Origin: Phocaeicola coprophilus DSM 18228 = JCM 13818
GTDB taxonomy: Bacteria; Bacteroidota; Bacteroidia; Bacteroidales; Bacteroidaceae
Direction of reading: 5' to 3'
DNA length: 64,000 nucleotides
Assembly (NCBI RefSeq): GCF_000157915.1
Contig: NZ_EQ973650.1
Location: 209,527-273,526 of the forward strand
The notes beneath the pieces are model-generated. The model saw only the letters and a program-made list of their open reading frames with translations, was not told the origin of the DNA and did not search any database. The translations under genes and the position numbers were made by a program. Numbering within the stretch: the first letter of the stretch is position 1; every line of letters begins with the position of its first letter. Below are positions 1-64,000 of this stretch, piece after piece.

Positions 1-1
1 G

Positions 2-1459
2 GCCAATTATTATGAAGGAGTCACTCAGCAGGAGGCCGAGGATTTCTATGCCGCCATGAAGACTCCCGGAGAAACTGAACCGGTCATGTATGGCATGAAC
101 AGCCGTCTGGTGAAAAAGGATGGTGTGGTACAGGAAGAGGTATGGAAGATTGGAGGCATGTACGGAGAAGCTTTGCAAAAGATTGTTTCCTGGCTGGACA
201 AGGCTGCTGAGGTAGCCGAAAATGACCGTCAGCGTGAGGTGATCCGCCTGCTGACGGAGTTCTACCGCACGGGCGATCTGAAGACGTTTGATGCCTATTC
301 CATTGTCTGGTTAAAAGATACGGATTCCCAGGTGGACTTTGTTAACGGGTTCATCGAGAGCTATGGTGATCCGCTGGGTATCAAGGCCAGCTGGGAATCT
401 ATTGTTAACTTCAAGGATCTGGAAGCAACTCGCCGTACGGAACTCATCAGTGAGAATGCCCAGTGGTTTGAAGATCATTCTCCGGTGGCGCCTCAGTTCC
501 GCAAGGAAAAGGTGAAAGGTGTTTCGGCCAAAGTGATTACGGCAGCCATGCTTGGCGGTGATTTGTACCCCAGTACGGCTATCGGTATCAATTTGCCTAA
601 CTCCAACTGGATACGCAGCGTGCACGGATCCAAATCGGTAACTATCGGCAACCTGACATCGGCCTATAACCAGGCGGCCCGTGGAAACGGTTTCCGCGAC
701 GAGTTTGTATACAGCCCTGTCGAGATCGGATTGCTGGATAAATATGCAGACATCACCGGTGATTTACATACCGATCTGCATGAATGTCTGGGACACGGTT
801 CCGGACGCTTGCTGCCGGGTGTTGATCCGGATGCGTTGAAAGCATACGGTTCAACGATAGAGGAAGCGCGTGCCGACCTGTTCGGACTGTATTATATTCC
901 GGATCCCCGTATGGTGGAACTGGGACTGGTGCCTGATGCGGAAGCGTATAAGGCGGAATATTATGCTTACATGATGAACGGACTGATGACCCAGCTGGTG
1001 CGTATCGAGCCGGGATGCAATGTCGAGGAAGCTCACATGCGTAACCGTCAGCTGATTGCCCGGTGGGCATTGGAACAGGGAGCGGAACAAAAAGTTGTGG
1101 AACTTGTGGTCCGCGACGGCAAGACATTTGTCCGCATCAACGACTATGAGCAGTTGCGGAGTCTGTTCGGCCGCCTGCTGGCCGAAGTACAGCACATCAA
1201 GAGTGAAGGCGATTATGAGGCTGCCCGCCAGTTGGTGGAAACCTATGCCGTACGGATTGATCCTGCCTTGCATGCAGAGGTGCTGGAACGTTACCGGCAA
1301 CTGCATCTGGCTCCCTACAAAGGGTTCATCAATCCGGTGTATACACCTTGTTACGATGCGGAAGGGCGCTGGACTGATGTGAAAGTAGACTATACGGAAG
1401 GATATGCCGCCCAGATGCTTCGTTACAGCCGGGATTATGCGAATGTAACGGAAGACTGA
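2..1459 (+). CDS. M49-family (dipeptidyl-peptidase III-like) metallopeptidase, 3' part
   Basis: The reading frame is open from base 2, so the gene begins upstream and the N-terminal part is missing. The Met codon at 56 is internal and was not used as a start. The zinc motif HECLGH lies at 779-796 (HExxxH, where the M49 family usually has HELLGH), and the second motif EEARAD at 860-877 supplies the third zinc ligand. Both are diagnostic of M49 dipeptidyl peptidase III, which removes dipeptides from the N-terminus of peptides. Full-length bacterial members have about 670 residues, so roughly the last 485 are present. I see no membrane segment in the visible part. The next gene follows after 40 bases on the same strand. 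Confidence 0.9.
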   Translation, partial: ANYYEGVTQQEAEDFYAAMKTPGETEPVMYGMNSRLVKKDGVVQEEVWKIGGMYGEALQKIVSWLDKAAEVAENDRQREVIRLLTEFYRTGDLKTFDAYSIVWLKDTDSQVDFVNGFIESYGDPLGIKASWESIVNFKDLEATRRTELISENAQWFEDHSPVAPQFRKEKVKGVSAKVITAAMLGGDLYPSTAIGINLPNSNWIRSVHGSKSVTIGNLTSAYNQAARGNGFRDEFVYSPVEIGLLDKYADITGDLHTDLHECLGHGSGRLLPGVDPDALKAYGSTIEEARADLFGLYYIPDPRMVELGLVPDAEAYKAEYYAYMMNGLMTQLVRIEPGCNVEEAHMRNRQLIARWALEQGAEQKVVELVVRDGKTFVRINDYEQLRSLFGRLLAEVQHIKSEGDYEAARQLVETYAVRIDPALHAEVLERYRQLHLAPYKGFINPVYTPCYDAEGRWTDVKVDYTEGYAAQMLRYSRDYANVTED

Positions 1460-1499
1460 GACGGAATGACACTTACGGCAACTATAAAGAATCAAGGAA

Positions 1500-2174
1500 A
1501 TGACAGATCAACTACACGAAACTCTGAAAGATATCAAAGCTAAATTCCGTTTGTATATGAACGGAGTTGTCTCTCAAAGCATGCGCGAAAAAGGACTTGA
1601 CTACAAATTGAATTTTGGAATAGAGTATCCGCGTATCAGAGAAATCGCAGCAGGCTACGAACCCAGTCACGAATTGGCTCAGGCACTCTGGAAGGAGAAC
1701 ATCCGGGAGTGTAAGATTATGGCCGGGCTGCTGCAACCGGTCGATACCTTCTATCGGGAGATTGCAGAGATCTGGATGGAAGATATACACAATTCGGAAC
1801 TGGCACAATATACGGTGATGAATTTGTTTCAACACCTTCCCTATGCAGCGGAAGTGGTGTTCTGCTGGATAGCCGATGAACGCGAATACTTCCAGCTTTG
1901 CGGCTTCCTGCTGATGGCCCGGCTGCTGATGAACGGCATGACGCTGAACGACCGGGCAGAAGCCGAGTTTATGGATCAGGCATTTACAGCTCTGGAAAGC
2001 GATTCGCTGCAAATACGGAAAGCTGCTGCTCTGGCATTGTGCAAGTTTGGCTGCCAGTCGCGTGAAAATATGAAGAAACTGGGAAAACCGCTGGCTGTTC
2101 TGTCGAAGTCACAGCGCCCCGGAGTGAGTGCTATTGCGGAAGAAATAAAAAATGAGGCAGAATATTGCCGGTAA
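1500..2174 (+). CDS. DNA alkylation repair (AlkD-like HEAT repeat) family protein
   Basis: A 224-residue all-helical protein without signal peptide or membrane segments. The N-terminal part (Ser-Met-Arg near residue 25, then Tyr-Pro-Arg-Ile) and the run of amphipathic helices with W-x-E-N-I-R-E-x-x-x-M fit the DNA alkylation repair protein family (PF08713), whose HEAT-like repeats cradle damaged DNA in AlkD. I cannot confirm the AlkD catalytic residues, and many Bacteroidetes homologues have no tested activity. It starts 40 bases after the M49 gene and may be co-transcribed with it. Function is inferred from fold resemblance only. Confidence 0.7.
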   Translation: MTDQLHETLKDIKAKFRLYMNGVVSQSMREKGLDYKLNFGIEYPRIREIAAGYEPSHELAQALWKENIRECKIMAGLLQPVDTFYREIAEIWMEDIHNSELAQYTVMNLFQHLPYAAEVVFCWIADEREYFQLCGFLLMARLLMNGMTLNDRAEAEFMDQAFTALESDSLQIRKAAALALCKFGCQSRENMKKLGKPLAVLSKSQRPGVSAIAEEIKNEAEYCR

Positions 2175-2199
2175 TTTTCTTGGATTACTTAAAAAGAGT

Positions 2200-2207
2200 T
2201 ATCTTTG
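2200..2207 (+). promoter_or_regulatory. -7 promoter box ahead of the Fur-family gene
   Basis: TATCTTTG matches the Bacteroidetes TAnnTTTG box. A TTGG at 2181-2184 lies at about -33. The start codon follows 20 bases downstream. Confidence 0.6.
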
Positions 2208-2227
2208 ACGACTGAACGTATGAACGG

Positions 2228-2689
2228 ATGGAAGAGAATATAAAAGATAAGGTTAGGCAGATCCTCACAGAGTATCTTCAGAAGAACGGACATCGGAAGA
2301 CGCCCGAGCGGTATGCTATACTCGAAACAATCTATTCCATCAAGGGCCATTTTGATATTGATGAGCTTTATTGTTACATGGCCGAAAAGGAAAAGTTCCG
2401 TGTCAGTCGGGCCACGCTCTATAATACGATTGTCCTGCTGATTGATGCAGGTCTGGTGATCAAGCATCAGTTTGGCAATACTTCGCAGTATGAGCGTTCA
2501 TACAATAACGAAACCCATCATCACATGATTTGCACTTCCTGCGGCAAGGTTTCCGAGTTTGAGGATGAAAATCTGAAGTTAGCCATTGCCCAGTATCGTA
2601 CGAAGGGATTCTATCCTTCGCATTATTCCTTATATATATATGGACTCTGTAGCAAGTGTATGGGACTCAAGCGTAAGAAACATAAATAA
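2228..2689 (+). CDS. Fur-family transcriptional regulator
   Basis: A 153-residue protein with the Fur layout. There is an N-terminal winged helix (HRKTPERYAILETIY near residues 21-35, and a recognition helix around SRATLYNTI near 60). The C-terminal metal-binding half has HHH near 98-100, a CTSC pair near 103-106 and a second C-x2-C (CSKC) near the end. The two cysteine pairs form the structural zinc site of Fur/PerR proteins. Whether it senses iron, peroxide or zinc cannot be told from sequence. It has its own promoter box at 2200 and ends 19 bases before purA, so the two are probably co-transcribed. Confidence 0.9.
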   Translation: MEENIKDKVRQILTEYLQKNGHRKTPERYAILETIYSIKGHFDIDELYCYMAEKEKFRVSRATLYNTIVLLIDAGLVIKHQFGNTSQYERSYNNETHHHMICTSCGKVSEFEDENLKLAIAQYRTKGFYPSHYSLYIYGLCSKCMGLKRKKHK

Positions 2690-2708
2690 ATTTATAAAAC
2701 TGAAAAGC

Positions 2709-3983
2709 ATGAAAGTAGATGTTTTGTTAGGTTTGCAATGGGGAGACGAAGGCAAAGGTAAAGTTGTTGACGTATTGACACCCCGCTATGATGTTGTTGC
2801 TCGTTTTCAGGGCGGCCCGAATGCTGGTCACACTCTTGAATTTGAAGGACAGAAGTATGTGCTTCGTTCCATTCCTTCAGGTATATTCCAGGGCGACAAG
2901 GTAAATATTATCGGTAACGGAGTTGTTCTGGATCCGGCACTGTTCAAAGCTGAGGCTGAAGCGCTGGAAGCAAGCGGACACCCGCTGAAGGAACGCCTGC
3001 ACATTTCCAAGAAGGCTCATCTGATTATGCCGACTCACCGTATTCTGGATGCTGCATATGAAGCAGCCAAAGGCGATGCAAAGGTAGGAACTACCGGTAA
3101 GGGAATCGGTCCTACTTATACAGACAAGGTAAGCCGTAACGGTTTGCGTGTGGGAGATATCCTGAATAATTTTGAAGAAAAATATGCTGCGGCCAAAGCC
3201 CGTCACGAAAAGATACTGAAGAGTCTGAACTATTCTTACGATATCACTGAACTGGAAAAACAGTGGATGGAAGGTATCGAATACCTGCGCCAGTTCCCGC
3301 TGGTAGACAGTGAACACGAAGTGAACAGACTGCTGAAGGAAGGCAAGAGCGTACTTTGCGAAGGTGCACAGGGTACGATGCTGGATGTTGACTTCGGTTC
3401 TTATCCGTTCGTGACTTCTTCCAATACTATCTGTGCAGGAGCCTGCACCGGACTGGGACTGGGCCCGAACAAGATCGGAGAGGTATACGGTATCATGAAA
3501 GCTTACTGTACTCGTGTAGGTTCCGGACCGTTCCCGACCGAACTGTTTGATGAAACCGGTAAGACTATCCGTGATCTGGGTCATGAATACGGAGCTGTAA
3601 CCGGACGTGAACGCCGTTGCGGATGGGTGGATCTGGTTGCTTTGCGTTATGCCATTATGGTGAATGGTGTTACTCAGCTGATCCTGATGAAGAGTGATGT
3701 ACTCGACGGCTTCGATACCGTAAAGGCTTGTGTGGCTTATAAGGTAAACGGAGAAGAGATCGATTACTTTCCGTATGACATTACAGAAGGTGTAGAACCG
3801 GTGTATGTGGAACTTCCCGGATGGAAGACTGACATGACCAAGATGACCAGTGAAGATGAGTTCCCCGAAGAATTCAATGCATACATTGCTTTCCTCGAAG
3901 AACAGCTGGAAACTCCGATCAAGATCGTATCAGTAGGTCCTGACCGCGCACAGACTATTGAACGTTATACCGAAGCAGAATAA
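2709..3983 (+). CDS. purA: Adenylosuccinate synthetase
   Basis: A 424-residue protein that joins IMP and aspartate using GTP to make adenylosuccinate, the first committed step to AMP. The N-terminus has the GTP-binding GDEGKGK motif at residues 12-18, followed by FQGGPNAGHT, and VGTTGKGIGP, EGAQGTMLD and TGRERRCGW further on, all hallmark PurA segments. The start at 2709 is chosen because the protein then begins MKVDVLLGLQWGDEGKGK as PurA proteins do; the frame is open further upstream, but only by overlapping the Fur gene. It lies 19 bases after that gene and is followed by a strong terminator. Confidence 0.98.
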   Translation: MKVDVLLGLQWGDEGKGKVVDVLTPRYDVVARFQGGPNAGHTLEFEGQKYVLRSIPSGIFQGDKVNIIGNGVVLDPALFKAEAEALEASGHPLKERLHISKKAHLIMPTHRILDAAYEAAKGDAKVGTTGKGIGPTYTDKVSRNGLRVGDILNNFEEKYAAAKARHEKILKSLNYSYDITELEKQWMEGIEYLRQFPLVDSEHEVNRLLKEGKSVLCEGAQGTMLDVDFGSYPFVTSSNTICAGACTGLGLGPNKIGEVYGIMKAYCTRVGSGPFPTELFDETGKTIRDLGHEYGAVTGRERRCGWVDLVALRYAIMVNGVTQLILMKSDVLDGFDTVKACVAYKVNGEEIDYFPYDITEGVEPVYVELPGWKTDMTKMTSEDEFPEEFNAYIAFLEEQLETPIKIVSVGPDRAQTIERYTEAE

Positions 3984-4016
3984 CAGACCTTATTATATAA
4001 GGGAAAAACGCTATAG

Positions 4017-4055
4017 ACGCAGGCTGGAAACAGGAGGTTTCCGGCCTGCGTTTTT
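4017..4055 (+). terminator. Rho-independent terminator after purA
   Basis: Bases 4017-4031 pair with 4037-4051 (15-bp arms with one G-T pair, 5-base loop), followed by TTTTT. It ends the fur-purA unit. Confidence 0.9.
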
Positions 4056-4083
4056 GCTTTTAGCAATTTTATTCTTACCTTTG
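4053..4083 (+). promoter_or_regulatory. Promoter of the ABC-F gene
   Basis: TTTG at 4053-4056 (-33 box) and TACCTTTG at 4076-4083 (-7 box) are 19 bases apart, close to the Bacteroidetes consensus. The -33 box lies inside the T-run of the purA terminator. Confidence 0.7.
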
Positions 4084-4112
4084 CCGACATTCTGTAGCGC
4101 AAGTATATACGT

Positions 4113-6047
4113 ATGATTTCAATAGAAGGACTGAAAGTCGAATTTGGCGTGACACCTCTGTTTCAGGATGTGTCGTTCGTGATCAATAAAAAAGACCGTA
4201 TTGCTCTGGTAGGAAAGAACGGAGCCGGAAAATCTACCATGCTGAAAATCCTTGCGGGACTGCAAAGGCCCACAGAAGGAACTGTCGCCGTACAGCGCGG
4301 TATTACCATCGGCTATTTGCCGCAGGTGATGGTACTCAGTGATACGCGTACCGTGATGGCGGAAGCGGAAATGGCTTTCGAACACATATTCGAGATGCAG
4401 GATCGTCTGGCCAGAATGAATCAGGAACTGGCAGACCGTACGGATTACGATTCGGAAAGCTACCATGAACTGATTGACCGTTTCACCCATGAGAACGAAC
4501 GTTTCTTGATGATGGGGGGAGCAAATTACAAAGCCGAAATAGAACGTACCCTGGTGGGACTGGGATTTGACCGGAAAGACTTTGACCGTCCCACTTCCGA
4601 GTTCAGCGGAGGCTGGCGTATGCGTATCGAACTTGCCAAGCTGCTGTTGCGTCGTCCTGACGTACTTCTGCTCGACGAGCCGACCAATCACCTGGATATC
4701 GAGAGTATCCAGTGGCTTGAAAACTTCCTGCGTGTCAGTCCGGGTGCCGTTGTACTGGTCAGCCACGACCGGGCTTTCATCAACAATGTGACCAACCGTA
4801 CCATTGAGATCTCCTGCGGACGGATTTACGACTACAAGGTTTCCTACGATGAGTTTGTGGTGCTCCGCAAGGAACGCCGCGAGCAACAGCTTCGCGCTTA
4901 CGAAAACCAGCAGAAGGAAATCAAGGATACGGAAGACTTTATCGAACGTTTCCGTTATAAGGCTACGAAGGCAGTGCAGGTACAGAGCCGCATCAAGCAG
5001 CTGGAGAAGATTGTTCCCATCGAAGTGGATGAGGAAGATACTTCCAGCCTGCATCTGAAGTTTGCTCCGGCCACCCGGTCGGGTAATTACCCCGTTATCT
5101 GCGAAGGAGTCCGAAAAGCCTATGGCGATCATGTAGTCTTTCACGACGTAACCCTGACCATCAGCCGGGGAGAGAAAGTAGCCTTTGTCGGCAAGAACGG
5201 AGAAGGAAAATCCACTCTGGTGAAGTGTATCATGGATCAGATTCCATACGATGGCAAGCTGGTGATCGGACACAATGTGCAGATCGGTTATTTTGCCCAG
5301 AACCAGGCACAGCTTCTTGACGGCGAACTGACCGTATTTGATACCATTGACCGGGTAGCCAAGGGAGACATCCGTCTGAAGATCCGTGACATTCTGGGAG
5401 CATTCATGTTTGGCGGAGAAGCCTCCGACAAGAAAGTCAAGGTGCTTTCGGGAGGAGAGCGGAGCCGTCTGGCCATGATCAAGCTGTTGCTGGAACCGGT
5501 GAACTTCCTGATACTCGACGAACCTACCAACCACCTGGATATGCGTTCCAAGGACGTGCTGAAGGAAGCCATCCGGGAATTCGACGGAACGGTGATCGTC
5601 GTGTCCCACGACCGTGAGTTCCTGGACGGACTGGTAACCAAGGTCTACGAATTCGGCGGAGGTGTGGTGAAGGAACACATTGGAGGAATCTATGACTTCC
5701 TGCAAAAGAAACAGATGGAAAACCTGAATGAACTGCAGTTGTCGCAGTCGCCCACGAGTGAAGCCCGCAAGGCTGCGCCCGAACCGGTCAGCGAAAGCAA
5801 GCTTTCGTATGAGGCTCAGAAGGAACAGGCCCGCAAGGCCCGTAAGCTGGAGAAGCAGGTTGCCGAATGTGAAGAGCGCATCAGCAAGCTGGAACAGCAG
5901 ATTCAGGAACTGGAAAACAAGATGGCAACACCTGAAGGAGCTTCCGACATGCAACTGTATGAGCAACACCGTCAGCTGAAGCAGCAGGTTGCTTCCGAAG
6001 AAGAAGAATGGGAACGTCTTTCGCTGGAACTGGAAGAACTCAAGTAA
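4113..6047 (+). CDS. ABC-F family ATPase
   Basis: A 644-residue soluble protein with two ABC ATPase domains and no membrane domain, the ABC-F architecture; characterised members bind ribosomes and act as translation factors or antibiotic-resistance proteins. Domain 1 has Walker A GKNGAGKS at residues 34-41, signature FSGGW and Walker B LLLDEPTNHLD. Domain 2 has GKNGEGKS, signature LSGGE and LILDEPTNHLD. A charged linker between them (about residues 240-310) is the family's P-site tRNA-interaction motif. The last 90 residues are a Lys/Glu/Gln-rich coiled coil as in Uup and YdiF-type members. Which subfamily it belongs to is not settled here; nothing points specifically to resistance. Confidence 0.95.
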   Translation: MISIEGLKVEFGVTPLFQDVSFVINKKDRIALVGKNGAGKSTMLKILAGLQRPTEGTVAVQRGITIGYLPQVMVLSDTRTVMAEAEMAFEHIFEMQDRLARMNQELADRTDYDSESYHELIDRFTHENERFLMMGGANYKAEIERTLVGLGFDRKDFDRPTSEFSGGWRMRIELAKLLLRRPDVLLLDEPTNHLDIESIQWLENFLRVSPGAVVLVSHDRAFINNVTNRTIEISCGRIYDYKVSYDEFVVLRKERREQQLRAYENQQKEIKDTEDFIERFRYKATKAVQVQSRIKQLEKIVPIEVDEEDTSSLHLKFAPATRSGNYPVICEGVRKAYGDHVVFHDVTLTISRGEKVAFVGKNGEGKSTLVKCIMDQIPYDGKLVIGHNVQIGYFAQNQAQLLDGELTVFDTIDRVAKGDIRLKIRDILGAFMFGGEASDKKVKVLSGGERSRLAMIKLLLEPVNFLILDEPTNHLDMRSKDVLKEAIREFDGTVIVVSHDREFLDGLVTKVYEFGGGVVKEHIGGIYDFLQKKQMENLNELQLSQSPTSEARKAAPEPVSESKLSYEAQKEQARKARKLEKQVAECEERISKLEQQIQELENKMATPEGASDMQLYEQHRQLKQQVASEEEEWERLSLELEELK

Positions 6048-6069
6048 CTTTTAACAGATATAAAAGCTT

Positions 6070-8106
6070 ATGAAAACTAAACATTATGTGGCCGTTGCAG
6101 CAATGGCTTTTGCCGCAATGACCGGTTGTACCAGCCAAAAGGAAGTGAAGAATACTTCCGGTATTGATTTGGCAAACCTTGACACGACAGTTGCCGCAGG
6201 TACGGACTTCTTCCGTTATGCTTGTGGCGGATGGAATGACAGTCATCCTCTGACTGCCGAATATTCCCGCTACGGATCGTTTGATATGCTGGCTGAAACC
6301 AATCAGAAGCAGCTTCGCGAACTGATTGAAAGCTTTGCATCGCAGACAAATGAGCCGGGCTCTCAGGGACAGAAGATCGGTGATCTTTATACACTGGCTA
6401 TGGACAGTGTGAAACTGAACAGCGACGGAATAGCTCCCATCAAGGCACAGCTGGACAAAATTGCAGCCATCAGCGACCGCAAGCAGATTGTTCCGATGAT
6501 CGCCGAAATGGCATACGACGGCATTGGTACCTATTTCAGCAGCTATGTATATGCAGACCCGAAGAACAGTGCTCTGAATATTTTCCAGATCAGTCAGGGA
6601 GGTATCAACCTTGGCGAAAAGGAATATTACCTGGATACAGACAGCGTGACTGCCAACATCCGTGAACAGTATAAACTCTACATCACCAAGTTGTTCAAGC
6701 TGGCAGGTTTCACAGATGCTGAGGCTGAGCAGAAGATGAACGATGTACTGGAAATCGAAACAACCATTGCAAAGGCTTCTTTCAGCGCTGTTCAGCGCCG
6801 TGATCCGGAAGCTAATTATCACAAGATGACTTATGCTGACCTGAAGAAGCAGTTCTCCGGAATTGACTGGGATGCTTACCTGAAAGGTCTGGGCGTACAG
6901 GGCGTGGAAGAACTGAACGTGGAACAGATTGAACCGCTGCAGACAGTGGACAAACTGATCAGCACCCTGCCGCTGGAAAAACATATTTCTTATCTGCAAT
7001 ATAACCTGATCGACGCTGCTGCCAGCTGTCTGAGCGATGACTTCGTGGCTGCCCGCTTCGATTTCTACGGCAAGGTATTGTCCGGCCGTCAGGTGAACCA
7101 GCCTCGCTGGAAACGTGCCGTTAATGCAGTAAACGGTATGCTGGGTGAAGTTGTAGGACAGATGTATGTGGAAAAATATTTCCCCGCAGCAGCCAAGGAA
7201 CGCATGGTGAACCTCGTGAAGAACCTGCAGACTGCACTGGGCGAACGCATCCAGGCACAGGAATGGATGAGCGACAGCACCAAGGCCGTTGCCGCTGAAA
7301 AGCTGGCAGCTTTCCATGTAAAAGTGGGTTATCCCGACAAATGGAAAGACTACTCCAGCCTGGAAATCAAGAAAGACTCTTACTGGGCTAATGTCTGCCG
7401 TGCTTCTGAATGGGCAGTGAGAGACATGTACAGCCGTGTCGGAAAGCCGGTGGACAAGGACGAATGGCTGATGACTCCGCAGACAGTCAATGCTTATTAT
7501 AATCCTTCAACCAACGAAATCTGCTTCCCGGCCGCTATTCTTCAGTATCCGTTCTTCGACATGAATGCTGACGATGCCTTCAACTATGGAGCTATCGGCG
7601 TTGTGATCGGACACGAAATGACTCACGGATTCGATGATCAGGGACGACAGTTCGACAAGAACGGTAACCTGTGTGACTGGTGGGCAGCAGGCGATGCTGA
7701 ACGCTTCAACGAACGTGCTCAGGTAATGGTAGACTTCTTCAACAACATTGAAGTGCTTCCGGGACTGAAGGCAAACGGCCAGCTGACACTGGGCGAGAAC
7801 CTGGCAGACCACGGAGGACTGAACGTGGCTTATCTGGCTTACCGCAATGCAACAAAGGATGCTCCGCTGGGAGTTGTAGACGGCTTCACAGCCGATCAGC
7901 GTTTCTTCCTGGCATACGCAGCTCTGTGGGCCGGAAACATCCGCGAAGAAGCTATCCGTCAGTATACGAAGTCTGATCCTCACTCTTTGGGAGAATGGCG
8001 TGTAAACGGCGCTCTGCCTCATATCCAGGCATGGTATGATGCATTTGGAATTACAGACAAAGATCCGATGTACATCGCTCCTGAAAAGCGTGTAAATATT
8101 TGGTAA
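6070..8106 (+). CDS. M13-family (neprilysin/PepO-like) metallopeptidase lipoprotein
   Basis: A 678-residue zinc endopeptidase predicted to sit in the cell envelope as a lipoprotein (signal peptide with lipobox AMTGC, lipid-modified Cys near residue 20). The N-terminal M13_N domain spans about residues 35-430. The catalytic C-terminal domain has HEMTH at about 515-519 and GENLADHGG near 577, giving the HExxH and ExxxD zinc and catalytic residues; the protein ends in a short V-N-I-W, typical of M13 proteins that end at or near a Trp. Length fits PepO-like oligopeptidases. It starts 22 bases after the ABC-F gene, so it may share its transcript, and it is followed by a terminator. Confidence 0.95.
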   Translation: MKTKHYVAVAAMAFAAMTGCTSQKEVKNTSGIDLANLDTTVAAGTDFFRYACGGWNDSHPLTAEYSRYGSFDMLAETNQKQLRELIESFASQTNEPGSQGQKIGDLYTLAMDSVKLNSDGIAPIKAQLDKIAAISDRKQIVPMIAEMAYDGIGTYFSSYVYADPKNSALNIFQISQGGINLGEKEYYLDTDSVTANIREQYKLYITKLFKLAGFTDAEAEQKMNDVLEIETTIAKASFSAVQRRDPEANYHKMTYADLKKQFSGIDWDAYLKGLGVQGVEELNVEQIEPLQTVDKLISTLPLEKHISYLQYNLIDAAASCLSDDFVAARFDFYGKVLSGRQVNQPRWKRAVNAVNGMLGEVVGQMYVEKYFPAAAKERMVNLVKNLQTALGERIQAQEWMSDSTKAVAAEKLAAFHVKVGYPDKWKDYSSLEIKKDSYWANVCRASEWAVRDMYSRVGKPVDKDEWLMTPQTVNAYYNPSTNEICFPAAILQYPFFDMNADDAFNYGAIGVVIGHEMTHGFDDQGRQFDKNGNLCDWWAAGDAERFNERAQVMVDFFNNIEVLPGLKANGQLTLGENLADHGGLNVAYLAYRNATKDAPLGVVDGFTADQRFFLAYAALWAGNIREEAIRQYTKSDPHSLGEWRVNGALPHIQAWYDAFGITDKDPMYIAPEKRVNIW

Positions 8107-8128
8107 TTTACTTACCGTATCCAAACAG

Positions 8129-8173
8129 AAAGTCCGGAACCGGGAATTGATCCCAGGGTTCCGGACTTTTTTT
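8129..8173 (+). terminator. Rho-independent terminator after the M13 gene
   Basis: AAAGTCCGGAACC (8129-8141) pairs with GGTTCCGGACTTT (8157-8169), followed by TTTT. Confidence 0.9.
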
Positions 8174-8203
8174 ATCATTATTTCCGGTGCTTTTCCCTTT
8201 TCG

Positions 8204-8292
8204 CAACGACTGGACGATCGGGCTCAAACGACCGCACGATTAGGCTTCAACGACTGCACGTTTGGGGCTCAACGACCGCACAATTTTTGGGG
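8204..8292. repeat. Four-unit 22-bp tandem repeat, family 1 copy 1
   Basis: Four imperfect units of 21-23 bp at 8204-8224, 8225-8247, 8248-8269 and 8270-8292, each built on CAACGACYGCACGATTG with a G-rich tail. The Y position alternates T, C, T, C along the array. It lies between the convergent 3' ends of the M13 peptidase and queA. The same unit occurs at 42711-42798. There are no spacers and no cas genes, so it is not CRISPR. Function unknown. Confidence 0.85.
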
Positions 8293-8323
8293 AACGTAAG
8301 ACAACTTTTTTTCTTTCCTGCTG

Positions 8324-9541
8324 TCAGGGGATCAGCAGGGAAGAATCACCGTAACTGAGGAAACGGAAGTCGTGGGCGAGAGCGTAATCGTAGATGGTCC
8401 GCCAGTTTCCTTTGACAAAGGCTGACACCAGCAATAGCAGGGTGCTTTGCGGCTGATGGAAGTTGGTGACCATTTTCTGTACGATGTGGTAGGTATAGCC
8501 CGGAGCGATGATGATCTGTGTACTGGTGTGCAGGGCTTCCAGCTCGTGACGTTTCATGTAGTCAAGGATCTGTTGAAGCGATTCCACGGTCGTCATCGTA
8601 GGATGAGTTTCGTAAGGCTGCCATTGCCGGACGTGCAGTTCCTCCTGTCCGGCATCAGGATGAGAGGCTATTGTCACACCGATGTAGTACAGGCTTTCCA
8701 GCGTACGGACTGAAGTCGTACCGACGGCGATGGCTTTTCCTCCGTGTGCGATCAGTTTCTCAATAGTCTGCCGGTTGACAGAAATATATTCGGTGTGCAT
8801 TTCGTGACCTTCAATTTCTTCGCTCTTCACAGGCTTGAAAGTTCCTGCTCCGACATGGAGTGTCACCTCTTCCAGGTCGACACCTTTGTCACGAAGAGCC
8901 TGAAGCACGCGCTCAGTGAAGTGCAGGCCGGCAGTAGGAGCCGCTACGGATCCTTTGATCTTTGAGTAAACAGTCTGATAGGTTTCCTTGTCGCTTTCCT
9001 GCGTTTCCCGGTTCAGATAGGGAGGAATGGGCAGTTCGCCGAACACTTCCAGGATATCGGCAAAGGTGATTTCCGGGTTATCCCAGGTGAAATCCACCCA
9101 GTGACTGGTGCCGCGGCATTCCCCGCGTGTGGCAGTCAGGGTAATCGTATGTCCCTTCACGTTCATTTCCTTATGAAGTGATCCTTCCTTCCATTTTTTC
9201 AGGTTGCCGATCATGCAGAGCCAGGCGGCGTGGCTGGTCTGCTGGAAGTTCAGCACATAATCGTTGGGCTGTATGGGTTCCAGACAGAATATTTCAATCA
9301 GGGCACCGGTTTCCTTGCGGAAATGCAGACGCGCCTGAATGACTTTCGTGTTGTTGAAGATCATCAGTTCTCCGGCTTCCAGGTAATCGGGAAGAGAAGT
9401 AAAACGGGTTTCGCTTACCTCACCGTGACGGTACACAAGGAGTTTGGACTGGTCACGTACGGGCAACGGGAATTTGGCGATGCGTTCATCGGGCAGCGGA
9501 TAATTGTAATCGCTGATTTTGATATGTTTTGTTTCTTCCAT
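8324..9541 (-). CDS. queA: S-adenosylmethionine:tRNA ribosyltransferase-isomerase
   Basis: A 405-residue QueA, which transfers and isomerises the ribosyl part of S-adenosylmethionine onto 7-aminomethyl-7-deazaguanine in tRNA to make epoxyqueuosine. Family segments are visible: DYNYPLPDERIAKFPLPVRDQSKLLVY at the N-terminus (partly), MIFNNTKVIQARL, PTAGLHFTERVL, HVGAGTFKPV, AVGTTSVRTLE and VTNFHQPQSTLLLLVSAF. It is slightly longer than the usual 340-360 residues because of an insertion in the C-terminal half, common in Bacteroidetes. It has its own promoter box (9564-9571). I see no other queuosine genes in the window. Confidence 0.97.
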   Translation of the reverse strand: MEETKHIKISDYNYPLPDERIAKFPLPVRDQSKLLVYRHGEVSETRFTSLPDYLEAGELMIFNNTKVIQARLHFRKETGALIEIFCLEPIQPNDYVLNFQQTSHAAWLCMIGNLKKWKEGSLHKEMNVKGHTITLTATRGECRGTSHWVDFTWDNPEITFADILEVFGELPIPPYLNRETQESDKETYQTVYSKIKGSVAAPTAGLHFTERVLQALRDKGVDLEEVTLHVGAGTFKPVKSEEIEGHEMHTEYISVNRQTIEKLIAHGGKAIAVGTTSVRTLESLYYIGVTIASHPDAGQEELHVRQWQPYETHPTMTTVESLQQILDYMKRHELEALHTSTQIIIAPGYTYHIVQKMVTNFHQPQSTLLLLVSAFVKGNWRTIYDYALAHDFRFLSYGDSSLLIP

Positions 9542-9563
9542 ATTCGCTATGATTCATTCTTTG

Positions 9564-9571
9564 CAAAATTA
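9564..9571 (-). promoter_or_regulatory. -7 promoter box of queA
   Basis: On the minus strand this reads TAATTTTG, matching TAnnTTTG, 22 bases before the queA start. Confidence 0.6.
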
Positions 9572-9623
9572 CGCACATTTGTGCAAATCCGGAAAGAAAA
9601 CCGCGAATACTTGTACCGGCCGT

Positions 9624-10517
9624 CTATTTTGAAATCGTCAGCAGTTTCTTTTCCATGTCCAGATCTTCTTCGGTCATAGTGGGAGAAGGGATGTTGCAGA
9701 TCCGGATGATGTCCTCCGGCTGGCAGGTGTATTGATAATAACGTTTCTCCTTTTCGTCAAGCTGGTCATAGGTTTTCAGCTGTCCTTTCAGCTTCATGAA
9801 TTCATCCCGGGCAACGCTTTCGGATACTTTTACAAACAGGATACGCCGTGCAATGGGGTTATAGTTATAGTCAAAGCAGGTATAGACCCCCCGGAGGAAT
9901 GGAGGACGGTCATACATCGGAAGCTTCAGGCTGATATGGAAAAGGGCCAGCTGGGGCGTCTTGTGTTCGTTGAATGCCAAATATAGATGATTGGTCCCGT
10001 TCATCAGGGCAGCCCCATGATGAGTTGTTCCGTAGACGTTGTTGTGGATCACTTCCACGTAGTTTCCCTTTTCGGCCGGAACGATGAGATAGGGCTCGAC
10101 CTTCATGGCCTGACTGGTGGAAGAAAGACTGTAACTGATGTAGATACCGCTATAATTGGCAATCCACGAAAGGGTTTCCCGCATATTGGCTTCCAGTTCT
10201 GCCAGGAAAGGGTTGTCGTTTTCTCCTGTCGGAACTTTGGGAGTCACTTGCATGGCGAACAGGGAAGCCTTCAGGCTGGGAAGTGAACCCAGCAGTTTCT
10301 TTTTGGATATATTGTTTACCCAAACGAGAGCCTGATCCAGTGCTTCTTCGTTGTTCATTCCTTTTTTCTGATTCTGGAAGAACGCAGGGAGCACAGTGCT
10401 GTAAAGGGCAGACAGCACACTGGGTGAAAAGCCGGTCTGTCCGGCAATTTCTTTCATCTTGATTCCTTTTTGTCGCAGAAGGGTGATGCGTTCATATATT
10501 TGTTTCAGTTCATCCAT
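9624..10517 (-). CDS. Conserved-type protein of unknown function with N-terminal HTH
   Basis: A 297-residue soluble protein I do not recognise. Residues 1-45 (KQIYERITLLRQKGIKMKEI, then AGQTGFSPSVLSALYSTV) look like a helix-turn-helix of the Xre/MerR-like kind. The remaining 250 residues have no motif I can name and may be a sensory or effector domain; residues near 155-185 contain NNVYGTTHHGAALMNGTNHLYLAF. No signal peptide or membrane segment. It lies 82 bases upstream of queA on the same strand, but queA has its own promoter box. The ATG at 10517 is the first in frame; TAACTTTA on the minus strand at 10548-10555 is a near-consensus -7 box. Confidence 0.75.
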   Translation of the reverse strand: MDELKQIYERITLLRQKGIKMKEIAGQTGFSPSVLSALYSTVLPAFFQNQKKGMNNEEALDQALVWVNNISKKKLLGSLPSLKASLFAMQVTPKVPTGENDNPFLAELEANMRETLSWIANYSGIYISYSLSSTSQAMKVEPYLIVPAEKGNYVEVIHNNVYGTTHHGAALMNGTNHLYLAFNEHKTPQLALFHISLKLPMYDRPPFLRGVYTCFDYNYNPIARRILFVKVSESVARDEFMKLKGQLKTYDQLDEKEKRYYQYTCQPEDIIRICNIPSPTMTEEDLDMEKKLLTISK

Positions 10518-10789
10518 GCAATGTGAGGTATAATAGATTTGGGGGAGTAAAGTTAATGTTTTTCCGTCAGTGATCCTTGTTTTTTTATGTGAATCCGGTT
10601 CTTTTTTATATTCCGTCAGCCCGAAGATGCGTTCAGAACCCTATATTGGGGAAGCGAATATTACAATCCTGTTTCGTTTCTGATAAGGTTGTGTGTTGTT
10701 TCTGTGAGAATCCTGTTGCATGAATATTTCTGAATTGTTACAGGGTTATGAATCATGGAATATTCATTTTTTCAGTGATTTAGGTGCTT

Positions 10790-10797
10790 TACTTTTG
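10790..10797 (+). promoter_or_regulatory. -7 promoter box of the phosphonate operon
   Basis: TACTTTTG matches TAnnTTTG. Transcription would begin near 10804, which excludes the TTG at 10806 as a start and supports the ATG at 10821. The rest of the 303-bp gap (10518-10820) shows no other feature. Confidence 0.65.
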
Positions 10798-10820
10798 CAT
10801 CGGATTTGAAAAAAGATGAT

Positions 10821-12209
10821 ATGAAAACCATAGAAAAAACATCAATAACTTTACCCGGTTCCGAAAAGAAAAAGGCTCCTGTTCCTGACTGGTTGTTTGT
10901 ACTCTGGGCAGGAGGTACGGCACTTCTTTCGTATTCGCTGGTGTATGCATTGAGAAAACCTTTCACGGCGGCTGTGTTCGACGGACTGCAGGTTGCCGGT
11001 ATGGATTATAAGATTGCGGTCAGCATGGTTCAGTTGCTGGGATATGTTGTTGCCAAGCTGTTGGGAATTAAATATATCTCAGAATTGAAACCGGAAGGAC
11101 GTCTGAAGTTTATCATCGGCTCGGCTGCCTTGTCAGAAGCTTCCTTGCTGGCGTTCGGGCTTCTTCCTGTACCTTACAATATCATTGCCTTGTTCTTCAA
11201 CGGGCTTTCGCTGGGATGCATGTGGGGAGTGATTTTCAGTTTCCTGGAAGGCCGTCGGACAACTGATATTCTGGCCAGTATCATGGGAGTGAGCATGGCA
11301 TTGAGTTCCGGTCTGGCCAAATCGCTCGGATTATATGCCCTGAACACGCTTCATGTCAGTGAGTTCTGGATGCCGGCTCTTATCGGTGCACTGGCTTTCC
11401 CGCTGCTGTGTCTTACGGGGTGGATGATGACCCGATTCCCCAGTCCCAGTGCTGCGGATATTGCTTCCCGCTCTGTCCGCGTTACGCTTGACGGCCGTCA
11501 GCGATGGGAACTCTTCCGGCGTTTCATGCCGTTGCTGATCATGCTGTTTGCTGCCAATCTGCTGCTGACGGTTCAGCGGGACATCAAAGAAGATTTCATC
11601 GTCTGTATCATTGATGTCAGTCAGGTTTCTTCCTGGGCCTTTGCACAGATCGATTCAATCGCCACACTGGTTATGCTGGCAGCGTTCGCCCTGCTGGCAA
11701 CGACATACGACCACCTGAAAGTACTGTGTATCTTGCTGGTTCTTTCAACGGCAGGTATGGGTACGCTGGCCTTCATCGCCGCCAACTTTGAGGAACTGGC
11801 CATCCCGGTACATATATGGCTCTTCTTGCAAAGCCTTTGTCTGGACATTGCTTATCTCAGTTTTCAGACAATCTTTTTCGAACGCTTCATTGCATGTTTC
11901 AAGATTCGGGGTAATGTAGGATTCTTTATCATCACCATTGACTTTGTGGGATATCTCGGAACTCTGGCCCTTCTGTTCTTTAAAGAATACTTTGCTTCCC
12001 ATATCAATTGGGCTGTTTTCTACAATCAGATGAGCGTCTGGGTTGGAATCACCTGCTGTATTGCATTCATGGGATCGCTGGTATATATGACCTGGAAGAA
12101 AAACCGGAAACTGGTTCCTCCCCAGAGTCCTGACCAGGGAAAGACCCAGACCGGTGAGCAGGTTGTAATGGAAGAAAATAATGTATATTTAACGACTACG
12201 ACAATATGA
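10821..12209 (+). CDS. DUF5690-type MFS-like membrane protein, candidate 2-aminoethylphosphonate transporter
   Basis: A 462-residue polytopic membrane protein with about 12 hydrophobic segments between residues 25 and 430 and hydrophilic ends. The N-terminal WAGGTALLSYSLVYALRKPF and the overall pattern resemble the DUF5690 family, distantly MFS-like and found in Bacteroidetes. It overlaps phnX by 4 bases and precedes phnW, so the operon context suggests uptake of 2-aminoethylphosphonate or a related phosphonate. That role is inferred from position; no substrate residue can be read from the sequence. No other phosphonate transporter (PhnCDE or PhnSTUV type) is nearby. Confidence 0.8.
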   Translation: MKTIEKTSITLPGSEKKKAPVPDWLFVLWAGGTALLSYSLVYALRKPFTAAVFDGLQVAGMDYKIAVSMVQLLGYVVAKLLGIKYISELKPEGRLKFIIGSAALSEASLLAFGLLPVPYNIIALFFNGLSLGCMWGVIFSFLEGRRTTDILASIMGVSMALSSGLAKSLGLYALNTLHVSEFWMPALIGALAFPLLCLTGWMMTRFPSPSAADIASRSVRVTLDGRQRWELFRRFMPLLIMLFAANLLLTVQRDIKEDFIVCIIDVSQVSSWAFAQIDSIATLVMLAAFALLATTYDHLKVLCILLVLSTAGMGTLAFIAANFEELAIPVHIWLFLQSLCLDIAYLSFQTIFFERFIACFKIRGNVGFFIITIDFVGYLGTLALLFFKEYFASHINWAVFYNQMSVWVGITCCIAFMGSLVYMTWKKNRKLVPPQSPDQGKTQTGEQVVMEENNVYLTTTTI

Positions 12210-13006
12210 AAAAAATTGAATGTGTGATTATGGACTGGGCTGGTACAGCCATTGATTATGGATGTTTTGCACCTGTATCGGTTTTTATTGAGAGTTTTCG
12301 TGCGATCGGAATTGAGGTGACTCCGGAAGAAGCCCGCCGTCCGATGGGGTTGACAAAGATTGATCATATCCGTGCGCTGTTTGACATGGAGCGGATTGGA
12401 GAAGCATTCCGTCAGAAGTATGGAAGAGTGTATGGAGAGGAAGATGTAAAAGGACGTTATGCTGAGTTCCAGCGTCTGCTGTTTGCTACGCTGAGAGAGT
12501 ATACGGCTCCGATTTCAGACGTGATCGAAACGATTGACGTATTGCGCAAGATGGGAATCAAGATCGGTTCAACCACCGGATATACCCGTGAGATGATGGA
12601 TGTAGTGGTACCTGCTGCAGCAGAAAAAGGTTACCGTACGGACAATTGTGTTACGTCCGACGGACTTCCGGCCGGCCGTCCCTATCCGTATATGATTTAT
12701 AAGAATATGTGTGATCTGGCTGTACCTTCACGCTTGTCTGTTGTGAAATACGGTGATACGATTTCTGATATCAAGGAAGGTGTGAATGCCGGAGTATGGA
12801 GTGTCGGAGTAATTCTGGGAAGTAACGAGATGGGACTGACAGAAGATGAAGTCAAGCAACTTCCTGAAGCCGAACTGAAGAAACGCATGGCTGCAGTCAG
12901 AAACCGGATGTATGCTGCCGGTGCACATTATGTAGTGGACAGCATCTGTGAGCTGCCTGCCTTGATCGAGAGCATCAATGCACGTATGGAGAATGAAATG
13001 AAATAA
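12206..13006 (+). CDS. phnX: Phosphonoacetaldehyde hydrolase (phosphonatase)
   Basis: A 266-residue HAD-superfamily enzyme that breaks the C-P bond of phosphonoacetaldehyde, giving acetaldehyde and phosphate. The nucleophile is Asp10 in MDWAGT; PhnX characteristically has Ala at the position where phosphatases carry the second Asp. The Schiff-base lysine is likely Lys51 in MGLTKIDHI in the cap domain. GSTTGYTREMMD and KYGDTISDIKEG are HAD motifs II and III/IV. It overlaps the upstream transporter-like gene by 4 bases (ATGA), so translation is probably coupled, and phnW follows after 25 bases. Confidence 0.96.
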   Translation: MKKIECVIMDWAGTAIDYGCFAPVSVFIESFRAIGIEVTPEEARRPMGLTKIDHIRALFDMERIGEAFRQKYGRVYGEEDVKGRYAEFQRLLFATLREYTAPISDVIETIDVLRKMGIKIGSTTGYTREMMDVVVPAAAEKGYRTDNCVTSDGLPAGRPYPYMIYKNMCDLAVPSRLSVVKYGDTISDIKEGVNAGVWSVGVILGSNEMGLTEDEVKQLPEAELKKRMAAVRNRMYAAGAHYVVDSICELPALIESINARMENEMK

Positions 13007-13031
13007 TTGAACTTTAAAAACGAATCAAGAT

Positions 13032-14123
13032 ATGAGACCTTATTTGTTGTTGACCCCCGGACCTTTGACTACCAGTGAAACTGTAAAAGAAGCTATGATG
13101 AGCGACTGGTGTACCTGGGATGAAGATTATAATCTGGGCATTGTTGAAGTAATCCGCAAGGAACTGGTGAAGCTGGCTTCAAGCCGCCCTGAGGAATATA
13201 CTGCGGTATTAATGCAGGGAAGCGGAAGCTTCTGTGTGGAATCTGTATTGGGAACAGTGGTTCGTCCGGAAGATCATCTGCTGGTTGCAGCCAACGGTGC
13301 TTATGGCAAGCGTATGGGAGTAATCGCTGATTATTATCGGATCAACTGCTCCGTAATGAAGTTTGAAGAAACGCAGCAGGTAGATCCGAAGCAAATTGAT
13401 CAGTATCTGAATGAACATCCGGAAGTGACACATGTTTCTGTGGTTCATTGTGAAACGACGACCGGTGTCCTGAATCCGCTGGAGGAAGTTGCCGAAGTGG
13501 TCAAACGACATGGTAAAGTGTTCATCGTTGATGCCATGAGCAGTTTTGGCGGAGTACCCATTGACATGGCGAAGCTGGGAATTGATTTTATGATCAGCAG
13601 TGCTAACAAGTGTATTCAGGGTGTGCCGGGATTCGGTTTCATCATTGCCCGCCGTTCGTTGCTGGAACAGTGCAAGGGAGTGGCACGTTCTTTGTCGCTC
13701 GACTTGTATGACCAGTGGGAAACGATGGAAAAAGGTCATGGCAAATGGCGTTTCACTTCTCCTACTCATGTGGTTCGTGCTTTTATGCAGGCATTGAAGG
13801 AACTGGAGGCCGAAGGAGGTATTGAAGCCCGTTATGCCCGTTATTGCGAAAACCACCGTACCCTGGTAGAAGGCATGCGTGCTTTGGGTTATAAGACTTT
13901 GCTTCCGGATGAAGAACAGTCGCCGGTGATCACTTCCTTCTATTATCCTTCTGCAGACTTTGATTTCAAGGATTTCTATCAGCAGCTGAAAGCAAAAGGC
14001 TTTGTGATCTATCCGGGAAAGATTTCTCAGGCAGATACTTTCCGTATCGGTAATATCGGAGATGTTTATCCTGCTGATTTCCTCCGTTTGATTGAAGCTG
14101 TCAAGGAAGTTCGTCAGAATTAA
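13032..14123 (+). CDS. phnW: 2-aminoethylphosphonate-pyruvate transaminase
   Basis: A 363-residue class V PLP-dependent aminotransferase that converts 2-aminoethylphosphonate and pyruvate to phosphonoacetaldehyde and alanine, feeding PhnX. It begins with [17 protein letters not shown], typical of PhnW. The PLP lysine is Lys193 in [15 protein letters not shown], with the cofactor aspartate in VDAMSSFGG. PhnW and PhnX together make up the phosphonatase route, allowing growth on 2-aminoethylphosphonate as a phosphorus and nitrogen source. It ends the operon; a hairpin at 14147-14185 follows. Confidence 0.97.
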
Positions 14124-14146
14124 TTGGGGTTGTTCATATTCGTCGG

Positions 14147-14185
14147 AGCTGGAACAGGCATAGCCGGAAAAGGCTTCCAGCTTTT
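14147..14185 (+). terminator. Terminator-like hairpin after phnW
   Basis: AGCTGGAA (14147-14154) pairs with TTCCAGCT (14175-14182), followed by TTT. Its right arm is part of repeat family 2 copy A. Confidence 0.6.
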
Positions 14186-14253
14186 AAAAAAATGTTTCGG
14201 CGTTTGAAGTAAAACGTTTCGGCCTTTTGATGAAAAGACCGGGACGTTTTTTT
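14168..14253 (-). repeat. Repeat family 2, copy A
   Basis: Read on the minus strand, it holds about three degenerate 22-24-bp units on the theme AAAACGCCGAAACGTTTT plus a short TTC linker, then TTTTTTTAAAAGC and a weak hairpin. It lies between phnW and the Smr-domain gene. Other copies are at 32121, 42871 and 56141. Confidence 0.8.
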
Positions 14254-14277
14254 CGTGATAGTATGGATAAAAATTTC

Positions 14278-14285
14278 TACTTTTG
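14278..14285 (+). promoter_or_regulatory. -7 promoter box of the Smr-domain gene
   Basis: TACTTTTG matches TAnnTTTG. It supports the ATG at 14309 over the in-frame codon at 14255, which lies upstream of the promoter. Confidence 0.65.
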
Positions 14286-14308
14286 CGAAAGTAAAAAATG
14301 TAACGAAT

Positions 14309-15361
14309 ATGAAAATAGGAGATAAAGTCCGTTTCCTGAGTGAAGTGGGAGGCGGCATTGTGAGAGGATTTCAGGGTAAGGACATTGCACTGGTGGAAGG
14401 TGAAGACGGATTTGAAATTCCGATGCTGATCAAGGAGTGTGTGGTGATACAGACCGACGACTATAATATTCCGTTGAAGTCTGTTGCAAAGCCTGCTGCT
14501 CCGGCAGTGGAAGAGGAAGAGCCGGAAGAAGAAAAGCCCATTACTTACCGGGCTCCTGAGATCCGGGGGAACGATGTCCTGAATGTATTCCTGGCTTATG
14601 TGCCTCAGGATATCAGGGAAATCTCGTCAACGGCTTTTGATGCATACCTGGTGAACGACAGCAATTATTTTGTAGACTATCTGTATCTTTCGGCCGAAGG
14701 CAAGAGCTGGACGCTGAGAAGCCGGGGAACCGTGAAGCCGAATATGAAACTGCATCTGGAAGAGTTCGACCGGAGTGCACTGAACGGCCTGGAGCACGTG
14801 GCTGTACAGCTGATGGCTTATAAGGATGACCGTACTTTCCTGATGAAAAATGTAGTCTGTCAGGAATTGCGTATTGACACGGTGAAGTTCTACAAACTTC
14901 ATACATTCGAGAAGAATGACTTCTTCCCGGAACCGGCCCTGATCTATGACATTGTACGTGATGACGAAACAGCCCGCCAGGTGTTTGTTTCTGCCGAGGA
15001 TATCAAGGATGCCCTGTTGGGGAAAAAGGGGGACGAGGTTCCGGCCAAACTTCAGAAGAAAGGTCCGAAGGTGAAGAATGATATTGTGGAAGTCGATCTG
15101 CACATTCATGAACTGCTGGATGATACGACAGGAATGGGTAATGCGGAAATGTTGAATTATCAGCTGGATGTCTTCCGCAAGACACTGGAAGAGTATCGTA
15201 CCAGAAAGGGACAGAAGATTGTCTTTATTCACGGTAAGGGAGACGGAGTGTTGCGCCGTGCGATTCTGGATGAACTGAAACGCAAGTATAAAAATTATCC
15301 GAGTCAGGATGCTTCGTTCCGTGAATATGGTTTCGGAGCAACCATGGTAACCATTCGTTGA
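14309..15361 (+). CDS. DUF2027/Smr-domain protein
   Basis: A 350-residue soluble protein. Residues 1-55 ([21 protein letters not shown] and following) look like a small beta-barrel of the Tudor/KOW kind, followed by an acidic linker ([10 protein letters not shown] near 75-85) and a central DUF2027-type domain. The C-terminal 85 residues are an Smr domain: VDLHIHEL near 270 and [14 protein letters not shown] near 315, carrying the HGxG motif. Smr domains in MutS2 and relatives act as nucleases or bind nucleic acids and ribosomes, but this protein lacks any MutS ATPase. The thioesterase gene starts 5 bases after its stop. Confidence 0.88.
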
Positions 15362-15366
15362 GGCTT

Positions 15367-15777
15367 ATGAAAACATTGAAGGAATTGCTGGCAAAGGATC
15401 ATTTTGCAGCCAATGCCGGCGTGGAGCTGCTGGAAGTGTCTCCGGGATATGCCCGGGCGCGGATGCTTGTTACGGTGAAACACCTGAATGCAGGAGGTGT
15501 CTGTCAGGGAGGTGCCCTGTTTACACTGGCTGACCTGGCTTTTGCTGCGGTGGCGAACAGTCATCTGAAACTGACGCTTTCGCTGAATGCAAACATTACA
15601 TTTCTGCGTTCGGCGCATGAAGGGTACGTGTATGCTGAAGCGACGGAGACTTTCAGTCACGCCCGGGTACCTTTCATCGAGGTACGGATTACGGACGATG
15701 AAGGACAGCTTGTTGCGATTTTTACCAGTTCCGGCTACCGGAAAAACGAGGAACTTCCGGTAGAAACCTTGAAATAA
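15367..15777 (+). CDS. PaaI-type hotdog-fold thioesterase
   Basis: A 136-residue single hotdog-domain protein. The helix with LNAGGVCQGGALFTLADLAFAAVAN (about residues 38-62) is the PaaI/4HBT motif, with the Asp of ADLAF in the catalytic position. Such proteins hydrolyse acyl- or aryl-CoA thioesters; the substrate is not evident. The start at 15367 is preferred because the upstream in-frame ATG at 15358 overlaps the previous stop codon. It sits between the Smr-domain gene (5-base gap) and the MATE gene (19-base gap), probably in one operon. Confidence 0.92.
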   Translation: MKTLKELLAKDHFAANAGVELLEVSPGYARARMLVTVKHLNAGGVCQGGALFTLADLAFAAVANSHLKLTLSLNANITFLRSAHEGYVYAEATETFSHARVPFIEVRITDDEGQLVAIFTSSGYRKNEELPVETLK

Positions 15778-15796
15778 ATCCGGAGGAGCGTTGGTT

Positions 15797-17152
15797 ATGA
15801 ATCATTCCTACGAAGAGCGGTTAGGGACAGATCCCATGCTGCGTCTGATTTTCCGGATGGCTTTGCCGGCCGTAGCGGCGCAGTTTGTGAATTTACTTTA
15901 TGCCATTGTCGACCGTGTCTATATCGGCCATATCCCCGGAATCGGCACGGATGCACTGGCAGGGGTAGGAGTCACCATGTCCATTGTGATTCTGATATCA
16001 TCGTTTTCAGCCATAGTCGGTGCCGGAGGTGCACCGCTTGCTGCCATTGCTTTGGGGCAGGGAAACCGGGAACGGGCCGGAAAGATATTAGGGAATGGAT
16101 TTGTCCTGCTTTTGCTTTTTACGGTTGTGACTTCTTCACTGGCGTATCTGTTTATGGAACCCGTGCTGTTGCTGACGGGAGCTTCGGAACATACTCTGGG
16201 ATATGCGGAGGATTATCTGTCTGTCTATTTGCTGGGCACCTTGTTTGTCGAGCTTTCAGTGGGGCTGAATGCTTTTATCAATACACAGGGCAGGCCAGGT
16301 ATAGCCATGACTTCTGTTCTGATCGGGGCAGCCATGAATATTGTGCTCGATCCGGTCTTTATCTTCGGGCTGGACATGGGAGTAAAGGGAGCAGCACTGG
16401 CTACTATTCTGTCTCAGGCATGCAGTGCCGGATGGGTGTTGCGCTTTTTGTTTTCCCGACAGGCTTCGCTTCCGCTGGAACGCCGTTACATGAAACTGGA
16501 CAAAGGGATCGTTCTGTCTATGCTGGCCCTGGGCGTTTCGCCTTTCATCATGGCGAGTACGGAAAGCCTTGTCGGGTTTGTGCTGAACGGTAGTCTGAAA
16601 CATTTTGGCGATATTCATGTCAGTGCCCTGGCTATTCTTCAGAGTGCGATGCAGTTTGCCAGTGTTCCTTTGGTGGGTTTTGCGCAGGGATTTGTTCCGG
16701 TGGCCAGTTACAATTACGGTCACGGCTATAAGGATCGGGTGAGATCCTGCTTCCGGATTTCACTGATCACCATGTTCTCTTTCAATTTTGCACTGATGCT
16801 GCTGATGATCTGTTTCCCGTCGGTTGTAGCTTCAGCCTTTACCGATGATGAAGTTCTGATCGGTACGGTACGTTGTGTAATGCCGGTTTTTCTTGCCGGG
16901 ATGACGATCTTCGGTTTGCAGCGTGCCTGTCAGAATATGTTTGTTGCTTTGGGGCAGGCGCGGATTTCCATTTTCATTGCCCTGCTTCGCAAGGTGATCC
17001 TTCTGATACCTCTGGCTTTGTTGTTGCCCCGCTTCTGGGGTGTGAATGGAATTTATGCAGCCGAAGCGATATCTGATGCCACGGCTGCTGTTTGCTGTAC
17101 GCTGCTTTTTGCCTGGAAGTTTCCGAAAATTCTCTCTCGTATTCCGGGATGA
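15797..17152 (+). CDS. MATE-family multidrug/cation exporter
   Basis: A 451-residue membrane protein with about 12 hydrophobic segments arranged as two six-helix halves, the MATE layout, starting with GTDPMLRLIFRMALPAVAAQFVNLLYAIVDRVYIGHI (first part). MATE proteins expel drugs or metabolites in exchange for H+ or Na+. GGAGG at 15782-15786 is well placed for the ATG at 15797; an in-frame TTG at 15791 is less likely. The stop codon TGA (17150-17152) is directly followed by the stop codon of the convergent DUF4435 gene. Confidence 0.95.
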   Translation: MNHSYEERLGTDPMLRLIFRMALPAVAAQFVNLLYAIVDRVYIGHIPGIGTDALAGVGVTMSIVILISSFSAIVGAGGAPLAAIALGQGNRERAGKILGNGFVLLLLFTVVTSSLAYLFMEPVLLLTGASEHTLGYAEDYLSVYLLGTLFVELSVGLNAFINTQGRPGIAMTSVLIGAAMNIVLDPVFIFGLDMGVKGAALATILSQACSAGWVLRFLFSRQASLPLERRYMKLDKGIVLSMLALGVSPFIMASTESLVGFVLNGSLKHFGDIHVSALAILQSAMQFASVPLVGFAQGFVPVASYNYGHGYKDRVRSCFRISLITMFSFNFALMLLMICFPSVVASAFTDDEVLIGTVRCVMPVFLAGMTIFGLQRACQNMFVALGQARISIFIALLRKVILLIPLALLLPRFWGVNGIYAAEAISDATAAVCCTLLFAWKFPKILSRIPG

Positions 17153-18151
17153 TCACTTGATGATTTTCAGGAATCTCTCCACATCGCGCTGTATCTTTTT
17201 ATAGAGAGGAGAATTTTTGTAATATAGGTTTTTATGAATGACTACTTCGACGGCCACCTGACTGCGCTGATAGTTCGTCAGTTCGTTCTGTAATTGAATG
17301 TTATGCAGGGCCAGATCGTGAATCTGCTGTTCACGTTCCCTGCGTAGCACGGTACAGACCGGAATCAGTAGTCTCATGACCACGTTGTCCAGAATGTGAT
17401 GTCCCTGGATGAACATATAGGTATTGTCCGGGGTTACGTCCAAATTGAGCAGTTCCGCTTTTAAGGATTCAATTTCGTGGAGGGCATTGGAATGTTTTCT
17501 TTCCAGTTCCCTGAGCTTGCGCTCTACTTTTTTGGCCATATTTTCCAGACTGCGTTCCGGGTGGCGTGTGCTTACCTGATCCAGCTTGACGTATGAGCAG
17601 AAGTCAAGTAGGGAGAACTCTGACAGGATATGCCGGCGGTAGAACCATACAGACCATATAAATAATGGGTAAGCAATCTGGGAATATAATTTCATAAATG
17701 CCGGAAAATCAATCAGGCGGTGATCATTCAAGGTAGCGGTTACACAGACTTCGTGCAGGCCTTCTGCATAGCAATGATAGTTCTCGATGGCATAAGCATA
17801 GGTCTGGAGTACATACGGACTCTCAATCATATAACGTGATGTCTGTGTCCGTCCCTGCAACAGATAGTCATAGTCACTGTCCACACAGGCAATCATATTT
17901 TCACCGAGCTGTTTTCCCAGATGGTTCATCAATACGGTCTTCTTGCCTTTTGCCAGCGAATCCTGTGAGGGAAGCATGACTTCAAAGTATCGGGTATTGT
18001 CTTCATAGTCGGCCAGTAAGGCACGCCAGAAGGAGATGTCATCGTAGCTTTCCACATAAGCTACGATCTTTCTTCTTGCTTTCTTCGGACGCAGGCTGTT
18101 GGCTGCCTCTATGTAGAGGGAAGAAAGGTTTTCAGTAAGTCTTTTTCCCAT
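17153..18151 (-). CDS. DUF4435 (Toprim-like) protein, AriB-like partner of the adjacent ATPase
   Basis: A 332-residue protein. Residues 28-130 resemble a Toprim-like DUF4435 core: Glu34 in VAYVESYDD and Asp91/Asp93/Asp95 in CVDSDYDY, matching the E and DxD metal-binding pattern of Toprim nucleases, plus Tyr- and Glu-rich helices after it. Residues 180-270 include a predicted coiled coil (MAKKVERKLRELERKHSNALHEIESL, in part). A DUF4435 protein next to an ABC-type ATPase is the arrangement of PARIS (AriA/AriB), in which AriB is a Toprim nuclease released on sensing anti-restriction proteins. Homology to AriB is suggested by domain and context, not proven. It starts 11 bases after the ATPase gene, so the two form an operon. 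Confidence 0.8.
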   Translation of the reverse strand: MGKRLTENLSSLYIEAANSLRPKKARRKIVAYVESYDDISFWRALLADYEDNTRYFEVMLPSQDSLAKGKKTVLMNHLGKQLGENMIACVDSDYDYLLQGRTQTSRYMIESPYVLQTYAYAIENYHCYAEGLHEVCVTATLNDHRLIDFPAFMKLYSQIAYPLFIWSVWFYRRHILSEFSLLDFCSYVKLDQVSTRHPERSLENMAKKVERKLRELERKHSNALHEIESLKAELLNLDVTPDNTYMFIQGHHILDNVVMRLLIPVCTVLRREREQQIHDLALHNIQLQNELTNYQRSQVAVEVVIHKNLYYKNSPLYKKIQRDVERFLKIIK

Positions 18152-18162
18152 AATCTTAGCAT

Positions 18163-18987
18163 TTAAAGAGTCGTTATATCACTGACCTCGGTGACGGCAT
18201 CCAGCCATCCGTTCATGATGAGGGCCGGAGAATGAGTGGTCAGAATGATCTGTACATTGGGATTCAGGCATCGGATCAGGCTGATCAGCCGCTGTTGCCA
18301 TTCCACGTGCAGGGAAATTTCCGGTTCATCCATAAAAAGAGTACAATGCTGGTTGTCCTGTACGAGCACGGTCAGCAGGATGACGAGCATTTGTTTCTCT
18401 CCGGATGAAAGTTGATAAGGAGTGAGGATATCTCCATCCTGCTCAAACTGAATTTCGTTGCTTTTTCGGATGATTTTCTTTCCGGTTTCCTGAAAGAGGT
18501 CGTCTATCAGATCCTGAAAGCGTGTCTTGGGGCGTGACACTTCGGTAGCTTTCAACTGGTCTTCCGGTACGCCGCTCGTCAGCAGTTCAATAATTCGGTT
18601 GCCGATATTGACCTGGTAGTCCAGATAGCGTCGCTGAAGCTGATAAAGCTGCCAGTCCAGTTCCGTTTTGACATTCTGATTGCCTATTTTTTCCAGCAGT
18701 CCTGAATTGATAAGCGGTCGGTCGAAACTGCGGATGACGTCAAAGTGAATGAAAGTGGCATCTTCGGGAGAGAAGATGAAAGACACTCCAGGCTGTGCTC
18801 CATTGGTTAATGCACCTCCTTCAAGGGCGTTCAGGCTTCTTACAGAATTGTTCAGGATGGTACTTTTCCCGATTCCGTTGATTCCGCTCAGGATATTTAC
18901 ATCGGGACGCAAGTCCCATGAAATATTTTTCCGTCCCCAAAGTCTTTTGATCTCAATGCGTTTGATATAGTCAGCTTGCTTTTTCAT
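18163..18987 (-). CDS. Compact SMC/ABC-type AAA ATPase (AriA/OLD-like)
   Basis: A 274-residue ATPase with the AAA_15/AAA_21-like ABC fold. Walker A GINGIGKST is at residues 35-43, the signature is LSSGEKQM around 192-199, Walker B is LFMDEPEISLH and the switch-like LTTHSPALI follows. There is only a short insert between Walker A and signature, so no long coiled-coil arms; PARIS AriA and OLD ATPases are longer. The start at 18987 is chosen because GGAGG lies 5 bases upstream, whereas the frame's upstream ATG at 19029 overlaps the -7 promoter box. Paired with the DUF4435 gene downstream. It could be a defence ATPase or a conserved chromosomal pair of other function. Confidence 0.85.
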   Translation of the reverse strand: MKKQADYIKRIEIKRLWGRKNISWDLRPDVNILSGINGIGKSTILNNSVRSLNALEGGALTNGAQPGVSFIFSPEDATFIHFDVIRSFDRPLINSGLLEKIGNQNVKTELDWQLYQLQRRYLDYQVNIGNRIIELLTSGVPEDQLKATEVSRPKTRFQDLIDDLFQETGKKIIRKSNEIQFEQDGDILTPYQLSSGEKQMLVILLTVLVQDNQHCTLFMDEPEISLHVEWQQRLISLIRCLNPNVQIILTTHSPALIMNGWLDAVTEVSDITTL

Positions 18988-19026
18988 GATAGCCTCCATC
19001 TGTCTGGTTATTGTTCTCGTTGCAAA

Positions 19027-19034
19027 CAAAATTA
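19027..19034 (-). promoter_or_regulatory. -7 promoter box of the ATPase-DUF4435 pair
   Basis: Minus strand reads TAATTTTG. It lies 40 bases upstream of the chosen start and within 50 bases of the divergent helicase promoter box. Confidence 0.6.
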
Positions 19035-19077
19035 AGAAGAATCCGGGAATTAATCAATTCTTTTTTCAAATAACTTG

Positions 19078-19085
19078 TACCTTTG
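19078..19085 (+). promoter_or_regulatory. -7 promoter box of the helicase gene
   Basis: TACCTTTG matches TAnnTTTG. The expected transcript start near 19092 excludes the in-frame TTG at 19083 as a start. Confidence 0.65.
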
Positions 19086-19115
19086 CAGGAGAAAAGGAAC
19101 ATAAAAAACGCATTG

Positions 19116-20990
19116 ATGACAGATTCGCCGATACTTTCCTTGCAACGTCAGTATGAGTTGTTGCAGATGGAATATGAATATGAAAAGGAACAGTTTCGTC
19201 AGCAGACCGAACTGATGGGAATAGGCCGGAAGGTCAAACGGGGCATGTGCTGGTATCCGCTTCATCTGGGACGGAGTTATTATAATGCCTTGAATCAGCT
19301 GGTTGTAGAAGTTGAGCGCACTGAAGACCGGGAGATTGAACATTTGTTTGAATATGGGCGTCCTGTTTGTTTCTTTACGCAAGATACTTTTGGCAAGTTA
19401 CACTATCTTTCCTTTACAGCTACGGTCAGTTATGTGGAAGAAGACCGGATGGTGGTAGTCCTTCCCAATGCAGATGCTCTGTTGGCTTTACAGGCTCAGG
19501 AGGTGTTGGGAGTACAGCTGTATTTTGATGAAACCAGTTATCGGCTGATGTTTGAAGCACTGAAGGGAGTGATCAGTGCGCGTAATAATCGCCTTGCAGA
19601 GTTACGTGATATCTTTCATGGCCGGCAGCCTGTGTCGTCCTTTTCATTTCAGCCTGTCCGTTTTCCCTGGCTGAACCGGACACAGGAAGAAGCGGTCAAC
19701 AAAGTGCTTCATGCCAAGGATGTAGCGATTGTACATGGTCCTCCGGGTACAGGTAAGACAACTACACTGGTGGAAGCAGTGTACGAAACACTTCATCGGG
19801 AGAATCAGGTGCTGGTGTGCGCACAAAGCAACATGGCTGTTGACTGGATCAGCGAGAAGCTGGTAGACCGGGGAGTCAGTGTGTTGCGTATCGGAAATCC
19901 GAGTCGGGTAAACGATAAAATGCTTTCATTTACATACGAACGTCGTTTTGAGTCTCATCCGGACTATCCGCAATTGTGGAGCATCCGCAAGGCTGTTCGT
20001 GAACTTTATGCCCGGATGCGGAAAGCTTCGGACCGGGAAAGTATCCGGCAGAAGATCAATTCACTGAAAGACCGGGCTACGGAACTTGAAATACGTATCA
20101 ATGCTTCTTTGTTTGCTGAAGCGAGGGTGATTGCCTGTACGCTGGTAAGCAGTGCCAACCGGTTGCTGGAAGGGCAGAAGTTCGGGACTTTGTTCATCGA
20201 TGAGGCGGCGCAGGCATTGGAAGCAGCCTGCTGGATTCCGATCCGTAAAGTGGATCGGGTGATTCTGGCTGGTGATCATTGTCAGCTTCCTCCGACAGTC
20301 AAATGTCCGCAGGCATTACGGGCAGGACTGGGTGAAACTCTGATGCAGACAATTGTGAAGAACAAGCCGGAAACCGTAGCTTTGCTGAAGTTGCAATATC
20401 GCATGAATGAAGAGATCATGCGCTTTTCTTCTGACTGGTTTTATGGAGGAATGGTGCAGTCGGCTCCCGAAGTGAAATACCGCAGTATTCTTGATTTTGA
20501 TACACCGATAGAGTGGATTGATACGGAAGATATGGACTGTAACGAGGAGTTTGTGGGAGAGAATTACGGACGTATCAATAAGGCAGAAGCTGAACTTTCC
20601 GTAAGTCAGCTGAAAACATATATTACCAAGATCGGAAGAGAACGTTTTCTGGAAGAACGCATTGATGTGGGATTGATATCTCCTTACAAAGCACAGGTGC
20701 AGTATCTGCGACAGTTGCTTAAACGGGATCCTTTTTTCAAGCCTTACCGTTCCTTGATTACAGTCAATACGGTTGATGGTTTTCAGGGTCAGGAAAGGGA
20801 TGTAATCCTGATCAGTCTGGTGCGTGCCAACGAAGACGGGCAGATTGGCTTTCTCAGTGACTTACGTCGTATGAATGTTGCCATAACCCGTGCCCGCATG
20901 AAACTGATCATCTTGGGAGATGTGTCAACGCTGACCCGTCATGCCTTTTACAGAAAACTGTATGAATATATTCAGTCGGTATCACATTAG
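19116..20990 (+). CDS. UPF1/IGHMBP2-like superfamily 1 helicase
   Basis: A 624-residue soluble helicase. An N-terminal beta-barrel-like region (about residues 1-165) precedes the two RecA-like domains. Motif I is HGPPGTGKTT near 207-216, motif II is FIDEAAQALEA near 360, QLPPTV follows as motif III, LQYRMNEEIM as motif IV-like, and VNTVDGFQGQERDVILISLVR and NVAITRAR are motifs V and VI. This is the UPF1-like SF1B group, 5'-3' helicases acting on RNA or DNA. The start at 19116 is set by the promoter at 19078. It is divergent from the ATPase-DUF4435 pair; no functional link is shown beyond proximity. Confidence 0.93.
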   Translation: MTDSPILSLQRQYELLQMEYEYEKEQFRQQTELMGIGRKVKRGMCWYPLHLGRSYYNALNQLVVEVERTEDREIEHLFEYGRPVCFFTQDTFGKLHYLSFTATVSYVEEDRMVVVLPNADALLALQAQEVLGVQLYFDETSYRLMFEALKGVISARNNRLAELRDIFHGRQPVSSFSFQPVRFPWLNRTQEEAVNKVLHAKDVAIVHGPPGTGKTTTLVEAVYETLHRENQVLVCAQSNMAVDWISEKLVDRGVSVLRIGNPSRVNDKMLSFTYERRFESHPDYPQLWSIRKAVRELYARMRKASDRESIRQKINSLKDRATELEIRINASLFAEARVIACTLVSSANRLLEGQKFGTLFIDEAAQALEAACWIPIRKVDRVILAGDHCQLPPTVKCPQALRAGLGETLMQTIVKNKPETVALLKLQYRMNEEIMRFSSDWFYGGMVQSAPEVKYRSILDFDTPIEWIDTEDMDCNEEFVGENYGRINKAEAELSVSQLKTYITKIGRERFLEERIDVGLISPYKAQVQYLRQLLKRDPFFKPYRSLITVNTVDGFQGQERDVILISLVRANEDGQIGFLSDLRRMNVAITRARMKLIILGDVSTLTRHAFYRKLYEYIQSVSH

Positions 20991-21035
20991 TATCGGGGCA
21001 GGAAGGCAGGTCTTTGCAGATTAAAGAAATTTTTC

Positions 21036-21043
21036 TATCTTTG
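21036..21043 (+). promoter_or_regulatory. -7 promoter box of the AspT-like transporter gene
   Basis: TATCTTTG matches TAnnTTTG, 28 bases before the start codon. Confidence 0.6.
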
Positions 21044-21071
21044 ACCGCAAAACCTGTAACCCGTTATACTT

Positions 21072-22670
21072 ATGTTTATTGACTTATTACAGTCACCTTA
21101 TTTTTCTGTATTTTTGATTGTGGCCTTAGGCTTTATGCTGGGGCGTGTGAAAGTGATGGGCTTGTCGTTAGACGTGTCCGCAGTGATCTTTATCGCCTTG
21201 GCTTTTGGCCATTGGGGCGTTTCTATTCCTAAAGCGCTGGGAAACTTCGGACTGGTGCTTTTTATTTTTACCATAGGCATCCAGGCGGGGCCGGGGTTCT
21301 TTGATTCTTTCCGAAGTAAAGGAAAAACATTGATCCTGATAACTATTCTGATTGTTGCATCAGCCTGTCTTACCGGTCTGGGACTGAAGTATGCCTTTGG
21401 CATTGATACGCCTAGTCTGGTCGGACTTATCGCAGGTGCTTTGACCAGTACACCGGGATTGGCTGTAGCCATCGACAGCACTCAGTCACCATTGGCATCC
21501 ATTGCTTATGGTATTGCTTATCCTTTTGGAGTTATTGGGGTTATTCTGTTTGTGAAGCTTCTCCCTAAATTGTTGCGGGTCGATCTGGAACAAGAGGCTC
21601 ACCGGCTGGAGAAAGAACGGCGTGGGCAGTTCCCGGAATTAAAGACATGTCTGTTTCGGGTAACTAACGAAACGGTGATCGGAAAGACGCTGGCTCAGTT
21701 GAATATACGGGCTATGACGGGAGCGGTTATTTCCCGTTTGAAACGTGGAGAGGATATCGTGATCCCGAAGGCTCATACAGAATTGAAGCAAGGAGACTGC
21801 ATTCAGGCTGTAGGCAGTGAGGATGCGTTGGCAAGTCTGGCTTTGATGCTGGGAGAACGTGAAGAGGGAGAATTGCCACTTGAAAATACACAGGCAATCG
21901 AATCATTGTTATTGACAAAGAAAGATATGATCAACAAGCAGCTGGGAGACCTGAACTTTCAGCGAAACTTCGGTTGTACGGTAACCCGGATTCGCCGAAG
22001 CGGTATTGATCTGTCTCCGTCTCCGGATCTGGCTCTCAAGTTTGGTGACAAGCTGATGGTTGTTGGAGAGAAAGAAGGAATTCAGGCTGTTGCCCGTTTG
22101 CTGGGGAATGATGCCAAACAATTATCTGATACGGATTTCTTCCCGATAGCTATGGGTATCGTTCTGGGTGTGTTGTTTGGCAAGTTAAATCTCTCCTTTG
22201 GCTCCGGTTTCTCTTTTTCTCCAGGACTGACCGGGGGAGTGTTGATGATGGCATTGTTCTTGAGTGCTATCGGTAAGACGGGACCAATCTTGTGGTCTAT
22301 GTCGGGGCCTGCCAATCAGTTGCTTCGTCAGTTGGGACTCTTGCTTTTCCTGGCAGAAGTAGGAACTTCGGCCGGTGCTAATCTGGTTTCGACTTTCCGT
22401 GAAAGCGGGTTCCTGCTGTTTGGGGTTGGAGCTTTGATTACTTTAGTGCCGATGCTCATAGCAGCGCTGGTCGGACGGTATGTCTTTAAGATCAGTCTGC
22501 TGGATATGCTCGGAACCATTACTGGCGGTATGACCAGTACACCGGGACTTGCAGCCGTGGATTCCATGACTGACAGCAATATTCCCGGAGTGGCTTATGC
22601 GACCGTTTATCCGATCGCTATGGTATTTTTGATTTTGTTCATTCAGTTTATCGCTGCAATGGTGGTATAA
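21072..22670 (+). CDS. AspT/YidE-YbjL-family putative transporter
   Basis: A 532-residue membrane protein with two homologous hydrophobic halves (about residues 5-165 and 350-530), each containing the AspT/YidE duplication motif ITGGMTSTPGLAAVDS or the matching ALTSTPGLAVAIDS. Between them (about 185-350) are two soluble TrkA-C (RCK_C) domains that probably bind a nucleotide or ligand and gate transport. AspT itself exchanges aspartate for alanine; the substrate here is unknown. Its last 23 bases overlap the end of the convergent MscS-like gene. Confidence 0.92.
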   Translation: MFIDLLQSPYFSVFLIVALGFMLGRVKVMGLSLDVSAVIFIALAFGHWGVSIPKALGNFGLVLFIFTIGIQAGPGFFDSFRSKGKTLILITILIVASACLTGLGLKYAFGIDTPSLVGLIAGALTSTPGLAVAIDSTQSPLASIAYGIAYPFGVIGVILFVKLLPKLLRVDLEQEAHRLEKERRGQFPELKTCLFRVTNETVIGKTLAQLNIRAMTGAVISRLKRGEDIVIPKAHTELKQGDCIQAVGSEDALASLALMLGEREEGELPLENTQAIESLLLTKKDMINKQLGDLNFQRNFGCTVTRIRRSGIDLSPSPDLALKFGDKLMVVGEKEGIQAVARLLGNDAKQLSDTDFFPIAMGIVLGVLFGKLNLSFGSGFSFSPGLTGGVLMMALFLSAIGKTGPILWSMSGPANQLLRQLGLLLFLAEVGTSAGANLVSTFRESGFLLFGVGALITLVPMLIAALVGRYVFKISLLDMLGTITGGMTSTPGLAAVDSMTDSNIPGVAYATVYPIAMVFLILFIQFIAAMVV

Positions 22671-23850
22671 CTGAATCATTAATATCTTTACCTGCTGGCC
22701 GTTGGAAAGCTCTTAATCCGAATTGAGGAAGGACTGCCAGCAGGTGATTGAATATTCCGTTCTGGATATTCTCATATTCCATCCATACTGTCGTATCCGT
22801 AAAGCAATAGATTTCTAGAGGAAGACCTTCGGAAGTCGGCTGTAGCTGCCGGACCATGATCATCAGCTCTTTGTGGGTGTGAGGATGATGAACAAGGTAT
22901 TCCTGAAGATAACTGGTGAAAGCACTGAGGTTTGTCAGCTCTTCTGTTTCTGTATTATCTTTGATCCATCCTTTTTCCACGAGTCGTTTCTTTTCTTCTT
23001 CAGTACAGAAACGAATGGTATTCAGGTCAATATTGATGGAACGTTTGATACGTCTTCCGCCAGTATCCCGCATTCCTCGCCAGTTCTGAAAGGAGTCACT
23101 GACCAGTACATAGGGTGGAATGGTAGTAATTGTCTTGTCAAAGTTACGCACCTTGACCGTTGTAAGTGAAACTTCGATAACATCTCCGTCTGCTCCGTAT
23201 TTGGGCATGGTAATCCAGTCGCCGGGACGTAGCATATCGTTTGCTGATAATTGTACTCCTGCAACCAGTCCCAGTAAACTGTCTTTGAAGATCAACATTA
23301 AAACAGCCGCTGAAGCTCCTAATCCGGCAAGGATACTTGTTGCATTGCTGTCGGTGATGATACTGATAATTACAATAAATCCAATGCCGAATGCAATTAA
23401 TTTAATCATCTGGTAGATCCCTTTCAACGGACGGTTGCGAAGGGTCTCGTGCTCATTGGAGATCTCATAAAGGGAGTTAAGAAAGGCGCTGACCAGCAGT
23501 AGCATGCAGACAACCAGATAGATTTCGCATGCTTTTTGCAGGAATTCCAGCAGAAGGGGCAACTTGCTGAATACAAGAGGAAGCAGTATATACCAAACCA
23601 AAGGAGGAATCAGGCGGCAGAAGCTGATCATCATCTTCTCGTTGAACAGGTAATCGTCCCACCTGGCTTTGGTCCGGGAGGTGATTTTTTGTACAGCAGG
23701 GATGATGATGTACCGGAATAACTTGGTTGTAATGTAAGACAGCAGGGCTATACATATAATAAGGAGTATCTGCAGGCTCCAGTTAATATTTTCTTTGTCT
23801 ATACCGATGTGAAGTAAAAACTGAGCGATACTTTGATTGATTTGTTCCAT
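22648..23850 (-). CDS. MscS-family mechanosensitive ion channel
   Basis: A 400-residue membrane protein. Four or five hydrophobic segments (about residues 22-190) lead into the MscS pore and beta domain: ILAGLGASAAVLMLIFKDSLLGLVAGVQL, in part, is the pore helix, and DMLRPGDWITMP with GDVIEVSLTTVKVRNFDKTITTIPPYVL, in part, is the beta domain. The longer N-terminal membrane part and C-terminal domain resemble YbdG-type members. It opens under membrane tension to release solutes. The start at 23850 is chosen since the frame's earlier codon at 23871 falls inside the promoter box. The stop overlaps the AspT-like gene. Confidence 0.94.
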   Translation of the reverse strand: MEQINQSIAQFLLHIGIDKENINWSLQILLIICIALLSYITTKLFRYIIIPAVQKITSRTKARWDDYLFNEKMMISFCRLIPPLVWYILLPLVFSKLPLLLEFLQKACEIYLVVCMLLLVSAFLNSLYEISNEHETLRNRPLKGIYQMIKLIAFGIGFIVIISIITDSNATSILAGLGASAAVLMLIFKDSLLGLVAGVQLSANDMLRPGDWITMPKYGADGDVIEVSLTTVKVRNFDKTITTIPPYVLVSDSFQNWRGMRDTGGRRIKRSINIDLNTIRFCTEEEKKRLVEKGWIKDNTETEELTNLSAFTSYLQEYLVHHPHTHKELMIMVRQLQPTSEGLPLEIYCFTDTTVWMEYENIQNGIFNHLLAVLPQFGLRAFQRPAGKDINDSVIPPLQR

Positions 23851-23868
23851 AAATATTACTTGTTTGGG

Positions 23869-23895
23869 CAAAGTTAATAAAATTTTGTATCTTTG
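23869..23895. promoter_or_regulatory. Back-to-back divergent promoter boxes
   Basis: 23869-23876 reads TAACTTTG on the minus strand (MscS gene). 23888-23895 reads TATCTTTG on the plus strand (lipoprotein gene). The two boxes are only 11 bases apart, so polymerase binding at one should hinder the other. Confidence 0.6.
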
Positions 23896-23924
23896 GATAT
23901 TCGATTTTTAGTTGTTAACCGATT

Positions 23925-24323
23925 ATGCGAAAATGTTTTTTATATTTGGTTTCTGTCTTGTTGCTGGTGAGTGCCTGTATTTCCGAACGTGCGAAAGAAG
24001 ATGAAAAGGCTGGTAAGAAAGAAGTGAACGAATCTGTGGCAGAATCTGTCCCTAAAGCTACAATGATTTTGTGGATTGATTATGATCGTCGTGGAACTTC
24101 TGCTCAAGGCAAGAGTTTACTGAATGTGAAAGCGAAGGTGAATATTCAGCCGGATGGCTCCGTGCAGGTGTTGGAATATGTAGATGAACCTTCAGTCGTG
24201 GTGGAATCATATATTCGGAAAACATTACGCAGGTATCGGGTAAAGCAGAAGTTTCTGGAGGAAGAATCTGTTCGGCCAGGAGTACAATATGTATATTTGC
24301 GCATTCTTAAAGAATTGATATAA
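23925..24323 (+). CDS. Small lipoprotein of unknown function
   Basis: A 132-residue protein with a lipoprotein signal peptide (hydrophobic stretch, then LLVSAC with Cys near residue 18). A Lys/Glu-rich stretch follows, and from about residue 45 a compact domain with an alternating hydrophobic pattern ending in VQYVYLRILKELI. The domain may be related to small Bacteroidales lipoprotein families such as DUF4891, but I cannot confirm the match. The stop codon overlaps the start of the thioredoxin-like gene by one base (TAATG), so the two are translated together. Confidence 0.8.
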   Translation: MRKCFLYLVSVLLLVSACISERAKEDEKAGKKEVNESVAESVPKATMILWIDYDRRGTSAQGKSLLNVKAKVNIQPDGSVQVLEYVDEPSVVVESYIRKTLRRYRVKQKFLEEESVRPGVQYVYLRILKELI

Positions 24324-24841
24324 TGAGGTTGCTTGTAACAGTAGTACTAGTATTTCTGATAGGTTGTGTTTCCTGTATACGGGAAGAAGTAGGTGAGCAT
24401 ATTCAGTATATACAGCCGGGAGATGCTTTACCGGAATTTATGGTAGAGATGAATGACGGAACAATACTTGACCGGGATTCTTTGAGGGGAAAGGTTTCGG
24501 TACTGGTGTTTTTCCATACTTCCTGTTCGGATTGTCAGCGTGAACTTCCGGTTGTTCAGCAATTGTATGAGGTTTATGCTGGAAATCCTCGTGTCCGAAT
24601 TGCCTGTATCAGTCGGGAAGAACCAGAAAAAGAAATACTGGCATATTGGAAAAGTAATGCTCTGACTCTGCCTTATTCTGCACAATCAGACCGAAAAGTA
24701 TATTCTTTGTTTTCGGAAGAAGGAGTTCCTTTGGTTTATGTTTCCGATACAGCCTGTAATGTCCGTTACCTTTTTACGGACAATCCGATAGCTTCTTTTG
24801 AGGATTTGTATCAGGCTGTTTCTTCTTTGTCAGGGGATTGA
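24323..24841 (+). CDS. TlpA/ResA-like thioredoxin-fold lipoprotein
   Basis: A 172-residue envelope protein. The N-terminal hydrophobic segment ends in a Cys-containing stretch (LIGCVSC), consistent with a lipoprotein signal. The rest is a thioredoxin fold: LPEFMVEMNDGTILDRDSLRGK, in part, precedes VLVFFHTSCSDCQRELP with the redox CxxC (CSDC), and the cis-proline is in EEGVPLVYV. Such proteins reduce or oxidise envelope cysteines. It is co-translated with the small lipoprotein upstream, which may be its substrate or partner; this is inferred from position. Confidence 0.9.
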   Translation: MRLLVTVVLVFLIGCVSCIREEVGEHIQYIQPGDALPEFMVEMNDGTILDRDSLRGKVSVLVFFHTSCSDCQRELPVVQQLYEVYAGNPRVRIACISREEPEKEILAYWKSNALTLPYSAQSDRKVYSLFSEEGVPLVYVSDTACNVRYLFTDNPIASFEDLYQAVSSLSGD

Positions 24842-24880
24842 CGGGACCTTCCTTTCTTAAACTTTTTTTTATTATATCGT

Positions 24881-24910
24881 TTTGCAGAACAAATGGTTTC
24901 ATTAAATTTG
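24881..24910 (+). promoter_or_regulatory. Promoter of the etf-acyl-CoA dehydrogenase operon
   Basis: TTTG at 24881-24884 and TAAATTTG at 24903-24910, 18 bases apart, match the Bacteroidetes -33/-7 consensus. Confidence 0.7.
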
Positions 24911-24946
24911 CCGACAATAAATTACTAATACCAAAAAGATAATCTA

Positions 24947-25834
24947 ATGAGTTTGAAAATTGTAGTATTGGCTAAACAAGTTCCCGATACACGTTGTGTG
25001 GGAAAAGATGCCATGAATGCTGACGGTACAATTAACCGTGCGGCACTTCCGGCGATTTTTAATCCGGAAGACTTGAATGCCCTCGAACAGGCACTCAGAC
25101 TGAAAGACACACATCCCGGTTCTACCGTTACGATTCTGACCATGGGTCCGGGCCGTGCCGCTGAAATTATTCGTGAAGGATTATACAGAGGAGCTGATAA
25201 TGGTTATTTGCTTACTGACCGTGCTTTTGCCGGTGCAGATACGCTGGCTACTTCATACGCACTGGCTACGGCTATCCGTAAGATCGGTGAATATGATATT
25301 ATTGTAGGCGGCCGTCAGGCAATTGACGGTGATACAGCGCAGGTTGGTCCTCAGGTTGCAGAAAAACTGGGATTGCCTCAGGTTACTTATGTTGAAGAAA
25401 TCCAGGAGGTAAAAGACGGACGTATCCGTGTGAAACGTCATATTGACGGTGGTGTGGAAACCGTAGAAGGTCCGCTGCCGATCGTCTTGACTGTAAACGG
25501 AAGCGCTGCTCCCTGTCGTCCGCGCAATGCCAAACTGGTACAGAAATACAAACGTGCATTGGGAGCTCAGGAAAAAGCTGCGATCACAAAAGATGGCGGC
25601 GTTCTGCCTTATGCGTCTTTATATGAAAGTCGTCCTTATCTGAATATTACGGAATGGAGTGTAGCTGATGTCAATGGTGACACCAAGCAATGTGGTCTGT
25701 CCGGTTCACCGACAAAGGTGAAGAAGATTGAAAACATCATCTTCCAGGCAAAAGAAAGTAAAACGATTACCGGCAGCGATGCAGATGTAGAGAACTTGAT
25801 TGTTGAATTGTTGGCTAACCATACTATCGGATAA
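24947..25834 (+). CDS. etfB: Electron transfer flavoprotein, beta subunit
   Basis: A 295-residue EtfB/FixA, the AMP-binding half of the heterodimer that takes electrons from acyl-CoA dehydrogenase. It begins MSLKIVVLAKQVPDT, and contains NPEDLNALEQALRL, GAD-containing nucleotide-binding segments and the VGGRQAIDGDTAQVGPQ loop characteristic of the family. It is somewhat longer than the E. coli FixA type and resembles anaerobe proteins linked to butyryl-CoA-type dehydrogenases. First gene of an etfB-etfA-dehydrogenase operon; etfA starts 4 bases after its stop. Confidence 0.97.
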   Translation: MSLKIVVLAKQVPDTRCVGKDAMNADGTINRAALPAIFNPEDLNALEQALRLKDTHPGSTVTILTMGPGRAAEIIREGLYRGADNGYLLTDRAFAGADTLATSYALATAIRKIGEYDIIVGGRQAIDGDTAQVGPQVAEKLGLPQVTYVEEIQEVKDGRIRVKRHIDGGVETVEGPLPIVLTVNGSAAPCRPRNAKLVQKYKRALGAQEKAAITKDGGVLPYASLYESRPYLNITEWSVADVNGDTKQCGLSGSPTKVKKIENIIFQAKESKTITGSDADVENLIVELLANHTIG

Positions 25835-25838
25835 GACT

Positions 25839-26858
25839 ATGAATAATGTATTTGTATATTGTGAGATGGAAGGCAAACATGTTGCCGATGTCAGTCTCGA
25901 ACTTTTAACTAAAGGTCGTAAGTTAGCCACTCAGCTGGGATGTCAGCTGGAAACCATTTGTGCCGGCAGCGATCTTGCAGATGTAGAAAAACAAGTTTTG
26001 CCATACGGAGTTGACCGTGTTCATGTGTTTGATGCTCCGGGCTTGTTCCCTTATACTTCACTTCCTCATACTTCCATTCTTGTTAATTTGTTCAAGGAAG
26101 AAAAACCGCAGATCTGTCTGATGGGAGCTACCGTTATCGGTCGCGACCTAGGACCGCGTGTCTCTTCTGCTTTGACCAGTGGTTTGACCGCTGACTGTAC
26201 GCAGTTGGAAATCGGTAACCACGAAGACAAAAAGAATGGCGTTACATACGAAAACCTGTTGTATCAGATTCGTCCGGCTTTCGGAGGTAATATTGTGGCA
26301 ACCATTATCAATCCGGAACACCGTCCGCAGATGGCTACTGTCCGCGAAGGTGTGATGAAAAAAGAAATTGTGGACGCCAATTATCAGGGCGAGGTGATCC
26401 GTCACGATGTTGCGAAGTATGTTCCGGAAACGGATTATGTAGTGAAGGTGATCGACCGTCACGTAGAAAAAGCCAAACATAATCTGAAAGGAGCTCCGAT
26501 TGTGATTGCCGGAGGTTATGGTATGGGAAGCAAGGAAGGCTTTGATATGCTGTTCGAACTGGCTAAGGAACTTCATGCAGAAGTTGGTGCCAGCCGTGCA
26601 GCTGTTGATGCCGGTTTCTGTGAACACGACCGTCAGATCGGACAGACCGGTGTAACCGTTCATCCGAAGTTGTATATTGCCTGCGGTATCTCTGGACAGA
26701 TTCAGCATATCGCCGGTATGCAGGATGCAGGAATTATCATTTCTGTCAACAATGATCCGAACGCTCCGATCAATACCATCGCTGATTATGTGATCAACGG
26801 AACGGTGGAAGAGGTTATTCCGAAAATGATTAAGTACTACAAAAAGAACAGTAAGTAA
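25839..26858 (+). CDS. etfA: Electron transfer flavoprotein, alpha subunit
   Basis: A 339-residue EtfA/FixB. The C-terminal FAD-binding domain carries GASRAAVDAGF near residue 242, QIGQTGVTVHP, ISGQIQHIAGM and VNNDPNAPIN, the standard family signature. It binds FAD and passes electrons between the dehydrogenase and the next carrier. The ATG at 25839 is preferred over the frame's ATG at 25800, which lies within etfB. The stop overlaps the dehydrogenase start by one base (TAATG). Confidence 0.97.
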   Translation: MNNVFVYCEMEGKHVADVSLELLTKGRKLATQLGCQLETICAGSDLADVEKQVLPYGVDRVHVFDAPGLFPYTSLPHTSILVNLFKEEKPQICLMGATVIGRDLGPRVSSALTSGLTADCTQLEIGNHEDKKNGVTYENLLYQIRPAFGGNIVATIINPEHRPQMATVREGVMKKEIVDANYQGEVIRHDVAKYVPETDYVVKVIDRHVEKAKHNLKGAPIVIAGGYGMGSKEGFDMLFELAKELHAEVGASRAAVDAGFCEHDRQIGQTGVTVHPKLYIACGISGQIQHIAGMQDAGIIISVNNDPNAPINTIADYVINGTVEEVIPKMIKYYKKNSK

Positions 26859-28567
26859 TGGCAAACTTTTATACAGAACATCCGGAACTGCGTTTCCATC
26901 TGAATAACCCGTTGATGGAACGTATCTGCGAATTGAAAGAACGCAGCTATAAAGATAAAGACGAGTATGACTATGCTCCGCAGGATTTTGCGGATGCCAT
27001 CGACTCATATGACAAAGTATTGGAAATTACAGGTGAAATTACCGGAGAAGTAATTGCAGCCAATGCTGAAGGAGTAGACGAAGAAGGTCCGCACTGTGCA
27101 AACGGTCGTGTAGAATATGCATCAGGAACAAAGGCTAACCTGGATGCAATGGTGAAGGCAGGTCTGAACGGTATGACGATGCCTCGTCGTTACGGCGGTC
27201 TGAATTTCCCGATCACTCCGTATACCATGTGTGCTGAAATCGTGGCTCAGGCTGATGCCGGTTTCGGTAATATCTGGTCTTTGCAGGATTGTATCGAAAC
27301 TCTTTATGAATTCGGTAATGAAGATCAGCACAGCCGTTTCATTCCGCGTATTTGCGCCGGTGAAACCATGTCAATGGACTTGACTGAACCGGATGCGGGT
27401 TCTGACCTTCAGAGTGTGATGTTGAAGGCTACTTACGATGAAGCAAACAATTGCTGGCGCCTGAATGGTGTGAAACGTTTCATTACAAACGGTGACGCAA
27501 ACCTTCATTTGGTTCTGGCACGTTCTGAAGAAGGTACACACGACGGTCGCGGCTTGTCAATGTTCATTTATGACAAGAACGACGGTGGTGTAGACGTTCG
27601 TCGTATTGAGAACAAACTGGGTATCCACGGTTCTCCGACTTGTGAACTGGTTTACAAGAATGCAAAAGCTGAACTTTGCGGTGAACGCAAGCTCGGTCTG
27701 ATTAAATATGTCATGGCCTTGATGAATGGTGCGCGTCTGGGTATCGCCGCACAGTCTGTCGGACTGAGTCAGGCTGCATACGATGAGGCTTTGGCATACG
27801 CTAAAGACCGTAAACAATTCGGTAAAGCCATTATTGAGTTCCCGGCAGTTTACGATATGCTGGCTACCATCAAGGCGAAGCTGGATGCCGGCCGTGCGCT
27901 GTTGTATCAGACTTCCCGTTATGTTGATATTTATAAAGCATTGGATGATATCGCCCGCGAACGCAAGCTGACTCCGGAAGAACGTCAGGAACAGAAACGT
28001 TATGCAAAACTTGCTGACAGCTTTACTCCGCTGGCAAAAGGTATGAACTCTGAGTATGCTAACCAGAATGCGTACGACTGTATTCAGGTACACGGAGGTT
28101 CCGGTTTCATGATGGAATATGCTTGTCAGCGTATTTATCGTGATGCACGTATCACCAGTATCTATGAAGGAACTACTCAGTTGCAGACGGTTGCTGCCAT
28201 CCGTTATGTAACGAACGGTTCGTATGCAGCTACTTTGCATGAATATGAACTGATTCCTTGTGCACCGGAATTTGAAGGATATATGAACCGTATCAAGGAG
28301 ATGACCCGTAAGCTGGAAGCCTGCACCAATGCCGTGAAGGAAGCTCAGAACCAGGAACTGCTTGATCTGGTATCACGCCGCTTGTATGAAATGGCTGCTG
28401 TCTGCGTGATGAGCCATCTGCTTCTGCAGGATGCAACGAAGGCTCCTGAAATGTTCGGCAAGTCCTTGAACGTATATGTTAATTATGCGGAATCTGAAGT
28501 GGAAAAACATTTCAACTTTATCCGTAAGTTCCAGGCTGAAGAACTGGCTTCTTACCGTCAGGCTTGA
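26858..28567 (+). CDS. Acyl-CoA dehydrogenase family protein
   Basis: A 569-residue flavoprotein that probably oxidises (or, with ETF, reduces) a short-chain acyl-CoA. LTEPDAGSDLQSV is the first acyl-CoA dehydrogenase signature, WRLNGVKRFITNGDA the FAD-binding strand, and QVHGGSGFMMEYACQRIYRDARITSIYEGTT, in part, the second signature, with the Glu of IYEGT at the catalytic-base position. It is longer than the usual 380-residue enzymes because of a helical C-terminal extension of about 100 residues, as in Bacteroidetes homologues. Being in the etfBA operon, it is their likely redox partner; the acyl chain is not determined. Confidence 0.94.
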   Translation: MANFYTEHPELRFHLNNPLMERICELKERSYKDKDEYDYAPQDFADAIDSYDKVLEITGEITGEVIAANAEGVDEEGPHCANGRVEYASGTKANLDAMVKAGLNGMTMPRRYGGLNFPITPYTMCAEIVAQADAGFGNIWSLQDCIETLYEFGNEDQHSRFIPRICAGETMSMDLTEPDAGSDLQSVMLKATYDEANNCWRLNGVKRFITNGDANLHLVLARSEEGTHDGRGLSMFIYDKNDGGVDVRRIENKLGIHGSPTCELVYKNAKAELCGERKLGLIKYVMALMNGARLGIAAQSVGLSQAAYDEALAYAKDRKQFGKAIIEFPAVYDMLATIKAKLDAGRALLYQTSRYVDIYKALDDIARERKLTPEERQEQKRYAKLADSFTPLAKGMNSEYANQNAYDCIQVHGGSGFMMEYACQRIYRDARITSIYEGTTQLQTVAAIRYVTNGSYAATLHEYELIPCAPEFEGYMNRIKEMTRKLEACTNAVKEAQNQELLDLVSRRLYEMAAVCVMSHLLLQDATKAPEMFGKSLNVYVNYAESEVEKHFNFIRKFQAEELASYRQA

Positions 28568-28614
28568 TGATGGATGGTTTTCCTTCCGGTAGCGGAGGGA
28601 GAGCTGCACGATAA

Positions 28615-28674
28615 TACCCGGATTATCCGAAAGGGAAAATGGCTTCCCGGACGGATGATCCGGGTACTTTTTTT
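28615..28674 (+). terminator. Rho-independent terminator after the dehydrogenase gene
   Basis: TACCCGGATTATCC (28615-28628) pairs with GGATGATCCGGGTA (28653-28666); the loop holds a second small GGGAA...TTCCC pairing. TTTTTTT follows. Confidence 0.85.
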
Positions 28675-28774
28675 GTCGGGAGGAGTTTCACAGAAACGTA
28701 ACTATCGGGTTGCAGGATTGTAACAAGTTCCGGTTAACTTCGCAGTGTCTTAAAAAAATAAAGGAGGACTCATT

Positions 28775-28960
28775 ATGAATGAAGCGAATTATGTAGTGGA
28801 ATGTACACCGGACGGAGAATTTTACGCTTATCTGTTGGATTATCACCAGTGTTGCGCTTATGGCGAAACTGAAGAAGAGGCTGTGGAAAACCTGTCGGAA
28901 GTAGCCGATGAATTTTTCAATGAGGTCAGCCTGATGTACAGGATAGACGAAATGGCTTAA
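28775..28960 (+). CDS. Orphan HicB-like small protein
   Basis: A 61-residue protein resembling the N-terminal fold of HicB antitoxins: YVVECTPDGEFYAYLLDYHQC followed by GETEEEAVENLSEV, the typical beta strands then the T/E-x-E-E-A helix. AAAGGAGG lies just upstream of the ATG, unusually strong for this genome. There is no DNA-binding C-terminal part and no hicA toxin gene on either side, so it is not an obvious toxin-antitoxin pair. Role unknown. A hairpin follows at 29017. Confidence 0.8.
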   Translation: MNEANYVVECTPDGEFYAYLLDYHQCCAYGETEEEAVENLSEVADEFFNEVSLMYRIDEMA

Positions 28961-29000
28961 CTTATTCTTACGAGCATATACTGTTTTTCCAGTAATAAAA

Positions 29001-29056
29001 ACTCTCTTTCTTTCCGAGAGTCATGTCTGTGTGACGCAGGCATGGCTCTGTTATTT
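29001..29056. terminator. Overlapping bidirectional terminator hairpins
   Basis: Plus strand: 29017-29029 pairs with 29037-29049 and is followed by TTATTTTT, ending the HicB-like gene. Minus strand: ACTCTC/GAGAGT (29001-29021) is followed by a T-run and can end the anti-sigma-like gene. The two stems share AGAG at 29017-29020, so they cannot form together in one molecule. Confidence 0.65.
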
Positions 29057-29081
29057 TTCAGACAGGACGCTTTTCGGAACG

Positions 29082-29459
29082 CTACTTTTCTTTCTCCATG
29101 AATTTGCGGTATCTTAGGGTGTTCAGCCGGTAGTTGAGGACTGCCAGCAACATGAATACCGTCAGGAGAACCGGGAATGTCTGAAGCAAGGAACTGTCTT
29201 CCGGTATATTTTTCAATGTTTCTTCTATTCCGGAAAGATTTTTCATGTAAGTGAGGACAAGATAGGCCAGTGCACTTCCTCCCATCAGAATCAGAGTAGC
29301 GGCCCACAGGATGAAAATTCTTTTTTCGTTTCGCTTTTTGCGCAGAAAGGCTTCCTGCTCCACTTGCTGCATCATGCGATAGGTGAAGTTGCTGGGCAAT
29401 CTGAATTCCGGCTGCCGGCCGATTGCTTTTCTGAGTGCTTTGCTGTCTTCTTTTTTCAT
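29082..29459 (-). CDS. Small membrane protein, probable anti-sigma partner
   Basis: A 125-residue protein with a cytoplasmic N-terminal part (residues 1-45, charged) and two hydrophobic segments (about 48-70 and 91-110), ending KFMEKEK. The ATG overlaps the end of the upstream ECF sigma gene by 4 bases, the usual arrangement for a membrane anti-sigma factor. I see no zinc-binding HxxxCxxC motif, so it is not a standard ZAS-type anti-sigma; the role is inferred from position only. Confidence 0.75.
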   Translation of the reverse strand: MKKEDSKALRKAIGRQPEFRLPSNFTYRMMQQVEQEAFLRKKRNEKRIFILWAATLILMGGSALAYLVLTYMKNLSGIEETLKNIPEDSSLLQTFPVLLTVFMLLAVLNYRLNTLRYRKFMEKEK

Positions 29460-30010
29460 CTTGTTTCTTCCTCCTGTTTAATCAGTATATATAGTTTTTT
29501 GCGTATCCGGTACAGTTTGACCTTGATATTGCCTTCGGTCTGGTTCAGTATGTGACAGATTTCGGCAATAGGTCTGTCTTCTTCATAAAATAAGGTCACT
29601 AATGCCCGCTCATCGGGTGTCAGTTTCTCGAGTGCCCGCTGAAGTTGTTCGATCCGTTCCTCGTCTTCTTCATCCAGAGCACGGTCAATTTCGTTTTCTG
29701 TCAGGTTGTTCCATAACCGGTCGTCAACGGACAAGACTTCGTTCGGCTGTTTCCGTAATGAAGACAGGGCTGTGTTGTAGGCAATCCGGTAGAGCCAGGT
29801 AGAAAACGAACTTTTGCCGTTGAAGTCCGACAGGTGGCGGAATGCCTTCATGAAAGTGTCCTGCGTCAGTTCTTCAGCGTCTTCCGGCGATCCCACCATC
29901 CGGACAATCAGCGTAAAGATCTGCTGTCCGTAGGTGTCGAGGAAATACGAAAAGCGTTCTGTATTTCCGGCCAGAATGGATGTAATAATATGTAGTTCGT
30001 CGTTTTTCAT
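29456..30010 (-). CDS. ECF-type RNA polymerase sigma factor
   Basis: A 184-residue sigma-70 factor with region 2 (EDAEELTQDTFMKAFRHL near residues 45-62, then FSTWLYRIAYNTALS) and region 4 (LEKLTPDERALVTLFYEEDRPIAEI, in part, with the HTH after it near residues 125-175), and no regions 1 or 3. The start at 30010 is the ATG; the frame extends to a TTG at 30028, but this lies inside the promoter. Its promoter has the same bipartite site as that of the divergent gene at 30211, so it probably activates its own operon. The CGTCTAAAGGG box ends 4 bases before the ATG, implying a very short or absent leader. Confidence 0.93.
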   Translation of the reverse strand: MKNDELHIITSILAGNTERFSYFLDTYGQQIFTLIVRMVGSPEDAEELTQDTFMKAFRHLSDFNGKSSFSTWLYRIAYNTALSSLRKQPNEVLSVDDRLWNNLTENEIDRALDEEDEERIEQLQRALEKLTPDERALVTLFYEEDRPIAEICHILNQTEGNIKVKLYRIRKKLYILIKQEEETR

Positions 30011-30014
30011 TATG

Positions 30015-30048
30015 CCCTTTAGACGCAAAGGTTAAATAAAGGTTACAG
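30015..30048 (-). promoter_or_regulatory. ECF-type promoter of the sigma operon
   Basis: On the minus strand CTGTAACCTTT (30038-30048), 12 bases, CGTCTAAAGGG (30015-30025). The layout is -35/-10 of an ECF sigma factor. Both boxes and the spacing are identical to the plus-strand site at 30138-30171. Confidence 0.8.
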
Positions 30049-30137
30049 GTTTCGTACGAAAAAAATTCTTCGTAGTCTTTCCTTAATATAGGAGAATGCG
30101 AGAAAATTTCCGGAATCCAGTGAAAAAGCAGAAATGC

Positions 30138-30171
30138 CTGTAACCTTTCTCTGGTCCCTGCGTCTAAAGGG
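30138..30171 (+). promoter_or_regulatory. ECF-type promoter of the divergent membrane protein gene
   Basis: CTGTAACCTTT (30138-30148), 12 bases, CGTCTAAAGGG (30161-30171). Same bipartite site as the sigma gene's own promoter, with an unrelated spacer, so the boxes are likely conserved for function. Confidence 0.8.
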
Positions 30172-30210
30172 ACAAAGAAACAAAATTATTCACATTAAAT
30201 AGAAGGAATT

Positions 30211-30624
30211 ATGGAAGAATTAATGGTTGTTGCCAATGTGGCAATTGTTTTTGGAGTGATTTATAAATTGTTTGAACTGTATGTACGCCGTCAGGAACGT
30301 ATCATGCTGATCGAGAAACTGAGTTCCGGGTGGCGCCCCGAAGAGTTCAAGGGAAATCTGCTGCCTCAGTTCTCCTCTTCCGGTAACTGGGCTTTGCGTG
30401 GAGGATGCCTGATGTTGGGACTTGGACTGGGACTGCTGGTCGGATTCATTCTTACCCTGATGTTTTTTCAATCGTACATTGTTTCTGATGAATGGTCAGG
30501 CAAGATTCAGAATTCAATCAGTGTGATCTATGGTTCCTGCCTGCTGCTGGGTGGCGGACTAGGCCTGATTGTTGCTTATTTGGTTGAGATGAACCGTCTT
30601 CGCAAGGAGAAAGGCCACGAATGA
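30211..30624 (+). CDS. DUF6249-like small membrane protein, likely ECF target
   Basis: A 137-residue protein with hydrophobic segments at about residues 5-22, 65-87 and 104-123; the middle one is Gly/Leu-rich. A soluble stretch with ERIMLIEKLSSGWRPEEF lies between the first two. The pattern fits the DUF6249 group often found beside Bacteroidetes ECF sigma loci. Its promoter at 30138-30171 carries the same boxes as the divergent sigma gene, so it should be switched on by that sigma factor. Biochemical role unknown; it might sense or relay envelope stress. Confidence 0.8.
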   Translation: MEELMVVANVAIVFGVIYKLFELYVRRQERIMLIEKLSSGWRPEEFKGNLLPQFSSSGNWALRGGCLMLGLGLGLLVGFILTLMFFQSYIVSDEWSGKIQNSISVIYGSCLLLGGGLGLIVAYLVEMNRLRKEKGHE

Positions 30625-30652
30625 TTCAGCAAAAAGTGTGTCTGAAATAAAA

Positions 30653-30704
30653 GCAGGCAGACAAAAGCACCCTTCCGGTGATCTTTCGTCTGCCTGTTAT
30701 TTTT
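30653..30704. terminator. Terminator between convergent genes
   Basis: GCAGGCAGAC (30653-30662) pairs with GTCTGCCTGT (30688-30697), with TTATTTTT on the plus side and a weaker T-rich run on the minus side, so it may serve both the membrane protein gene and the sugar permease gene. Confidence 0.75.
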
Positions 30705-30733
30705 ATGCCGTTTCTGAACGGAAATTACCGTTC

Positions 30734-31945
30734 TTATTTGGTGCGGATCTTATAACCTGCCATACCGTAGTACAGGATGAAGAGGAAGCAGGGAAGACAC
30801 AGCCAGTAAGCCTGCTGCGGACCGGTGATATCTTTCAGCCAGCCGTAGAGGGTCGGGATCACTGCTCCACCGAACATAGCCATGATCAGCAGTGAAGAAC
30901 CGGCTTTCGTGAATTTACCCAAATCAGCCATAGCCAGCGGCCACAAAGCAGGCCACATCAGAGAGCATCCCAGTGCCATGAATGAAATGAAGTAGATCGA
31001 GATGTCAGAAGGAGTAAGTACTACCAGCAGTGAACCGATGATAGCCAGCCATGAGCAAACCTTCAAGGCTGTTGCCTGACTGATGTATTTCGGGATGAAG
31101 ATGATACCGCAGATATAACCGATTACAATACCGATCGGAGCGATCCATGCATAGTTGGCTGCACCTTCCAGACCCAGTGAGTTGGCATAGTCAACCAGGG
31201 TTCCCAGTGAAACTGTTTCAACACCTACATAAAGGAACAAAGCCAGACAACCCAGCAGCAGGTGGGGGAACTGGAAGACTGAAGTCTTTCCGGCAGCATA
31301 AGGACAAGCATCTGCAGAATCTTCGCTTTCGTCTTCACCGGCAGCTTTCACTTCAGGCAGGGGAGCGAAGAAAGCCATGATACCCAGAACGATGAAGGCT
31401 GCAATGATGATAAGGAACGGTTTTTCCAGGTCGTCGATGCTGATCAGGTTTACATCCTTGCCCAGCAGCCATACGATGAAGATAGAAGGGATAGGCCATG
31501 CCATCTTGTTGCAGATACCCATGATACTGATACGTTTTGCTGCACTTTCCAGGGGACCGAGGATGGTGATGTACGGATTAACGGAAGCCTGCAGATAAGC
31601 GTTGGCAGCACCGCTCACGAAAGAAGCCAGCAGGAAGAGAGAGAAACTCTTTTCGTTGGCAGAAAGGATAAACAGGTAGAAGGCAGCGGCGAAGATGAAG
31701 AATGACAGTGACATTGTCTTCTTGTAACCGATTGCCTTGATGGTCAGTCCGGCCGGATAACCGAATACCAGGAACGGAATGAAGGTAGCTGCAATGATCA
31801 GGTAAGAAGCGGCGTTAGAAATACCCAGTGATCCTTGCAATACGGGAACCAGCAAGGAGTTGATGCCCAATGCGAATCCAATCGCAAAGAACATGATTCC
31901 GATGAATGACAAAGGAATCATGAAGTTCGTTTTTTCTTGACTCAT
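30734..31945 (-). CDS. FucP/GluP-type sugar:H+ symporter (MFS)
   Basis: A 403-residue MFS permease with about 12 hydrophobic segments. FVSGAANAYLQASVNPYITILGP (in part) near residue 105-130 is the FucP/GluP-family signature, and an acidic loop (GEDESEDSADACPY) separates the halves. Relatives import fucose, glucose/galactose or N-acetylglucosamine. Given the hexosaminidases in the same window an amino-sugar or mucin-sugar substrate is possible, but the gene stands alone here and the substrate is not determined. It has its own promoter at 32029. Confidence 0.9.
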   Translation of the reverse strand: MSQEKTNFMIPLSFIGIMFFAIGFALGINSLLVPVLQGSLGISNAASYLIIAATFIPFLVFGYPAGLTIKAIGYKKTMSLSFFIFAAAFYLFILSANEKSFSLFLLASFVSGAANAYLQASVNPYITILGPLESAAKRISIMGICNKMAWPIPSIFIVWLLGKDVNLISIDDLEKPFLIIIAAFIVLGIMAFFAPLPEVKAAGEDESEDSADACPYAAGKTSVFQFPHLLLGCLALFLYVGVETVSLGTLVDYANSLGLEGAANYAWIAPIGIVIGYICGIIFIPKYISQATALKVCSWLAIIGSLLVVLTPSDISIYFISFMALGCSLMWPALWPLAMADLGKFTKAGSSLLIMAMFGGAVIPTLYGWLKDITGPQQAYWLCLPCFLFILYYGMAGYKIRTK

Positions 31946-32028
31946 GTTGTTTTTTGTTTTTTCAATGGTAATAGCATGCCCATTGAGTGAATAATAATAA
32001 GGTTAGTTATACATTTTGTTTTGAGCTT

Positions 32029-32057
32029 CAAAATTACGAAAAAATTTTTTATACAAA
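32029..32057 (-). promoter_or_regulatory. Promoter of the sugar permease gene
   Basis: On the minus strand TTTG (32054-32057), 17 bases, TAATTTTG (32029-32036). It sits in the 328-bp gap 31946-32273, which otherwise holds only repeat family 2 copy B. Confidence 0.65.
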
Positions 32058-32120
32058 GCGTTGCAAAGAGATAATTTGTAATATCTGGAAGGGAATGCAC
32101 AGGAAACTTTCCGGTGCCTT

Positions 32121-32210
32121 GAAAAACGCCGAAACGTTTTGCTTCAAAGCCCGAATTCTTTTCCTGAAAAGCCCGAAACGTTTTTAAAAAAGCTGGCGGG
32201 CTTTTTCAGG
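32121..32210 (+). repeat. Repeat family 2, copy B
   Basis: Three units at about 32121-32145, 32146-32166 and 32167-32185 on the theme AAACGCCGAAACGTTTT, then TTTTTAAAAAAGC, a loop and GCTTTTT forming a terminal hairpin. It lies 60 bases past the 3' end of the antiporter gene. Confidence 0.85.
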
Positions 32211-32273
32211 AGTTCCCGAAACTTTGGAAGAGCAGGAATCTCACTGCCTACAAAAATCCCGCCGCAGGCGAAG

Positions 32274-33734
32274 TCAGGTTTCTGCTGGTTTTTTGTTTTC
32301 CAGCATCACCAGCAGCTTGTCGCCGGGATGCAGTTCCATCTGTCCGTTCGGAATGAGAAATTCATTGCCGCGCTTGATCAGCATGACAAGGGTTCCCTTG
32401 GGGATATTCATGTCGGCAAGGCGGTTGCCGCCGGCCAGCATGTCAGGAGTCAGGGTCAGATCCTGCAGACGGGTGTCGATTTCGTCCGGAAGTTCAACAC
32501 CAAATTCATTGCCTTCCTTTTCCTGAGGCAGGTCCAGATGCAGCAGTCTGGCTACCTTGGCGATGGTCATTCCCTGTACGATCAGCGAAAGCAGGGTGAT
32601 GAAAAACACGATGTTGAACAGCAAGTGCGAGCCTTCCACGTGTGCCAATACCGGGTAAGTGGCAAAAATGATGGGAACCGCACCGCGCAGTCCTACCCAC
32701 GAGACGAACAGGCGTGCCCGTCCGCTCAGGTTCCGGAAAGGAAGGAGACAGGCAAAGACACTGACGGGACGGGCTACAATGATCATGAAGAGTCCGATCA
32801 GCAGGCCGATGACCACGATGTCCAGCATTTCGTGCGGATTGACAAGCAGCCCCAGTGTGAGGAACATGATGATCTGGAACAGCCAGGTAAGTCCGTCCAT
32901 GAAGGTATTGATTTCCTTGCGGAAAGCAAGTCTTGAGTTGCCGACCAGAATACCGGTGATATAGACAGCCAGATAGCCGTTTCCTTTCAGCAAGTCGGTA
33001 ATGGTGAAGGTGGCAAAAACCAGGCTCAGCAGCAGGATCGGATAAAGCGAACTGTTGCTGAGGTTGATCCGGTTGATAAGCCACACGGCGAAGCGTCCGA
33101 AGGCATATCCCACAACGCCTCCCACAAAGAACTGCACGAGTAGATCCTTGGCTATCAGTCCGACGTGGAGTTCGCTTCCGCTGCTGATCACCTGAATCAG
33201 GGCGATGGTCAGCATATAGGCCATCGGGTCGTTACTTCCGCTTTCAAGTTCCAGCATGGGACGCAGGTTCTCTTTCAGATTCATCTTCTGTGAACGGAGC
33301 AGACTGAATACGGAAGCAGAGTCGGTTGACGACATGGTGGCTGCCAGCAGCAGGGAAGTCAGCATGGGCAGCGTCGGGCTTCCGGTATACCAGGCTGTAA
33401 TGTAATAAATAAACAGGCCGGTAAGTACGGTGGTAATCAGCACACCTGCGGTGGAAAGCAGAATACCCTGACGGAGCACGGGCCTGATGTCCTGGAAGCG
33501 GGTGTCCATACCTCCGGTAAAAAGAATAATGCTCAGTGCCATCATACCGATGAACTGGGCATCAGAGGCGCTGTTGAATTGAAGTCCCAGTCCGTCGCTT
33601 CCGAAGAGCATACCGACCAGAAGAAAGAGAAGCAAGGTCGGGATTCCGAAACGGTATCCCGTCTTGCTGATGAGAATGCTGGAGAAGATCAGCACAGATC
33701 CTACCAGCAGGATATTTTCGGCTGTAAATGTCAT
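32274..33734 (-). CDS. CPA1-type potassium/proton antiporter with RCK_C domain
   Basis: A 486-residue membrane protein. About 12 hydrophobic segments (residues 5-390) form the Na+/K+-H+ exchanger domain; LELESGSNDPMAYML near residue 160 contains the conserved acidic ion-binding site (GSNDP). The last 80 residues are a TrkA-C (RCK_C) regulatory domain. The layout is that of NhaP2/CvrA antiporters, which export K+ in exchange for H+. The ATG at 33734 is preferred over a TTG six bases upstream. It begins 24 bases after the IbrB-like gene, so it may belong to that operon. Confidence 0.92.
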   Translation of the reverse strand: MTFTAENILLVGSVLIFSSILISKTGYRFGIPTLLLFLLVGMLFGSDGLGLQFNSASDAQFIGMMALSIILFTGGMDTRFQDIRPVLRQGILLSTAGVLITTVLTGLFIYYITAWYTGSPTLPMLTSLLLAATMSSTDSASVFSLLRSQKMNLKENLRPMLELESGSNDPMAYMLTIALIQVISSGSELHVGLIAKDLLVQFFVGGVVGYAFGRFAVWLINRINLSNSSLYPILLLSLVFATFTITDLLKGNGYLAVYITGILVGNSRLAFRKEINTFMDGLTWLFQIIMFLTLGLLVNPHEMLDIVVIGLLIGLFMIIVARPVSVFACLLPFRNLSGRARLFVSWVGLRGAVPIIFATYPVLAHVEGSHLLFNIVFFITLLSLIVQGMTIAKVARLLHLDLPQEKEGNEFGVELPDEIDTRLQDLTLTPDMLAGGNRLADMNIPKGTLVMLIKRGNEFLIPNGQMELHPGDKLLVMLENKKPAET

Positions 33735-33758
33735 ATGCAATTATTAGTGGTCAGATTC

Positions 33759-34304
33759 TTATTCGTCGATGGAAGGAATGGTAGTTTCCGGATCGGGGAT
33801 CGAAAAGTCAGAGTTAGTGAACAGTGCGGCAAGGCCGGATATCTGTTTCAGGCGGAGCAGTTCGTCCCGGTCCATGCCGATGTTCCGCATGATCCATTGG
33901 TCGGACATTCCGGCATTGGTAAGTTCTCCTACGATGTGTGTCATCAGTCCGATATCGTGTGTACCTCGGGCACGGTTGTGACGGATGGTGGAACTGATGC
34001 GGTTCGACAGATCCTTGTCGATGACAACAACAGGCAGCATTCCTTTTTCACGTTCGAAGATCCGTCTGGATGTTTTCAGCACTGTATAGCGGTGGAATCC
34101 GTCTACGATGATATATTTGTCATTCTCCTTGTCGTAATAGCACACGCAGGGCATGGTGAAACCGTCTTCCCAGATGGAAAGTTCCAGCAGTTTCATTTCC
34201 GGCGGGGCTACGACATTCGGGTTATAATCATTGGCTGTCACTTTTTCCACGGGGACAGCAATCACATTATATACAGGGCTTTTCTTTTCTTCTTTTACGT
34301 CCAT
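33759..34304 (-). CDS. IbrB-like ParB/sulfiredoxin-domain protein
   Basis: A 181-residue protein. Residues 15-115 form a ParB N-terminal domain: VEKVTANDYNPNVVAPPEM, VDGFHRYTVL (the GFHR box) and the following NRISSTIRHNRARGTH. The rest contains a helical HTH-like part (IVGELTNAGMSDQWIMRNIGMDRDELLRL, in part). Together with the PAPS-reductase-like gene upstream, with which it shares a 10-base overlap, it has the make-up of E. coli IbrA/IbrB, first described as regulators of immunoglobulin-binding protein genes, whose biochemistry is unsettled. The overlap sets the start at 34304. Confidence 0.88.
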   Translation of the reverse strand: MDVKEEKKSPVYNVIAVPVEKVTANDYNPNVVAPPEMKLLELSIWEDGFTMPCVCYYDKENDKYIIVDGFHRYTVLKTSRRIFEREKGMLPVVVIDKDLSNRISSTIRHNRARGTHDIGLMTHIVGELTNAGMSDQWIMRNIGMDRDELLRLKQISGLAALFTNSDFSIPDPETTIPSIDE

Positions 34305-35593
34305 ATGTTTTGGTATTGTTTCAGAATGTAATCTTTCATTTTCTTTTCCTCTTTGGTCAGGGCGAATCCCATGTACTTGCACGCATGGTCATTGCGAAGG
34401 ATGCAGATACACATACGCTTGTAAGTCGGGATTTCCCGGAATTCCGGGATATTGATGTCATCCAGGTATTCCATCATGACCGGTCTTTTGTCCGTCTTGT
34501 AGTTTGTCGTATTGCGGACTTCAATCGGGATGTTCAGGTCCTGAAGGCGCTGGATGGTCTCTTCGCTCAGGCAGCCTCCCTTGGTTCTCCAGAATTTGAT
34601 GCTGGTCTCCAGTTTTCCCAGATAGTTTCTCCGGCTTTCTTCCGGCAGGGTGGAGAGCAGAAATTCCATGAACGACTTCCAGGTATGTCCAGGCGGAAGT
34701 TTGGGCGACTGCCGTCCCATGGCATACGAGTTTCCGTATATGGCGGTGAAGTTTACGCCGTTCACGCGTCCGATCATGCGGCCCCATGTGTCGGGATCGA
34801 TAGCTTTATAGAGGTAAAGGCTTTCGGTTGCTTCACTGATGAACGGGCTTGCTACACGTTGTTTCTCCAGACAGACTCCGGCCTGGTAGTACAGGTCGTA
34901 GAGTTTGTTGTAGTCCCATCCGAATTTTCCGTTGGCAGTCCATACGTCCGTCGTTTTCCAGTCATAGATGGGATACAGGTTATATACGTCATTATCTATT
35001 TTCGTACTCCAGCGGTAATTATGATACAGCAGGAGCTTGGAAGTCTTGTAAATGGTCCGCCAGCGATGATAACTTTCCTGGGTACGGATGCCGACCAGAC
35101 AGCAGGTACGAATGGCATTCTTTTTCTGGTGAAGCCATTTGGCAAACTCAATCTGGAAGTTATAATCCCACATGTTCTCGTTGTAGAACGGAAAATCTTC
35201 CTGAGTCATGACGCCTTTGGGCATCTGACGCACCCACATGTCTTCTTTCTCTTTCTCCCAGGGACGCCAGTATTGCTGGTACATGGAGGTACACGTGCGT
35301 ACTTTGAAAGGCACACAGACCCGGTATACTTCCAGAATATCCTTGTTAGCTTCCAGAATCCGGTCCACATAGTCAATGGTCATCCGGTACTGGATTTCAT
35401 AATCCATGTGAAAGACGCCTATTTTCCGGTTCAGGTTATTCTTGCGGATGTAGTCAATACACAGTTCCAGCAAGATGCCGCTGTCCTTTCCTCCCGAAAA
35501 GGAGACGTAGATGTTGTCAAACTCATTGAAGATCATCCGTAATCTTTCCTGAGTCAGCTCATATACATTCTTCTTGGTGTTCTGTTTGTTCAT
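34295..35593 (-). CDS. IbrA-like PAPS-reductase-fold protein (DUF3440)
   Basis: A 432-residue protein. The N-terminal PP-loop ATP pyrophosphatase motif SGGKDS is at residues 33-38 in YVSFSGGKDSGILLELC, and the phosphoadenosine-phosphosulfate reductase-like core extends to about 230 with CCLVGIRTQESYHRW. The C-terminal DUF3440 half has conserved Trp- and Arg-rich segments. PP-loop enzymes adenylate their substrate; the same fold occurs in DndC of DNA phosphorothioation, but no other dnd genes are here. It overlaps the upstream 143-residue gene by 35 bases and the IbrB-like gene by 10, indicating tight coupling. Confidence 0.92.
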   Translation of the reverse strand: MNKQNTKKNVYELTQERLRMIFNEFDNIYVSFSGGKDSGILLELCIDYIRKNNLNRKIGVFHMDYEIQYRMTIDYVDRILEANKDILEVYRVCVPFKVRTCTSMYQQYWRPWEKEKEDMWVRQMPKGVMTQEDFPFYNENMWDYNFQIEFAKWLHQKKNAIRTCCLVGIRTQESYHRWRTIYKTSKLLLYHNYRWSTKIDNDVYNLYPIYDWKTTDVWTANGKFGWDYNKLYDLYYQAGVCLEKQRVASPFISEATESLYLYKAIDPDTWGRMIGRVNGVNFTAIYGNSYAMGRQSPKLPPGHTWKSFMEFLLSTLPEESRRNYLGKLETSIKFWRTKGGCLSEETIQRLQDLNIPIEVRNTTNYKTDKRPVMMEYLDDINIPEFREIPTYKRMCICILRNDHACKYMGFALTKEEKKMKDYILKQYQNIWT

Positions 35594-35990
35594 TCAATCT
35601 CATTTTTAGGTAAGCTTTCCATTCCTTTACGGGTTTGAAAGCATATGCCGTGAAATAGTCTTTATGGGGTGTCTGTACGATAGCGGTCACTTCCTGCTGG
35701 TCGGCGGCAAAGGTCTTGACAGCTTCCAGCAGGGCCTGGAATGTTTCCTGCTCTTTGTCGGTCGGAGCGACGTAGTAATTATTTATGATCCATTGTCCGC
35801 CCCGGTGTTCCACAGGAAAAAATCCCGAAATCTTCCGGGGGGAAGAAAAGGCCAGAAACCAGATATAGTTGGGACTTGTCTTGAAGGGATATCCCTGATT
35901 GTAATGGATAATTTTCGGATCCATTATCAGCGGAGCGACGTGTTTGTAAAGTCGGGACTCCGTTCCTTTTAGCTGTATGACTTCTATCAT
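35559..35990 (-). CDS. Small GNAT-like protein upstream of the IbrAB-like pair
   Basis: A 143-residue soluble protein. The alternation of strands and helices and the late segment VTAIVQTPHKDYFTAYAFKPVKEWKAY, in part, resemble the last strands of GNAT acetyltransferases, but I see no clear acetyl-CoA P-loop (Q/RxxGxG/A), so it may not be an active acetyltransferase. It begins the operon and overlaps the IbrA-like start by 35 bases. A TACTTTTG box on the minus strand at 36008-36015 is the likely promoter. Confidence 0.75.
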   Translation of the reverse strand: MIEVIQLKGTESRLYKHVAPLIMDPKIIHYNQGYPFKTSPNYIWFLAFSSPRKISGFFPVEHRGGQWIINNYYVAPTDKEQETFQALLEAVKTFAADQQEVTAIVQTPHKDYFTAYAFKPVKEWKAYLKMRLNEQTEHQEECI

Positions 35991-36007
35991 AGTACACCTG
36001 TTTTCTG

Positions 36008-36015
36008 CAAAAGTA
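36008..36015 (-). promoter_or_regulatory. -7 promoter box of the IbrAB-like operon
   Basis: Minus strand reads TACTTTTG, 18 bases before the start of the 143-residue gene and 9 bases past the end of the B12 operon. Confidence 0.6.
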
Positions 36016-36023
36016 GCAAAATT

Positions 36024-37028
36024 TTAAATATTTTGCAGCAATTCGTCGAAAGATGTACAGGTGTACGTTCCCTGGGATGTGGTGAGAAGAATGTTTTCGG
36101 GGGAAGTGATGCGGACAGTCGGATAGTCGTCTGACAACTCGGAAAGGCAGAAACAGTTGTTTCGGTTCAGTGCATTCTGGGCCCAGTGACGCAACATTTC
36201 GTCATCCGCCTGCAGGCAGACGGACTTTTGTCCGCTCACGATGGGAGAATAACCTCCGTGCATGAGGTCGAAGCGGATATTTTTATTTTGAGGGAACAGG
36301 GAATCCATCCGGTTATGAAGAATCAGATCTTCCGTGACTCCGCATTCCAGACCGCCTTCACGAGTCAGCAGCCACAGGCGGTCGGCCAGTATCAGTGCCT
36401 GTTCGATGTCGTGTGTGGACAGGAGAATCGCCTTTTGTTCTTCTACGGCCAGGCGATGGAGCAGGTTCATGGTTTCTATCCGGCTGGTGACGTCAAGGAA
36501 TGCTGTCGGTTCGTCCAGCAGGATCAGCGGACATTCCTGAACCAGGGCCTTGGCAATCATGGCCTTCTGACGTTCTCCGTCCGACAGTTCGGAGGTGTAG
36601 GTCTGTGCCTTGTGGGTAATTCCTACGGCTTGCAGTGCATGTCGGATTACTTCGTGATCGCGGGCGTGCAGTCGTCCGAAAAAGCCCGTGTGAGGCTGTC
36701 TTCCGAGGGCTACCAGCTCATAGACGGTCAGCCCGCCGGCTTGAGTCTTGTCGGTCAGTACCACTCCGATGGTGCGCGAACGTTCCCGTTCGGAATAGGA
36801 TGCGATGGGACGTCCCAGCAGTTTGAGGGAACCTTCCAGGGGCATTTGTGTGGCGGCCAGTGTGCGCAGCAAGGTTGATTTGCCCGCTCCGTTAGCTCCG
36901 AGCAGGCAGGTCAGTTCGCCCCGGTGGAGTGAAAAGTTCAGATGCCGGTGTACGGTTTTCACCTGTTTTCCGCTTCGGTATCCGATGCTGAGGTCGCATC
37001 CTTCAATGATGGGTGTGGAGTGGTTCAT
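36024..37028 (-). CDS. btuD: Cobalamin ABC transporter ATP-binding protein
   Basis: A 334-residue ATPase of the FecCD/BtuCD type. Walker A LLGANGAGKST is near residue 38-48, the signature is LSDGERQKAMIAKAL near 145, and Walker B is LILLDEPTAFLD. After the ATPase core (about 250 residues) there is a further 80-residue tail with no motif I know, ending YTCTSFDELLQNI, not present in E. coli BtuD. It overlaps the permease gene by 4 bases. B12 as the substrate is inferred from the riboswitch and BtuB/BtuG in the same operon. Confidence 0.9.
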   Translation of the reverse strand: MNHSTPIIEGCDLSIGYRSGKQVKTVHRHLNFSLHRGELTCLLGANGAGKSTLLRTLAATQMPLEGSLKLLGRPIASYSERERSRTIGVVLTDKTQAGGLTVYELVALGRQPHTGFFGRLHARDHEVIRHALQAVGITHKAQTYTSELSDGERQKAMIAKALVQECPLILLDEPTAFLDVTSRIETMNLLHRLAVEEQKAILLSTHDIEQALILADRLWLLTREGGLECGVTEDLILHNRMDSLFPQNKNIRFDLMHGGYSPIVSGQKSVCLQADDEMLRHWAQNALNRNNCFCLSELSDDYPTVRITSPENILLTTSQGTYTCTSFDELLQNI

Positions 37029-38050
37029 GAGAAGAGCTTGCGTTGGTTGATGATAACATAAATAATGACTGGTGCCCCGAGAATCGGAGTCACGGCATTC
37101 AGGGGAATGATACCGGCTTCTCCCGGCAGGACGCAGATCAGATTGCAGAGCAAGGCCATGGCGCTTCCGGTGAGCAGAGTGACAGGCAGCAGCGAATTGT
37201 GGTTGGAAGTACCCAGCATCAGCCGGGCGATATGAGGAACTGCCAGTCCGATAAAGGCAACCGGTCCGCAGAAAGAAGTCGTGACTGCAGTCAGAAGTCC
37301 GGTGGCAATCAGCAGCAGGTTACGGATGCGCCGGATGTTTACACCCAGATTCTCGGCATACCGCGGTCCCAGCAGCAGGGCGTTGAGAGGTTTGATAAGC
37401 AGAACGGCCGTAAACAGTCCCAGTAAAGTAACGGCTGAAAATACCGGAAGCTGTTGCAATGATACCCCGCCGAAGTTTCCCAGTCCCCAGATCATGTAGG
37501 AATGTACTCCTTCAGCCGTAGCGAAAAAATTAAGCAATGAGATAGCGGATGAGGTGATATAGCCGATCATGATACCGGCGATGAGCAGCATGACACTGTT
37601 CCGGATCAGCGTTGAAAGAAACAGGATCAGTCCCATGACCACGGAGGCACCTGCAAAGGCTCCCACGATGACGGAAAGGAATCCGGACAGGGTAAAGGCT
37701 CCGGTTACAATCGTTCCTCCACCGGCCAGCATGACCAGTGCTACTCCCAGGCTGGCCCCGGAACTGATGCCCAGTATTGACGGATCGGCCAGCGGGTTAC
37801 TGAAGACGGTTTGCAGCATCAGTCCGGACACAGACAAAGCCGCCCCGCAGAGCAGGGCCGTAATACACTGGGGAAAACGTGATTCCCATACAATGAAGCT
37901 CCAGCTGGCTTTCTCCACTTCATTTCCCGTCAATATGTCGCATACAGCAGAAGCCGGAATGCTTACTGCACCCAGGAATAAGTTGCCGGCCATCAGCAGA
38001 AGGATGATAACGGCCAGTATTCCTCCATAAATAAATCCTTTTTGTTTCAC
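37025..38050 (-). CDS. btuC: Cobalamin ABC transporter permease (FecCD family)
   Basis: A 341-residue inner-membrane permease with about ten hydrophobic segments. ILGISSGASLGVALVML near residue 93, FCGPVAFIGLAVPHIARLMLG near 260 and GEAGIIPLNAVTPILGAPVIIYVI, in part, at the end are typical of FecCD/BtuC, including the Gly-rich coupling helix region. It overlaps both the binding-protein gene and the ATPase gene by 4 bases (ATGA), so all three are co-translated. Confidence 0.93.
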   Translation of the reverse strand: MKQKGFIYGGILAVIILLLMAGNLFLGAVSIPASAVCDILTGNEVEKASWSFIVWESRFPQCITALLCGAALSVSGLMLQTVFSNPLADPSILGISSGASLGVALVMLAGGGTIVTGAFTLSGFLSVIVGAFAGASVVMGLILFLSTLIRNSVMLLIAGIMIGYITSSAISLLNFFATAEGVHSYMIWGLGNFGGVSLQQLPVFSAVTLLGLFTAVLLIKPLNALLLGPRYAENLGVNIRRIRNLLLIATGLLTAVTTSFCGPVAFIGLAVPHIARLMLGTSNHNSLLPVTLLTGSAMALLCNLICVLPGEAGIIPLNAVTPILGAPVIIYVIINQRKLFS

Positions 38051-39186
38051 TCCGCTAAATTACTGAAATATTTTAAATCATAGTCAGGGAGCAGCTCCGG
38101 ATGGAAAATTTTTATCAGATCTTTCAGAAGCAGCTCCGGATGGAACGGGGATTCTTCATAAAAAGGAACATGGTTGGTGTTGCAGCCGTATACTTTTCTG
38201 TCCTGAAATGCCTTGAAGCGTGCGTAGGGAGCATAGTCTCTTTCCAGTTCGCTGTAGGTTTTGTCCTGAGGCTGATTGTATTTGATCAGCCAGATGTCGG
38301 CATTTCCTCCCCGGTCGAATACCGTTTCGAAAGCCAGAGGTACAGATCCGCTGTTGGACAGGGAAGCAAAGACATAGTCGGCTCCGGCGTCCTGATAGAG
38401 GCGACCCATAGTGCTGTTTCCTCCCGGAATGTACCATGCAGAGCTGTTTTTCATTTCGCTGATCACCGTCGGCCGTTTGAGGTTCTGCGATTTTACCTGT
38501 TGCGTGAGGGTCAGATATTCCTTCTCGATGCCGGCAAACAGAGAGTCAGCCTGTGCTTCCTTTCCAAGTAATAATCCGTAGAGGCGCATCCATTCCGCGC
38601 GTCCCAGGGCAGAGGTTTCCATGTAGTCGGCACATTCGATAATGGGAATATTCAGTTTGCCGACTCTTCCGTAACCGCCGCTGTTCTCGAAAGGAGAAAG
38701 CAGGATGGCATCCGGCCGGAGGTCGATGATGCGCTCGATATCGGGATTCATGCTGTTGCCGACGTTGACAATGCTTCCGTTCCGGCAGCCTTCCTGGATT
38801 TGGGGAAGTTTGATGTATTCCAGACCGCATACTCCGCCAATGCCTTTCAGCTCGTCGAGTTCAGACCACAGGCTGCAGTGTACAGACGAATAGATGACCG
38901 ACTTCTGCAGGGGAGTACGTACGACGGTTCCTTCGGGCAGGTGTTCCGGAAGCGGTTTTTCGCGGTCAGCAAGCAGGTAAGTATGCAGCACTTTCAGGGT
39001 GTCCCAGGGGTTACGGATCGTGACAACCGTATAGTCAGCATGTTTCACGATCTGCAGCAGGGACGAATATTTCATCCGGACGGTGTCACCTTCAGCTTGT
39101 AAGGAAGAAGTCTTGCTTCCTCCGCCGCAGGCAGAGAGAAGCAAGACCCATGTTACTATGTAGGCAGATAGTAAGATCTTTTTCAT
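38047..39186 (-). CDS. btuF: Periplasmic cobalamin-binding lipoprotein (BtuF-like)
   Basis: A 379-residue ABC substrate-binding lipoprotein (lipobox LLSACG, Cys near residue 20). The body has the two-lobed class III layout with a linking helix: LLSPFENSGGYGRVGKLNIPIIECADYMETSALGRAEWM (in part) near the middle is typical of BtuF/FepB/HmuT proteins. It hands the ligand to the BtuC-type permease. Ligand assignment to B12 rests on operon context. It overlaps the permease gene by 4 bases. Confidence 0.88.
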   Translation of the reverse strand: MKKILLSAYIVTWVLLLSACGGGSKTSSLQAEGDTVRMKYSSLLQIVKHADYTVVTIRNPWDTLKVLHTYLLADREKPLPEHLPEGTVVRTPLQKSVIYSSVHCSLWSELDELKGIGGVCGLEYIKLPQIQEGCRNGSIVNVGNSMNPDIERIIDLRPDAILLSPFENSGGYGRVGKLNIPIIECADYMETSALGRAEWMRLYGLLLGKEAQADSLFAGIEKEYLTLTQQVKSQNLKRPTVISEMKNSSAWYIPGGNSTMGRLYQDAGADYVFASLSNSGSVPLAFETVFDRGGNADIWLIKYNQPQDKTYSELERDYAPYARFKAFQDRKVYGCNTNHVPFYEESPFHPELLLKDLIKIFHPELLPDYDLKYFSNLAE

Positions 39187-39196
39187 TGAAGAAAGA

Positions 39197-40285
39197 TTAT
39201 TCAGTTACGAAGCGTACGTTGGTTGTATAGATTCCTGTTTCAACTTTTTTCTTGAATGTACCGTCGCTTCCATAGATGTACAGCTCACACAGAGCGCCGT
39301 ATGGCTGGTTGATGATGTAAACGTCTTCGGTTACAGGGTCAACGGCAATACCGTTCGGTGAAGGAATGTCGCTGATGTCAACAAATGTTTTCTCTTCTTT
39401 GGTTTCCAGATCGTAAACGAAGCAGCCGCGTGTTTCCGGCAGATAATATTCTGAATACAGGATATACATCTTGTTACCCTTGTTGGCAATGTAAGTAGCC
39501 TTACAGAGATCTTCCACCTGATCGGTTGCCGGATCAATGCGCTGAAGAGTCTGATAGATGTAGTCGCTTTCAGCCAGACCCGGTTTGCCGGCGTAGTTAC
39601 CGAAGGATACTACATAGATTGCTCCGTCGTCACCTCTCAGACACTGGTAAGACGGGTTCAGTTTTACTTCAATATCCTTGGTTTTGGTCATCGTAGCAGT
39701 GTTGACTACAGCTACCTGATTTCCTTTTCCATATCCGGAAAGGTTGATGTAGAGTTTTCCGTCGGTATAAGCCAGAGCTTCCGGATAAGCGCCTACTTCC
39801 ACCTTGGCAGTTACGGTCTGTGTCAGTGTATCCAGTTTGGAAACCGTTCCGTCGTATGCAGTGAAGAATACGCATCCTTCAGCACCAACGGCGCGGCGCG
39901 GTTCGATGGGCTTTCCTTCTTCATTGGTCATCGGAAGGCTTTTCAGGAGTTTTCCGTTGCGGTCGAGAATGTCGATTTTTGAAGAAGTACTTCCGATGGC
40001 ATACAGTTTGGAACCATATACGCAAAGGTCTTCAATGTCACCGATTCCTTTTCCGTTCTGAGCCTCATAGATGTCACCGCTGATTGTTCCGGCCTGTGTA
40101 TCGTACCACTGAAGCGAACCATTGTTGGCTCCCCAGTTACCGGTATTGATGACGTAAGCGCCCAGGGTTTGGGTAGGTATCGGGTCGGTGCCGGGACCAT
40201 CGGGATCATCGTTGTTGTCACAAGCTGTCAGACCAAGGCCCAACGGCAATGCCATGCATAAGAAATAAATCCAGTTCTTTTTCAT
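39197..40285 (-). CDS. btuG: BtuG-like surface cobalamin-binding beta-propeller lipoprotein
   Basis: A 362-residue lipoprotein (signal ending LGLTAC, then an Asp/Pro-rich surface-export-like stretch DNNDDPDGPG). The body is a repeated YncE/DUF5074-type seven-bladed propeller pattern, with YVINTGNWGANNGSLQWYD at the start, IDILDRNGKLLKSL, GAYPEALAYTDGKLYINLSGYG and PSPNGIAVDPVTEDVYIINQPYG. BtuG of Bacteroides binds B12 on the cell surface with very high affinity and caps BtuB. It lies between btuB and btuF in this operon, as in known loci. Confidence 0.85.
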   Translation of the reverse strand: MKKNWIYFLCMALPLGLGLTACDNNDDPDGPGTDPIPTQTLGAYVINTGNWGANNGSLQWYDTQAGTISGDIYEAQNGKGIGDIEDLCVYGSKLYAIGSTSSKIDILDRNGKLLKSLPMTNEEGKPIEPRRAVGAEGCVFFTAYDGTVSKLDTLTQTVTAKVEVGAYPEALAYTDGKLYINLSGYGKGNQVAVVNTATMTKTKDIEVKLNPSYQCLRGDDGAIYVVSFGNYAGKPGLAESDYIYQTLQRIDPATDQVEDLCKATYIANKGNKMYILYSEYYLPETRGCFVYDLETKEEKTFVDISDIPSPNGIAVDPVTEDVYIINQPYGALCELYIYGSDGTFKKKVETGIYTTNVRFVTE

Positions 40286-40299
40286 AAGTCTTGTTGTTT

Positions 40300-42309
40300 T
40301 TATAAATAGTAATTGATGGTAATTCGGTAGTTTCTTCCGGGCATGGGATAGAAACGGATGATTTCGTAGTTCTTGTTGCCCAGGTTCAGCGCGTCGGCCT
40401 GTATACGAAGGTGATGACGGTTCCAGCGGAAGCTGCGCGAAAGTGAGATTCCGTGGTCCGTATATGCATCAATGCGGTACTTCGGCAGGTTCTGTGCCAG
40501 CGTGTACCGTTCGGACGAAGCGGTGAGATTGTACGTCATGTTAAGCCAGGGCGTTTCCAGAGTAAGACTTCCGCTTCCCGAATGCCGGGGAGTATAGACT
40601 ATCTGGTTTCTCCAGGTTTTTGAGTTGCGGTCGGTCACGTCTTCGGCCTGCATGAAGTTATAGTTGCCCGTGAGGTAGAGCTTCATCTGCTGGTTGAGAC
40701 GGCATTCTGCGGACAGGTTGACGTCCACTCCGATGGTTTCCACCTTTCCTACGTTCGACATTTTCCAGACAAACATGGTCGGAACGGCTACGATTTTATC
40801 TTTCACCTTATTATAATAGGTATCGGCCGAAAGACTGATAAAGTCGAGAAAGCCCAGATTTGAACGGCTCCAGGTAACTCCCAGGTTTCCCTGGCGTGTG
40901 GTTTCCGGGCGCAGACTGGTGTTGCCGATTTCCAGATAATAGAGGTCATTGAAAGTCGGAGTGCGGAAAATGTCCTTATACGATGCGCGGATACGCAGAC
41001 CGGCTTCCAGGAAAGGTTTCCAGGACACACTGAAGGCTGGTGAAAGCCGTTTCCGGTCGTCTGCAGCGATACCGATGCGTACTTTTTCCGTAATATAAGT
41101 GTTGAGCAGCGAGGCCGTGACCGAAAAGCGGTTGTGTTCGTAACGTGCGGCAAAGGCTGTCAGATAGGTGAAGCGTTCCGGAAACTGGCACTTGTCAAGA
41201 GTTGTATGCAGGTAATTGTAGGCAAAATCCTGTGCCAGTGAGAAGGAAAGCCCTTTCAGAGGTTCGGTCCAGAGCGTAGCCGACAAGTAGCTTTCTGTCT
41301 GCCGGTAACGGTCGTCGGTGATGCCCGATGCCTCGTCGTTGTAGTCACGGTTCCAGCTGTAGTTGAACTTGCCCAGTGCCTGCAGCTTGAACTTTTCGCT
41401 GAAACGGTTCTCATAACGGAACTGTCCGAAATAGTTCTTGTCGGAAAGCCGTTCGGCCGCATAGGGGTTGTCGTAGATGACTCCACCGGGCAAACCGCGT
41501 TCCGAGTCAAAGAGATAAGCCTTTACTTGCAGGTCCTGTTTCGGAGTGAAAGAGGTGTATAGGGTTGCTTCGGCCCGATATGTCTGGATATCACTGTTGT
41601 TTCGTTTGCTGTCGATCAACTGATTACCGTTCCATAATTTGAAAGGATAATTTCCGTCTGCCCGCAGGTAGTCACCATAGAGGGAAAACGAAGTGCGCTG
41701 CGAGAGTTGCTGGCTGTAAAGCACCGAAGGATTGGCCAGCCCGAATGAACCGGCTTTCAGTGTGGTATTGATATGCCAGTTCTGTTCCGAGAAGTTCGGC
41801 CGGTCGGTCTGGATGTGGAGCACTCCTGCCGAAGCGAAGGCACGGGCCGACTGATAGATGTCGTCACTCTGGCCGATGGTCAGGGTCAGCTGGGAGATGT
41901 TGGTCAGTGAAAAGCGGGAAATGTCGATTTGTCCCGACTGGCAGTCGCTGACGCTGACACCGTCGTAGATCACTCCTGTATGCTGGGCACCCAGACTGCG
42001 TACGGAAATGGTTTTCAGACCGCCGATGCCTCCATAGTCCTTTACGCTGACTCCGGAGAAATGGCGGACGGCATCTGCCACTTCACTGATGCCCATGCGT
42101 TCCATTTCTGCCTTGTTCATCACCTGTAAGGGAGAGGCGGCTTTTACGGAAGGGGGCGTACGCCGGGCTTTGACTGTCACTTCCGGAATGTCATAAACAC
42201 GTCGGGAAATGCTGTCGTTGACCGGATCTTGTGCGTGGACGACGGCAGTCAGCACACCGGAGGCTGCAACGATAGGGCACAGAACAAGTCTGCGTACCAG
42301 ATACTTCAT
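40300..42309 (-). CDS. btuB: TonB-dependent cobalamin receptor (BtuB-like)
   Basis: A 669-residue outer-membrane receptor. A signal peptide (about residues 1-25, ending VVHAQ) is followed by a short N-terminal region with YDIPEVTVKARR (TonB-box area), a plug domain (about 45-160, with IGGLKTISVRSLGAQHTGVIYDGVSV, in part) and a 22-strand barrel ending YRITINYYL. There is no carboxypeptidase-regulatory-like or STN domain. The riboswitch at 42385-42572 identifies the substrate as a cobalamin. The start at 42309 is chosen after the riboswitch; an ATG two codons upstream (42315) is also possible. Confidence 0.92.
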   Translation of the reverse strand: MKYLVRRLVLCPIVAASGVLTAVVHAQDPVNDSISRRVYDIPEVTVKARRTPPSVKAASPLQVMNKAEMERMGISEVADAVRHFSGVSVKDYGGIGGLKTISVRSLGAQHTGVIYDGVSVSDCQSGQIDISRFSLTNISQLTLTIGQSDDIYQSARAFASAGVLHIQTDRPNFSEQNWHINTTLKAGSFGLANPSVLYSQQLSQRTSFSLYGDYLRADGNYPFKLWNGNQLIDSKRNNSDIQTYRAEATLYTSFTPKQDLQVKAYLFDSERGLPGGVIYDNPYAAERLSDKNYFGQFRYENRFSEKFKLQALGKFNYSWNRDYNDEASGITDDRYRQTESYLSATLWTEPLKGLSFSLAQDFAYNYLHTTLDKCQFPERFTYLTAFAARYEHNRFSVTASLLNTYITEKVRIGIAADDRKRLSPAFSVSWKPFLEAGLRIRASYKDIFRTPTFNDLYYLEIGNTSLRPETTRQGNLGVTWSRSNLGFLDFISLSADTYYNKVKDKIVAVPTMFVWKMSNVGKVETIGVDVNLSAECRLNQQMKLYLTGNYNFMQAEDVTDRNSKTWRNQIVYTPRHSGSGSLTLETPWLNMTYNLTASSERYTLAQNLPKYRIDAYTDHGISLSRSFRWNRHHLRIQADALNLGNKNYEIIRFYPMPGRNYRITINYYL

Positions 42310-42340
42310 GGGCATAAAATTTACAGTTTTTATTGATGTG

Positions 42341-42377
42341 CATGTATTTGTCACCCTTTCCTCGAGGGTACAAACAT
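42341..42377 (-). promoter_or_regulatory. Hairpin between riboswitch and btuB, candidate expression platform
   Basis: CATGT-TTTGTACCCT and AGGGTGACAAATACATG pair on the minus strand with a short loop containing GAGGAA. It lies about 30 bases before the btuB start. No T-run follows, so control of translation rather than termination seems likelier. Confidence 0.55.
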
Positions 42378-42384
42378 GGCTTTT

Positions 42385-42572
42385 GTCTTGCAGGTCTTCT
42401 GACTTACTCCGGTTGGCCCGGCCTTCCCACCCTCCGGTTGCTTCGGGGGCAGTGGCTAAAGGATAGATGGGCAACCCTTTTTATGGAGCTTACAGCAGCG
42501 GGACTGTCCGGGACTTTCACCCGATTCCCTTTTCATCTGAAACCTCAGGAAAGGAGGTTTACAGAACAAGAC
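42385..42572 (-). ncRNA. Cobalamin (B12) riboswitch
   Basis: On the minus strand the leader of btuB holds GGGAATCGGGTGAAAGTCCC (42510-42529) and the B12-box segment CCCGCTGCTGTAA (42490-42502), then a GCCACTG...GGGAAGGC region, and near the end AGTCAGAAGACCTGC. GTCTTG (42567-42572) can pair with CAAGAC (42385-42390) as the closing P1 stem, giving a 188-base aptamer. Adenosylcobalamin-type riboswitches lower expression of the uptake genes when B12 is plentiful. Only this one operon in the window lies behind such an element. Confidence 0.95.
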
Positions 42573-42576
42573 TTCG

Positions 42577-42584
42577 CAAAGGTA
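42577..42584 (-). promoter_or_regulatory. -7 promoter box of the B12 operon
   Basis: Minus strand reads TACCTTTG, directly ahead of the riboswitch, so the transcript would begin at about the first base of P1. Confidence 0.75.
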
Positions 42585-42710
42585 GGAAACTTTTTTGAAT
42601 GTGCAATAATTCGCTGCGGGTTTATGTATGCTTCTTCCGGTGAGCATGAAACTGTTTGTCGGGAAGATGAGGAAAGAAGACTTTGCAAGTGTTTGATTAA
42701 CAATGTGCTG

Positions 42711-42840
42711 CAACGACCGCACGATCGGGTTGGAACGACTGCACGATTGGGCCGCAACGACCGCACGATTGAGCTGCAACGACTGCACGATTGAGTCGCA
42801 ATGTCCGCATAATGTTTTGGCTGTGACCGCACGGTTTCTG
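42711..42840. repeat. 22-bp tandem repeat, family 1 copy 2
   Basis: Four near-perfect 22-bp units at 42711-42732, 42733-42754, 42755-42776 and 42777-42798 on CAACGACYGCACGATTG plus a 5-base G-rich tail, then two decayed units to about 42840. The Y base alternates C, T, C, T, giving a 44-bp higher-order period. It lies in the 663-bp gap between btuB and the GH20 gene, beside family 2 copy C. Confidence 0.9.
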
Positions 42841-42870
42841 CTTGTTGCCCGTAGCCTTCCGGACCGTTGT

Positions 42871-42956
42871 CAGAAGCCGCCGGGCTTTTAAAAAAATCCT
42901 TCGACGTTTTAGTTTAAACGCCGAAGGATTTTCATGTAAACGCCGAAACGTTTTTC
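42871..42956 (-). repeat. Repeat family 2, copy C
   Basis: Read on the minus strand: units on AAAACGTTTCGGCGTTT and AAAATCCTTCGGCGTTT, then AAAACGTCGAAGGATTT, TTTTAAAAGCC and GGCTT forming the end hairpin. It begins 16 bases after the stop codon of the GH20 gene, so it may also end that transcript. Confidence 0.85.
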
Positions 42957-42972
42957 GGCTATGTATATCCGG

Positions 42973-45291
42973 TTAATTTACACCGATTTCATCTACAAAG
43001 AGGAAAGCCTTTTTGCCGGCTCCGGAATGCCATGCCGGAAGGGTAGGCGTGCATTTACCGACGATGCGCACGTAGCGGGCTTTGGTCTTGTCGAAAGCAA
43101 GCGTGTTGTGGCAGGGAACATTATTCTTGCTGCCTTTTTCCAGCACAGGGATCTGTCTGGATGCTACTTTACTGAAAGATTTGCCGTCGTTGGAAACATA
43201 AACTTCCATACCGGTCAGTCCGAAGATGTAGTCGCCCGGCACAAGGTACGTGTCGATGAAAGCTTCGGAAATCTCCTGTTCACTCTGCAGATCGATGGTT
43301 GCATCCACGTTGTTGGAATAGAATCCCATGTAGCGGCCGGAGCGGTAGTTTCCGTCTCCCTTCAAACCGTCGTTCAACAGCGTAGCTCCCTTGAAAGTAT
43401 AGCCTTTGTCGGCTTCCGAAGCCAGTGTGATGGGGCGCATCGTGGCGAGGCTGTAGTTCAGGGTTTCTTCGGTGGTTTCGCTTTCACGTCCGTTCCGGAT
43501 TGCCTTTGCCTTGATGGTCTGGCTTCCCTGTACGGGGAAAGGTTCCGTATAGGCTGCCGATGAGGCTGTCGGTTCGCTGCCGTCGGTGCTGTAGAACACC
43601 GGAGCATTGTCGAAGGTACTCAGTGTCACGAGGGCCTGTCCGTTTTCACCGGCATTGATATCGATGGTCACATTGTCGATATCCTGTTTATAGTGGTAGC
43701 CATACAGTACGTAGAGATCCAGCTGATGACGCAGGCGTCCCAGGAAATTATCGAGGTTCTTCTGTTTCGGATTGCTCCATTGCAGTTCGCTCAGGGAGGC
43801 AATGCGCGGCATCATCTGCCATTCCATTTTCACGCTGTCCTTCGTCCATTCAGTCCAGATACAGCCTTGTACTCCGATGATGCGTGCCTTTTCTTCGGGA
43901 GTCAGCTCGTCGGCAACCGGTTCGAAATTATACACGCGTGCCACACTGCTTACCCCTTTCAGGCGGTTGTATCCCGGGTTGCTGAAATAAAGGTGAGTGA
44001 TGGGGCAGACGATGGTGTTATGTCCCAGCCGGGCTGACTTGATGCGGACGTTAGGACTTGTCCATGCCATGACGGTTGTGCTCTTGGCAGGATTTCCTTC
44101 CAGAATCTCGTCCCAGGCAAGCATTTTCCGTCCGCGTGCGACGATGCTCTTTTCCACTTCGCCCATGAACCAGGCTTGCAGCTGGTTTTCCTTGGAGTGC
44201 TCCGGTGTATCCTTCAGTCCCAGCTTGCGGATCTGCGCCTGGCATTTGGGACAGGCTTCCCAGCGTTCTTTCGGACATTCGTCTCCTCCGATGTGAATAT
44301 AGGGCGAAGGGAAGATATCCATGATTTCATTGAGCACATCCTTGGCGAACTGCAAGGACTTTTCATTCCCGCCGCACAGAACGTCGGTGAAGACTCCGAA
44401 CTGAGTTGCCACTTCATACGGACCTCCGGTACAGCCCAGCTCCGGATACGAAGCGAGGGTAGCCAGCATGTGTCCCGGCATATCTATTTCGGGGATGACG
44501 GTGATATAGCGTTCGGCTGCATATCTGACGATTTCTTTGGCTTCTTCCTGGGTGTAATATCCGCTGACAGGAGTATTGTCGAACTGATCTGAACCCGGAG
44601 CCACAATGGTTTCCTTGCGGTGAGAGCCGATTTCGGTCAGTTTGGGATATTTCTTGATTTCGATTCTCCAGCCCTGGTCTTCGGTCAGATGCCAGTGGAA
44701 ATAATTGATGTTGTGCAGGGCCAGCATGTCGATGACTTCCTTCAGGTAGTCGACAGAGAAGAAGTGTCTGCCCACATCCACCAGGAATCCGCGGTAGCTG
44801 AACTCCGGCCAGTCGTTGATGGTGCCGGCTGGCAGTGAAGCCAACGTTTGACCATTGGTGATGGGAAGTGCTTTGTGAAGGGTCTGAATGCCGTAGAAAA
44901 CGGCAGCTTCCGAACCGCCTTTGATGATCACGCGGTCGGCGTTGATATCCATTTCATAGCCTTCCTTATTTGTAAGGGTTGTGTCGGTTTCCAGCATGAT
45001 GCAGTTGCTTGCGGCCGTTTCTGAAGAAACTTTCACCTGTGTACCTGCCACCTCTTTAATATAGGAAGCCAGGAATTCAGCGTTGCGCTTCATCTTTTCA
45101 TTACCTTCCGGATAACAGATGGTGGTAGAAGTACGGATCACAAAAGGATTTGCCGTGGCCTGTTCCGTAATTTCCTGCGGCAGGGGAATCACATGCAGGT
45201 TGCCGAGAGTTGTTTCCTGCTGCGAACATGCCGAAAAAGCAAGAAAGAGCAGGGCTGCTGCTGTGCAGCTTTTAAAAAAAGATGTTTTCAT
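42973..45291 (-). CDS. Beta-N-acetylhexosaminidase lipoprotein, GH20
   Basis: A 772-residue enzyme (lipobox LAFSAC, Cys near residue 22) releasing terminal N-acetylglucosamine or N-acetylgalactosamine from glycans. A GH20b-type N-terminal domain (about 30-155) precedes the catalytic barrel: FHWHLTEDQGWRIEIKKYP and HIGGDECPKERW around residue 331-342, with the catalytic Asp-Glu pair. A chitobiase/F5-8-type C-terminal part (about 540-772) carries YSTDGSEPTASSAAY (Fn3-like) and a discoidin-like domain. It is divergent from the second GH20 gene with 118 bases between them. Confidence 0.96.
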   Translation of the reverse strand: MKTSFFKSCTAAALLFLAFSACSQQETTLGNLHVIPLPQEITEQATANPFVIRTSTTICYPEGNEKMKRNAEFLASYIKEVAGTQVKVSSETAASNCIMLETDTTLTNKEGYEMDINADRVIIKGGSEAAVFYGIQTLHKALPITNGQTLASLPAGTINDWPEFSYRGFLVDVGRHFFSVDYLKEVIDMLALHNINYFHWHLTEDQGWRIEIKKYPKLTEIGSHRKETIVAPGSDQFDNTPVSGYYTQEEAKEIVRYAAERYITVIPEIDMPGHMLATLASYPELGCTGGPYEVATQFGVFTDVLCGGNEKSLQFAKDVLNEIMDIFPSPYIHIGGDECPKERWEACPKCQAQIRKLGLKDTPEHSKENQLQAWFMGEVEKSIVARGRKMLAWDEILEGNPAKSTTVMAWTSPNVRIKSARLGHNTIVCPITHLYFSNPGYNRLKGVSSVARVYNFEPVADELTPEEKARIIGVQGCIWTEWTKDSVKMEWQMMPRIASLSELQWSNPKQKNLDNFLGRLRHQLDLYVLYGYHYKQDIDNVTIDINAGENGQALVTLSTFDNAPVFYSTDGSEPTASSAAYTEPFPVQGSQTIKAKAIRNGRESETTEETLNYSLATMRPITLASEADKGYTFKGATLLNDGLKGDGNYRSGRYMGFYSNNVDATIDLQSEQEISEAFIDTYLVPGDYIFGLTGMEVYVSNDGKSFSKVASRQIPVLEKGSKNNVPCHNTLAFDKTKARYVRIVGKCTPTLPAWHSGAGKKAFLFVDEIGVN

Positions 45292-45321
45292 GAATCAAAC
45301 GTTGTTTTAGGGATGACCTTG

Positions 45322-45380
45322 CAAAAATAGGCTTTTTTGACGAGACTCCTTTTCTTATATTTAAAAAAAACGTATTTTTG
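45322..45380. promoter_or_regulatory. Divergent promoter boxes of the two GH20 genes
   Basis: 45322-45329 reads TATTTTTG on the minus strand and 45373-45380 reads TATTTTTG on the plus strand, in mirror arrangement across a 43-base A/T-rich spacer. Confidence 0.65.
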
Positions 45381-45409
45381 CAACATTATTGACTTTAAAA
45401 CTTTGAAAC

Positions 45410-47377
45410 ATGAATCATTTAAACTTTTTGAAAAAAGCAATCCTGGGACTGTGTCTGCTGTGTTTGACTTGTGTGGGCGTAGCCGCTCAGAATGCAAAAC
45501 CTTTTGTTATTCCTGAACTGAAAGAATGGCAGGGCAAGGACGGAGCGTTCGTCCCTTCGGAAAAGACCTGCATCGTTTATGGCAACGCTGCGTTGCAAAG
45601 TATTGCGGAAGCCTTTGCTGCTGACTGGAAAGAAATGTTCGGAAACGCACTTCAGGTCAAGGCCGGAAAACCGCAGGCCGGTGATTTCTATCTGACACTG
45701 AAGAAAGATAAGAAACTGGGAAAAGAAGGATATGCTATTGCCGTTGCGAAGTATGTAACTGTTTCAGCTCCTGAAACAACCGGTGTTTACTGGGCTACAC
45801 GTACCCTGCTTCAGATCGGAGAACAGTCCGACAATCATGCTTTACCCCATGGAACCGTGCGCGACTGGCCGGATTATTCTGTTCGCGGATTTATGATGGA
45901 CTGCGGACGCAAGTTCATTCCGATGGCTTACATGCGCGATCTGGTGAAGATGATGTCCTATTACAAGATGAATGTACTGCAGGTACATTTGAACGATAAC
46001 GGCTTCAAGCAGTTCTTCGGTCACGACTGGAGCAAGACGTATGCTGCTTTCCGTCTGGAATGTGAAACCTTCCCCGGTCTGACTGCCCGCGATGGTTATT
46101 ACACCAAACGTGAGTTCGTGGATTTCCAGCTGGATGCTGCTGCACGTTGCGTAGAAATCATTCCGGAAATTGATGCTCCGGCTCATACACTGGCTTTCAG
46201 CCATTACAAACCGGAACTCGGAAGCAAGGAATATGGTATGGATCATCTTGATCTGTTCAATCCGGAGACTTATACTTTCATGGATGCCTTGTTTAAAGAA
46301 TACCTGGAAGGGGAAGAACCTGTGTTCCGCGGCCCGCGTGTACACATCGGTACCGATGAATATTCCAATAAGAAAAAAGATGTCGTAGAAAAATTCCGTG
46401 CATTTACTGACCGTTATATCCGTTATGTGGAAAGCTTCGGCAAGCAGGCTTGCGTATGGGGAGCCCTGACACATGCCAACGGTGAAACTCCGGTGAAATC
46501 GGAAAATGTCATCATGAGCGCATGGTATAACGGATATGCCGAACCGAAGGAAATGGTGAAACAGGGATATAAGCTGATCAGCATCCCTGACGGACTGATT
46601 TACATTGTGCCTGCTGCAGGATATTATTATGACTATCTGAATACCAAATATCTGTACGAAAACTGGACTCCGGCTCATGTCGGTAAAGCTGTATTCGAAG
46701 AAAAGGATCCGGCTATTCTGGGTGGTATGTTTGCTGTCTGGAACGATCATGTAGGAAACGGTATCTCAGTAAAAGACATTCATCATCGTCTTTTCCCGGC
46801 TTTGCAGACACTGGCTGTCAAGACATGGGATGCGAAAGTGACAGTTCCTTATGCTGAATTCGATGCGAACCGCCAGCTCCTCAGCGAAGCTCCGGGTGTA
46901 AATCAGATGGGAAAGATCGGCAAGAAACCGGGACTGGTTTATCAGAAAGATGAAGTACGTGCGGGAGAAACTCTGCCTTACCCTGAAGTTGGTTACGGAT
47001 ATACCGTATCGTTTGATCTGGAAGCTGCGGCTGAATCTTGCGGAACAGAACTCTTCCGTTCTCCGAACGCTGTGTTCTATCTGGCAGATCCTGTCAGCGG
47101 TCTGTTCGGCTTTGCCCGTGACGGTTATCTGAACACATTCAACTACCGTCCGTATCCGGGTGAGAAAGTTCATGTAAAAGTACAGGGGGACAATGTTTCC
47201 ACTTCCTTGTTCATCAACGATCAGCTGATTGAAAAGATGGATATCCAGAAACGTTATTTCAATGGTGGAAAAGACTCCATGAATTATGTACGTACACTTG
47301 TTTTCCCGCTTGAGAAGGCCGGATCATTCAAGGGACGTGTGACGAACCTGAAGGTTTATAATGAAATAACCAAGTAA
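45410..47377 (+). CDS. GH20-family glycoside hydrolase with C-terminal lectin-like domain
   Basis: A 655-residue secreted enzyme (signal peptide, cleavage near GVAAQ at about residue 26). An N-terminal GH20b-like domain is followed by the barrel, where VHIGTDEYSNKKKDV near 311-325 keeps the catalytic Asp-Glu pair but has Thr where the family normally has Gly (HxGGDE). The last 150 residues look like a LamG/concanavalin-type beta-sandwich. It might act on a different linkage from the divergent GH20 enzyme. The sulfatase gene follows after 45 bases. Confidence 0.9.
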   Translation: MNHLNFLKKAILGLCLLCLTCVGVAAQNAKPFVIPELKEWQGKDGAFVPSEKTCIVYGNAALQSIAEAFAADWKEMFGNALQVKAGKPQAGDFYLTLKKDKKLGKEGYAIAVAKYVTVSAPETTGVYWATRTLLQIGEQSDNHALPHGTVRDWPDYSVRGFMMDCGRKFIPMAYMRDLVKMMSYYKMNVLQVHLNDNGFKQFFGHDWSKTYAAFRLECETFPGLTARDGYYTKREFVDFQLDAAARCVEIIPEIDAPAHTLAFSHYKPELGSKEYGMDHLDLFNPETYTFMDALFKEYLEGEEPVFRGPRVHIGTDEYSNKKKDVVEKFRAFTDRYIRYVESFGKQACVWGALTHANGETPVKSENVIMSAWYNGYAEPKEMVKQGYKLISIPDGLIYIVPAAGYYYDYLNTKYLYENWTPAHVGKAVFEEKDPAILGGMFAVWNDHVGNGISVKDIHHRLFPALQTLAVKTWDAKVTVPYAEFDANRQLLSEAPGVNQMGKIGKKPGLVYQKDEVRAGETLPYPEVGYGYTVSFDLEAAAESCGTELFRSPNAVFYLADPVSGLFGFARDGYLNTFNYRPYPGEKVHVKVQGDNVSTSLFINDQLIEKMDIQKRYFNGGKDSMNYVRTLVFPLEKAGSFKGRVTNLKVYNEITK

Positions 47378-47422
47378 CCCTGTCGTATACCTGTTAGTTT
47401 TAGCAAGAAAAAAGTTTTATTT

Positions 47423-49009
47423 ATGAGACCATTAACTTGTCACCCTTTCATTGGTTCGGTAGCGGGCGTTGCAGCCCTGCTGCCCGTACTGTCCGGCTGT
47501 GCCTCTCAGCAGAAAGAAGCCGCGAAACAATACAACATTGTTTACATCATGACTGATGACCATACGGCTCAGATGATGAGTTGTTACGACACACGGTATG
47601 TTGAGACTCCGAATCTGGACCGGATCGCTAATGATGGCGTGCGTTTCGTCAACAGTTTTGTTGCCAATTCCCTGAGCGGACCGAGCCGTGCCTGTATGCT
47701 GACCGGCAAACACAGCCATGCCAACGGATTTACAGACAATACAACCTGTGTATTCGACGGATCCCAGCAGACCATGCCGAAGCTGCTTCAGAAAGCAGGA
47801 TATCAGACGGCAATTATCGGAAAGTGGCATCTGGAAAGCTTGCCTACGGGATTCGATTATTGGGAAATTCTTCCGGGACAGGGCGATTACTACAATCCGA
47901 GATTCATCACCATGGAAAATGATACCATTGAGAAAAAAGGTTATCTGACCAACCTGATCACGGATATGAGTATTGACTGGATGGAGAATCAGCGGGATAA
48001 GGAAAAGCCTTTCTGCCTGTTCATTCATCACAAGGCAATCCATCGCAACTGGCTTCCTGAGCTGAAATACCTGTCTTTGTATGAAGACAAGACGTTCCCC
48101 ATGCCGGAAAACTTCTATGATGACTACGAAGGACGTCCTGCTGCTGCCGCACAGGAGATGAGCGTCTGGAAAGACATGGATATCATTTATGATACCAAGA
48201 TGTACCGCAAGGACAAGGAAACTCCGCTGAAGAGCACGTACGAAAGCTTCATCGGACGCCTGGATCCGGAAGAACGCAAGCAGTATGATGCTTTCTATGA
48301 ACCTATCATCGAAGAGTTCTATAAAAAGAATCCGCAGGGAAAGGAACTGGCCGAATGGAAGTTCCAGCGTTATATGCGCGATTATGCGAAGGTTGTAAAG
48401 ACTCTGGATGACAATGTAGGTCGTGTACTTGACTATCTGGAGGAAAAAGGTCTGATGGACAATACGCTGGTTGTTTATACTTCTGATCAGGGATTCTATA
48501 TGGGCGAACACGGATGGTTCGACAAACGGTTCATGTATGAAGAATCCATGCGTACACCGTTGATCATGCATCTGCCGAAAGATTTCCAGACTCGGGGAGA
48601 TATTCCTCAGCTGGTACAGAACATCGACTATGCTCCGACTTTCCTGGATCTGGCTGGTGCTCCGATTCCGGAAGATATTCAGGGAGTATCTCTGTTGCCG
48701 CTGCTGAAAGGCGAGAAACCGGCAGACTGGCGCAAGTCGCTGTACTATCATTTCTATGAATATCCGGCAGAACACATGGTGAAACGCCATTATGGAGTGC
48801 GTACAGACCGTTACAAACTGATTCATTTCTACAATGACATTGATGAATGGGAGTTGTATGATCTGAAGGAAGATCCGACTGAAATGCATAATCTTTTCGG
48901 CAAACCGGGATATGAAAAGATTACGGAAGAGCTGAAACAGGAACTGGTGAAGTTGCAGAAGCAGTATCAGGATCCGATTGAAGAGAAGCTGAAAGAACAG
49001 AAGAAGTAA
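47423..49009 (+). CDS. Serine-type sulfatase lipoprotein, likely N-acetylglucosamine-6-sulfatase-like
   Basis: A 528-residue arylsulfatase-family enzyme with lipobox LSGC (Cys26). The formylglycine motif is Ser85-Gly-Pro-Ser-Arg89 in SLSGPSRACMLTG, the S-x-P-S-R form needing an anaerobic radical-SAM maturase, which is not in this window. Metal ligands are in IMTDDHT (Asp45, Asp46) and later VVYTSDQGFYMGEHGWFDK. The sequence resembles S1_11 GlcNAc-6-sulfatases acting on mucin or heparan sulfate; the exact subfamily is inferred. It follows the second GH20 gene and probably shares its transcript, so the products would strip sulfate and hexosamine from the same glycans. Confidence 0.93.
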   Translation: MRPLTCHPFIGSVAGVAALLPVLSGCASQQKEAAKQYNIVYIMTDDHTAQMMSCYDTRYVETPNLDRIANDGVRFVNSFVANSLSGPSRACMLTGKHSHANGFTDNTTCVFDGSQQTMPKLLQKAGYQTAIIGKWHLESLPTGFDYWEILPGQGDYYNPRFITMENDTIEKKGYLTNLITDMSIDWMENQRDKEKPFCLFIHHKAIHRNWLPELKYLSLYEDKTFPMPENFYDDYEGRPAAAAQEMSVWKDMDIIYDTKMYRKDKETPLKSTYESFIGRLDPEERKQYDAFYEPIIEEFYKKNPQGKELAEWKFQRYMRDYAKVVKTLDDNVGRVLDYLEEKGLMDNTLVVYTSDQGFYMGEHGWFDKRFMYEESMRTPLIMHLPKDFQTRGDIPQLVQNIDYAPTFLDLAGAPIPEDIQGVSLLPLLKGEKPADWRKSLYYHFYEYPAEHMVKRHYGVRTDRYKLIHFYNDIDEWELYDLKEDPTEMHNLFGKPGYEKITEELKQELVKLQKQYQDPIEEKLKEQKK

Positions 49010-49053
49010 AATGTTTCCGTCCCTTTCGCGGGACGGAATGCCTTAAAACAGAC

Positions 49054-49095
49054 AGAAGGTGTCAGGATTTGCGTTCTGACACCTTCTTGTTTTTA
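49054..49095 (+). terminator. Rho-independent terminator after the sulfatase gene
   Basis: AGAAGGTGTCAG (49054-49065) pairs with CTGACACCTTCT (49076-49087), followed by TGTTTTTA. A smaller hairpin GTCCC/GGGAC precedes it at about 49018-49034. Confidence 0.9.
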
Positions 49096-49128
49096 TGGGG
49101 ATTCTTGTTTGTCTGGCAGCAGATTTGA

Positions 49129-50789
49129 TCATGCCTGAGGACGAGCTTCCAGATAGGCTGCCACAGCTTCGGCACACCGTTCACCGTCGATTCCGGCAGA
49201 AACAATTCCTCCGGCATAACCGGCTCCTTCTCCACAGGGGAAGAGTCCTTCTACGGTAATGTGTTGCAGTGTGTTTCCGTCACGTGTCACGCGCACCGGA
49301 GCAGAAGTACGTGTCTCGACGGCAATCATGACAGCTTCGTTGGTGAGGAAGCCCCTTGAACTTTTACCGAACAGCTGGAATCCTTTGCTGAGGCGTCCGC
49401 TGATGAAAGGAGGCAGCCAGAAGTGCAGAGGAGAAGATACCAGTCCGGGACTGTAGGAACTCTTGGGCAGGTCATAACTCAGCTTCTGCCGGGTAAAGTC
49501 TGCCATACGCTGTGCGGGGGCTGTCTGCCGCATGTTTCCCTGTTGCCAGCAAAGCATTTCCAGCTTTTCCTGAAAGTGCATTACAGCCAGCGGATGGATA
49601 TCATTGCCGCTGCTTGCCTTGCTTTCCCGGATCAGCCGTTCGGTTTCTGCTTCTGCTGAACCGGCGATCAGCTCAAGAGCCTGCGGCTGGAGAGCAGGAT
49701 CGGTGAGATCTTCCGGACGGATTTCCACCACCATGCCCGAGTTGCTCCATTGCGTTCCGCGGTTGCTCGGGCTCATTCCGTTGACAACCAGCTGATGCGG
49801 TCCGCTGGCTCGGGAACGACGAAACCTCCGGGACACATACAGAAACTGTAAACGCCGCGTCCTTCCACCTGCTGGACGAAGCTGTATTCGGCAGCAGGCA
49901 GGTATTTTCCACGTCCGTTTTTATTGTGATATTGGATTTGGTCAATCAGCATGGAAGGATGTTCCAGGCGGACTCCGACGGCAAGTCCTTTGGCTTCAAC
50001 AGGAACCCCGTTCGCATAAAGCCACCGGTAAACATCGCGTGCAGAGTGTCCCGTGGCCAGGATTACAGGTCCCCGGAATGTCTTTCCGGTATTTGTCTCG
50101 ATTCCTGCCACTTTGTTGTTTTCGATGAGCAGGGCATCCATCCGTGTCTGGAAGTGGACTTCTCCGCCACATTCCAAAATCGTGTTCCGCATGTTTTCAA
50201 TGACCCGCGGGAGTTTGTCCGTTCCGATGTGCGGATGTGCGTCGATCAGGATGGAAGTGCTGGCCCCGTGCTGGCAGAATACATTCAGAATCTTGTCTAC
50301 ACTTCCTCTTTTCTTGCTGCGGGTGTAGAGTTTTCCGTCGGAGTAAGCTCCGGCGCCCCCTTCACCAAAACTGTAATTGGATTCCGTATCAACTTTGTGT
50401 TCCCGGCTGATGCGTGCCAGGTCGGCCTTGCGGTCGCGTACGTTCTTTCCGCGTTCCACAACGACAGGGCGCAGTCCGAGTTCGATCAGACGCAGGGCTG
50501 CAAACAGTCCTCCCGGTCCGGCACCTACTACGATGACTTGCGGTTTTCCTTCCACATTGGGATATTCGGTATGCACAAATTCGTCATCTTCCGGCATTTC
50601 GTTGATGAATACCAGTACTTTCAGATTGACGTAAATGGTCCGCTGGCGTGCATCGATGCTTCGCTTCAGGATGCGTACGGCCTGAATGGTACGGATGTCT
50701 ATTCCCTTTTCACGGCTGACATATTGTTTGATACTTTGTTCGCTGGCTGCCTGTTCGGGCAGAATTCTTAATTGGTATTCGTTAATCAT
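49129..50789 (-). pseudogene. FAD-dependent dehydrogenase (COG2509-like), frameshifted
   Basis: The two parts together read as one FAD-dependent dehydrogenase of about 550 codons. The 5' part (50789 down to about 49812) has the N-terminal helical domain, the dinucleotide-binding motif VVGAGPGGLFAALR, a second cofactor segment GEGGAGAYSDGKLY and ends in SFCMCPGGFVVP. The frame then shifts between 49815 and 49805 and the rest continues as ASGPHQLVVNGMSPSNRG and on to FPCGEGAGYAGGIVSAGIDGE, the C-terminal FAD motif. One base appears to be missing in GTTCCCGAGCCAGCGG. The start is the ATG at 50789 (MINEYQLRIL). It may be a real inactivating mutation or a sequence error. Confidence 0.85.
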
Positions 50790-50917
50790 ATCAATGAACT
50801 TCTTTGATGGTTTGGTTCTGCAGGTAAAGATACGGAGAAGTCGTGAATTATCCTCATCCGGCGGGCAAATAAAAATCAGAAGCCCGCCATGCAGAGTGGG
50901 GCGGGCTGAAAGATATC

Positions 50918-51898
50918 TTATTCTGCCGGAAGATTGTCGAGCCAACCGGTCTGCGTGAACCGGCATCCCCCTACCAGACCGATACCGTTTGTGACGTTGG
51001 TATAGGTGGCACGAATCGGTGCCAGTTCGGTTTTGCCCAGTTCGTTGTTGTGCTGGTCATTCATGGATTTCAGATACTTGTAGAATTCTTCCGACAAACT
51101 GTAAAGACTGATCCGATACTGGTATTTATAGATGGTATAAACTTCTCCTTCCGGTGTGTCATAGGTATCTTCAGAATCGGGCAGATAATTAGCCCTTAGC
51201 CGGAGGGTATAACTTTTTCCGCGGATTTGGCTGTCGTCCCAGAAATAAAGGTCCTGATAATAATTTTCTTCTCTCATCAGAATGTCATCCAGACCGGAGT
51301 TCGTATTCAGCAGCGGCTCTTTGTCCAGATCAAAGTTGACAGCATAAATCCATTCTTTATAATCTCCGTTAAGGTAGTTCGTCTGTCTGCATTCCACTCT
51401 TACTGCATAGTAATTGTCTGTGTCCTGCCGGTCTGTGAAATGAATCCGGAACAGAAGCTTGCCGGGATCCGATGGTTCCCGTTCCATCCGGATGGAGTCG
51501 GCGAGGAACGGAGCTGGAACGACGGTTGACGATGTGACAGCTTTCATCTCATCTGCCGCTGCCGTGATTCTGACAAGATCCTTGTCGTTCAGTCTGCCCG
51601 GCCGGTAGAAACTCTGTGCCGGGATTCCGGGTAGTGAGTCGTCCGTCCACTGAAGAGGCTGCTCCTCTCCGTTCAGAAAGAAATGTACTTCAGCTCTTTC
51701 TGCTGAGAATTCCGGAATATTTTTGCTTCCGACCGGGAGGCTGCGCGAGAGCCGGACAACTGTATTTTCTCCGTTTCCCGGATAACAGTACAATACCAGT
51801 TTGGAAGGTTCGTTTACGTTGTCCAGCGGGATATAATAAGTACAGGAGGAAATCAGGCTCAGGATAGCCGCTCCCGACAGGTATTTATTCAATCTCAT
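50918..51898 (-). CDS. DUF4249 outer-membrane-linked lipoprotein
   Basis: A 326-residue lipoprotein (signal ending LISSC, Cys near residue 18). A predominantly beta protein with the DUF4249 pattern: VRLSRSLPVG early, AEVHFFLNGEEQ, and a C-terminal GIGLVGGCRFTQTGWLDNLP. DUF4249 proteins regularly accompany TonB receptors with FecR-type regulation, as here, where the receptor gene ends 4 bases upstream. Role probably in ligand capture or as a receptor partner, not established. The start at 51898 is chosen because of the signal peptide. Confidence 0.9.
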   Translation of the reverse strand: MRLNKYLSGAAILSLISSCTYYIPLDNVNEPSKLVLYCYPGNGENTVVRLSRSLPVGSKNIPEFSAERAEVHFFLNGEEQPLQWTDDSLPGIPAQSFYRPGRLNDKDLVRITAAADEMKAVTSSTVVPAPFLADSIRMEREPSDPGKLLFRIHFTDRQDTDNYYAVRVECRQTNYLNGDYKEWIYAVNFDLDKEPLLNTNSGLDDILMREENYYQDLYFWDDSQIRGKSYTLRLRANYLPDSEDTYDTPEGEVYTIYKYQYRISLYSLSEEFYKYLKSMNDQHNNELGKTELAPIRATYTNVTNGIGLVGGCRFTQTGWLDNLPAE

Positions 51899-51902
51899 GT
51901 GT

Positions 51903-54494
51903 TTAAAATTTAAGTGTATAACTGAAAGAAGGCAGGATCGGAAAGATTCCGAAGCTTTTTCCTCTGAAACTTCCGTCTGTTGTTTGCTCCACCTTGGTGT
52001 AAAATGGATTGATCCGGCAATAGACATTATAAATACTGATATTCCAGATGCGTTCGAATCCCCGTTTGGTTGTGCGTCGGAAGTTGATTCCAAAATCCAG
52101 CCGGTGGTAGGCAGGCAGTGTGATGTTGTTCGGCCTTTCATAAATCAGTTCCGCATAACCGGAGTCAGGGATGCCCGGCAGGGAAGGTCCCTGAACGTAC
52201 TGGGTGGGCACCGTTGCGCGGTCTCCACTGTGGTAAGTCCATGCAGCATAACAGTCAATTCTCTGATTGAACTTGTGACTGAACGCAAGGTTCAGCTTGT
52301 GCCGGTTGTCAAACTTCCCGGGATACCAGTCCGGATAGAAGTCCTTGAATTTTTCTTTTGTCCACGACAAGGTGTAATTGGCCTCCAGCGCATTCTGTGT
52401 ATTGGCGAAAGTCAGGCGGGCTTCCAGACCATAACTCTTTCCGTTTCCGGTCCGAACCAGATTTTCCCATTTGTCGGCAGGAAGCATCAGATTGTTTCCC
52501 GTGTCGTATTCCAGCAGACGTTCCGTGAAACGGTAGTAACCTTCCAGGCTCAGACTGAGTTGCGGAAGCAGCCGGGCGTACAGACCTCCTGCCAGTTGCC
52601 GGGAATGCATCGGCCGTATGCGGGAAGTAGAAGGAACCCAGCAGTCGGTGGGCAGGTTCAGATAAGTGCTTGAAAGCTGATGGGCGAACTGACTCATTTC
52701 GGTATAGGACAATTTCAGGGTCAGATCTTTAGTCCACTGATAGCTGAGAGCGAAACGAGGCTCCAGAGAGTGAAAGGCCGATCCGTTTGTCTGATAGAGT
52801 GTGTACCGAAGTCCGGCATTGACCTTCAGCTTACGGCTTAGAGTCACGTCGTCTTCCGCATACACAGACAGTTCGTGTCCTCTATGAATATTCCGGCTTC
52901 TGCTCCAGATGCTGTCTGCCTCTTCCTGGTTTCCGCTCAGGTTCTTTGAAGCCTGGCTTTGCGGACGGAACAGATGATACAGGTAATTGCTTCCGAAACG
53001 GATGTGGTGTTTTCCGTTCGGGCGGTAGTCAAATTCGACGGAATAGCCTGCATCGTGAATGGTTGAATGGTTGTAGCGCTCCATTCGTGTATGGGACTGT
53101 AGCTGCTTGTCCTTCAGGTAACGGTCGTCTTCCAGATAGTCGTACATGGAAGAATTATGCGTATAGACGGCTGCAAAGTTACCCGATAATTTCGGATTGA
53201 ACTGATAGTTCCATGCCAGTGCCGTGTTCAGGTTTCCCCATCTCAGCTTGAAATTAGCCTGATAAAGTTCCTGAAGCGTTTCGTCCGAGAAGATCTGGAA
53301 TTTCTGATTGCTCTTTCCTTTCAGCAGATCGTTGCCTGAATACAGACTCAGCGAGATCCGGCTTCTGTCGGAAAAGCGGTGGGTCAGTTTGCCGTTGATA
53401 TCATGGAAGGCATAACGCATATTCTGTTTGTCATTCGGATTGAGACGGTTCTGGAGGAGGAAGGCCGGGGCAGTAATCAGGTCTGCCCAGCTTCTTCGCA
53501 TGGCAATGTTGAAGGAAGTCTTGTCTTTTACGATCGGACCTTCCCACTGGATTCTTCCGTCAAGGAGTCCGATAGAAAAAGTGCCGTGATGTTCTTTCAT
53601 GTTTCCGTCTCTGGTACGCACGTCGATGACGGAAGAGGTCCGTCCTCCGTAACGGGCCGGGAATCCGCTTTTGTAAAAGTCCACATTCTTGACGATATCC
53701 GTATTGAATGCAGAGAACAGCCCTCCCAGGTGATTGATCTGATAAACGGGAGTTCCGTCAAGCAGAAACAGATTTTCATCATTCCTGCCTCCGTGAACGT
53801 ATAATCCGGAAAGCAGTTCTGTTCCGGATGAGATGCCGGGAAGCGACTGAAGAGTCTTTACGAGATCGGGTGAACTCAACAGTGAAAATCCGGGATTCAG
53901 CCGTTCGGGAGTCAGTGATATCTTGCCGGTTTGTGTCGTGCGGAGAGGTGAATTCAGGTCGGCCCTGATTTCTACTTCTCCCAATGAAGTGATGTTTTCT
54001 TTCAGATAAACGGTTTCCGTGTGGTCGGCCTGCAGGCTGATTGCTTTGTTCACTTCCTGACAACCGGCATACGAAAAGCGGATGACATGATTCCCTTCGG
54101 GGAGCGTCATGCTGAAGAAACCGTGTTCATTGCTGAGAGTTCCCGTTTGGGTTCCGGCATCGAATACGGTTGCATTGATCAGCGACTCTCCGTTTTCCAG
54201 GCGGATGTAGCCGGAAAAGGTATACAGATTGGGACGCAACAGCAGAACATGCTTGTCCTGTATTTCCCATTGGATACCCGTTCCTCCGAACACTCGCCTG
54301 AGATTTTCAGCCAGCGTTTTGTCAGGCAGGGGTTTTTGTTTCGGTCTGACAGCAGTCAGAGAGGCATCGTACACGAAATTCATTCCATACAATTGCTGCA
54401 TCTGCCCGATGGCTTTACTCATCTCTGTCTGTCCGGACTGAGCGGCTGCACTCAGCCAGATGCAGACGATCAGCATACTGAAAAGCACTCTCAT
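51903..54494 (-). CDS. TonB-dependent receptor with STN signalling domain
   Basis: A 863-residue outer-membrane receptor. After a signal peptide (about 1-18) comes an STN/secretin-TonB short domain (about 25-90, with FVYDASLTAVRPKQKPLPD), then a carboxypeptidase-regulatory-like domain (about 92-170, IRLENGESLINATVFDAGTQ), the plug (about 175-290, with GLYVHGGRNDENLFLLDGTPV) and the beta-barrel ending PSFSYTLKF. The STN domain contacts FecR, so ligand binding outside signals to the sigma factor. The ligand is not evident. It overlaps the FecR gene by 4 bases. Confidence 0.93.
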   Translation of the reverse strand: MRVLFSMLIVCIWLSAAAQSGQTEMSKAIGQMQQLYGMNFVYDASLTAVRPKQKPLPDKTLAENLRRVFGGTGIQWEIQDKHVLLLRPNLYTFSGYIRLENGESLINATVFDAGTQTGTLSNEHGFFSMTLPEGNHVIRFSYAGCQEVNKAISLQADHTETVYLKENITSLGEVEIRADLNSPLRTTQTGKISLTPERLNPGFSLLSSPDLVKTLQSLPGISSGTELLSGLYVHGGRNDENLFLLDGTPVYQINHLGGLFSAFNTDIVKNVDFYKSGFPARYGGRTSSVIDVRTRDGNMKEHHGTFSIGLLDGRIQWEGPIVKDKTSFNIAMRRSWADLITAPAFLLQNRLNPNDKQNMRYAFHDINGKLTHRFSDRSRISLSLYSGNDLLKGKSNQKFQIFSDETLQELYQANFKLRWGNLNTALAWNYQFNPKLSGNFAAVYTHNSSMYDYLEDDRYLKDKQLQSHTRMERYNHSTIHDAGYSVEFDYRPNGKHHIRFGSNYLYHLFRPQSQASKNLSGNQEEADSIWSRSRNIHRGHELSVYAEDDVTLSRKLKVNAGLRYTLYQTNGSAFHSLEPRFALSYQWTKDLTLKLSYTEMSQFAHQLSSTYLNLPTDCWVPSTSRIRPMHSRQLAGGLYARLLPQLSLSLEGYYRFTERLLEYDTGNNLMLPADKWENLVRTGNGKSYGLEARLTFANTQNALEANYTLSWTKEKFKDFYPDWYPGKFDNRHKLNLAFSHKFNQRIDCYAAWTYHSGDRATVPTQYVQGPSLPGIPDSGYAELIYERPNNITLPAYHRLDFGINFRRTTKRGFERIWNISIYNVYCRINPFYTKVEQTTDGSFRGKSFGIFPILPSFSYTLKF

Positions 54495-55303
54495 GGTTTC
54501 TCCTTTCTGATTTTGACCTTCAACACCTTTTCAATGATCTCAATGATTTCATCCAGACTGCGTTCTTCAAATCGGGCTGTCAGTCGTCTGTCGGATGCCT
54601 GTGTCGTGAGGCGTACCTGATAATATCGGGACAGTTGTTCAAGGACCTGAGACAGCGGTGTATTTTCAAACTGGAAGCTGCCTTTTCGGATTTCCTGCTT
54701 TTGAGAGATCACCCGAGGCTTCGTTTCCCCTTTGACGATTTGTGCAGTCATGCCTTTGGTCAGGATAACACTTTCCGTTCCCTGTAGCGAAGTGAGCCGG
54801 ACTTTACCTGTTGTTACTTGCACGGAAGCGGTGTCCTGCCGGCTTTCGTCGACTGTGAACTGCGTTCCCAGCACGACTGTTTGTGTAAGCCGGCCCAGTA
54901 CACGGAAGGGGCGGGTTTCATCGTGTCTGACAGTAAATGCAACTTTTCCTTTCATCTGAATTTCACGCCGGTCGTTCTGATAGGTTTGCTTGCAGAAGCT
55001 GACCGAAGAATAAGGGTACAAGGTCAGGAGAGAACTGTCCGGAAGCAGATAGTTCACCCGTTGGGCATGTGCGGTAATCACGGTTCGTTCGGAATCCGGA
55101 CGGAGCACTGTATGCAGAGCCACTGCCAGCAGGATTATGGCAGCAGCTCCTGATGTAAACAGGAAAGTACGGAAAGAGGAGTGTTTGTGTACAGAGATCC
55201 GGTTTTTCTCTTTGAATGCTTTCAAGGCTTTCGGTGTATCCAGTTTATCTTTCTGATAGTAATGCAGGACAAACCGGAGGCATTTGTTTTCTAATTCTTT
55301 CAT
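54491..55303 (-). CDS. FecR-family anti-sigma regulator
   Basis: A 270-residue inner-membrane protein: a short cytoplasmic N-terminal part (about 1-40), one membrane span (about 45-63, FLFTSGAAAIILLAVALHT), then a periplasmic FecR domain with VNYLLPDSSLLTLYPYSSVSF, FRVLGRLTQTVVLGTQFTVD and TGKVRLTSLQGTESVILTKGM. The C-terminal DUF4974-type part (from about 210) has SFQFENTPLSQVLEQLSRYYQV. It relays the receptor signal to the ECF sigma encoded upstream. Confidence 0.94.
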   Translation of the reverse strand: MKELENKCLRFVLHYYQKDKLDTPKALKAFKEKNRISVHKHSSFRTFLFTSGAAAIILLAVALHTVLRPDSERTVITAHAQRVNYLLPDSSLLTLYPYSSVSFCKQTYQNDRREIQMKGKVAFTVRHDETRPFRVLGRLTQTVVLGTQFTVDESRQDTASVQVTTGKVRLTSLQGTESVILTKGMTAQIVKGETKPRVISQKQEIRKGSFQFENTPLSQVLEQLSRYYQVRLTTQASDRRLTARFEERSLDEIIEIIEKVLKVKIRKEKP

Positions 55304-55375
55304 ACATCTGTAGTTTGAAGTTACATCGCTAAGAGGAAGAATTGGTGAAATGTCCCTATGGCTTCCTCGTGAATA

Positions 55376-55891
55376 TTAGTTAAACAGAAAGGTATAGATT
55401 TTTTTCGCACCCTCCCGGATCAGCCGGAGTGCCTTGGTGATGTGGTTGTCTACCGTATGGACGGAGATGCCGAAGAGTTCGGCAATTTCCTTGTATTTCA
55501 TGCCATCACGTTTGTTCAGCAGAAAAACTTCCCGGCATCGTTCAGGCAGAGCATCAATGGCTGTCCACATCCGTGCTTCCATAAGCGAGCGATTTTCTGC
55601 CTCTTCATCAGTAAGTGTTTCTTCCAGATCGGCAGGAGAAAGGGACATGTCGAAAAGTGGTTCCTTTTTCAGATAGTCCAGACTGCGGTTGCGTACCATG
55701 GTATATAGGTATGCTTTGAGGTTTTCAATCGGATGCTCCTGTTCGTTGAGCTTTTCCCATAAAGCGGAAAAGCTGTCCTGTACGATGTCTTCTGCCAGTT
55801 CCATGTTCCGGACATAATGAATGGCATACAGGCATAAGGGCCGGTAGTAGTATTTGAAAGTAGTATCGATGTCTATGTTTGCTTTGTTCAT
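55376..55891 (-). CDS. ECF sigma factor, Bacteroides sigma-70 expansion type
   Basis: A 171-residue sigma factor with region 2 (ELAEDIVQDSFSALWEKL near 32-49, then NLKAYLYTMVRNRSLDYLK) and region 4 (LPERCREVFLLNKRDGMKYKEIAELFGISVHTVDNHI, in part, near residues 114-150). It sits ahead of fecR, receptor and DUF4249 genes on one strand and so controls the surface-signalling operon. I see no TAnnTTTG box immediately upstream. Confidence 0.94.
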   Translation of the reverse strand: MNKANIDIDTTFKYYYRPLCLYAIHYVRNMELAEDIVQDSFSALWEKLNEQEHPIENLKAYLYTMVRNRSLDYLKKEPLFDMSLSPADLEETLTDEEAENRSLMEARMWTAIDALPERCREVFLLNKRDGMKYKEIAELFGISVHTVDNHITKALRLIREGAKKIYTFLFN

Positions 55892-55959
55892 CCTTCAGTG
55901 ATTTTAGCGGGTGTTTATTTTATTATGACGGCGTTTCGGGATAAATCCACTATGCCCGG

Positions 55960-56109
55960 ATGAGAAAAAAAGTGAAATTGTTCTTTTTGTCAGGTATGTC
56001 TTTTCAACAGTTCCGGTCAGCAGAGTCTGAAAATAAATTCCCGAAAAGTAAAGTCAGTCAGGAACTGCACTGGACGATTCTTGACTATGCCTTTAATGAT
56101 GTGTTGTAA
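55960..56109 (+). CDS. Possible 49-residue small ORF, uncertain
   Basis: ATG at 55960 opens a 49-codon frame beginning MRKKVKLFFLSGMSFQQF and ending ILDYAFNDVL. The start resembles a weak signal peptide or a leader. There is no clear ribosome-binding site and no promoter box. It lies in the 341-bp gap between the sigma gene (leftward) and the potassium channel gene, which otherwise holds only repeat copy D. It could be a gene remnant or chance. Confidence 0.2.
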   Translation: MRKKVKLFFLSGMSFQQFRSAESENKFPKSKVSQELHWTILDYAFNDVL

Positions 56110-56140
56110 TTCAGGTGATTATGCGGAGCCCGTCTTTGAA

Positions 56141-56230
56141 GAAAAACGTCGAATTCTTTTCCTTAAAACGCCGAAATCTTTTTATGAAAACGTCGAAACG
56201 TTTTTTTAAAAGCCCGAGGCCTTTTTTCAG
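56141..56230 (+). repeat. Repeat family 2, copy D
   Basis: Units at 56141-56164, 56165-56186 and 56187-56207 on AAAACGCCGAAATCTTTTT, then TTTTAAAAGCCCGAGGCC and TTTTTT as the end hairpin. It ends 2 bases before the stop codon of the channel gene. Confidence 0.88.
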
Positions 56231-56232
56231 AA

Positions 56233-57138
56233 TCAGAAACGTTCGTCTGCACGACGTTCCTTTTCGGGCGTTTCAGGCTTTTCCTGTTTCAGTCTGGCAC
56301 CGCAGTATTTGCAATAGAGGGCTTCAAACTCATGTCCGTCACGGTGACAGCGAGGGCAGCGGCGTTTCTCCTGTTTTTTATGTTCGCTTACCATGGTAGC
56401 CGAAACGATTCCGGTAGGTACGGCAATGATGGTGTAACCGATGAGCATGATGACGGCCGAGAGGAAACGGCCGGTCGGTGTAACGGGAGTGATGTCCCCA
56501 TAGCCTACTGTGGTCATCGTGACAATGGCCCAGTAGATGCTGTTGGGAATGTTATTGAACTGCGAGTCGGGCACATTTCCTTCAATCATATACATGACCG
56601 TTCCCATGGAGGTGACAAGAATGAGCACGAAAAAGAAAAAGATGGAAATCTTGGGAGCACTGATCCACAGGGAGCGCAGAAGAAGATTGCCTTCGTTGAT
56701 GAATGTAAAGAGCTTGAAGATACGGAACACCCGGATGAGCCGGAATGCACGGATCACCAGCAAATAGTGGGAACCGTGAAGGAAAAAGCTCAGGTAGACG
56801 GGAAGTGTAGCCAGCAGGTCGACGATGCCGAAGAAACTGAAAATGTACTTGCGGGGCTGTTTCAGGCAATAAATGCGTGCCAGATATTCTACGGTGAAGA
56901 AAAACGTGAGGATATATTCCGTGATCCGCAGGGCCAGATAAGCCGAATGGGGAAATATGTGCATGCTTTCCAGAATGACGAGCAGTACGCTGAGCGTAAT
57001 GCTTCCGATCAGAATGATGTCAAAAAGTTTCCCTTTCGGGGTATCAGATTCGAATACGATGGAATAGATTCGTTGTTTCAGGTCTTCGTCGTGCAGGAAC
57101 TGATGCCATTTTCGGCGCCATTTGGAAAGATAGTTCAT
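56233..57138 (-). CDS. Voltage-sensor-type potassium channel with C-terminal zinc ribbon
   Basis: A 301-residue membrane protein with six hydrophobic segments. S4 is RAFRLIRVFRIFKLF near 131-145, with Arg at every third place as in voltage sensors. The pore follows, with selectivity filter TMTTVGYGD near 190. After S6 the tail holds RCPRCHRDGHEF and CKYCGARLK near 265-290, a four-cysteine zinc ribbon, then a charged end. A zinc ribbon on a bacterial Kv-type channel is unusual. It is a single gene with its own -7 box at 57167-57174. Confidence 0.93.
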   Translation of the reverse strand: MNYLSKWRRKWHQFLHDEDLKQRIYSIVFESDTPKGKLFDIILIGSITLSVLLVILESMHIFPHSAYLALRITEYILTFFFTVEYLARIYCLKQPRKYIFSFFGIVDLLATLPVYLSFFLHGSHYLLVIRAFRLIRVFRIFKLFTFINEGNLLLRSLWISAPKISIFFFFVLILVTSMGTVMYMIEGNVPDSQFNNIPNSIYWAIVTMTTVGYGDITPVTPTGRFLSAVIMLIGYTIIAVPTGIVSATMVSEHKKQEKRRCPRCHRDGHEFEALYCKYCGARLKQEKPETPEKERRADERF

Positions 57139-57166
57139 GATGTTTCAATGCTTGATAATGATGGGA

Positions 57167-57174
57167 CAAAGTTA
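57167..57174 (-). promoter_or_regulatory. -7 promoter box of the potassium channel gene
   Basis: Minus strand reads TAACTTTG, 28 bases before the start. Confidence 0.6.
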
Positions 57175-57211
57175 GCAATTAATTGACAGGTTTGACCTCC
57201 CTGAAAAAAAG

Positions 57212-57246
57212 AAATCCGTACGCTTCGTCGCGAGGCATACGGATTT
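57212..57246 (-). terminator. Terminator of the RND efflux operon
   Basis: AAATCCGTA (57212-57220) pairs with TACGGATTT (57238-57246). Read on the minus strand it is followed by a T-rich run (57203-57211), fitting termination of the leftward operon. Confidence 0.75.
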
Positions 57247-57277
57247 TTCTGCATGAATAGATGAAGTGAGGATACTG

Positions 57278-58642
57278 TCAGCATCCTCCTCCCAGAGCGT
57301 GATAAAGATTTATAACACCTTGTATTTCATTATATCGGTCGGAGGCCAGATTCAGCTGGGCTGAAAGAAGGGACTGACGTGCGGTTAGTACCTGCAAATA
57401 ATTGATGGTACCATATTTCATCAGCAGGCGGGTATCAGAGACAGTTGTCTCCAGATGTTTTACTTGTTCATTCTCCAGCCGGATGCGTTCTCTGGCTGTC
57501 TGCCATTGGGTCAGCGCATTGTTGACTTCCTGTCCTGCATCGAGCAAAGATTGTTTGAAAGCAAGTAAGGCTTCCTGTTGCTGGGCCTTGGCGATCTTCA
57601 GATTGGCAATGTTTTGTCCGCGGTTGAAGAGCGGCTGAACCAGAGATCCTACGGCTTGCAGCAACCAGGCGCCGGGATTTGCAATGGCAGCACCTCCACT
57701 GTTGGTCCATCCGGCGCTTCCGCTCAGGGTTATGCTGGGATAGAAAGCTGAACGGGCGGAATTGGTCGCATAGAAAGCTTGCATCAGGGAAGCTTCAGCC
57801 TGACGGACATCCGGACGCCGGGATAGCAATTCAACAGGTAAACCTACTGACATTTCCTGTGGAAACTGTTGCTCGTCCAGAGTGCTGCGTTCAATATTTC
57901 TGGAAGCTTCTCCAATAAAACTGCACAGGGCGTTTTCCTGTTCAGACACCTGTTGCTGAAGAGAGAGGAGAGAGGCTTCGGCGCTCAGGCGTGAAGCTTC
58001 AGCCTGGCTTAATGTTGCTCGGTCGGCTTCTCCTGCTTTCATCAGGGCCTGCAGGGATTGAACATATTCCCGCCAGCTTTCAACCGTCTGTCCGGTTATT
58101 CTGATCTGCTCGTCAAGCATCAGCAGTGAATAATAGCTTTCTGCTACGGTAGCTATGACCTGAGTCTGCATGGCCTGTCGGTAGGCTTCACTTTCCAGGA
58201 GAGCGGCCCGTGACTGACGTTTGGCATTTGTCAGTTTTCCGAACAGGTCGATTTCCCACGATGCAGAACCACCGAGAGAATATGTCTTTTGTGTTTTGCT
58301 TCCGTCGTAGCTGGAGAGCGTACCCTGCGGGTCAAGTTGTACTGAAGGAAGGTAGGCCAGTCTGGACGAACGGAGAGTGGCTTGAGCTTCTTCTACGCGC
58401 AGAACAGCAGTTTGTAAGTCCGTATTTGCTTCCAGACCGCGGCGGATGAGCGACTGCAAATAAGGATCCGTAAACAGTTCCTCCCATTTGAGCGAAGCAA
58501 GGGAGGATGTTGTATCGGGGGCATTTTCCGTGCGATAGAGACTGTCTGCTTCCACCTGGACGGAATCAGGCCGTTCGTATCGGTTATATATGCCGCAACC
58601 GGTTGCCATTAAAGAAAGGGCAGCTATAAATAGTCTTTTCAT
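57278..58642 (-). CDS. Outer-membrane efflux lipoprotein (OprM/NodT type)
   Basis: A 454-residue TolC-fold lipoprotein (lipobox ATGC, Cys near 16). Two OEP repeats rich in long coiled-coil helices are visible, with WEIDLFGKLTNAKRQSRAALLESEAYR (in part) near 130 and VELLSRRPDVRQAEASL near 270, the latter typical of the NodT/OprM family. It forms the outer-membrane channel of the tripartite pump and is the last gene of the adaptor-pump-channel operon, 28 bases after the RND gene. Confidence 0.95.
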   Translation of the reverse strand: MKRLFIAALSLMATGCGIYNRYERPDSVQVEADSLYRTENAPDTTSSLASLKWEELFTDPYLQSLIRRGLEANTDLQTAVLRVEEAQATLRSSRLAYLPSVQLDPQGTLSSYDGSKTQKTYSLGGSASWEIDLFGKLTNAKRQSRAALLESEAYRQAMQTQVIATVAESYYSLLMLDEQIRITGQTVESWREYVQSLQALMKAGEADRATLSQAEASRLSAEASLLSLQQQVSEQENALCSFIGEASRNIERSTLDEQQFPQEMSVGLPVELLSRRPDVRQAEASLMQAFYATNSARSAFYPSITLSGSAGWTNSGGAAIANPGAWLLQAVGSLVQPLFNRGQNIANLKIAKAQQQEALLAFKQSLLDAGQEVNNALTQWQTARERIRLENEQVKHLETTVSDTRLLMKYGTINYLQVLTARQSLLSAQLNLASDRYNEIQGVINLYHALGGGC

Positions 58643-58670
58643 CTTTTTTTAATTTGAAATTGTTTTCTGA

Positions 58671-61600
58671 TTAATCCTCGTCTCTTTTGCGTGTCGGCAT
58701 TAGTTTTTCCTGTAAAGTCTGGAACACGATAAACAAGGTCGGAACAACGAAAAGCAAAGCAAGTGTACCCACAATCATACCGCCAACTGTTCCTACTCCG
58801 AGTGAGATGTTTCCGTTTGCTCCTGCACCGGAAGCAAATACCAGCGGAAGCAATCCGATGATCATGGTAAGAGCCGTCATCAGAATCGGACGCAGGCGGA
58901 CACCGGCTGCCGAGACAGCGGCCTGAGCGATGGTCATGCCCTGACGGCGACGGGCTGATGCGTATTCGGTCAGCAAAATGGCTGTTTTAGCCAGCAATCC
59001 GATCAGCATGATCAGACCGGTCTGCATGTAAATATTGTTTTCCAGTCCCCACATCTTGGCAAAGAGGAAACTTCCCATCAATCCGAAAGGTACGCTGAGC
59101 ATGACAGCTAGCGGTACGAAAATGCTTTCGTAGAGTGCGCAAAGAATAAGGAAGACAAAGATGATACAGATAGCAAAGATAATGATCGTATTGCTTCCGC
59201 TTCCGGCTTCTTCACGTGTAATACCTCCAAACTCATATCCGTATCCAACGGGGAGTGTCTGTTTGGCTACTTCTTCAATGGCAGCAATGGCTTCTCCGGT
59301 ACTGTATCCGTCGGCAGGAAGACCATTAACCTGAATGGAGTTGTACAAATTGAACCGGGTCAGTGTTTCGGTTCCGTATACCTTGGTCAGTGTAACAAAC
59401 TGCCCGATGGGAGCCATTTCTCCGGATGAGGTTCGTACAAACATGTTGTTCAGGGCATCCTTGTCAAGGCGATAGACTTTATCTGCCTGTACCATGACTC
59501 TGTAAAGCTTGGAGAAACGGTTCAAGTTTGACGAATAGTTACCTCCGATAAAACCGGATAAGACACTGAGAACATCAGTCGTTGTAATCCCTGCGCGCTG
59601 ACATCGGGCAGCATCCACTTCGACGGTGTATTGAGGGAATTTGGTGTCAAATGAAGTATACGCCATCTGAATTTCAGGACGCTGGTTCAGGGCAGCGATG
59701 AAATCGGTTGTGTATTTCTGAAGTGTATTGATGTCACCTCCGGCACGGTCCTGTACATAAAGTTCAAAACCGCTTCCCATACCATAACCCATGATGGTCG
59801 GCTGGGCAAAGACAAAGAGCTTTGCCGATTTGATATTAGCCGTACGTTTGTAGATTTCAGCAATGACAGCATTAATTTCGTCTTTTTTCTCCGGACGTTC
59901 CTCCCAGGGCTTTAAACGGATAATCAGCATACCGCCGGAAGGAGCCTGTCCTCCCATCATACTGTAACCACTCACGTTGGAGTAGCTCATGATTTGTGGA
60001 ATATCCTTGATGCTGTTTTCTACTTCAGACATCGCCTTGATGGTCTGTGAAAGACTGCTTCCGGGAGGAGTCGTGACGTTCATGAAGATACATCCCATAT
60101 CTTCATCAGGAACCAGACCGGTCTTGGTTGTCTTCATCAATACCGCCAGTAAGGCCATGCTGGCTACCAAAGCCGTTCCGACAACCCATTTGCGACGGAA
60201 AAACCATTTTACTCCATTTTTGTAACGCAGGATAAGCCGGTTGAACGATGCTTCGAAAGCATGGTGAAAACGGGTAGAGAAACTTAATTTCTGTCCCGTG
60301 GTCGTGTCAATGTGAGGCGTCATGATAAGCGCACACAAGGCCGGACTTAATGTCAGGGCATTGATGGCTGATATACCTACTGCAACAGCCATGGTCAGAC
60401 CGAACTGCATGTAGAATGTACCGCTGGTTCCTCCCATGAAAGAAGATGGAATAAATACGGCCATGAATACCAGAGAAGTGGTAACGATGGCGGCAGCAAT
60501 TCCGTCCATGGCGCCTGTGGTTGCCTTGTAAGGCGAGCGTTCGCCTTCATCGAATTTCGCCTGTACGGCCTCGACTACGACGATTGCATCATCGACTACC
60601 GTACCGATAACCAGAACCAGTGCGAAGAGTGTCAGCAGGTTGAGGCTGAATCCGGCCAGATAAAGGAAAGCAAATGTTCCGATCAGTGAAACAATAATGG
60701 ATACTGCCGGAATGATGGTTGACCGTACGCTTTGAAGGAAAACGTAAACAACCAGGATAACCAGCAGAATGGCTTCGATCAAAGTTTTTACAACTTCATG
60801 GATAGAGGCATCCAGGAAGTCTTTTGTACTCATCAGGTCGGACAGAACCAGGCCTTTGGGCAGTTCCTTGGAAATTTCCTCTGTCAGTTTATCAATTTCC
60901 TGAATGATTTCGTTGGCATTTGAACCGGCTGTTTGTGAAATCATACACGTTGCTCCCGGATGTCCGTTGATTTCGCTGTTGTAAGCATAGCTTTGAGCTC
61001 CGAGCTCAACCTTGGCGATATCTTTTAGTCTGAGGACTTCTCCGTTGGCAAGTGATTTGATAACGATGTTGCCGAACTCTTCAGATGTCTCGTAACGGCC
61101 GCGGTATTTTAAAGTATACTGGTAAGTATTCTCCGAGTCTTCTCCTAATGTTCCGGTTGCAGCTTCTACGTTCTGGTCACCCAACGCACTGATGACATCA
61201 TCGGGTACCAGTGAATATTGTGCCATAACCTGTGGATTCAGCCAGATACGCATGGCATAATCTCCACCCATCACATTGACATTTCCTACACCTGTAATAC
61301 GGGACAGGCGAGGTTCGATATTGATCTTGAAATAGTTGTTGATGAAAGTCTGGTCATAACTGTTGTCGGGACTATATAGAGTCAATATTTTTAGGGTACT
61401 GTTCTGTCGTTTTTCAACGGTGACACCAACTTTGGTTACTTCGGCAGGTAACAGTCCTTCAGCTTCGGAAACACGGTTTTTGGTATTGATGGTAGCCATG
61501 TCGGGATCTGTTCCCTGTTTAAAATAAACAGTGATGCTTCCAGAGCCGTTGTTGGTGGATGTAGAAGTCATGTAAGTCATGTTTTCCACACCGTTGATGG

Positions 61601-61805
61601 CTTCTTCCAGAGGAACGATAACACTTTTTTGTACGGTTTCTGCATTGGCACCCGTATAACTGGTAGAAACCATTACGGTAGGCGGTGCAATGTCAGGATA
61701 TTGTTCCATTGGCAAATTGAAGAGACTGATAAGTCCCAGCATCAAAATCAGGACTGAAATGACGCATGCCAGAATGGGACGGTCGATAAATGTTCTGAGT
61801 TTCAT
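58671..61805 (-). CDS. RND efflux pump permease (HAE1/AcrB family)
   Basis: A 1044-residue inner-membrane pump of the hydrophobe/amphiphile efflux-1 class. About 12 membrane segments frame two large periplasmic loops. The proton-relay aspartates are in LVIGTVVDDAIVVVEAV near residue 405, and Lys in LIGLLAKTAILLTEYAS near 940. FNLPMEQYPDIAPP at the N-terminus is typical. It exports drugs or bile-like compounds using the proton gradient. It lies between the adaptor and outer-membrane genes. Confidence 0.97.
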   Translation of the reverse strand: MKLRTFIDRPILACVISVLILMLGLISLFNLPMEQYPDIAPPTVMVSTSYTGANAETVQKSVIVPLEEAINGVENMTYMTSTSTNNGSGSITVYFKQGTDPDMATINTKNRVSEAEGLLPAEVTKVGVTVEKRQNSTLKILTLYSPDNSYDQTFINNYFKINIEPRLSRITGVGNVNVMGGDYAMRIWLNPQVMAQYSLVPDDVISALGDQNVEAATGTLGEDSENTYQYTLKYRGRYETSEEFGNIVIKSLANGEVLRLKDIAKVELGAQSYAYNSEINGHPGATCMISQTAGSNANEIIQEIDKLTEEISKELPKGLVLSDLMSTKDFLDASIHEVVKTLIEAILLVILVVYVFLQSVRSTIIPAVSIIVSLIGTFAFLYLAGFSLNLLTLFALVLVIGTVVDDAIVVVEAVQAKFDEGERSPYKATTGAMDGIAAAIVTTSLVFMAVFIPSSFMGGTSGTFYMQFGLTMAVAVGISAINALTLSPALCALIMTPHIDTTTGQKLSFSTRFHHAFEASFNRLILRYKNGVKWFFRRKWVVGTALVASMALLAVLMKTTKTGLVPDEDMGCIFMNVTTPPGSSLSQTIKAMSEVENSIKDIPQIMSYSNVSGYSMMGGQAPSGGMLIIRLKPWEERPEKKDEINAVIAEIYKRTANIKSAKLFVFAQPTIMGYGMGSGFELYVQDRAGGDINTLQKYTTDFIAALNQRPEIQMAYTSFDTKFPQYTVEVDAARCQRAGITTTDVLSVLSGFIGGNYSSNLNRFSKLYRVMVQADKVYRLDKDALNNMFVRTSSGEMAPIGQFVTLTKVYGTETLTRFNLYNSIQVNGLPADGYSTGEAIAAIEEVAKQTLPVGYGYEFGGITREEAGSGSNTIIIFAICIIFVFLILCALYESIFVPLAVMLSVPFGLMGSFLFAKMWGLENNIYMQTGLIMLIGLLAKTAILLTEYASARRRQGMTIAQAAVSAAGVRLRPILMTALTMIIGLLPLVFASGAGANGNISLGVGTVGGMIVGTLALLFVVPTLFIVFQTLQEKLMPTRKRDED

Positions 61806-61827
61806 GATAAATCCTCCTTTTCAATGA

Positions 61828-62952
61828 TTATTGAGCCGGTTGGTCATTGGAATCAGACGGAGTGATGACTGTTCCTTCCTGTATCAGTCCGGCACCTTCT
61901 GCGATAATGATATCACCTTCTTTCAGGCCTTTTTCAATGATATATTCCTTTCCGTTGTTGACCGGGAACACTTCTACCTGGGCTGAAGTGGCTTTTCCGT
62001 CTACAACCTTATAGACAAAAATCTTATCTTGTATTTCGTAAGTAGCTTCCTGTGGAACAATCAGTGCATTTTCTTTTACATAAGGAAAAATGATGGTACC
62101 GCTTCCTCCATTCCGAAGCATGTGTTCCGGATTGGGGAACGTTGCTCGCAGACTTACGGCTCCGGTATTAGCATCAATGGTTCCGCTGATGGCATCAATT
62201 TTACCTTTGTGATTATATGTCAGACCGTCACTTAACTGAAGTCCAACTTCCGGCATTTGCTTGAGCGCTTCTTCCAGTGTCTTGTTTGCACGTATCAGGG
62301 AAAGAATCTGGCTTTCTGTCATCGAAAAGTACACATACATTTCTTCGTCGTCGGAAACCGTAGTCAGCGGAGTAGAGATCGAAGCATCGACAAGAGCTCC
62401 GACTCGGTAAGGCAGCATGCCGGATACACCATCGACAGGACTTTTAACCTCTGTATATGACAGATTGTTTCTGGCATTAATTTCGTCGGCTTTGGCTTGT
62501 GCCAGAGTTGCTTCAGCCTGAAAGAGACTGTTTCGTGCCGTTTGCAGATCAAAATCAGAAACAACATGTTCTTTGAATAATTCTTCTTTGCTTTCTGCCA
62601 TGAGCCGGGCCGTTGCAACTGCGGCCTCTGCATTCTTGACATTTGCAACGGCTGTTTGCAAGGCTGCTTCATAAGGTACCTGGTCAATAATTACCAGAGT
62701 CTGGCCTTTTTTCACTTTGGCACCTTCGTCAATACAGATTTGCGTAATGGTTCCACTTACTTGAGGGCGTATTTCCACACTTTGCCGTCCGTTGATGACC
62801 GCGGTATAATTTTGGTTCAGTGTGCGTGTGCCTCGTGTTACTTCCATCGTTTTGTAGCTTCCTCCATTCATGTTTTGAGGGGCATTCTTGCAGGCAGTTG
62901 CAAGCAGGATACAAAGGATCCATGCACTTGCTTGTAAAAACAATCTTTTCAT
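61828..62952 (-). CDS. RND efflux periplasmic adaptor lipoprotein (AcrA family)
   Basis: A 374-residue membrane-fusion protein (lipobox LATAC, Cys near 21). It has a lipoyl/hairpin region (SVEIRPQVSGTITQICIDEGAKVKKGQTLVIID, in part) with a coiled-coil hairpin between its halves, then beta-barrel and membrane-proximal domains, in the AcrA order. First gene of the pump operon; a TAACTTTG box on the minus strand at 62985-62992 is the likely promoter. The AraC-type gene starts 262 bases away, divergently. Confidence 0.96.
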   Translation of the reverse strand: MKRLFLQASAWILCILLATACKNAPQNMNGGSYKTMEVTRGTRTLNQNYTAVINGRQSVEIRPQVSGTITQICIDEGAKVKKGQTLVIIDQVPYEAALQTAVANVKNAEAAVATARLMAESKEELFKEHVVSDFDLQTARNSLFQAEATLAQAKADEINARNNLSYTEVKSPVDGVSGMLPYRVGALVDASISTPLTTVSDDEEMYVYFSMTESQILSLIRANKTLEEALKQMPEVGLQLSDGLTYNHKGKIDAISGTIDANTGAVSLRATFPNPEHMLRNGGSGTIIFPYVKENALIVPQEATYEIQDKIFVYKVVDGKATSAQVEVFPVNNGKEYIIEKGLKEGDIIIAEGAGLIQEGTVITPSDSNDQPAQ

Positions 62953-62984
62953 TTTTAACTTAATTCGTTTAAAGTTTTATGACG

Positions 62985-62992
62985 CAAAGTTA
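62985..62992 (-). promoter_or_regulatory. -7 promoter box of the efflux operon
   Basis: Minus strand reads TAACTTTG, 32 bases before the adaptor start. Confidence 0.6.
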
Positions 62993-63214
62993 TCGGCTAT
63001 GCAAGTTCTTCTTTTGGTTCGATTTCACCAGCGATTGGTTTGAATTCACGCTTTACGACTTTTTTGCTTTATAATTTTTAATAAGTGAAAAAAAACTTCG
63101 GTTTATAAGTTCTTACCTTTACTTTTACGTCATCTTTAGAGAATGATTCTTAAAGAATCTGGTGCATGGGATTTTTATCGGGTATAACCTGAAAGGATGA
63201 ATAAATAAGGGAGT

Positions 63215-64000
63215 ATGAGAAACTTAAAGGATTTTGTATCTGACTGGATTCGGGACAAGGAGACTGATGAATGCAGGGGAGACATGGTGAATTGTGGAAA
63301 TGAGCTGGTGATGGTCAGGCTGGAAGGTGACGGAGGCTTGCTGAATTATGGATTACCGGACGGACGCCATGATCATGCTGCATTGTTTATTATGCGTGGG
63401 GAGCTGCATCTTACATTGAATGGTAATCGGATAGGCTTGCTTGCTCCGGCTTATATTGATTTCGTGCTTCCTAACCGTTGGGAAAATATTGAACTGAAAG
63501 GAGAGGTGGAAGTCTATTTGATGGCCGCAGAGACTGGATTTTTCCATGAAGTAACGTCCAAGCTCAGGACCCGTATATCTGAGCGGATGATGGCTTTTGC
63601 ACAAAGTCCTTTTATTTTATTTTCTTCCGAAGATGCTGTCAGAATGGAATCACTGGTTTCTGCTTTGTTTTCATCAATGACGGAACGGATCGATGTGTTT
63701 CGGAGAGAGCTTGTCCAAAGTCTGATGTGTGCTTTTTTATGTGAATTATGGAATGTGGTATTCCGTCAATGCCGCTCTGTGCTTCAGCCTGCGGAGCTTT
63801 ATAAGTGGGGAGATTCGGGTGGTCATTTTCTTCATTTGGCTCATGTACATTGTCTGGAACATCATGAAGTAAAGTGGTACTGTGAGCAGTTGGGGATTTC
63901 GGCCAATACACTTACGGCGGTCACGAAGCGTTTATATGGGAAAACGGCCCGTATGATTATTGATGAACTTCTGCTTGAAGAAACCAAGCTGGCTTTGCGT
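63215..64000 (+). CDS. AraC-family transcriptional regulator, 5' part
   Basis: The frame from the ATG at 63215 (AAGGGAG just upstream) stays open for 262 codons to the end of the window. A cupin-like N-terminal sensing domain (about 1-150, with LPDGRHDHAALFIMRGELHLTLNG in part) is followed by an AraC-type DNA-binding domain: HHEVKWYCEQLGISANTLTAV (first HTH, in part) and TARMIIDELLLEETKLAL as the linker to the second HTH, which lies beyond the edge. Divergent from the RND efflux operon, which it probably controls. Confidence 0.9.
   Translation, partial: MRNLKDFVSDWIRDKETDECRGDMVNCGNELVMVRLEGDGGLLNYGLPDGRHDHAALFIMRGELHLTLNGNRIGLLAPAYIDFVLPNRWENIELKGEVEVYLMAAETGFFHEVTSKLRTRISERMMAFAQSPFILFSSEDAVRMESLVSALFSSMTERIDVFRRELVQSLMCAFLCELWNVVFRQCRSVLQPAELYKWGDSGGHFLHLAHVHCLEHHEVKWYCEQLGISANTLTAVTKRLYGKTARMIIDELLLEETKLALR

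Follow-up and report, generated by a model that had tools for sequence, protein, structure and literature searches.

Short palindromic repeats of the REP and BIME type occur as many intergenic copies in either orientation and are reported to lie between convergent and unidirectional ORFs (PMC3733652). The same paper reports CGTC-tagged REPs in five phyla, including the Bacteroidetes (PMC3733652). Clusters of hairpins have been proposed as termination units, and clustered-hairpin or bidirectional intrinsic terminators are hairpins near stop codons flanked by an A-run and a T-run (PMC8355165). In Porphyromonas gingivalis, the BrickBuilt MITE is intergenic and carries tandem internal repeats of 23 nt (PMC4596501). 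The published map of Bacteroides thetaiotaomicron rests on predicted terminators (PMC7366714).

The arrays of Phocaeicola coprophilus described here are a genuine repeat, dispersed and shaped by lineage, whose fixed register is unusual. They share with REPs and BIMEs the short palindromic units, the many intergenic copies in either orientation and the location between convergent or unidirectional genes, but differ in having a 22-bp register, A-run and T-run ends instead of the unpaired GTAG/CGTC tag, no linked RAYT, and cores that differ by lineage on a constant architecture. With clustered-hairpin terminators they have in common hairpins near stop codons and A-run and T-run flanks; unlike these, they form one repeated family with a fixed register, spread genome-wide, for which termination is a proposed role. 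They resemble BrickBuilt in being intergenic with tandem internal repeats, but are without clear terminal repeats or target duplications, and their units are palindromic and invertible. The arrays are classed as a variant of the REP/terminator-type intergenic palindromes and not a member of the RAYT-linked REPs, from which they are set apart because the tag and the RAYT, two defining features of that group, were both looked for and did not accompany them. A literature search limited to open-licence papers met no title or abstract on such arrays, and one with six unit sequences yielded no paper, which at this scope is weak evidence of absence.

Four copies lie in the window, the whole 64,000-nt stretch of DNA that was analysed (Table 1). 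They had been noticed in a sequence-only reading, and their places and strands were re-found by sequence search and by a genome-wide model search, which located them on contig C51 at 223693 (-), 241650 (+), 252398 (-) and 265670 (+), with no fifth copy in the window. That each follows a gene 3' end closely was likewise confirmed. The copies at 14168, 32121 and 56141 are antisense to the gene they follow, and the GH20 copy alone has the same sense. Unit and junction matches were far above those in shuffled sequence: AAAACGCCGAAACGTTTT has seven window matches at up to three mismatches (0.10 expected) and TTTTTTAAAAGC has five at up to one mismatch (0.59 expected), among them 45268–45279, outside any array, and 32180–32191, inside a copy on the other strand. 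The sole Rfam match in the window is a cobalamin riboswitch (42372–42586, minus strand), upstream of a TonB-dependent receptor gene and about 280 nt from the array at 42869–42956.

Table 1. Arrays of 22-bp register in the window (genes named by Pfam; distances run from the stop codon to the model match).
Feature	Position	Strand	Units and form	Context
Array copy	14165..14253	-		Between a class-V aminotransferase gene (phnW in the earlier reading), 43 nt from its stop, and the next plus-strand gene
Array copy	32121..32206	+	U1 32123-32140, U2 32146-32162, U3 32167-32184, U4 32186-32206	After the minus-strand Na/H exchanger gene (32274-33734), whose stop is 67 nt away
Array copy	42869..42956	-	Units 1 and 2 inverted; long U2/U3 hairpin, then T-run	After the minus-strand GH20 gene (42973-45291), whose stop is 19 nt away
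Array copy	56141..56228	+	U1 56143-56160, U2 56165-56182, U3 56187-56204, U4 56208-56225, all units +	After the minus-strand ion-channel gene (56233-57138), whose stop is 5 nt away
Second 22-bp array family (GCTGCAACGACCGCACGATTGG)	42707..42809	.		Just beyond the 42869-42956 copy; a companion, not part of it

The array unit is 17–18 bp long and near-palindromic, with the ideal form AAAACG-N6-CGTTTT. Usually three units (U1–U3) are joined by linkers of about 4 bp and are followed by a junction such as TTTTTTTAAAAGC and a GC-richer fourth unit (U4). Units of 22–24 bp had been proposed; the unit-to-unit spacing is instead 22 bp, at which 24 copies, including the four from the window, align gap-free over 85 columns, and 21 bp where a T-run meets an A-run. 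This alignment excludes L010, L016, L017, L021 and L025, in which the register differs (L016 and L017 are one array). Kept across copies are the register, the A/T edges and, on the outer sides of the array, extended A- and T-runs. When 0–28 bases were allowed between two units, the matches listed (for G000, G008 and part of G007) had spans of 38 or 60 bases, equivalent to 22- and 44-bp steps, or of 37 or 59 at T-run/A-run junctions; the reversed control pattern gave no match in any of the eight genomes searched, and the two-unit pattern itself had none in one of them (G024). In 137 arrays from other genomes, with 2–9 units each, the step was 22 in 400 of 424 cases, a count in which steps of 21–23 alone were permitted and most loci were pre-selected by the 22-bp pattern. 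Unit orientations, called by core motifs in the 71 P. coprophilus copies with an assigned register, were +++ in 27, -++ in 20, --+ in 6 and of other kinds in 18, so that unit flips leave the 22-bp register intact.

In the 4.04-Mb genome of P. coprophilus the family was located at no fewer than 81 places. The model, built from the sequences of the 24 aligned copies alone, gave 152 genome matches at E ≤ 0.1; 99 match rows were merged into 81 places, of which 80 (all except the weakest) were fetched with 2.5 kb on each side. A three-unit register could be assigned in 71 of these 80, and one of the 80 lies inside a called gene, the element being a short palindromic repeat with many intergenic copies. 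Two loci, L086 and L102, differ by one letter over U1–U3 and have unlike flanks, and are candidates for a recent copy event.

Across the genus, the three-unit pattern was present in 15 of 40 genomes, with counts from 0 to 69 per strand; P. coprophilus itself gave only three per strand because its units often lack the CG edge. A strict 22-bp pattern, which demands CG edges, matched P. coprophilus alone among 395 genomes of the class, a set that holds two genomes of its genus, itself included. In a scan of named genomes, 64 of the 80 stretches listed, from at least 120 that matched, were named Bacteroides or Phocaeicola, and the remaining listed stretches were Bacteroidaceae, Prevotella or Prevotellaceae, and four others; some of these may be chance matches. 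The architecture, with differing cores, also occurs in some Prevotella. Dominant cores vary among nine locus groups (grouped by genome name, with cores pooled with their complements and some groups small): CAAGTG in both P. mediterraneensis genomes and CAMFND, CCTTGA in Ca. P. excrementigallinarum, CCGAAG/CCGAAA in isolate SI.B36 and GAGGTA in Prevotella veroralis. Searches by sequence alone would miss relatives with different cores. In Prevotella veroralis, outside the genus, loci L199, L203 and L209 have the 22-bp register with a GAGGTA/TACCTC core and up to nine units.

Eleven homologous array pairs could be aligned in close relatives, so places can be common to close species; these pairs were picked from a longer list and both loci of each were chosen as array-bearing, which makes losses invisible. 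In nine of them (L174/L232 and L194/L217, with large gaps, being excluded), differing positions numbered 27/442 in edges, 25/218 in cores, 22/111 in linkers and 123/962 in the 60-nt flanks, a comparison that favours edges, since units had been picked for their edge match in one of the two partners. Gaps of 22 bp distinguish the partners in the homologous arrays L174/L232, L241/L273 and L152/L164, which looks like gain or loss of single units.

The placement of the arrays was assessed against gene calls from a codon-usage finder, independent of annotation, for which 38 long ORFs from the window served as training set; the other species were treated with it as well. An enrichment near stop codons, suggested by the sequence-only reading, was borne out: a gene 3' end is at most 60 nt away in 48 of the 80 copies, compared with the 27.4% expected if copies were spread uniformly over the element-free intergenic DNA of the stretches examined, and among the copies with a long stem (the stem class, see below) the figure is 18 of 21 against the same expectation. 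The bias towards convergent genes is stronger still. Among 77 classified copies (of the 80, one lies in a called gene and two are without a neighbour on one side), the gene-pair context was convergent for 38, tandem for 32 and divergent for 7, compared with 16, 141 and 36 in 193 background gene pairs without a copy from the same stretches (convergent 38/77 vs 16/193, Fisher p = 5e-13). The convergent excess persists when counted per 3' end (38:32 vs 32:141, p = 1e-7), and by length convergent gaps account for 1002 of the 21863 intergenic positions open to insertion. Tandem copies are closer to the 3' than to the 5' end in 25 of 32 cases and favour neither sense clearly, 12 running with the gene and 20 against it. 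Divergent depletion in P. coprophilus is weak (7/77 vs 36/193, p = 0.065). The other genomes show a smaller convergent excess than P. coprophilus (37/111 vs 55/469, p = 2e-7) and no divergent depletion (23/111 vs 68/469, p = 0.11).

A conserved terminal hairpin, as first proposed, was not recovered: RNAalifold found no structure common to the 24 copies, returning five pairs, all across the U3/U4 junction, at -0.03 kcal/mol and with no two-sided change. Single copies, such as that at 42871, do fold at this junction. A stem class comprises 21 of the 71 registered copies, in which U1 pairs with U3 at 20 or more of 25 positions, wobble included; its mean folding z is -6.4 on the forward and -6.2 on the reverse strand, compared with -0.24 for 74 controls taken 610–700 nt upstream, and 17 of the 21 have an A-run before and a T-run after the stem, each of at least 5. 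The other 50, including all four window copies, have a mean z of -1.6 on both strands, with 17 below -2 on the forward and 18 on the reverse strand. T-runs of at least 5 follow U3 in 60 of the 71 copies, U2 in 13 and U1 in 2, counts that favour U3 since the model seed was chosen by the T-run after it, and A-runs of at least 5 are found at U1 in 54. In the 137 arrays of other genomes, a T-run of at least 5 is present at 85/137 last units and 37/424 internal units, and an A-run at 65/137 first and 35/424 internal units. Folding z is below -2 in 127 of 132 arrays of other genomes, as palindromic units alone would cause.

Where U1 is inverted and U3 is direct (28 copies), the linkers are Watson-Crick complementary at the stem register in 57 of 112 positions (permutation mean 38.3, a value of 57 being reached in 0 of 3000). 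This register (i+j=59) was read off the stems, after register i+j=60 had given no signal, and was then tested beside six others, outside any prior plan; in the same 28 copies none of the six had a significant excess (lowest p 0.06), and 31 U1+/U3+ copies had no excess complementarity (25/124 vs 28.7). Inverted duplication or template switching, rather than selection on RNA, could be the source of this complementarity, and template switching at hairpins could account for unit flips within inverted edges together with complementary linkers. With a simple terminator finder (stem ≤15, loop ≤9), a terminator was present only inside the array for 9/31 stem-class and 8/58 direct-class 3' ends and already before the array for 2/31 and 12/58, respectively (difference p = 0.13); among array-free convergent 3' ends, 7 of 16 had one.

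We give roughly even credence to the reading that the arrays are a dispersed repeat in the style of REPs, part of which works as orientation-independent terminators or transcript-end hairpins. Each unit reads as A-run, arms and T-run on both strands, and the outermost runs are longer, so that the array could act as a terminator or a transcript-end hairpin in either orientation, which would suit a gap into which two genes converge. In the stem copies, U1 pairs with U3 over the length given above, with the middle unit at the apex and the T-run after it, and the remaining copies offer short or partial hairpins. RNA polymerase would stop at the arrays, and this action would be the reason they are kept. 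Copies would spread and cores homogenise within a lineage, and arrays would persist at gene ends, where they may be harmless or helpful. The proposal that the element serves as a terminator is supported by location, outward A/T-runs and, in a subset, foldable stems; termination itself is a prediction. Against the reading speak the 50 registered copies outside the stem class with their weak folding, the results of the simple terminator finder, the missing covariation of the outer core pair and the low complementarity of linker centres (see below), the undepleted divergent placement in other genomes and the other possible sources of linker complementarity. If the reading is correct, many gene ends in a common group of gut bacteria bear a repeat of constant geometry and changing letters, which opens the questions of how a repeat spreads without a known transposase and whether the arrays set transcript ends in the Bacteroidota.

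A less likely alternative is a REP-like repeat, selfish or neutral, that plays no part in termination; it would be spread by a putative enzyme, and its location at gene ends would result only from the purging of other insertions. The 81 or more places in one genome, the range of pattern counts in the genus and dominant cores that vary by lineage all fit such a repeat, and REPs are likewise reported between convergent and unidirectional ORFs (PMC3733652). The orthologues of two genes flanking window arrays also fit. The antiporter gene has a match in 33 of 40 genomes, and 30 loci were read, including P. coprophilus (strand from tblastn); none of the 29 others has an array at the level of P. coprophilus within 400 nt of the stop, two-unit scores being 13–19 against 20/22 at the P. 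coprophilus locus, which served as a positive control. The borderline loci are L320 (19), a two-unit stretch resembling the 22-bp pattern, and L321 (18), which is weaker. The channel gene has a match in 11 of 40 genomes, all of whose best loci were read, and again none of the 10 others carries such an array within 400 nt of the stop (scores 13–16 vs 21 for its own positive control). The orthologues compared are 59–84% identical, and, judged by these genes, the place of these two of the four window arrays is not kept across the genus. Conservation of place was also assessed with the genes beside arrays from other genomes and set aside as too weak (8/18 3'-side matches on the 3'-side neighbour of an own array vs 31.5%, 111/352 by gene number). 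Against this alternative stand a convergent excess greater than the 3'-end bias, the outward T- and A-runs at array ends, edges that vary less than linkers in the homologous pairs (with the unit choice favouring edges), and the finding of neither a partner enzyme nor a clear border duplication.

The partner proposed for a mobile element of this kind was a TnpA-REP (RAYT) gene. Two Y1 transposase genes are present in P. coprophilus, with the nearest arrays listed about 8.8 kb and 47.6 kb away, and neither is linked to arrays. Among the 15 genomes bearing the pattern P. coprophilus alone has a Y1 gene, and 4 of the 40 genus genomes do overall (some are incomplete, down to 54%). On these findings a RAYT association is rejected. 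The GTAG/CGTC tag is absent from unit ends, which by inspection are AAA(A) and TTT(T), with CGTC occurring only where the core starts with TC. Border repeats of 80 own copies in a 10-nt window numbered 4 direct and 2 inverted, compared with 2.9 and 3.4 when permuted, and inverted matches in the other genomes numbered 11/136 vs 6.2. In a 16-nt window, direct matches of at least 5 were found for 17/80 own copies vs 12.0 and 27/136 copies of other genomes vs 20.6, and inverted matches in the latter for 29/136 vs 22.6. A mobile or REP-like nature is supported as to style only (many copies, lineage-differing cores, places not common to distant species); no RAYT is linked, and the excess of border repeats is not clear.

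The first Y1 frame (L165 1501–1866, G000:C58:602582-602947; 138 aa) appears by eye to be embedded in a CRISPR array whose repeats flank it on either side, and the long frame beside it looks like the usual IS605-type partner. The second (L166 1501–1836, G000:C58:219316-219651) is Y1-type and RAYT-like, encodes 179 aa and has no array in the surrounding sequence that was fetched; its neighbours by eye are a surface lipoprotein-like gene and a TonB-dependent receptor-like gene.

It is unlikely that the arrays are phased sites bound by a protein, be it a nucleoid protein, a gyrase-like one or another, that would read units about two turns apart on one face of the helix, the hairpins and T-runs being side effects of dyad symmetry. 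In favour of this, the register survives unit flips, and a second repeat family, unrelated in sequence, also steps by 22 and 44 bp (CGTGCGGTCGTTG, 65 exact genome matches). In units of other genomes, core edges obey the dyad rule ACGY/RCGT with halves that vary approximately independently; the outer pair of the N6 core shows no covariation (CG 119, CA 88, TG 88, TA 43 in 401 units), and the core is in this respect more like independent half-sites than a maintained RNA pair. The linkers too have a dyad consensus (purine at position 2 in 324/400, pyrimidine at position 5 in 335/400) without a complementary centre, the central letter pair being complementary in 58/400, rarer than the 108 permuted. 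The DNA helix repeat is 10.5 bp, however, from which 22 bp drifts; core and linker letters are variable and lineage-dependent, the outward A/T-runs are not predicted by binding alone, and the protein is putative. A bolder proposal, also fairly improbable, is that phased palindrome arrays form a new bacterial intergenic class, in which an approximately two-turn register would be conserved, cores would be re-set and homogenised lineage by lineage, and a putative trans-acting protein would read the arrays where genes end. It would thereby terminate transcription, or else anchor or relax transcription units that converge.

A MITE comparable to the BrickBuilt element in Porphyromonas gingivalis, which has a 23-nt internal minisatellite and would be moved by an IS transposase, is very improbable: the two are alike in being intergenic, with internal tandem repeats of similar length, in the same bacterial order (PMC4596501), and the direct border matches of the 16-nt window are slightly above permuted, but those of own copies in the 10-nt window are not clearly so, the units are palindromic and invert, arrays of other genomes have from two to nine of them, and no leader or tail segments were seen.

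The second family recurs in the window at 8204–8281 (GCTGCAACGACCGCACGATTGG). In the genome, two or more of its motifs lie within 300 nt downstream, beyond U4, in 17 of 50 direct copies of the first family, compared with 1 of 21 in its stem class.
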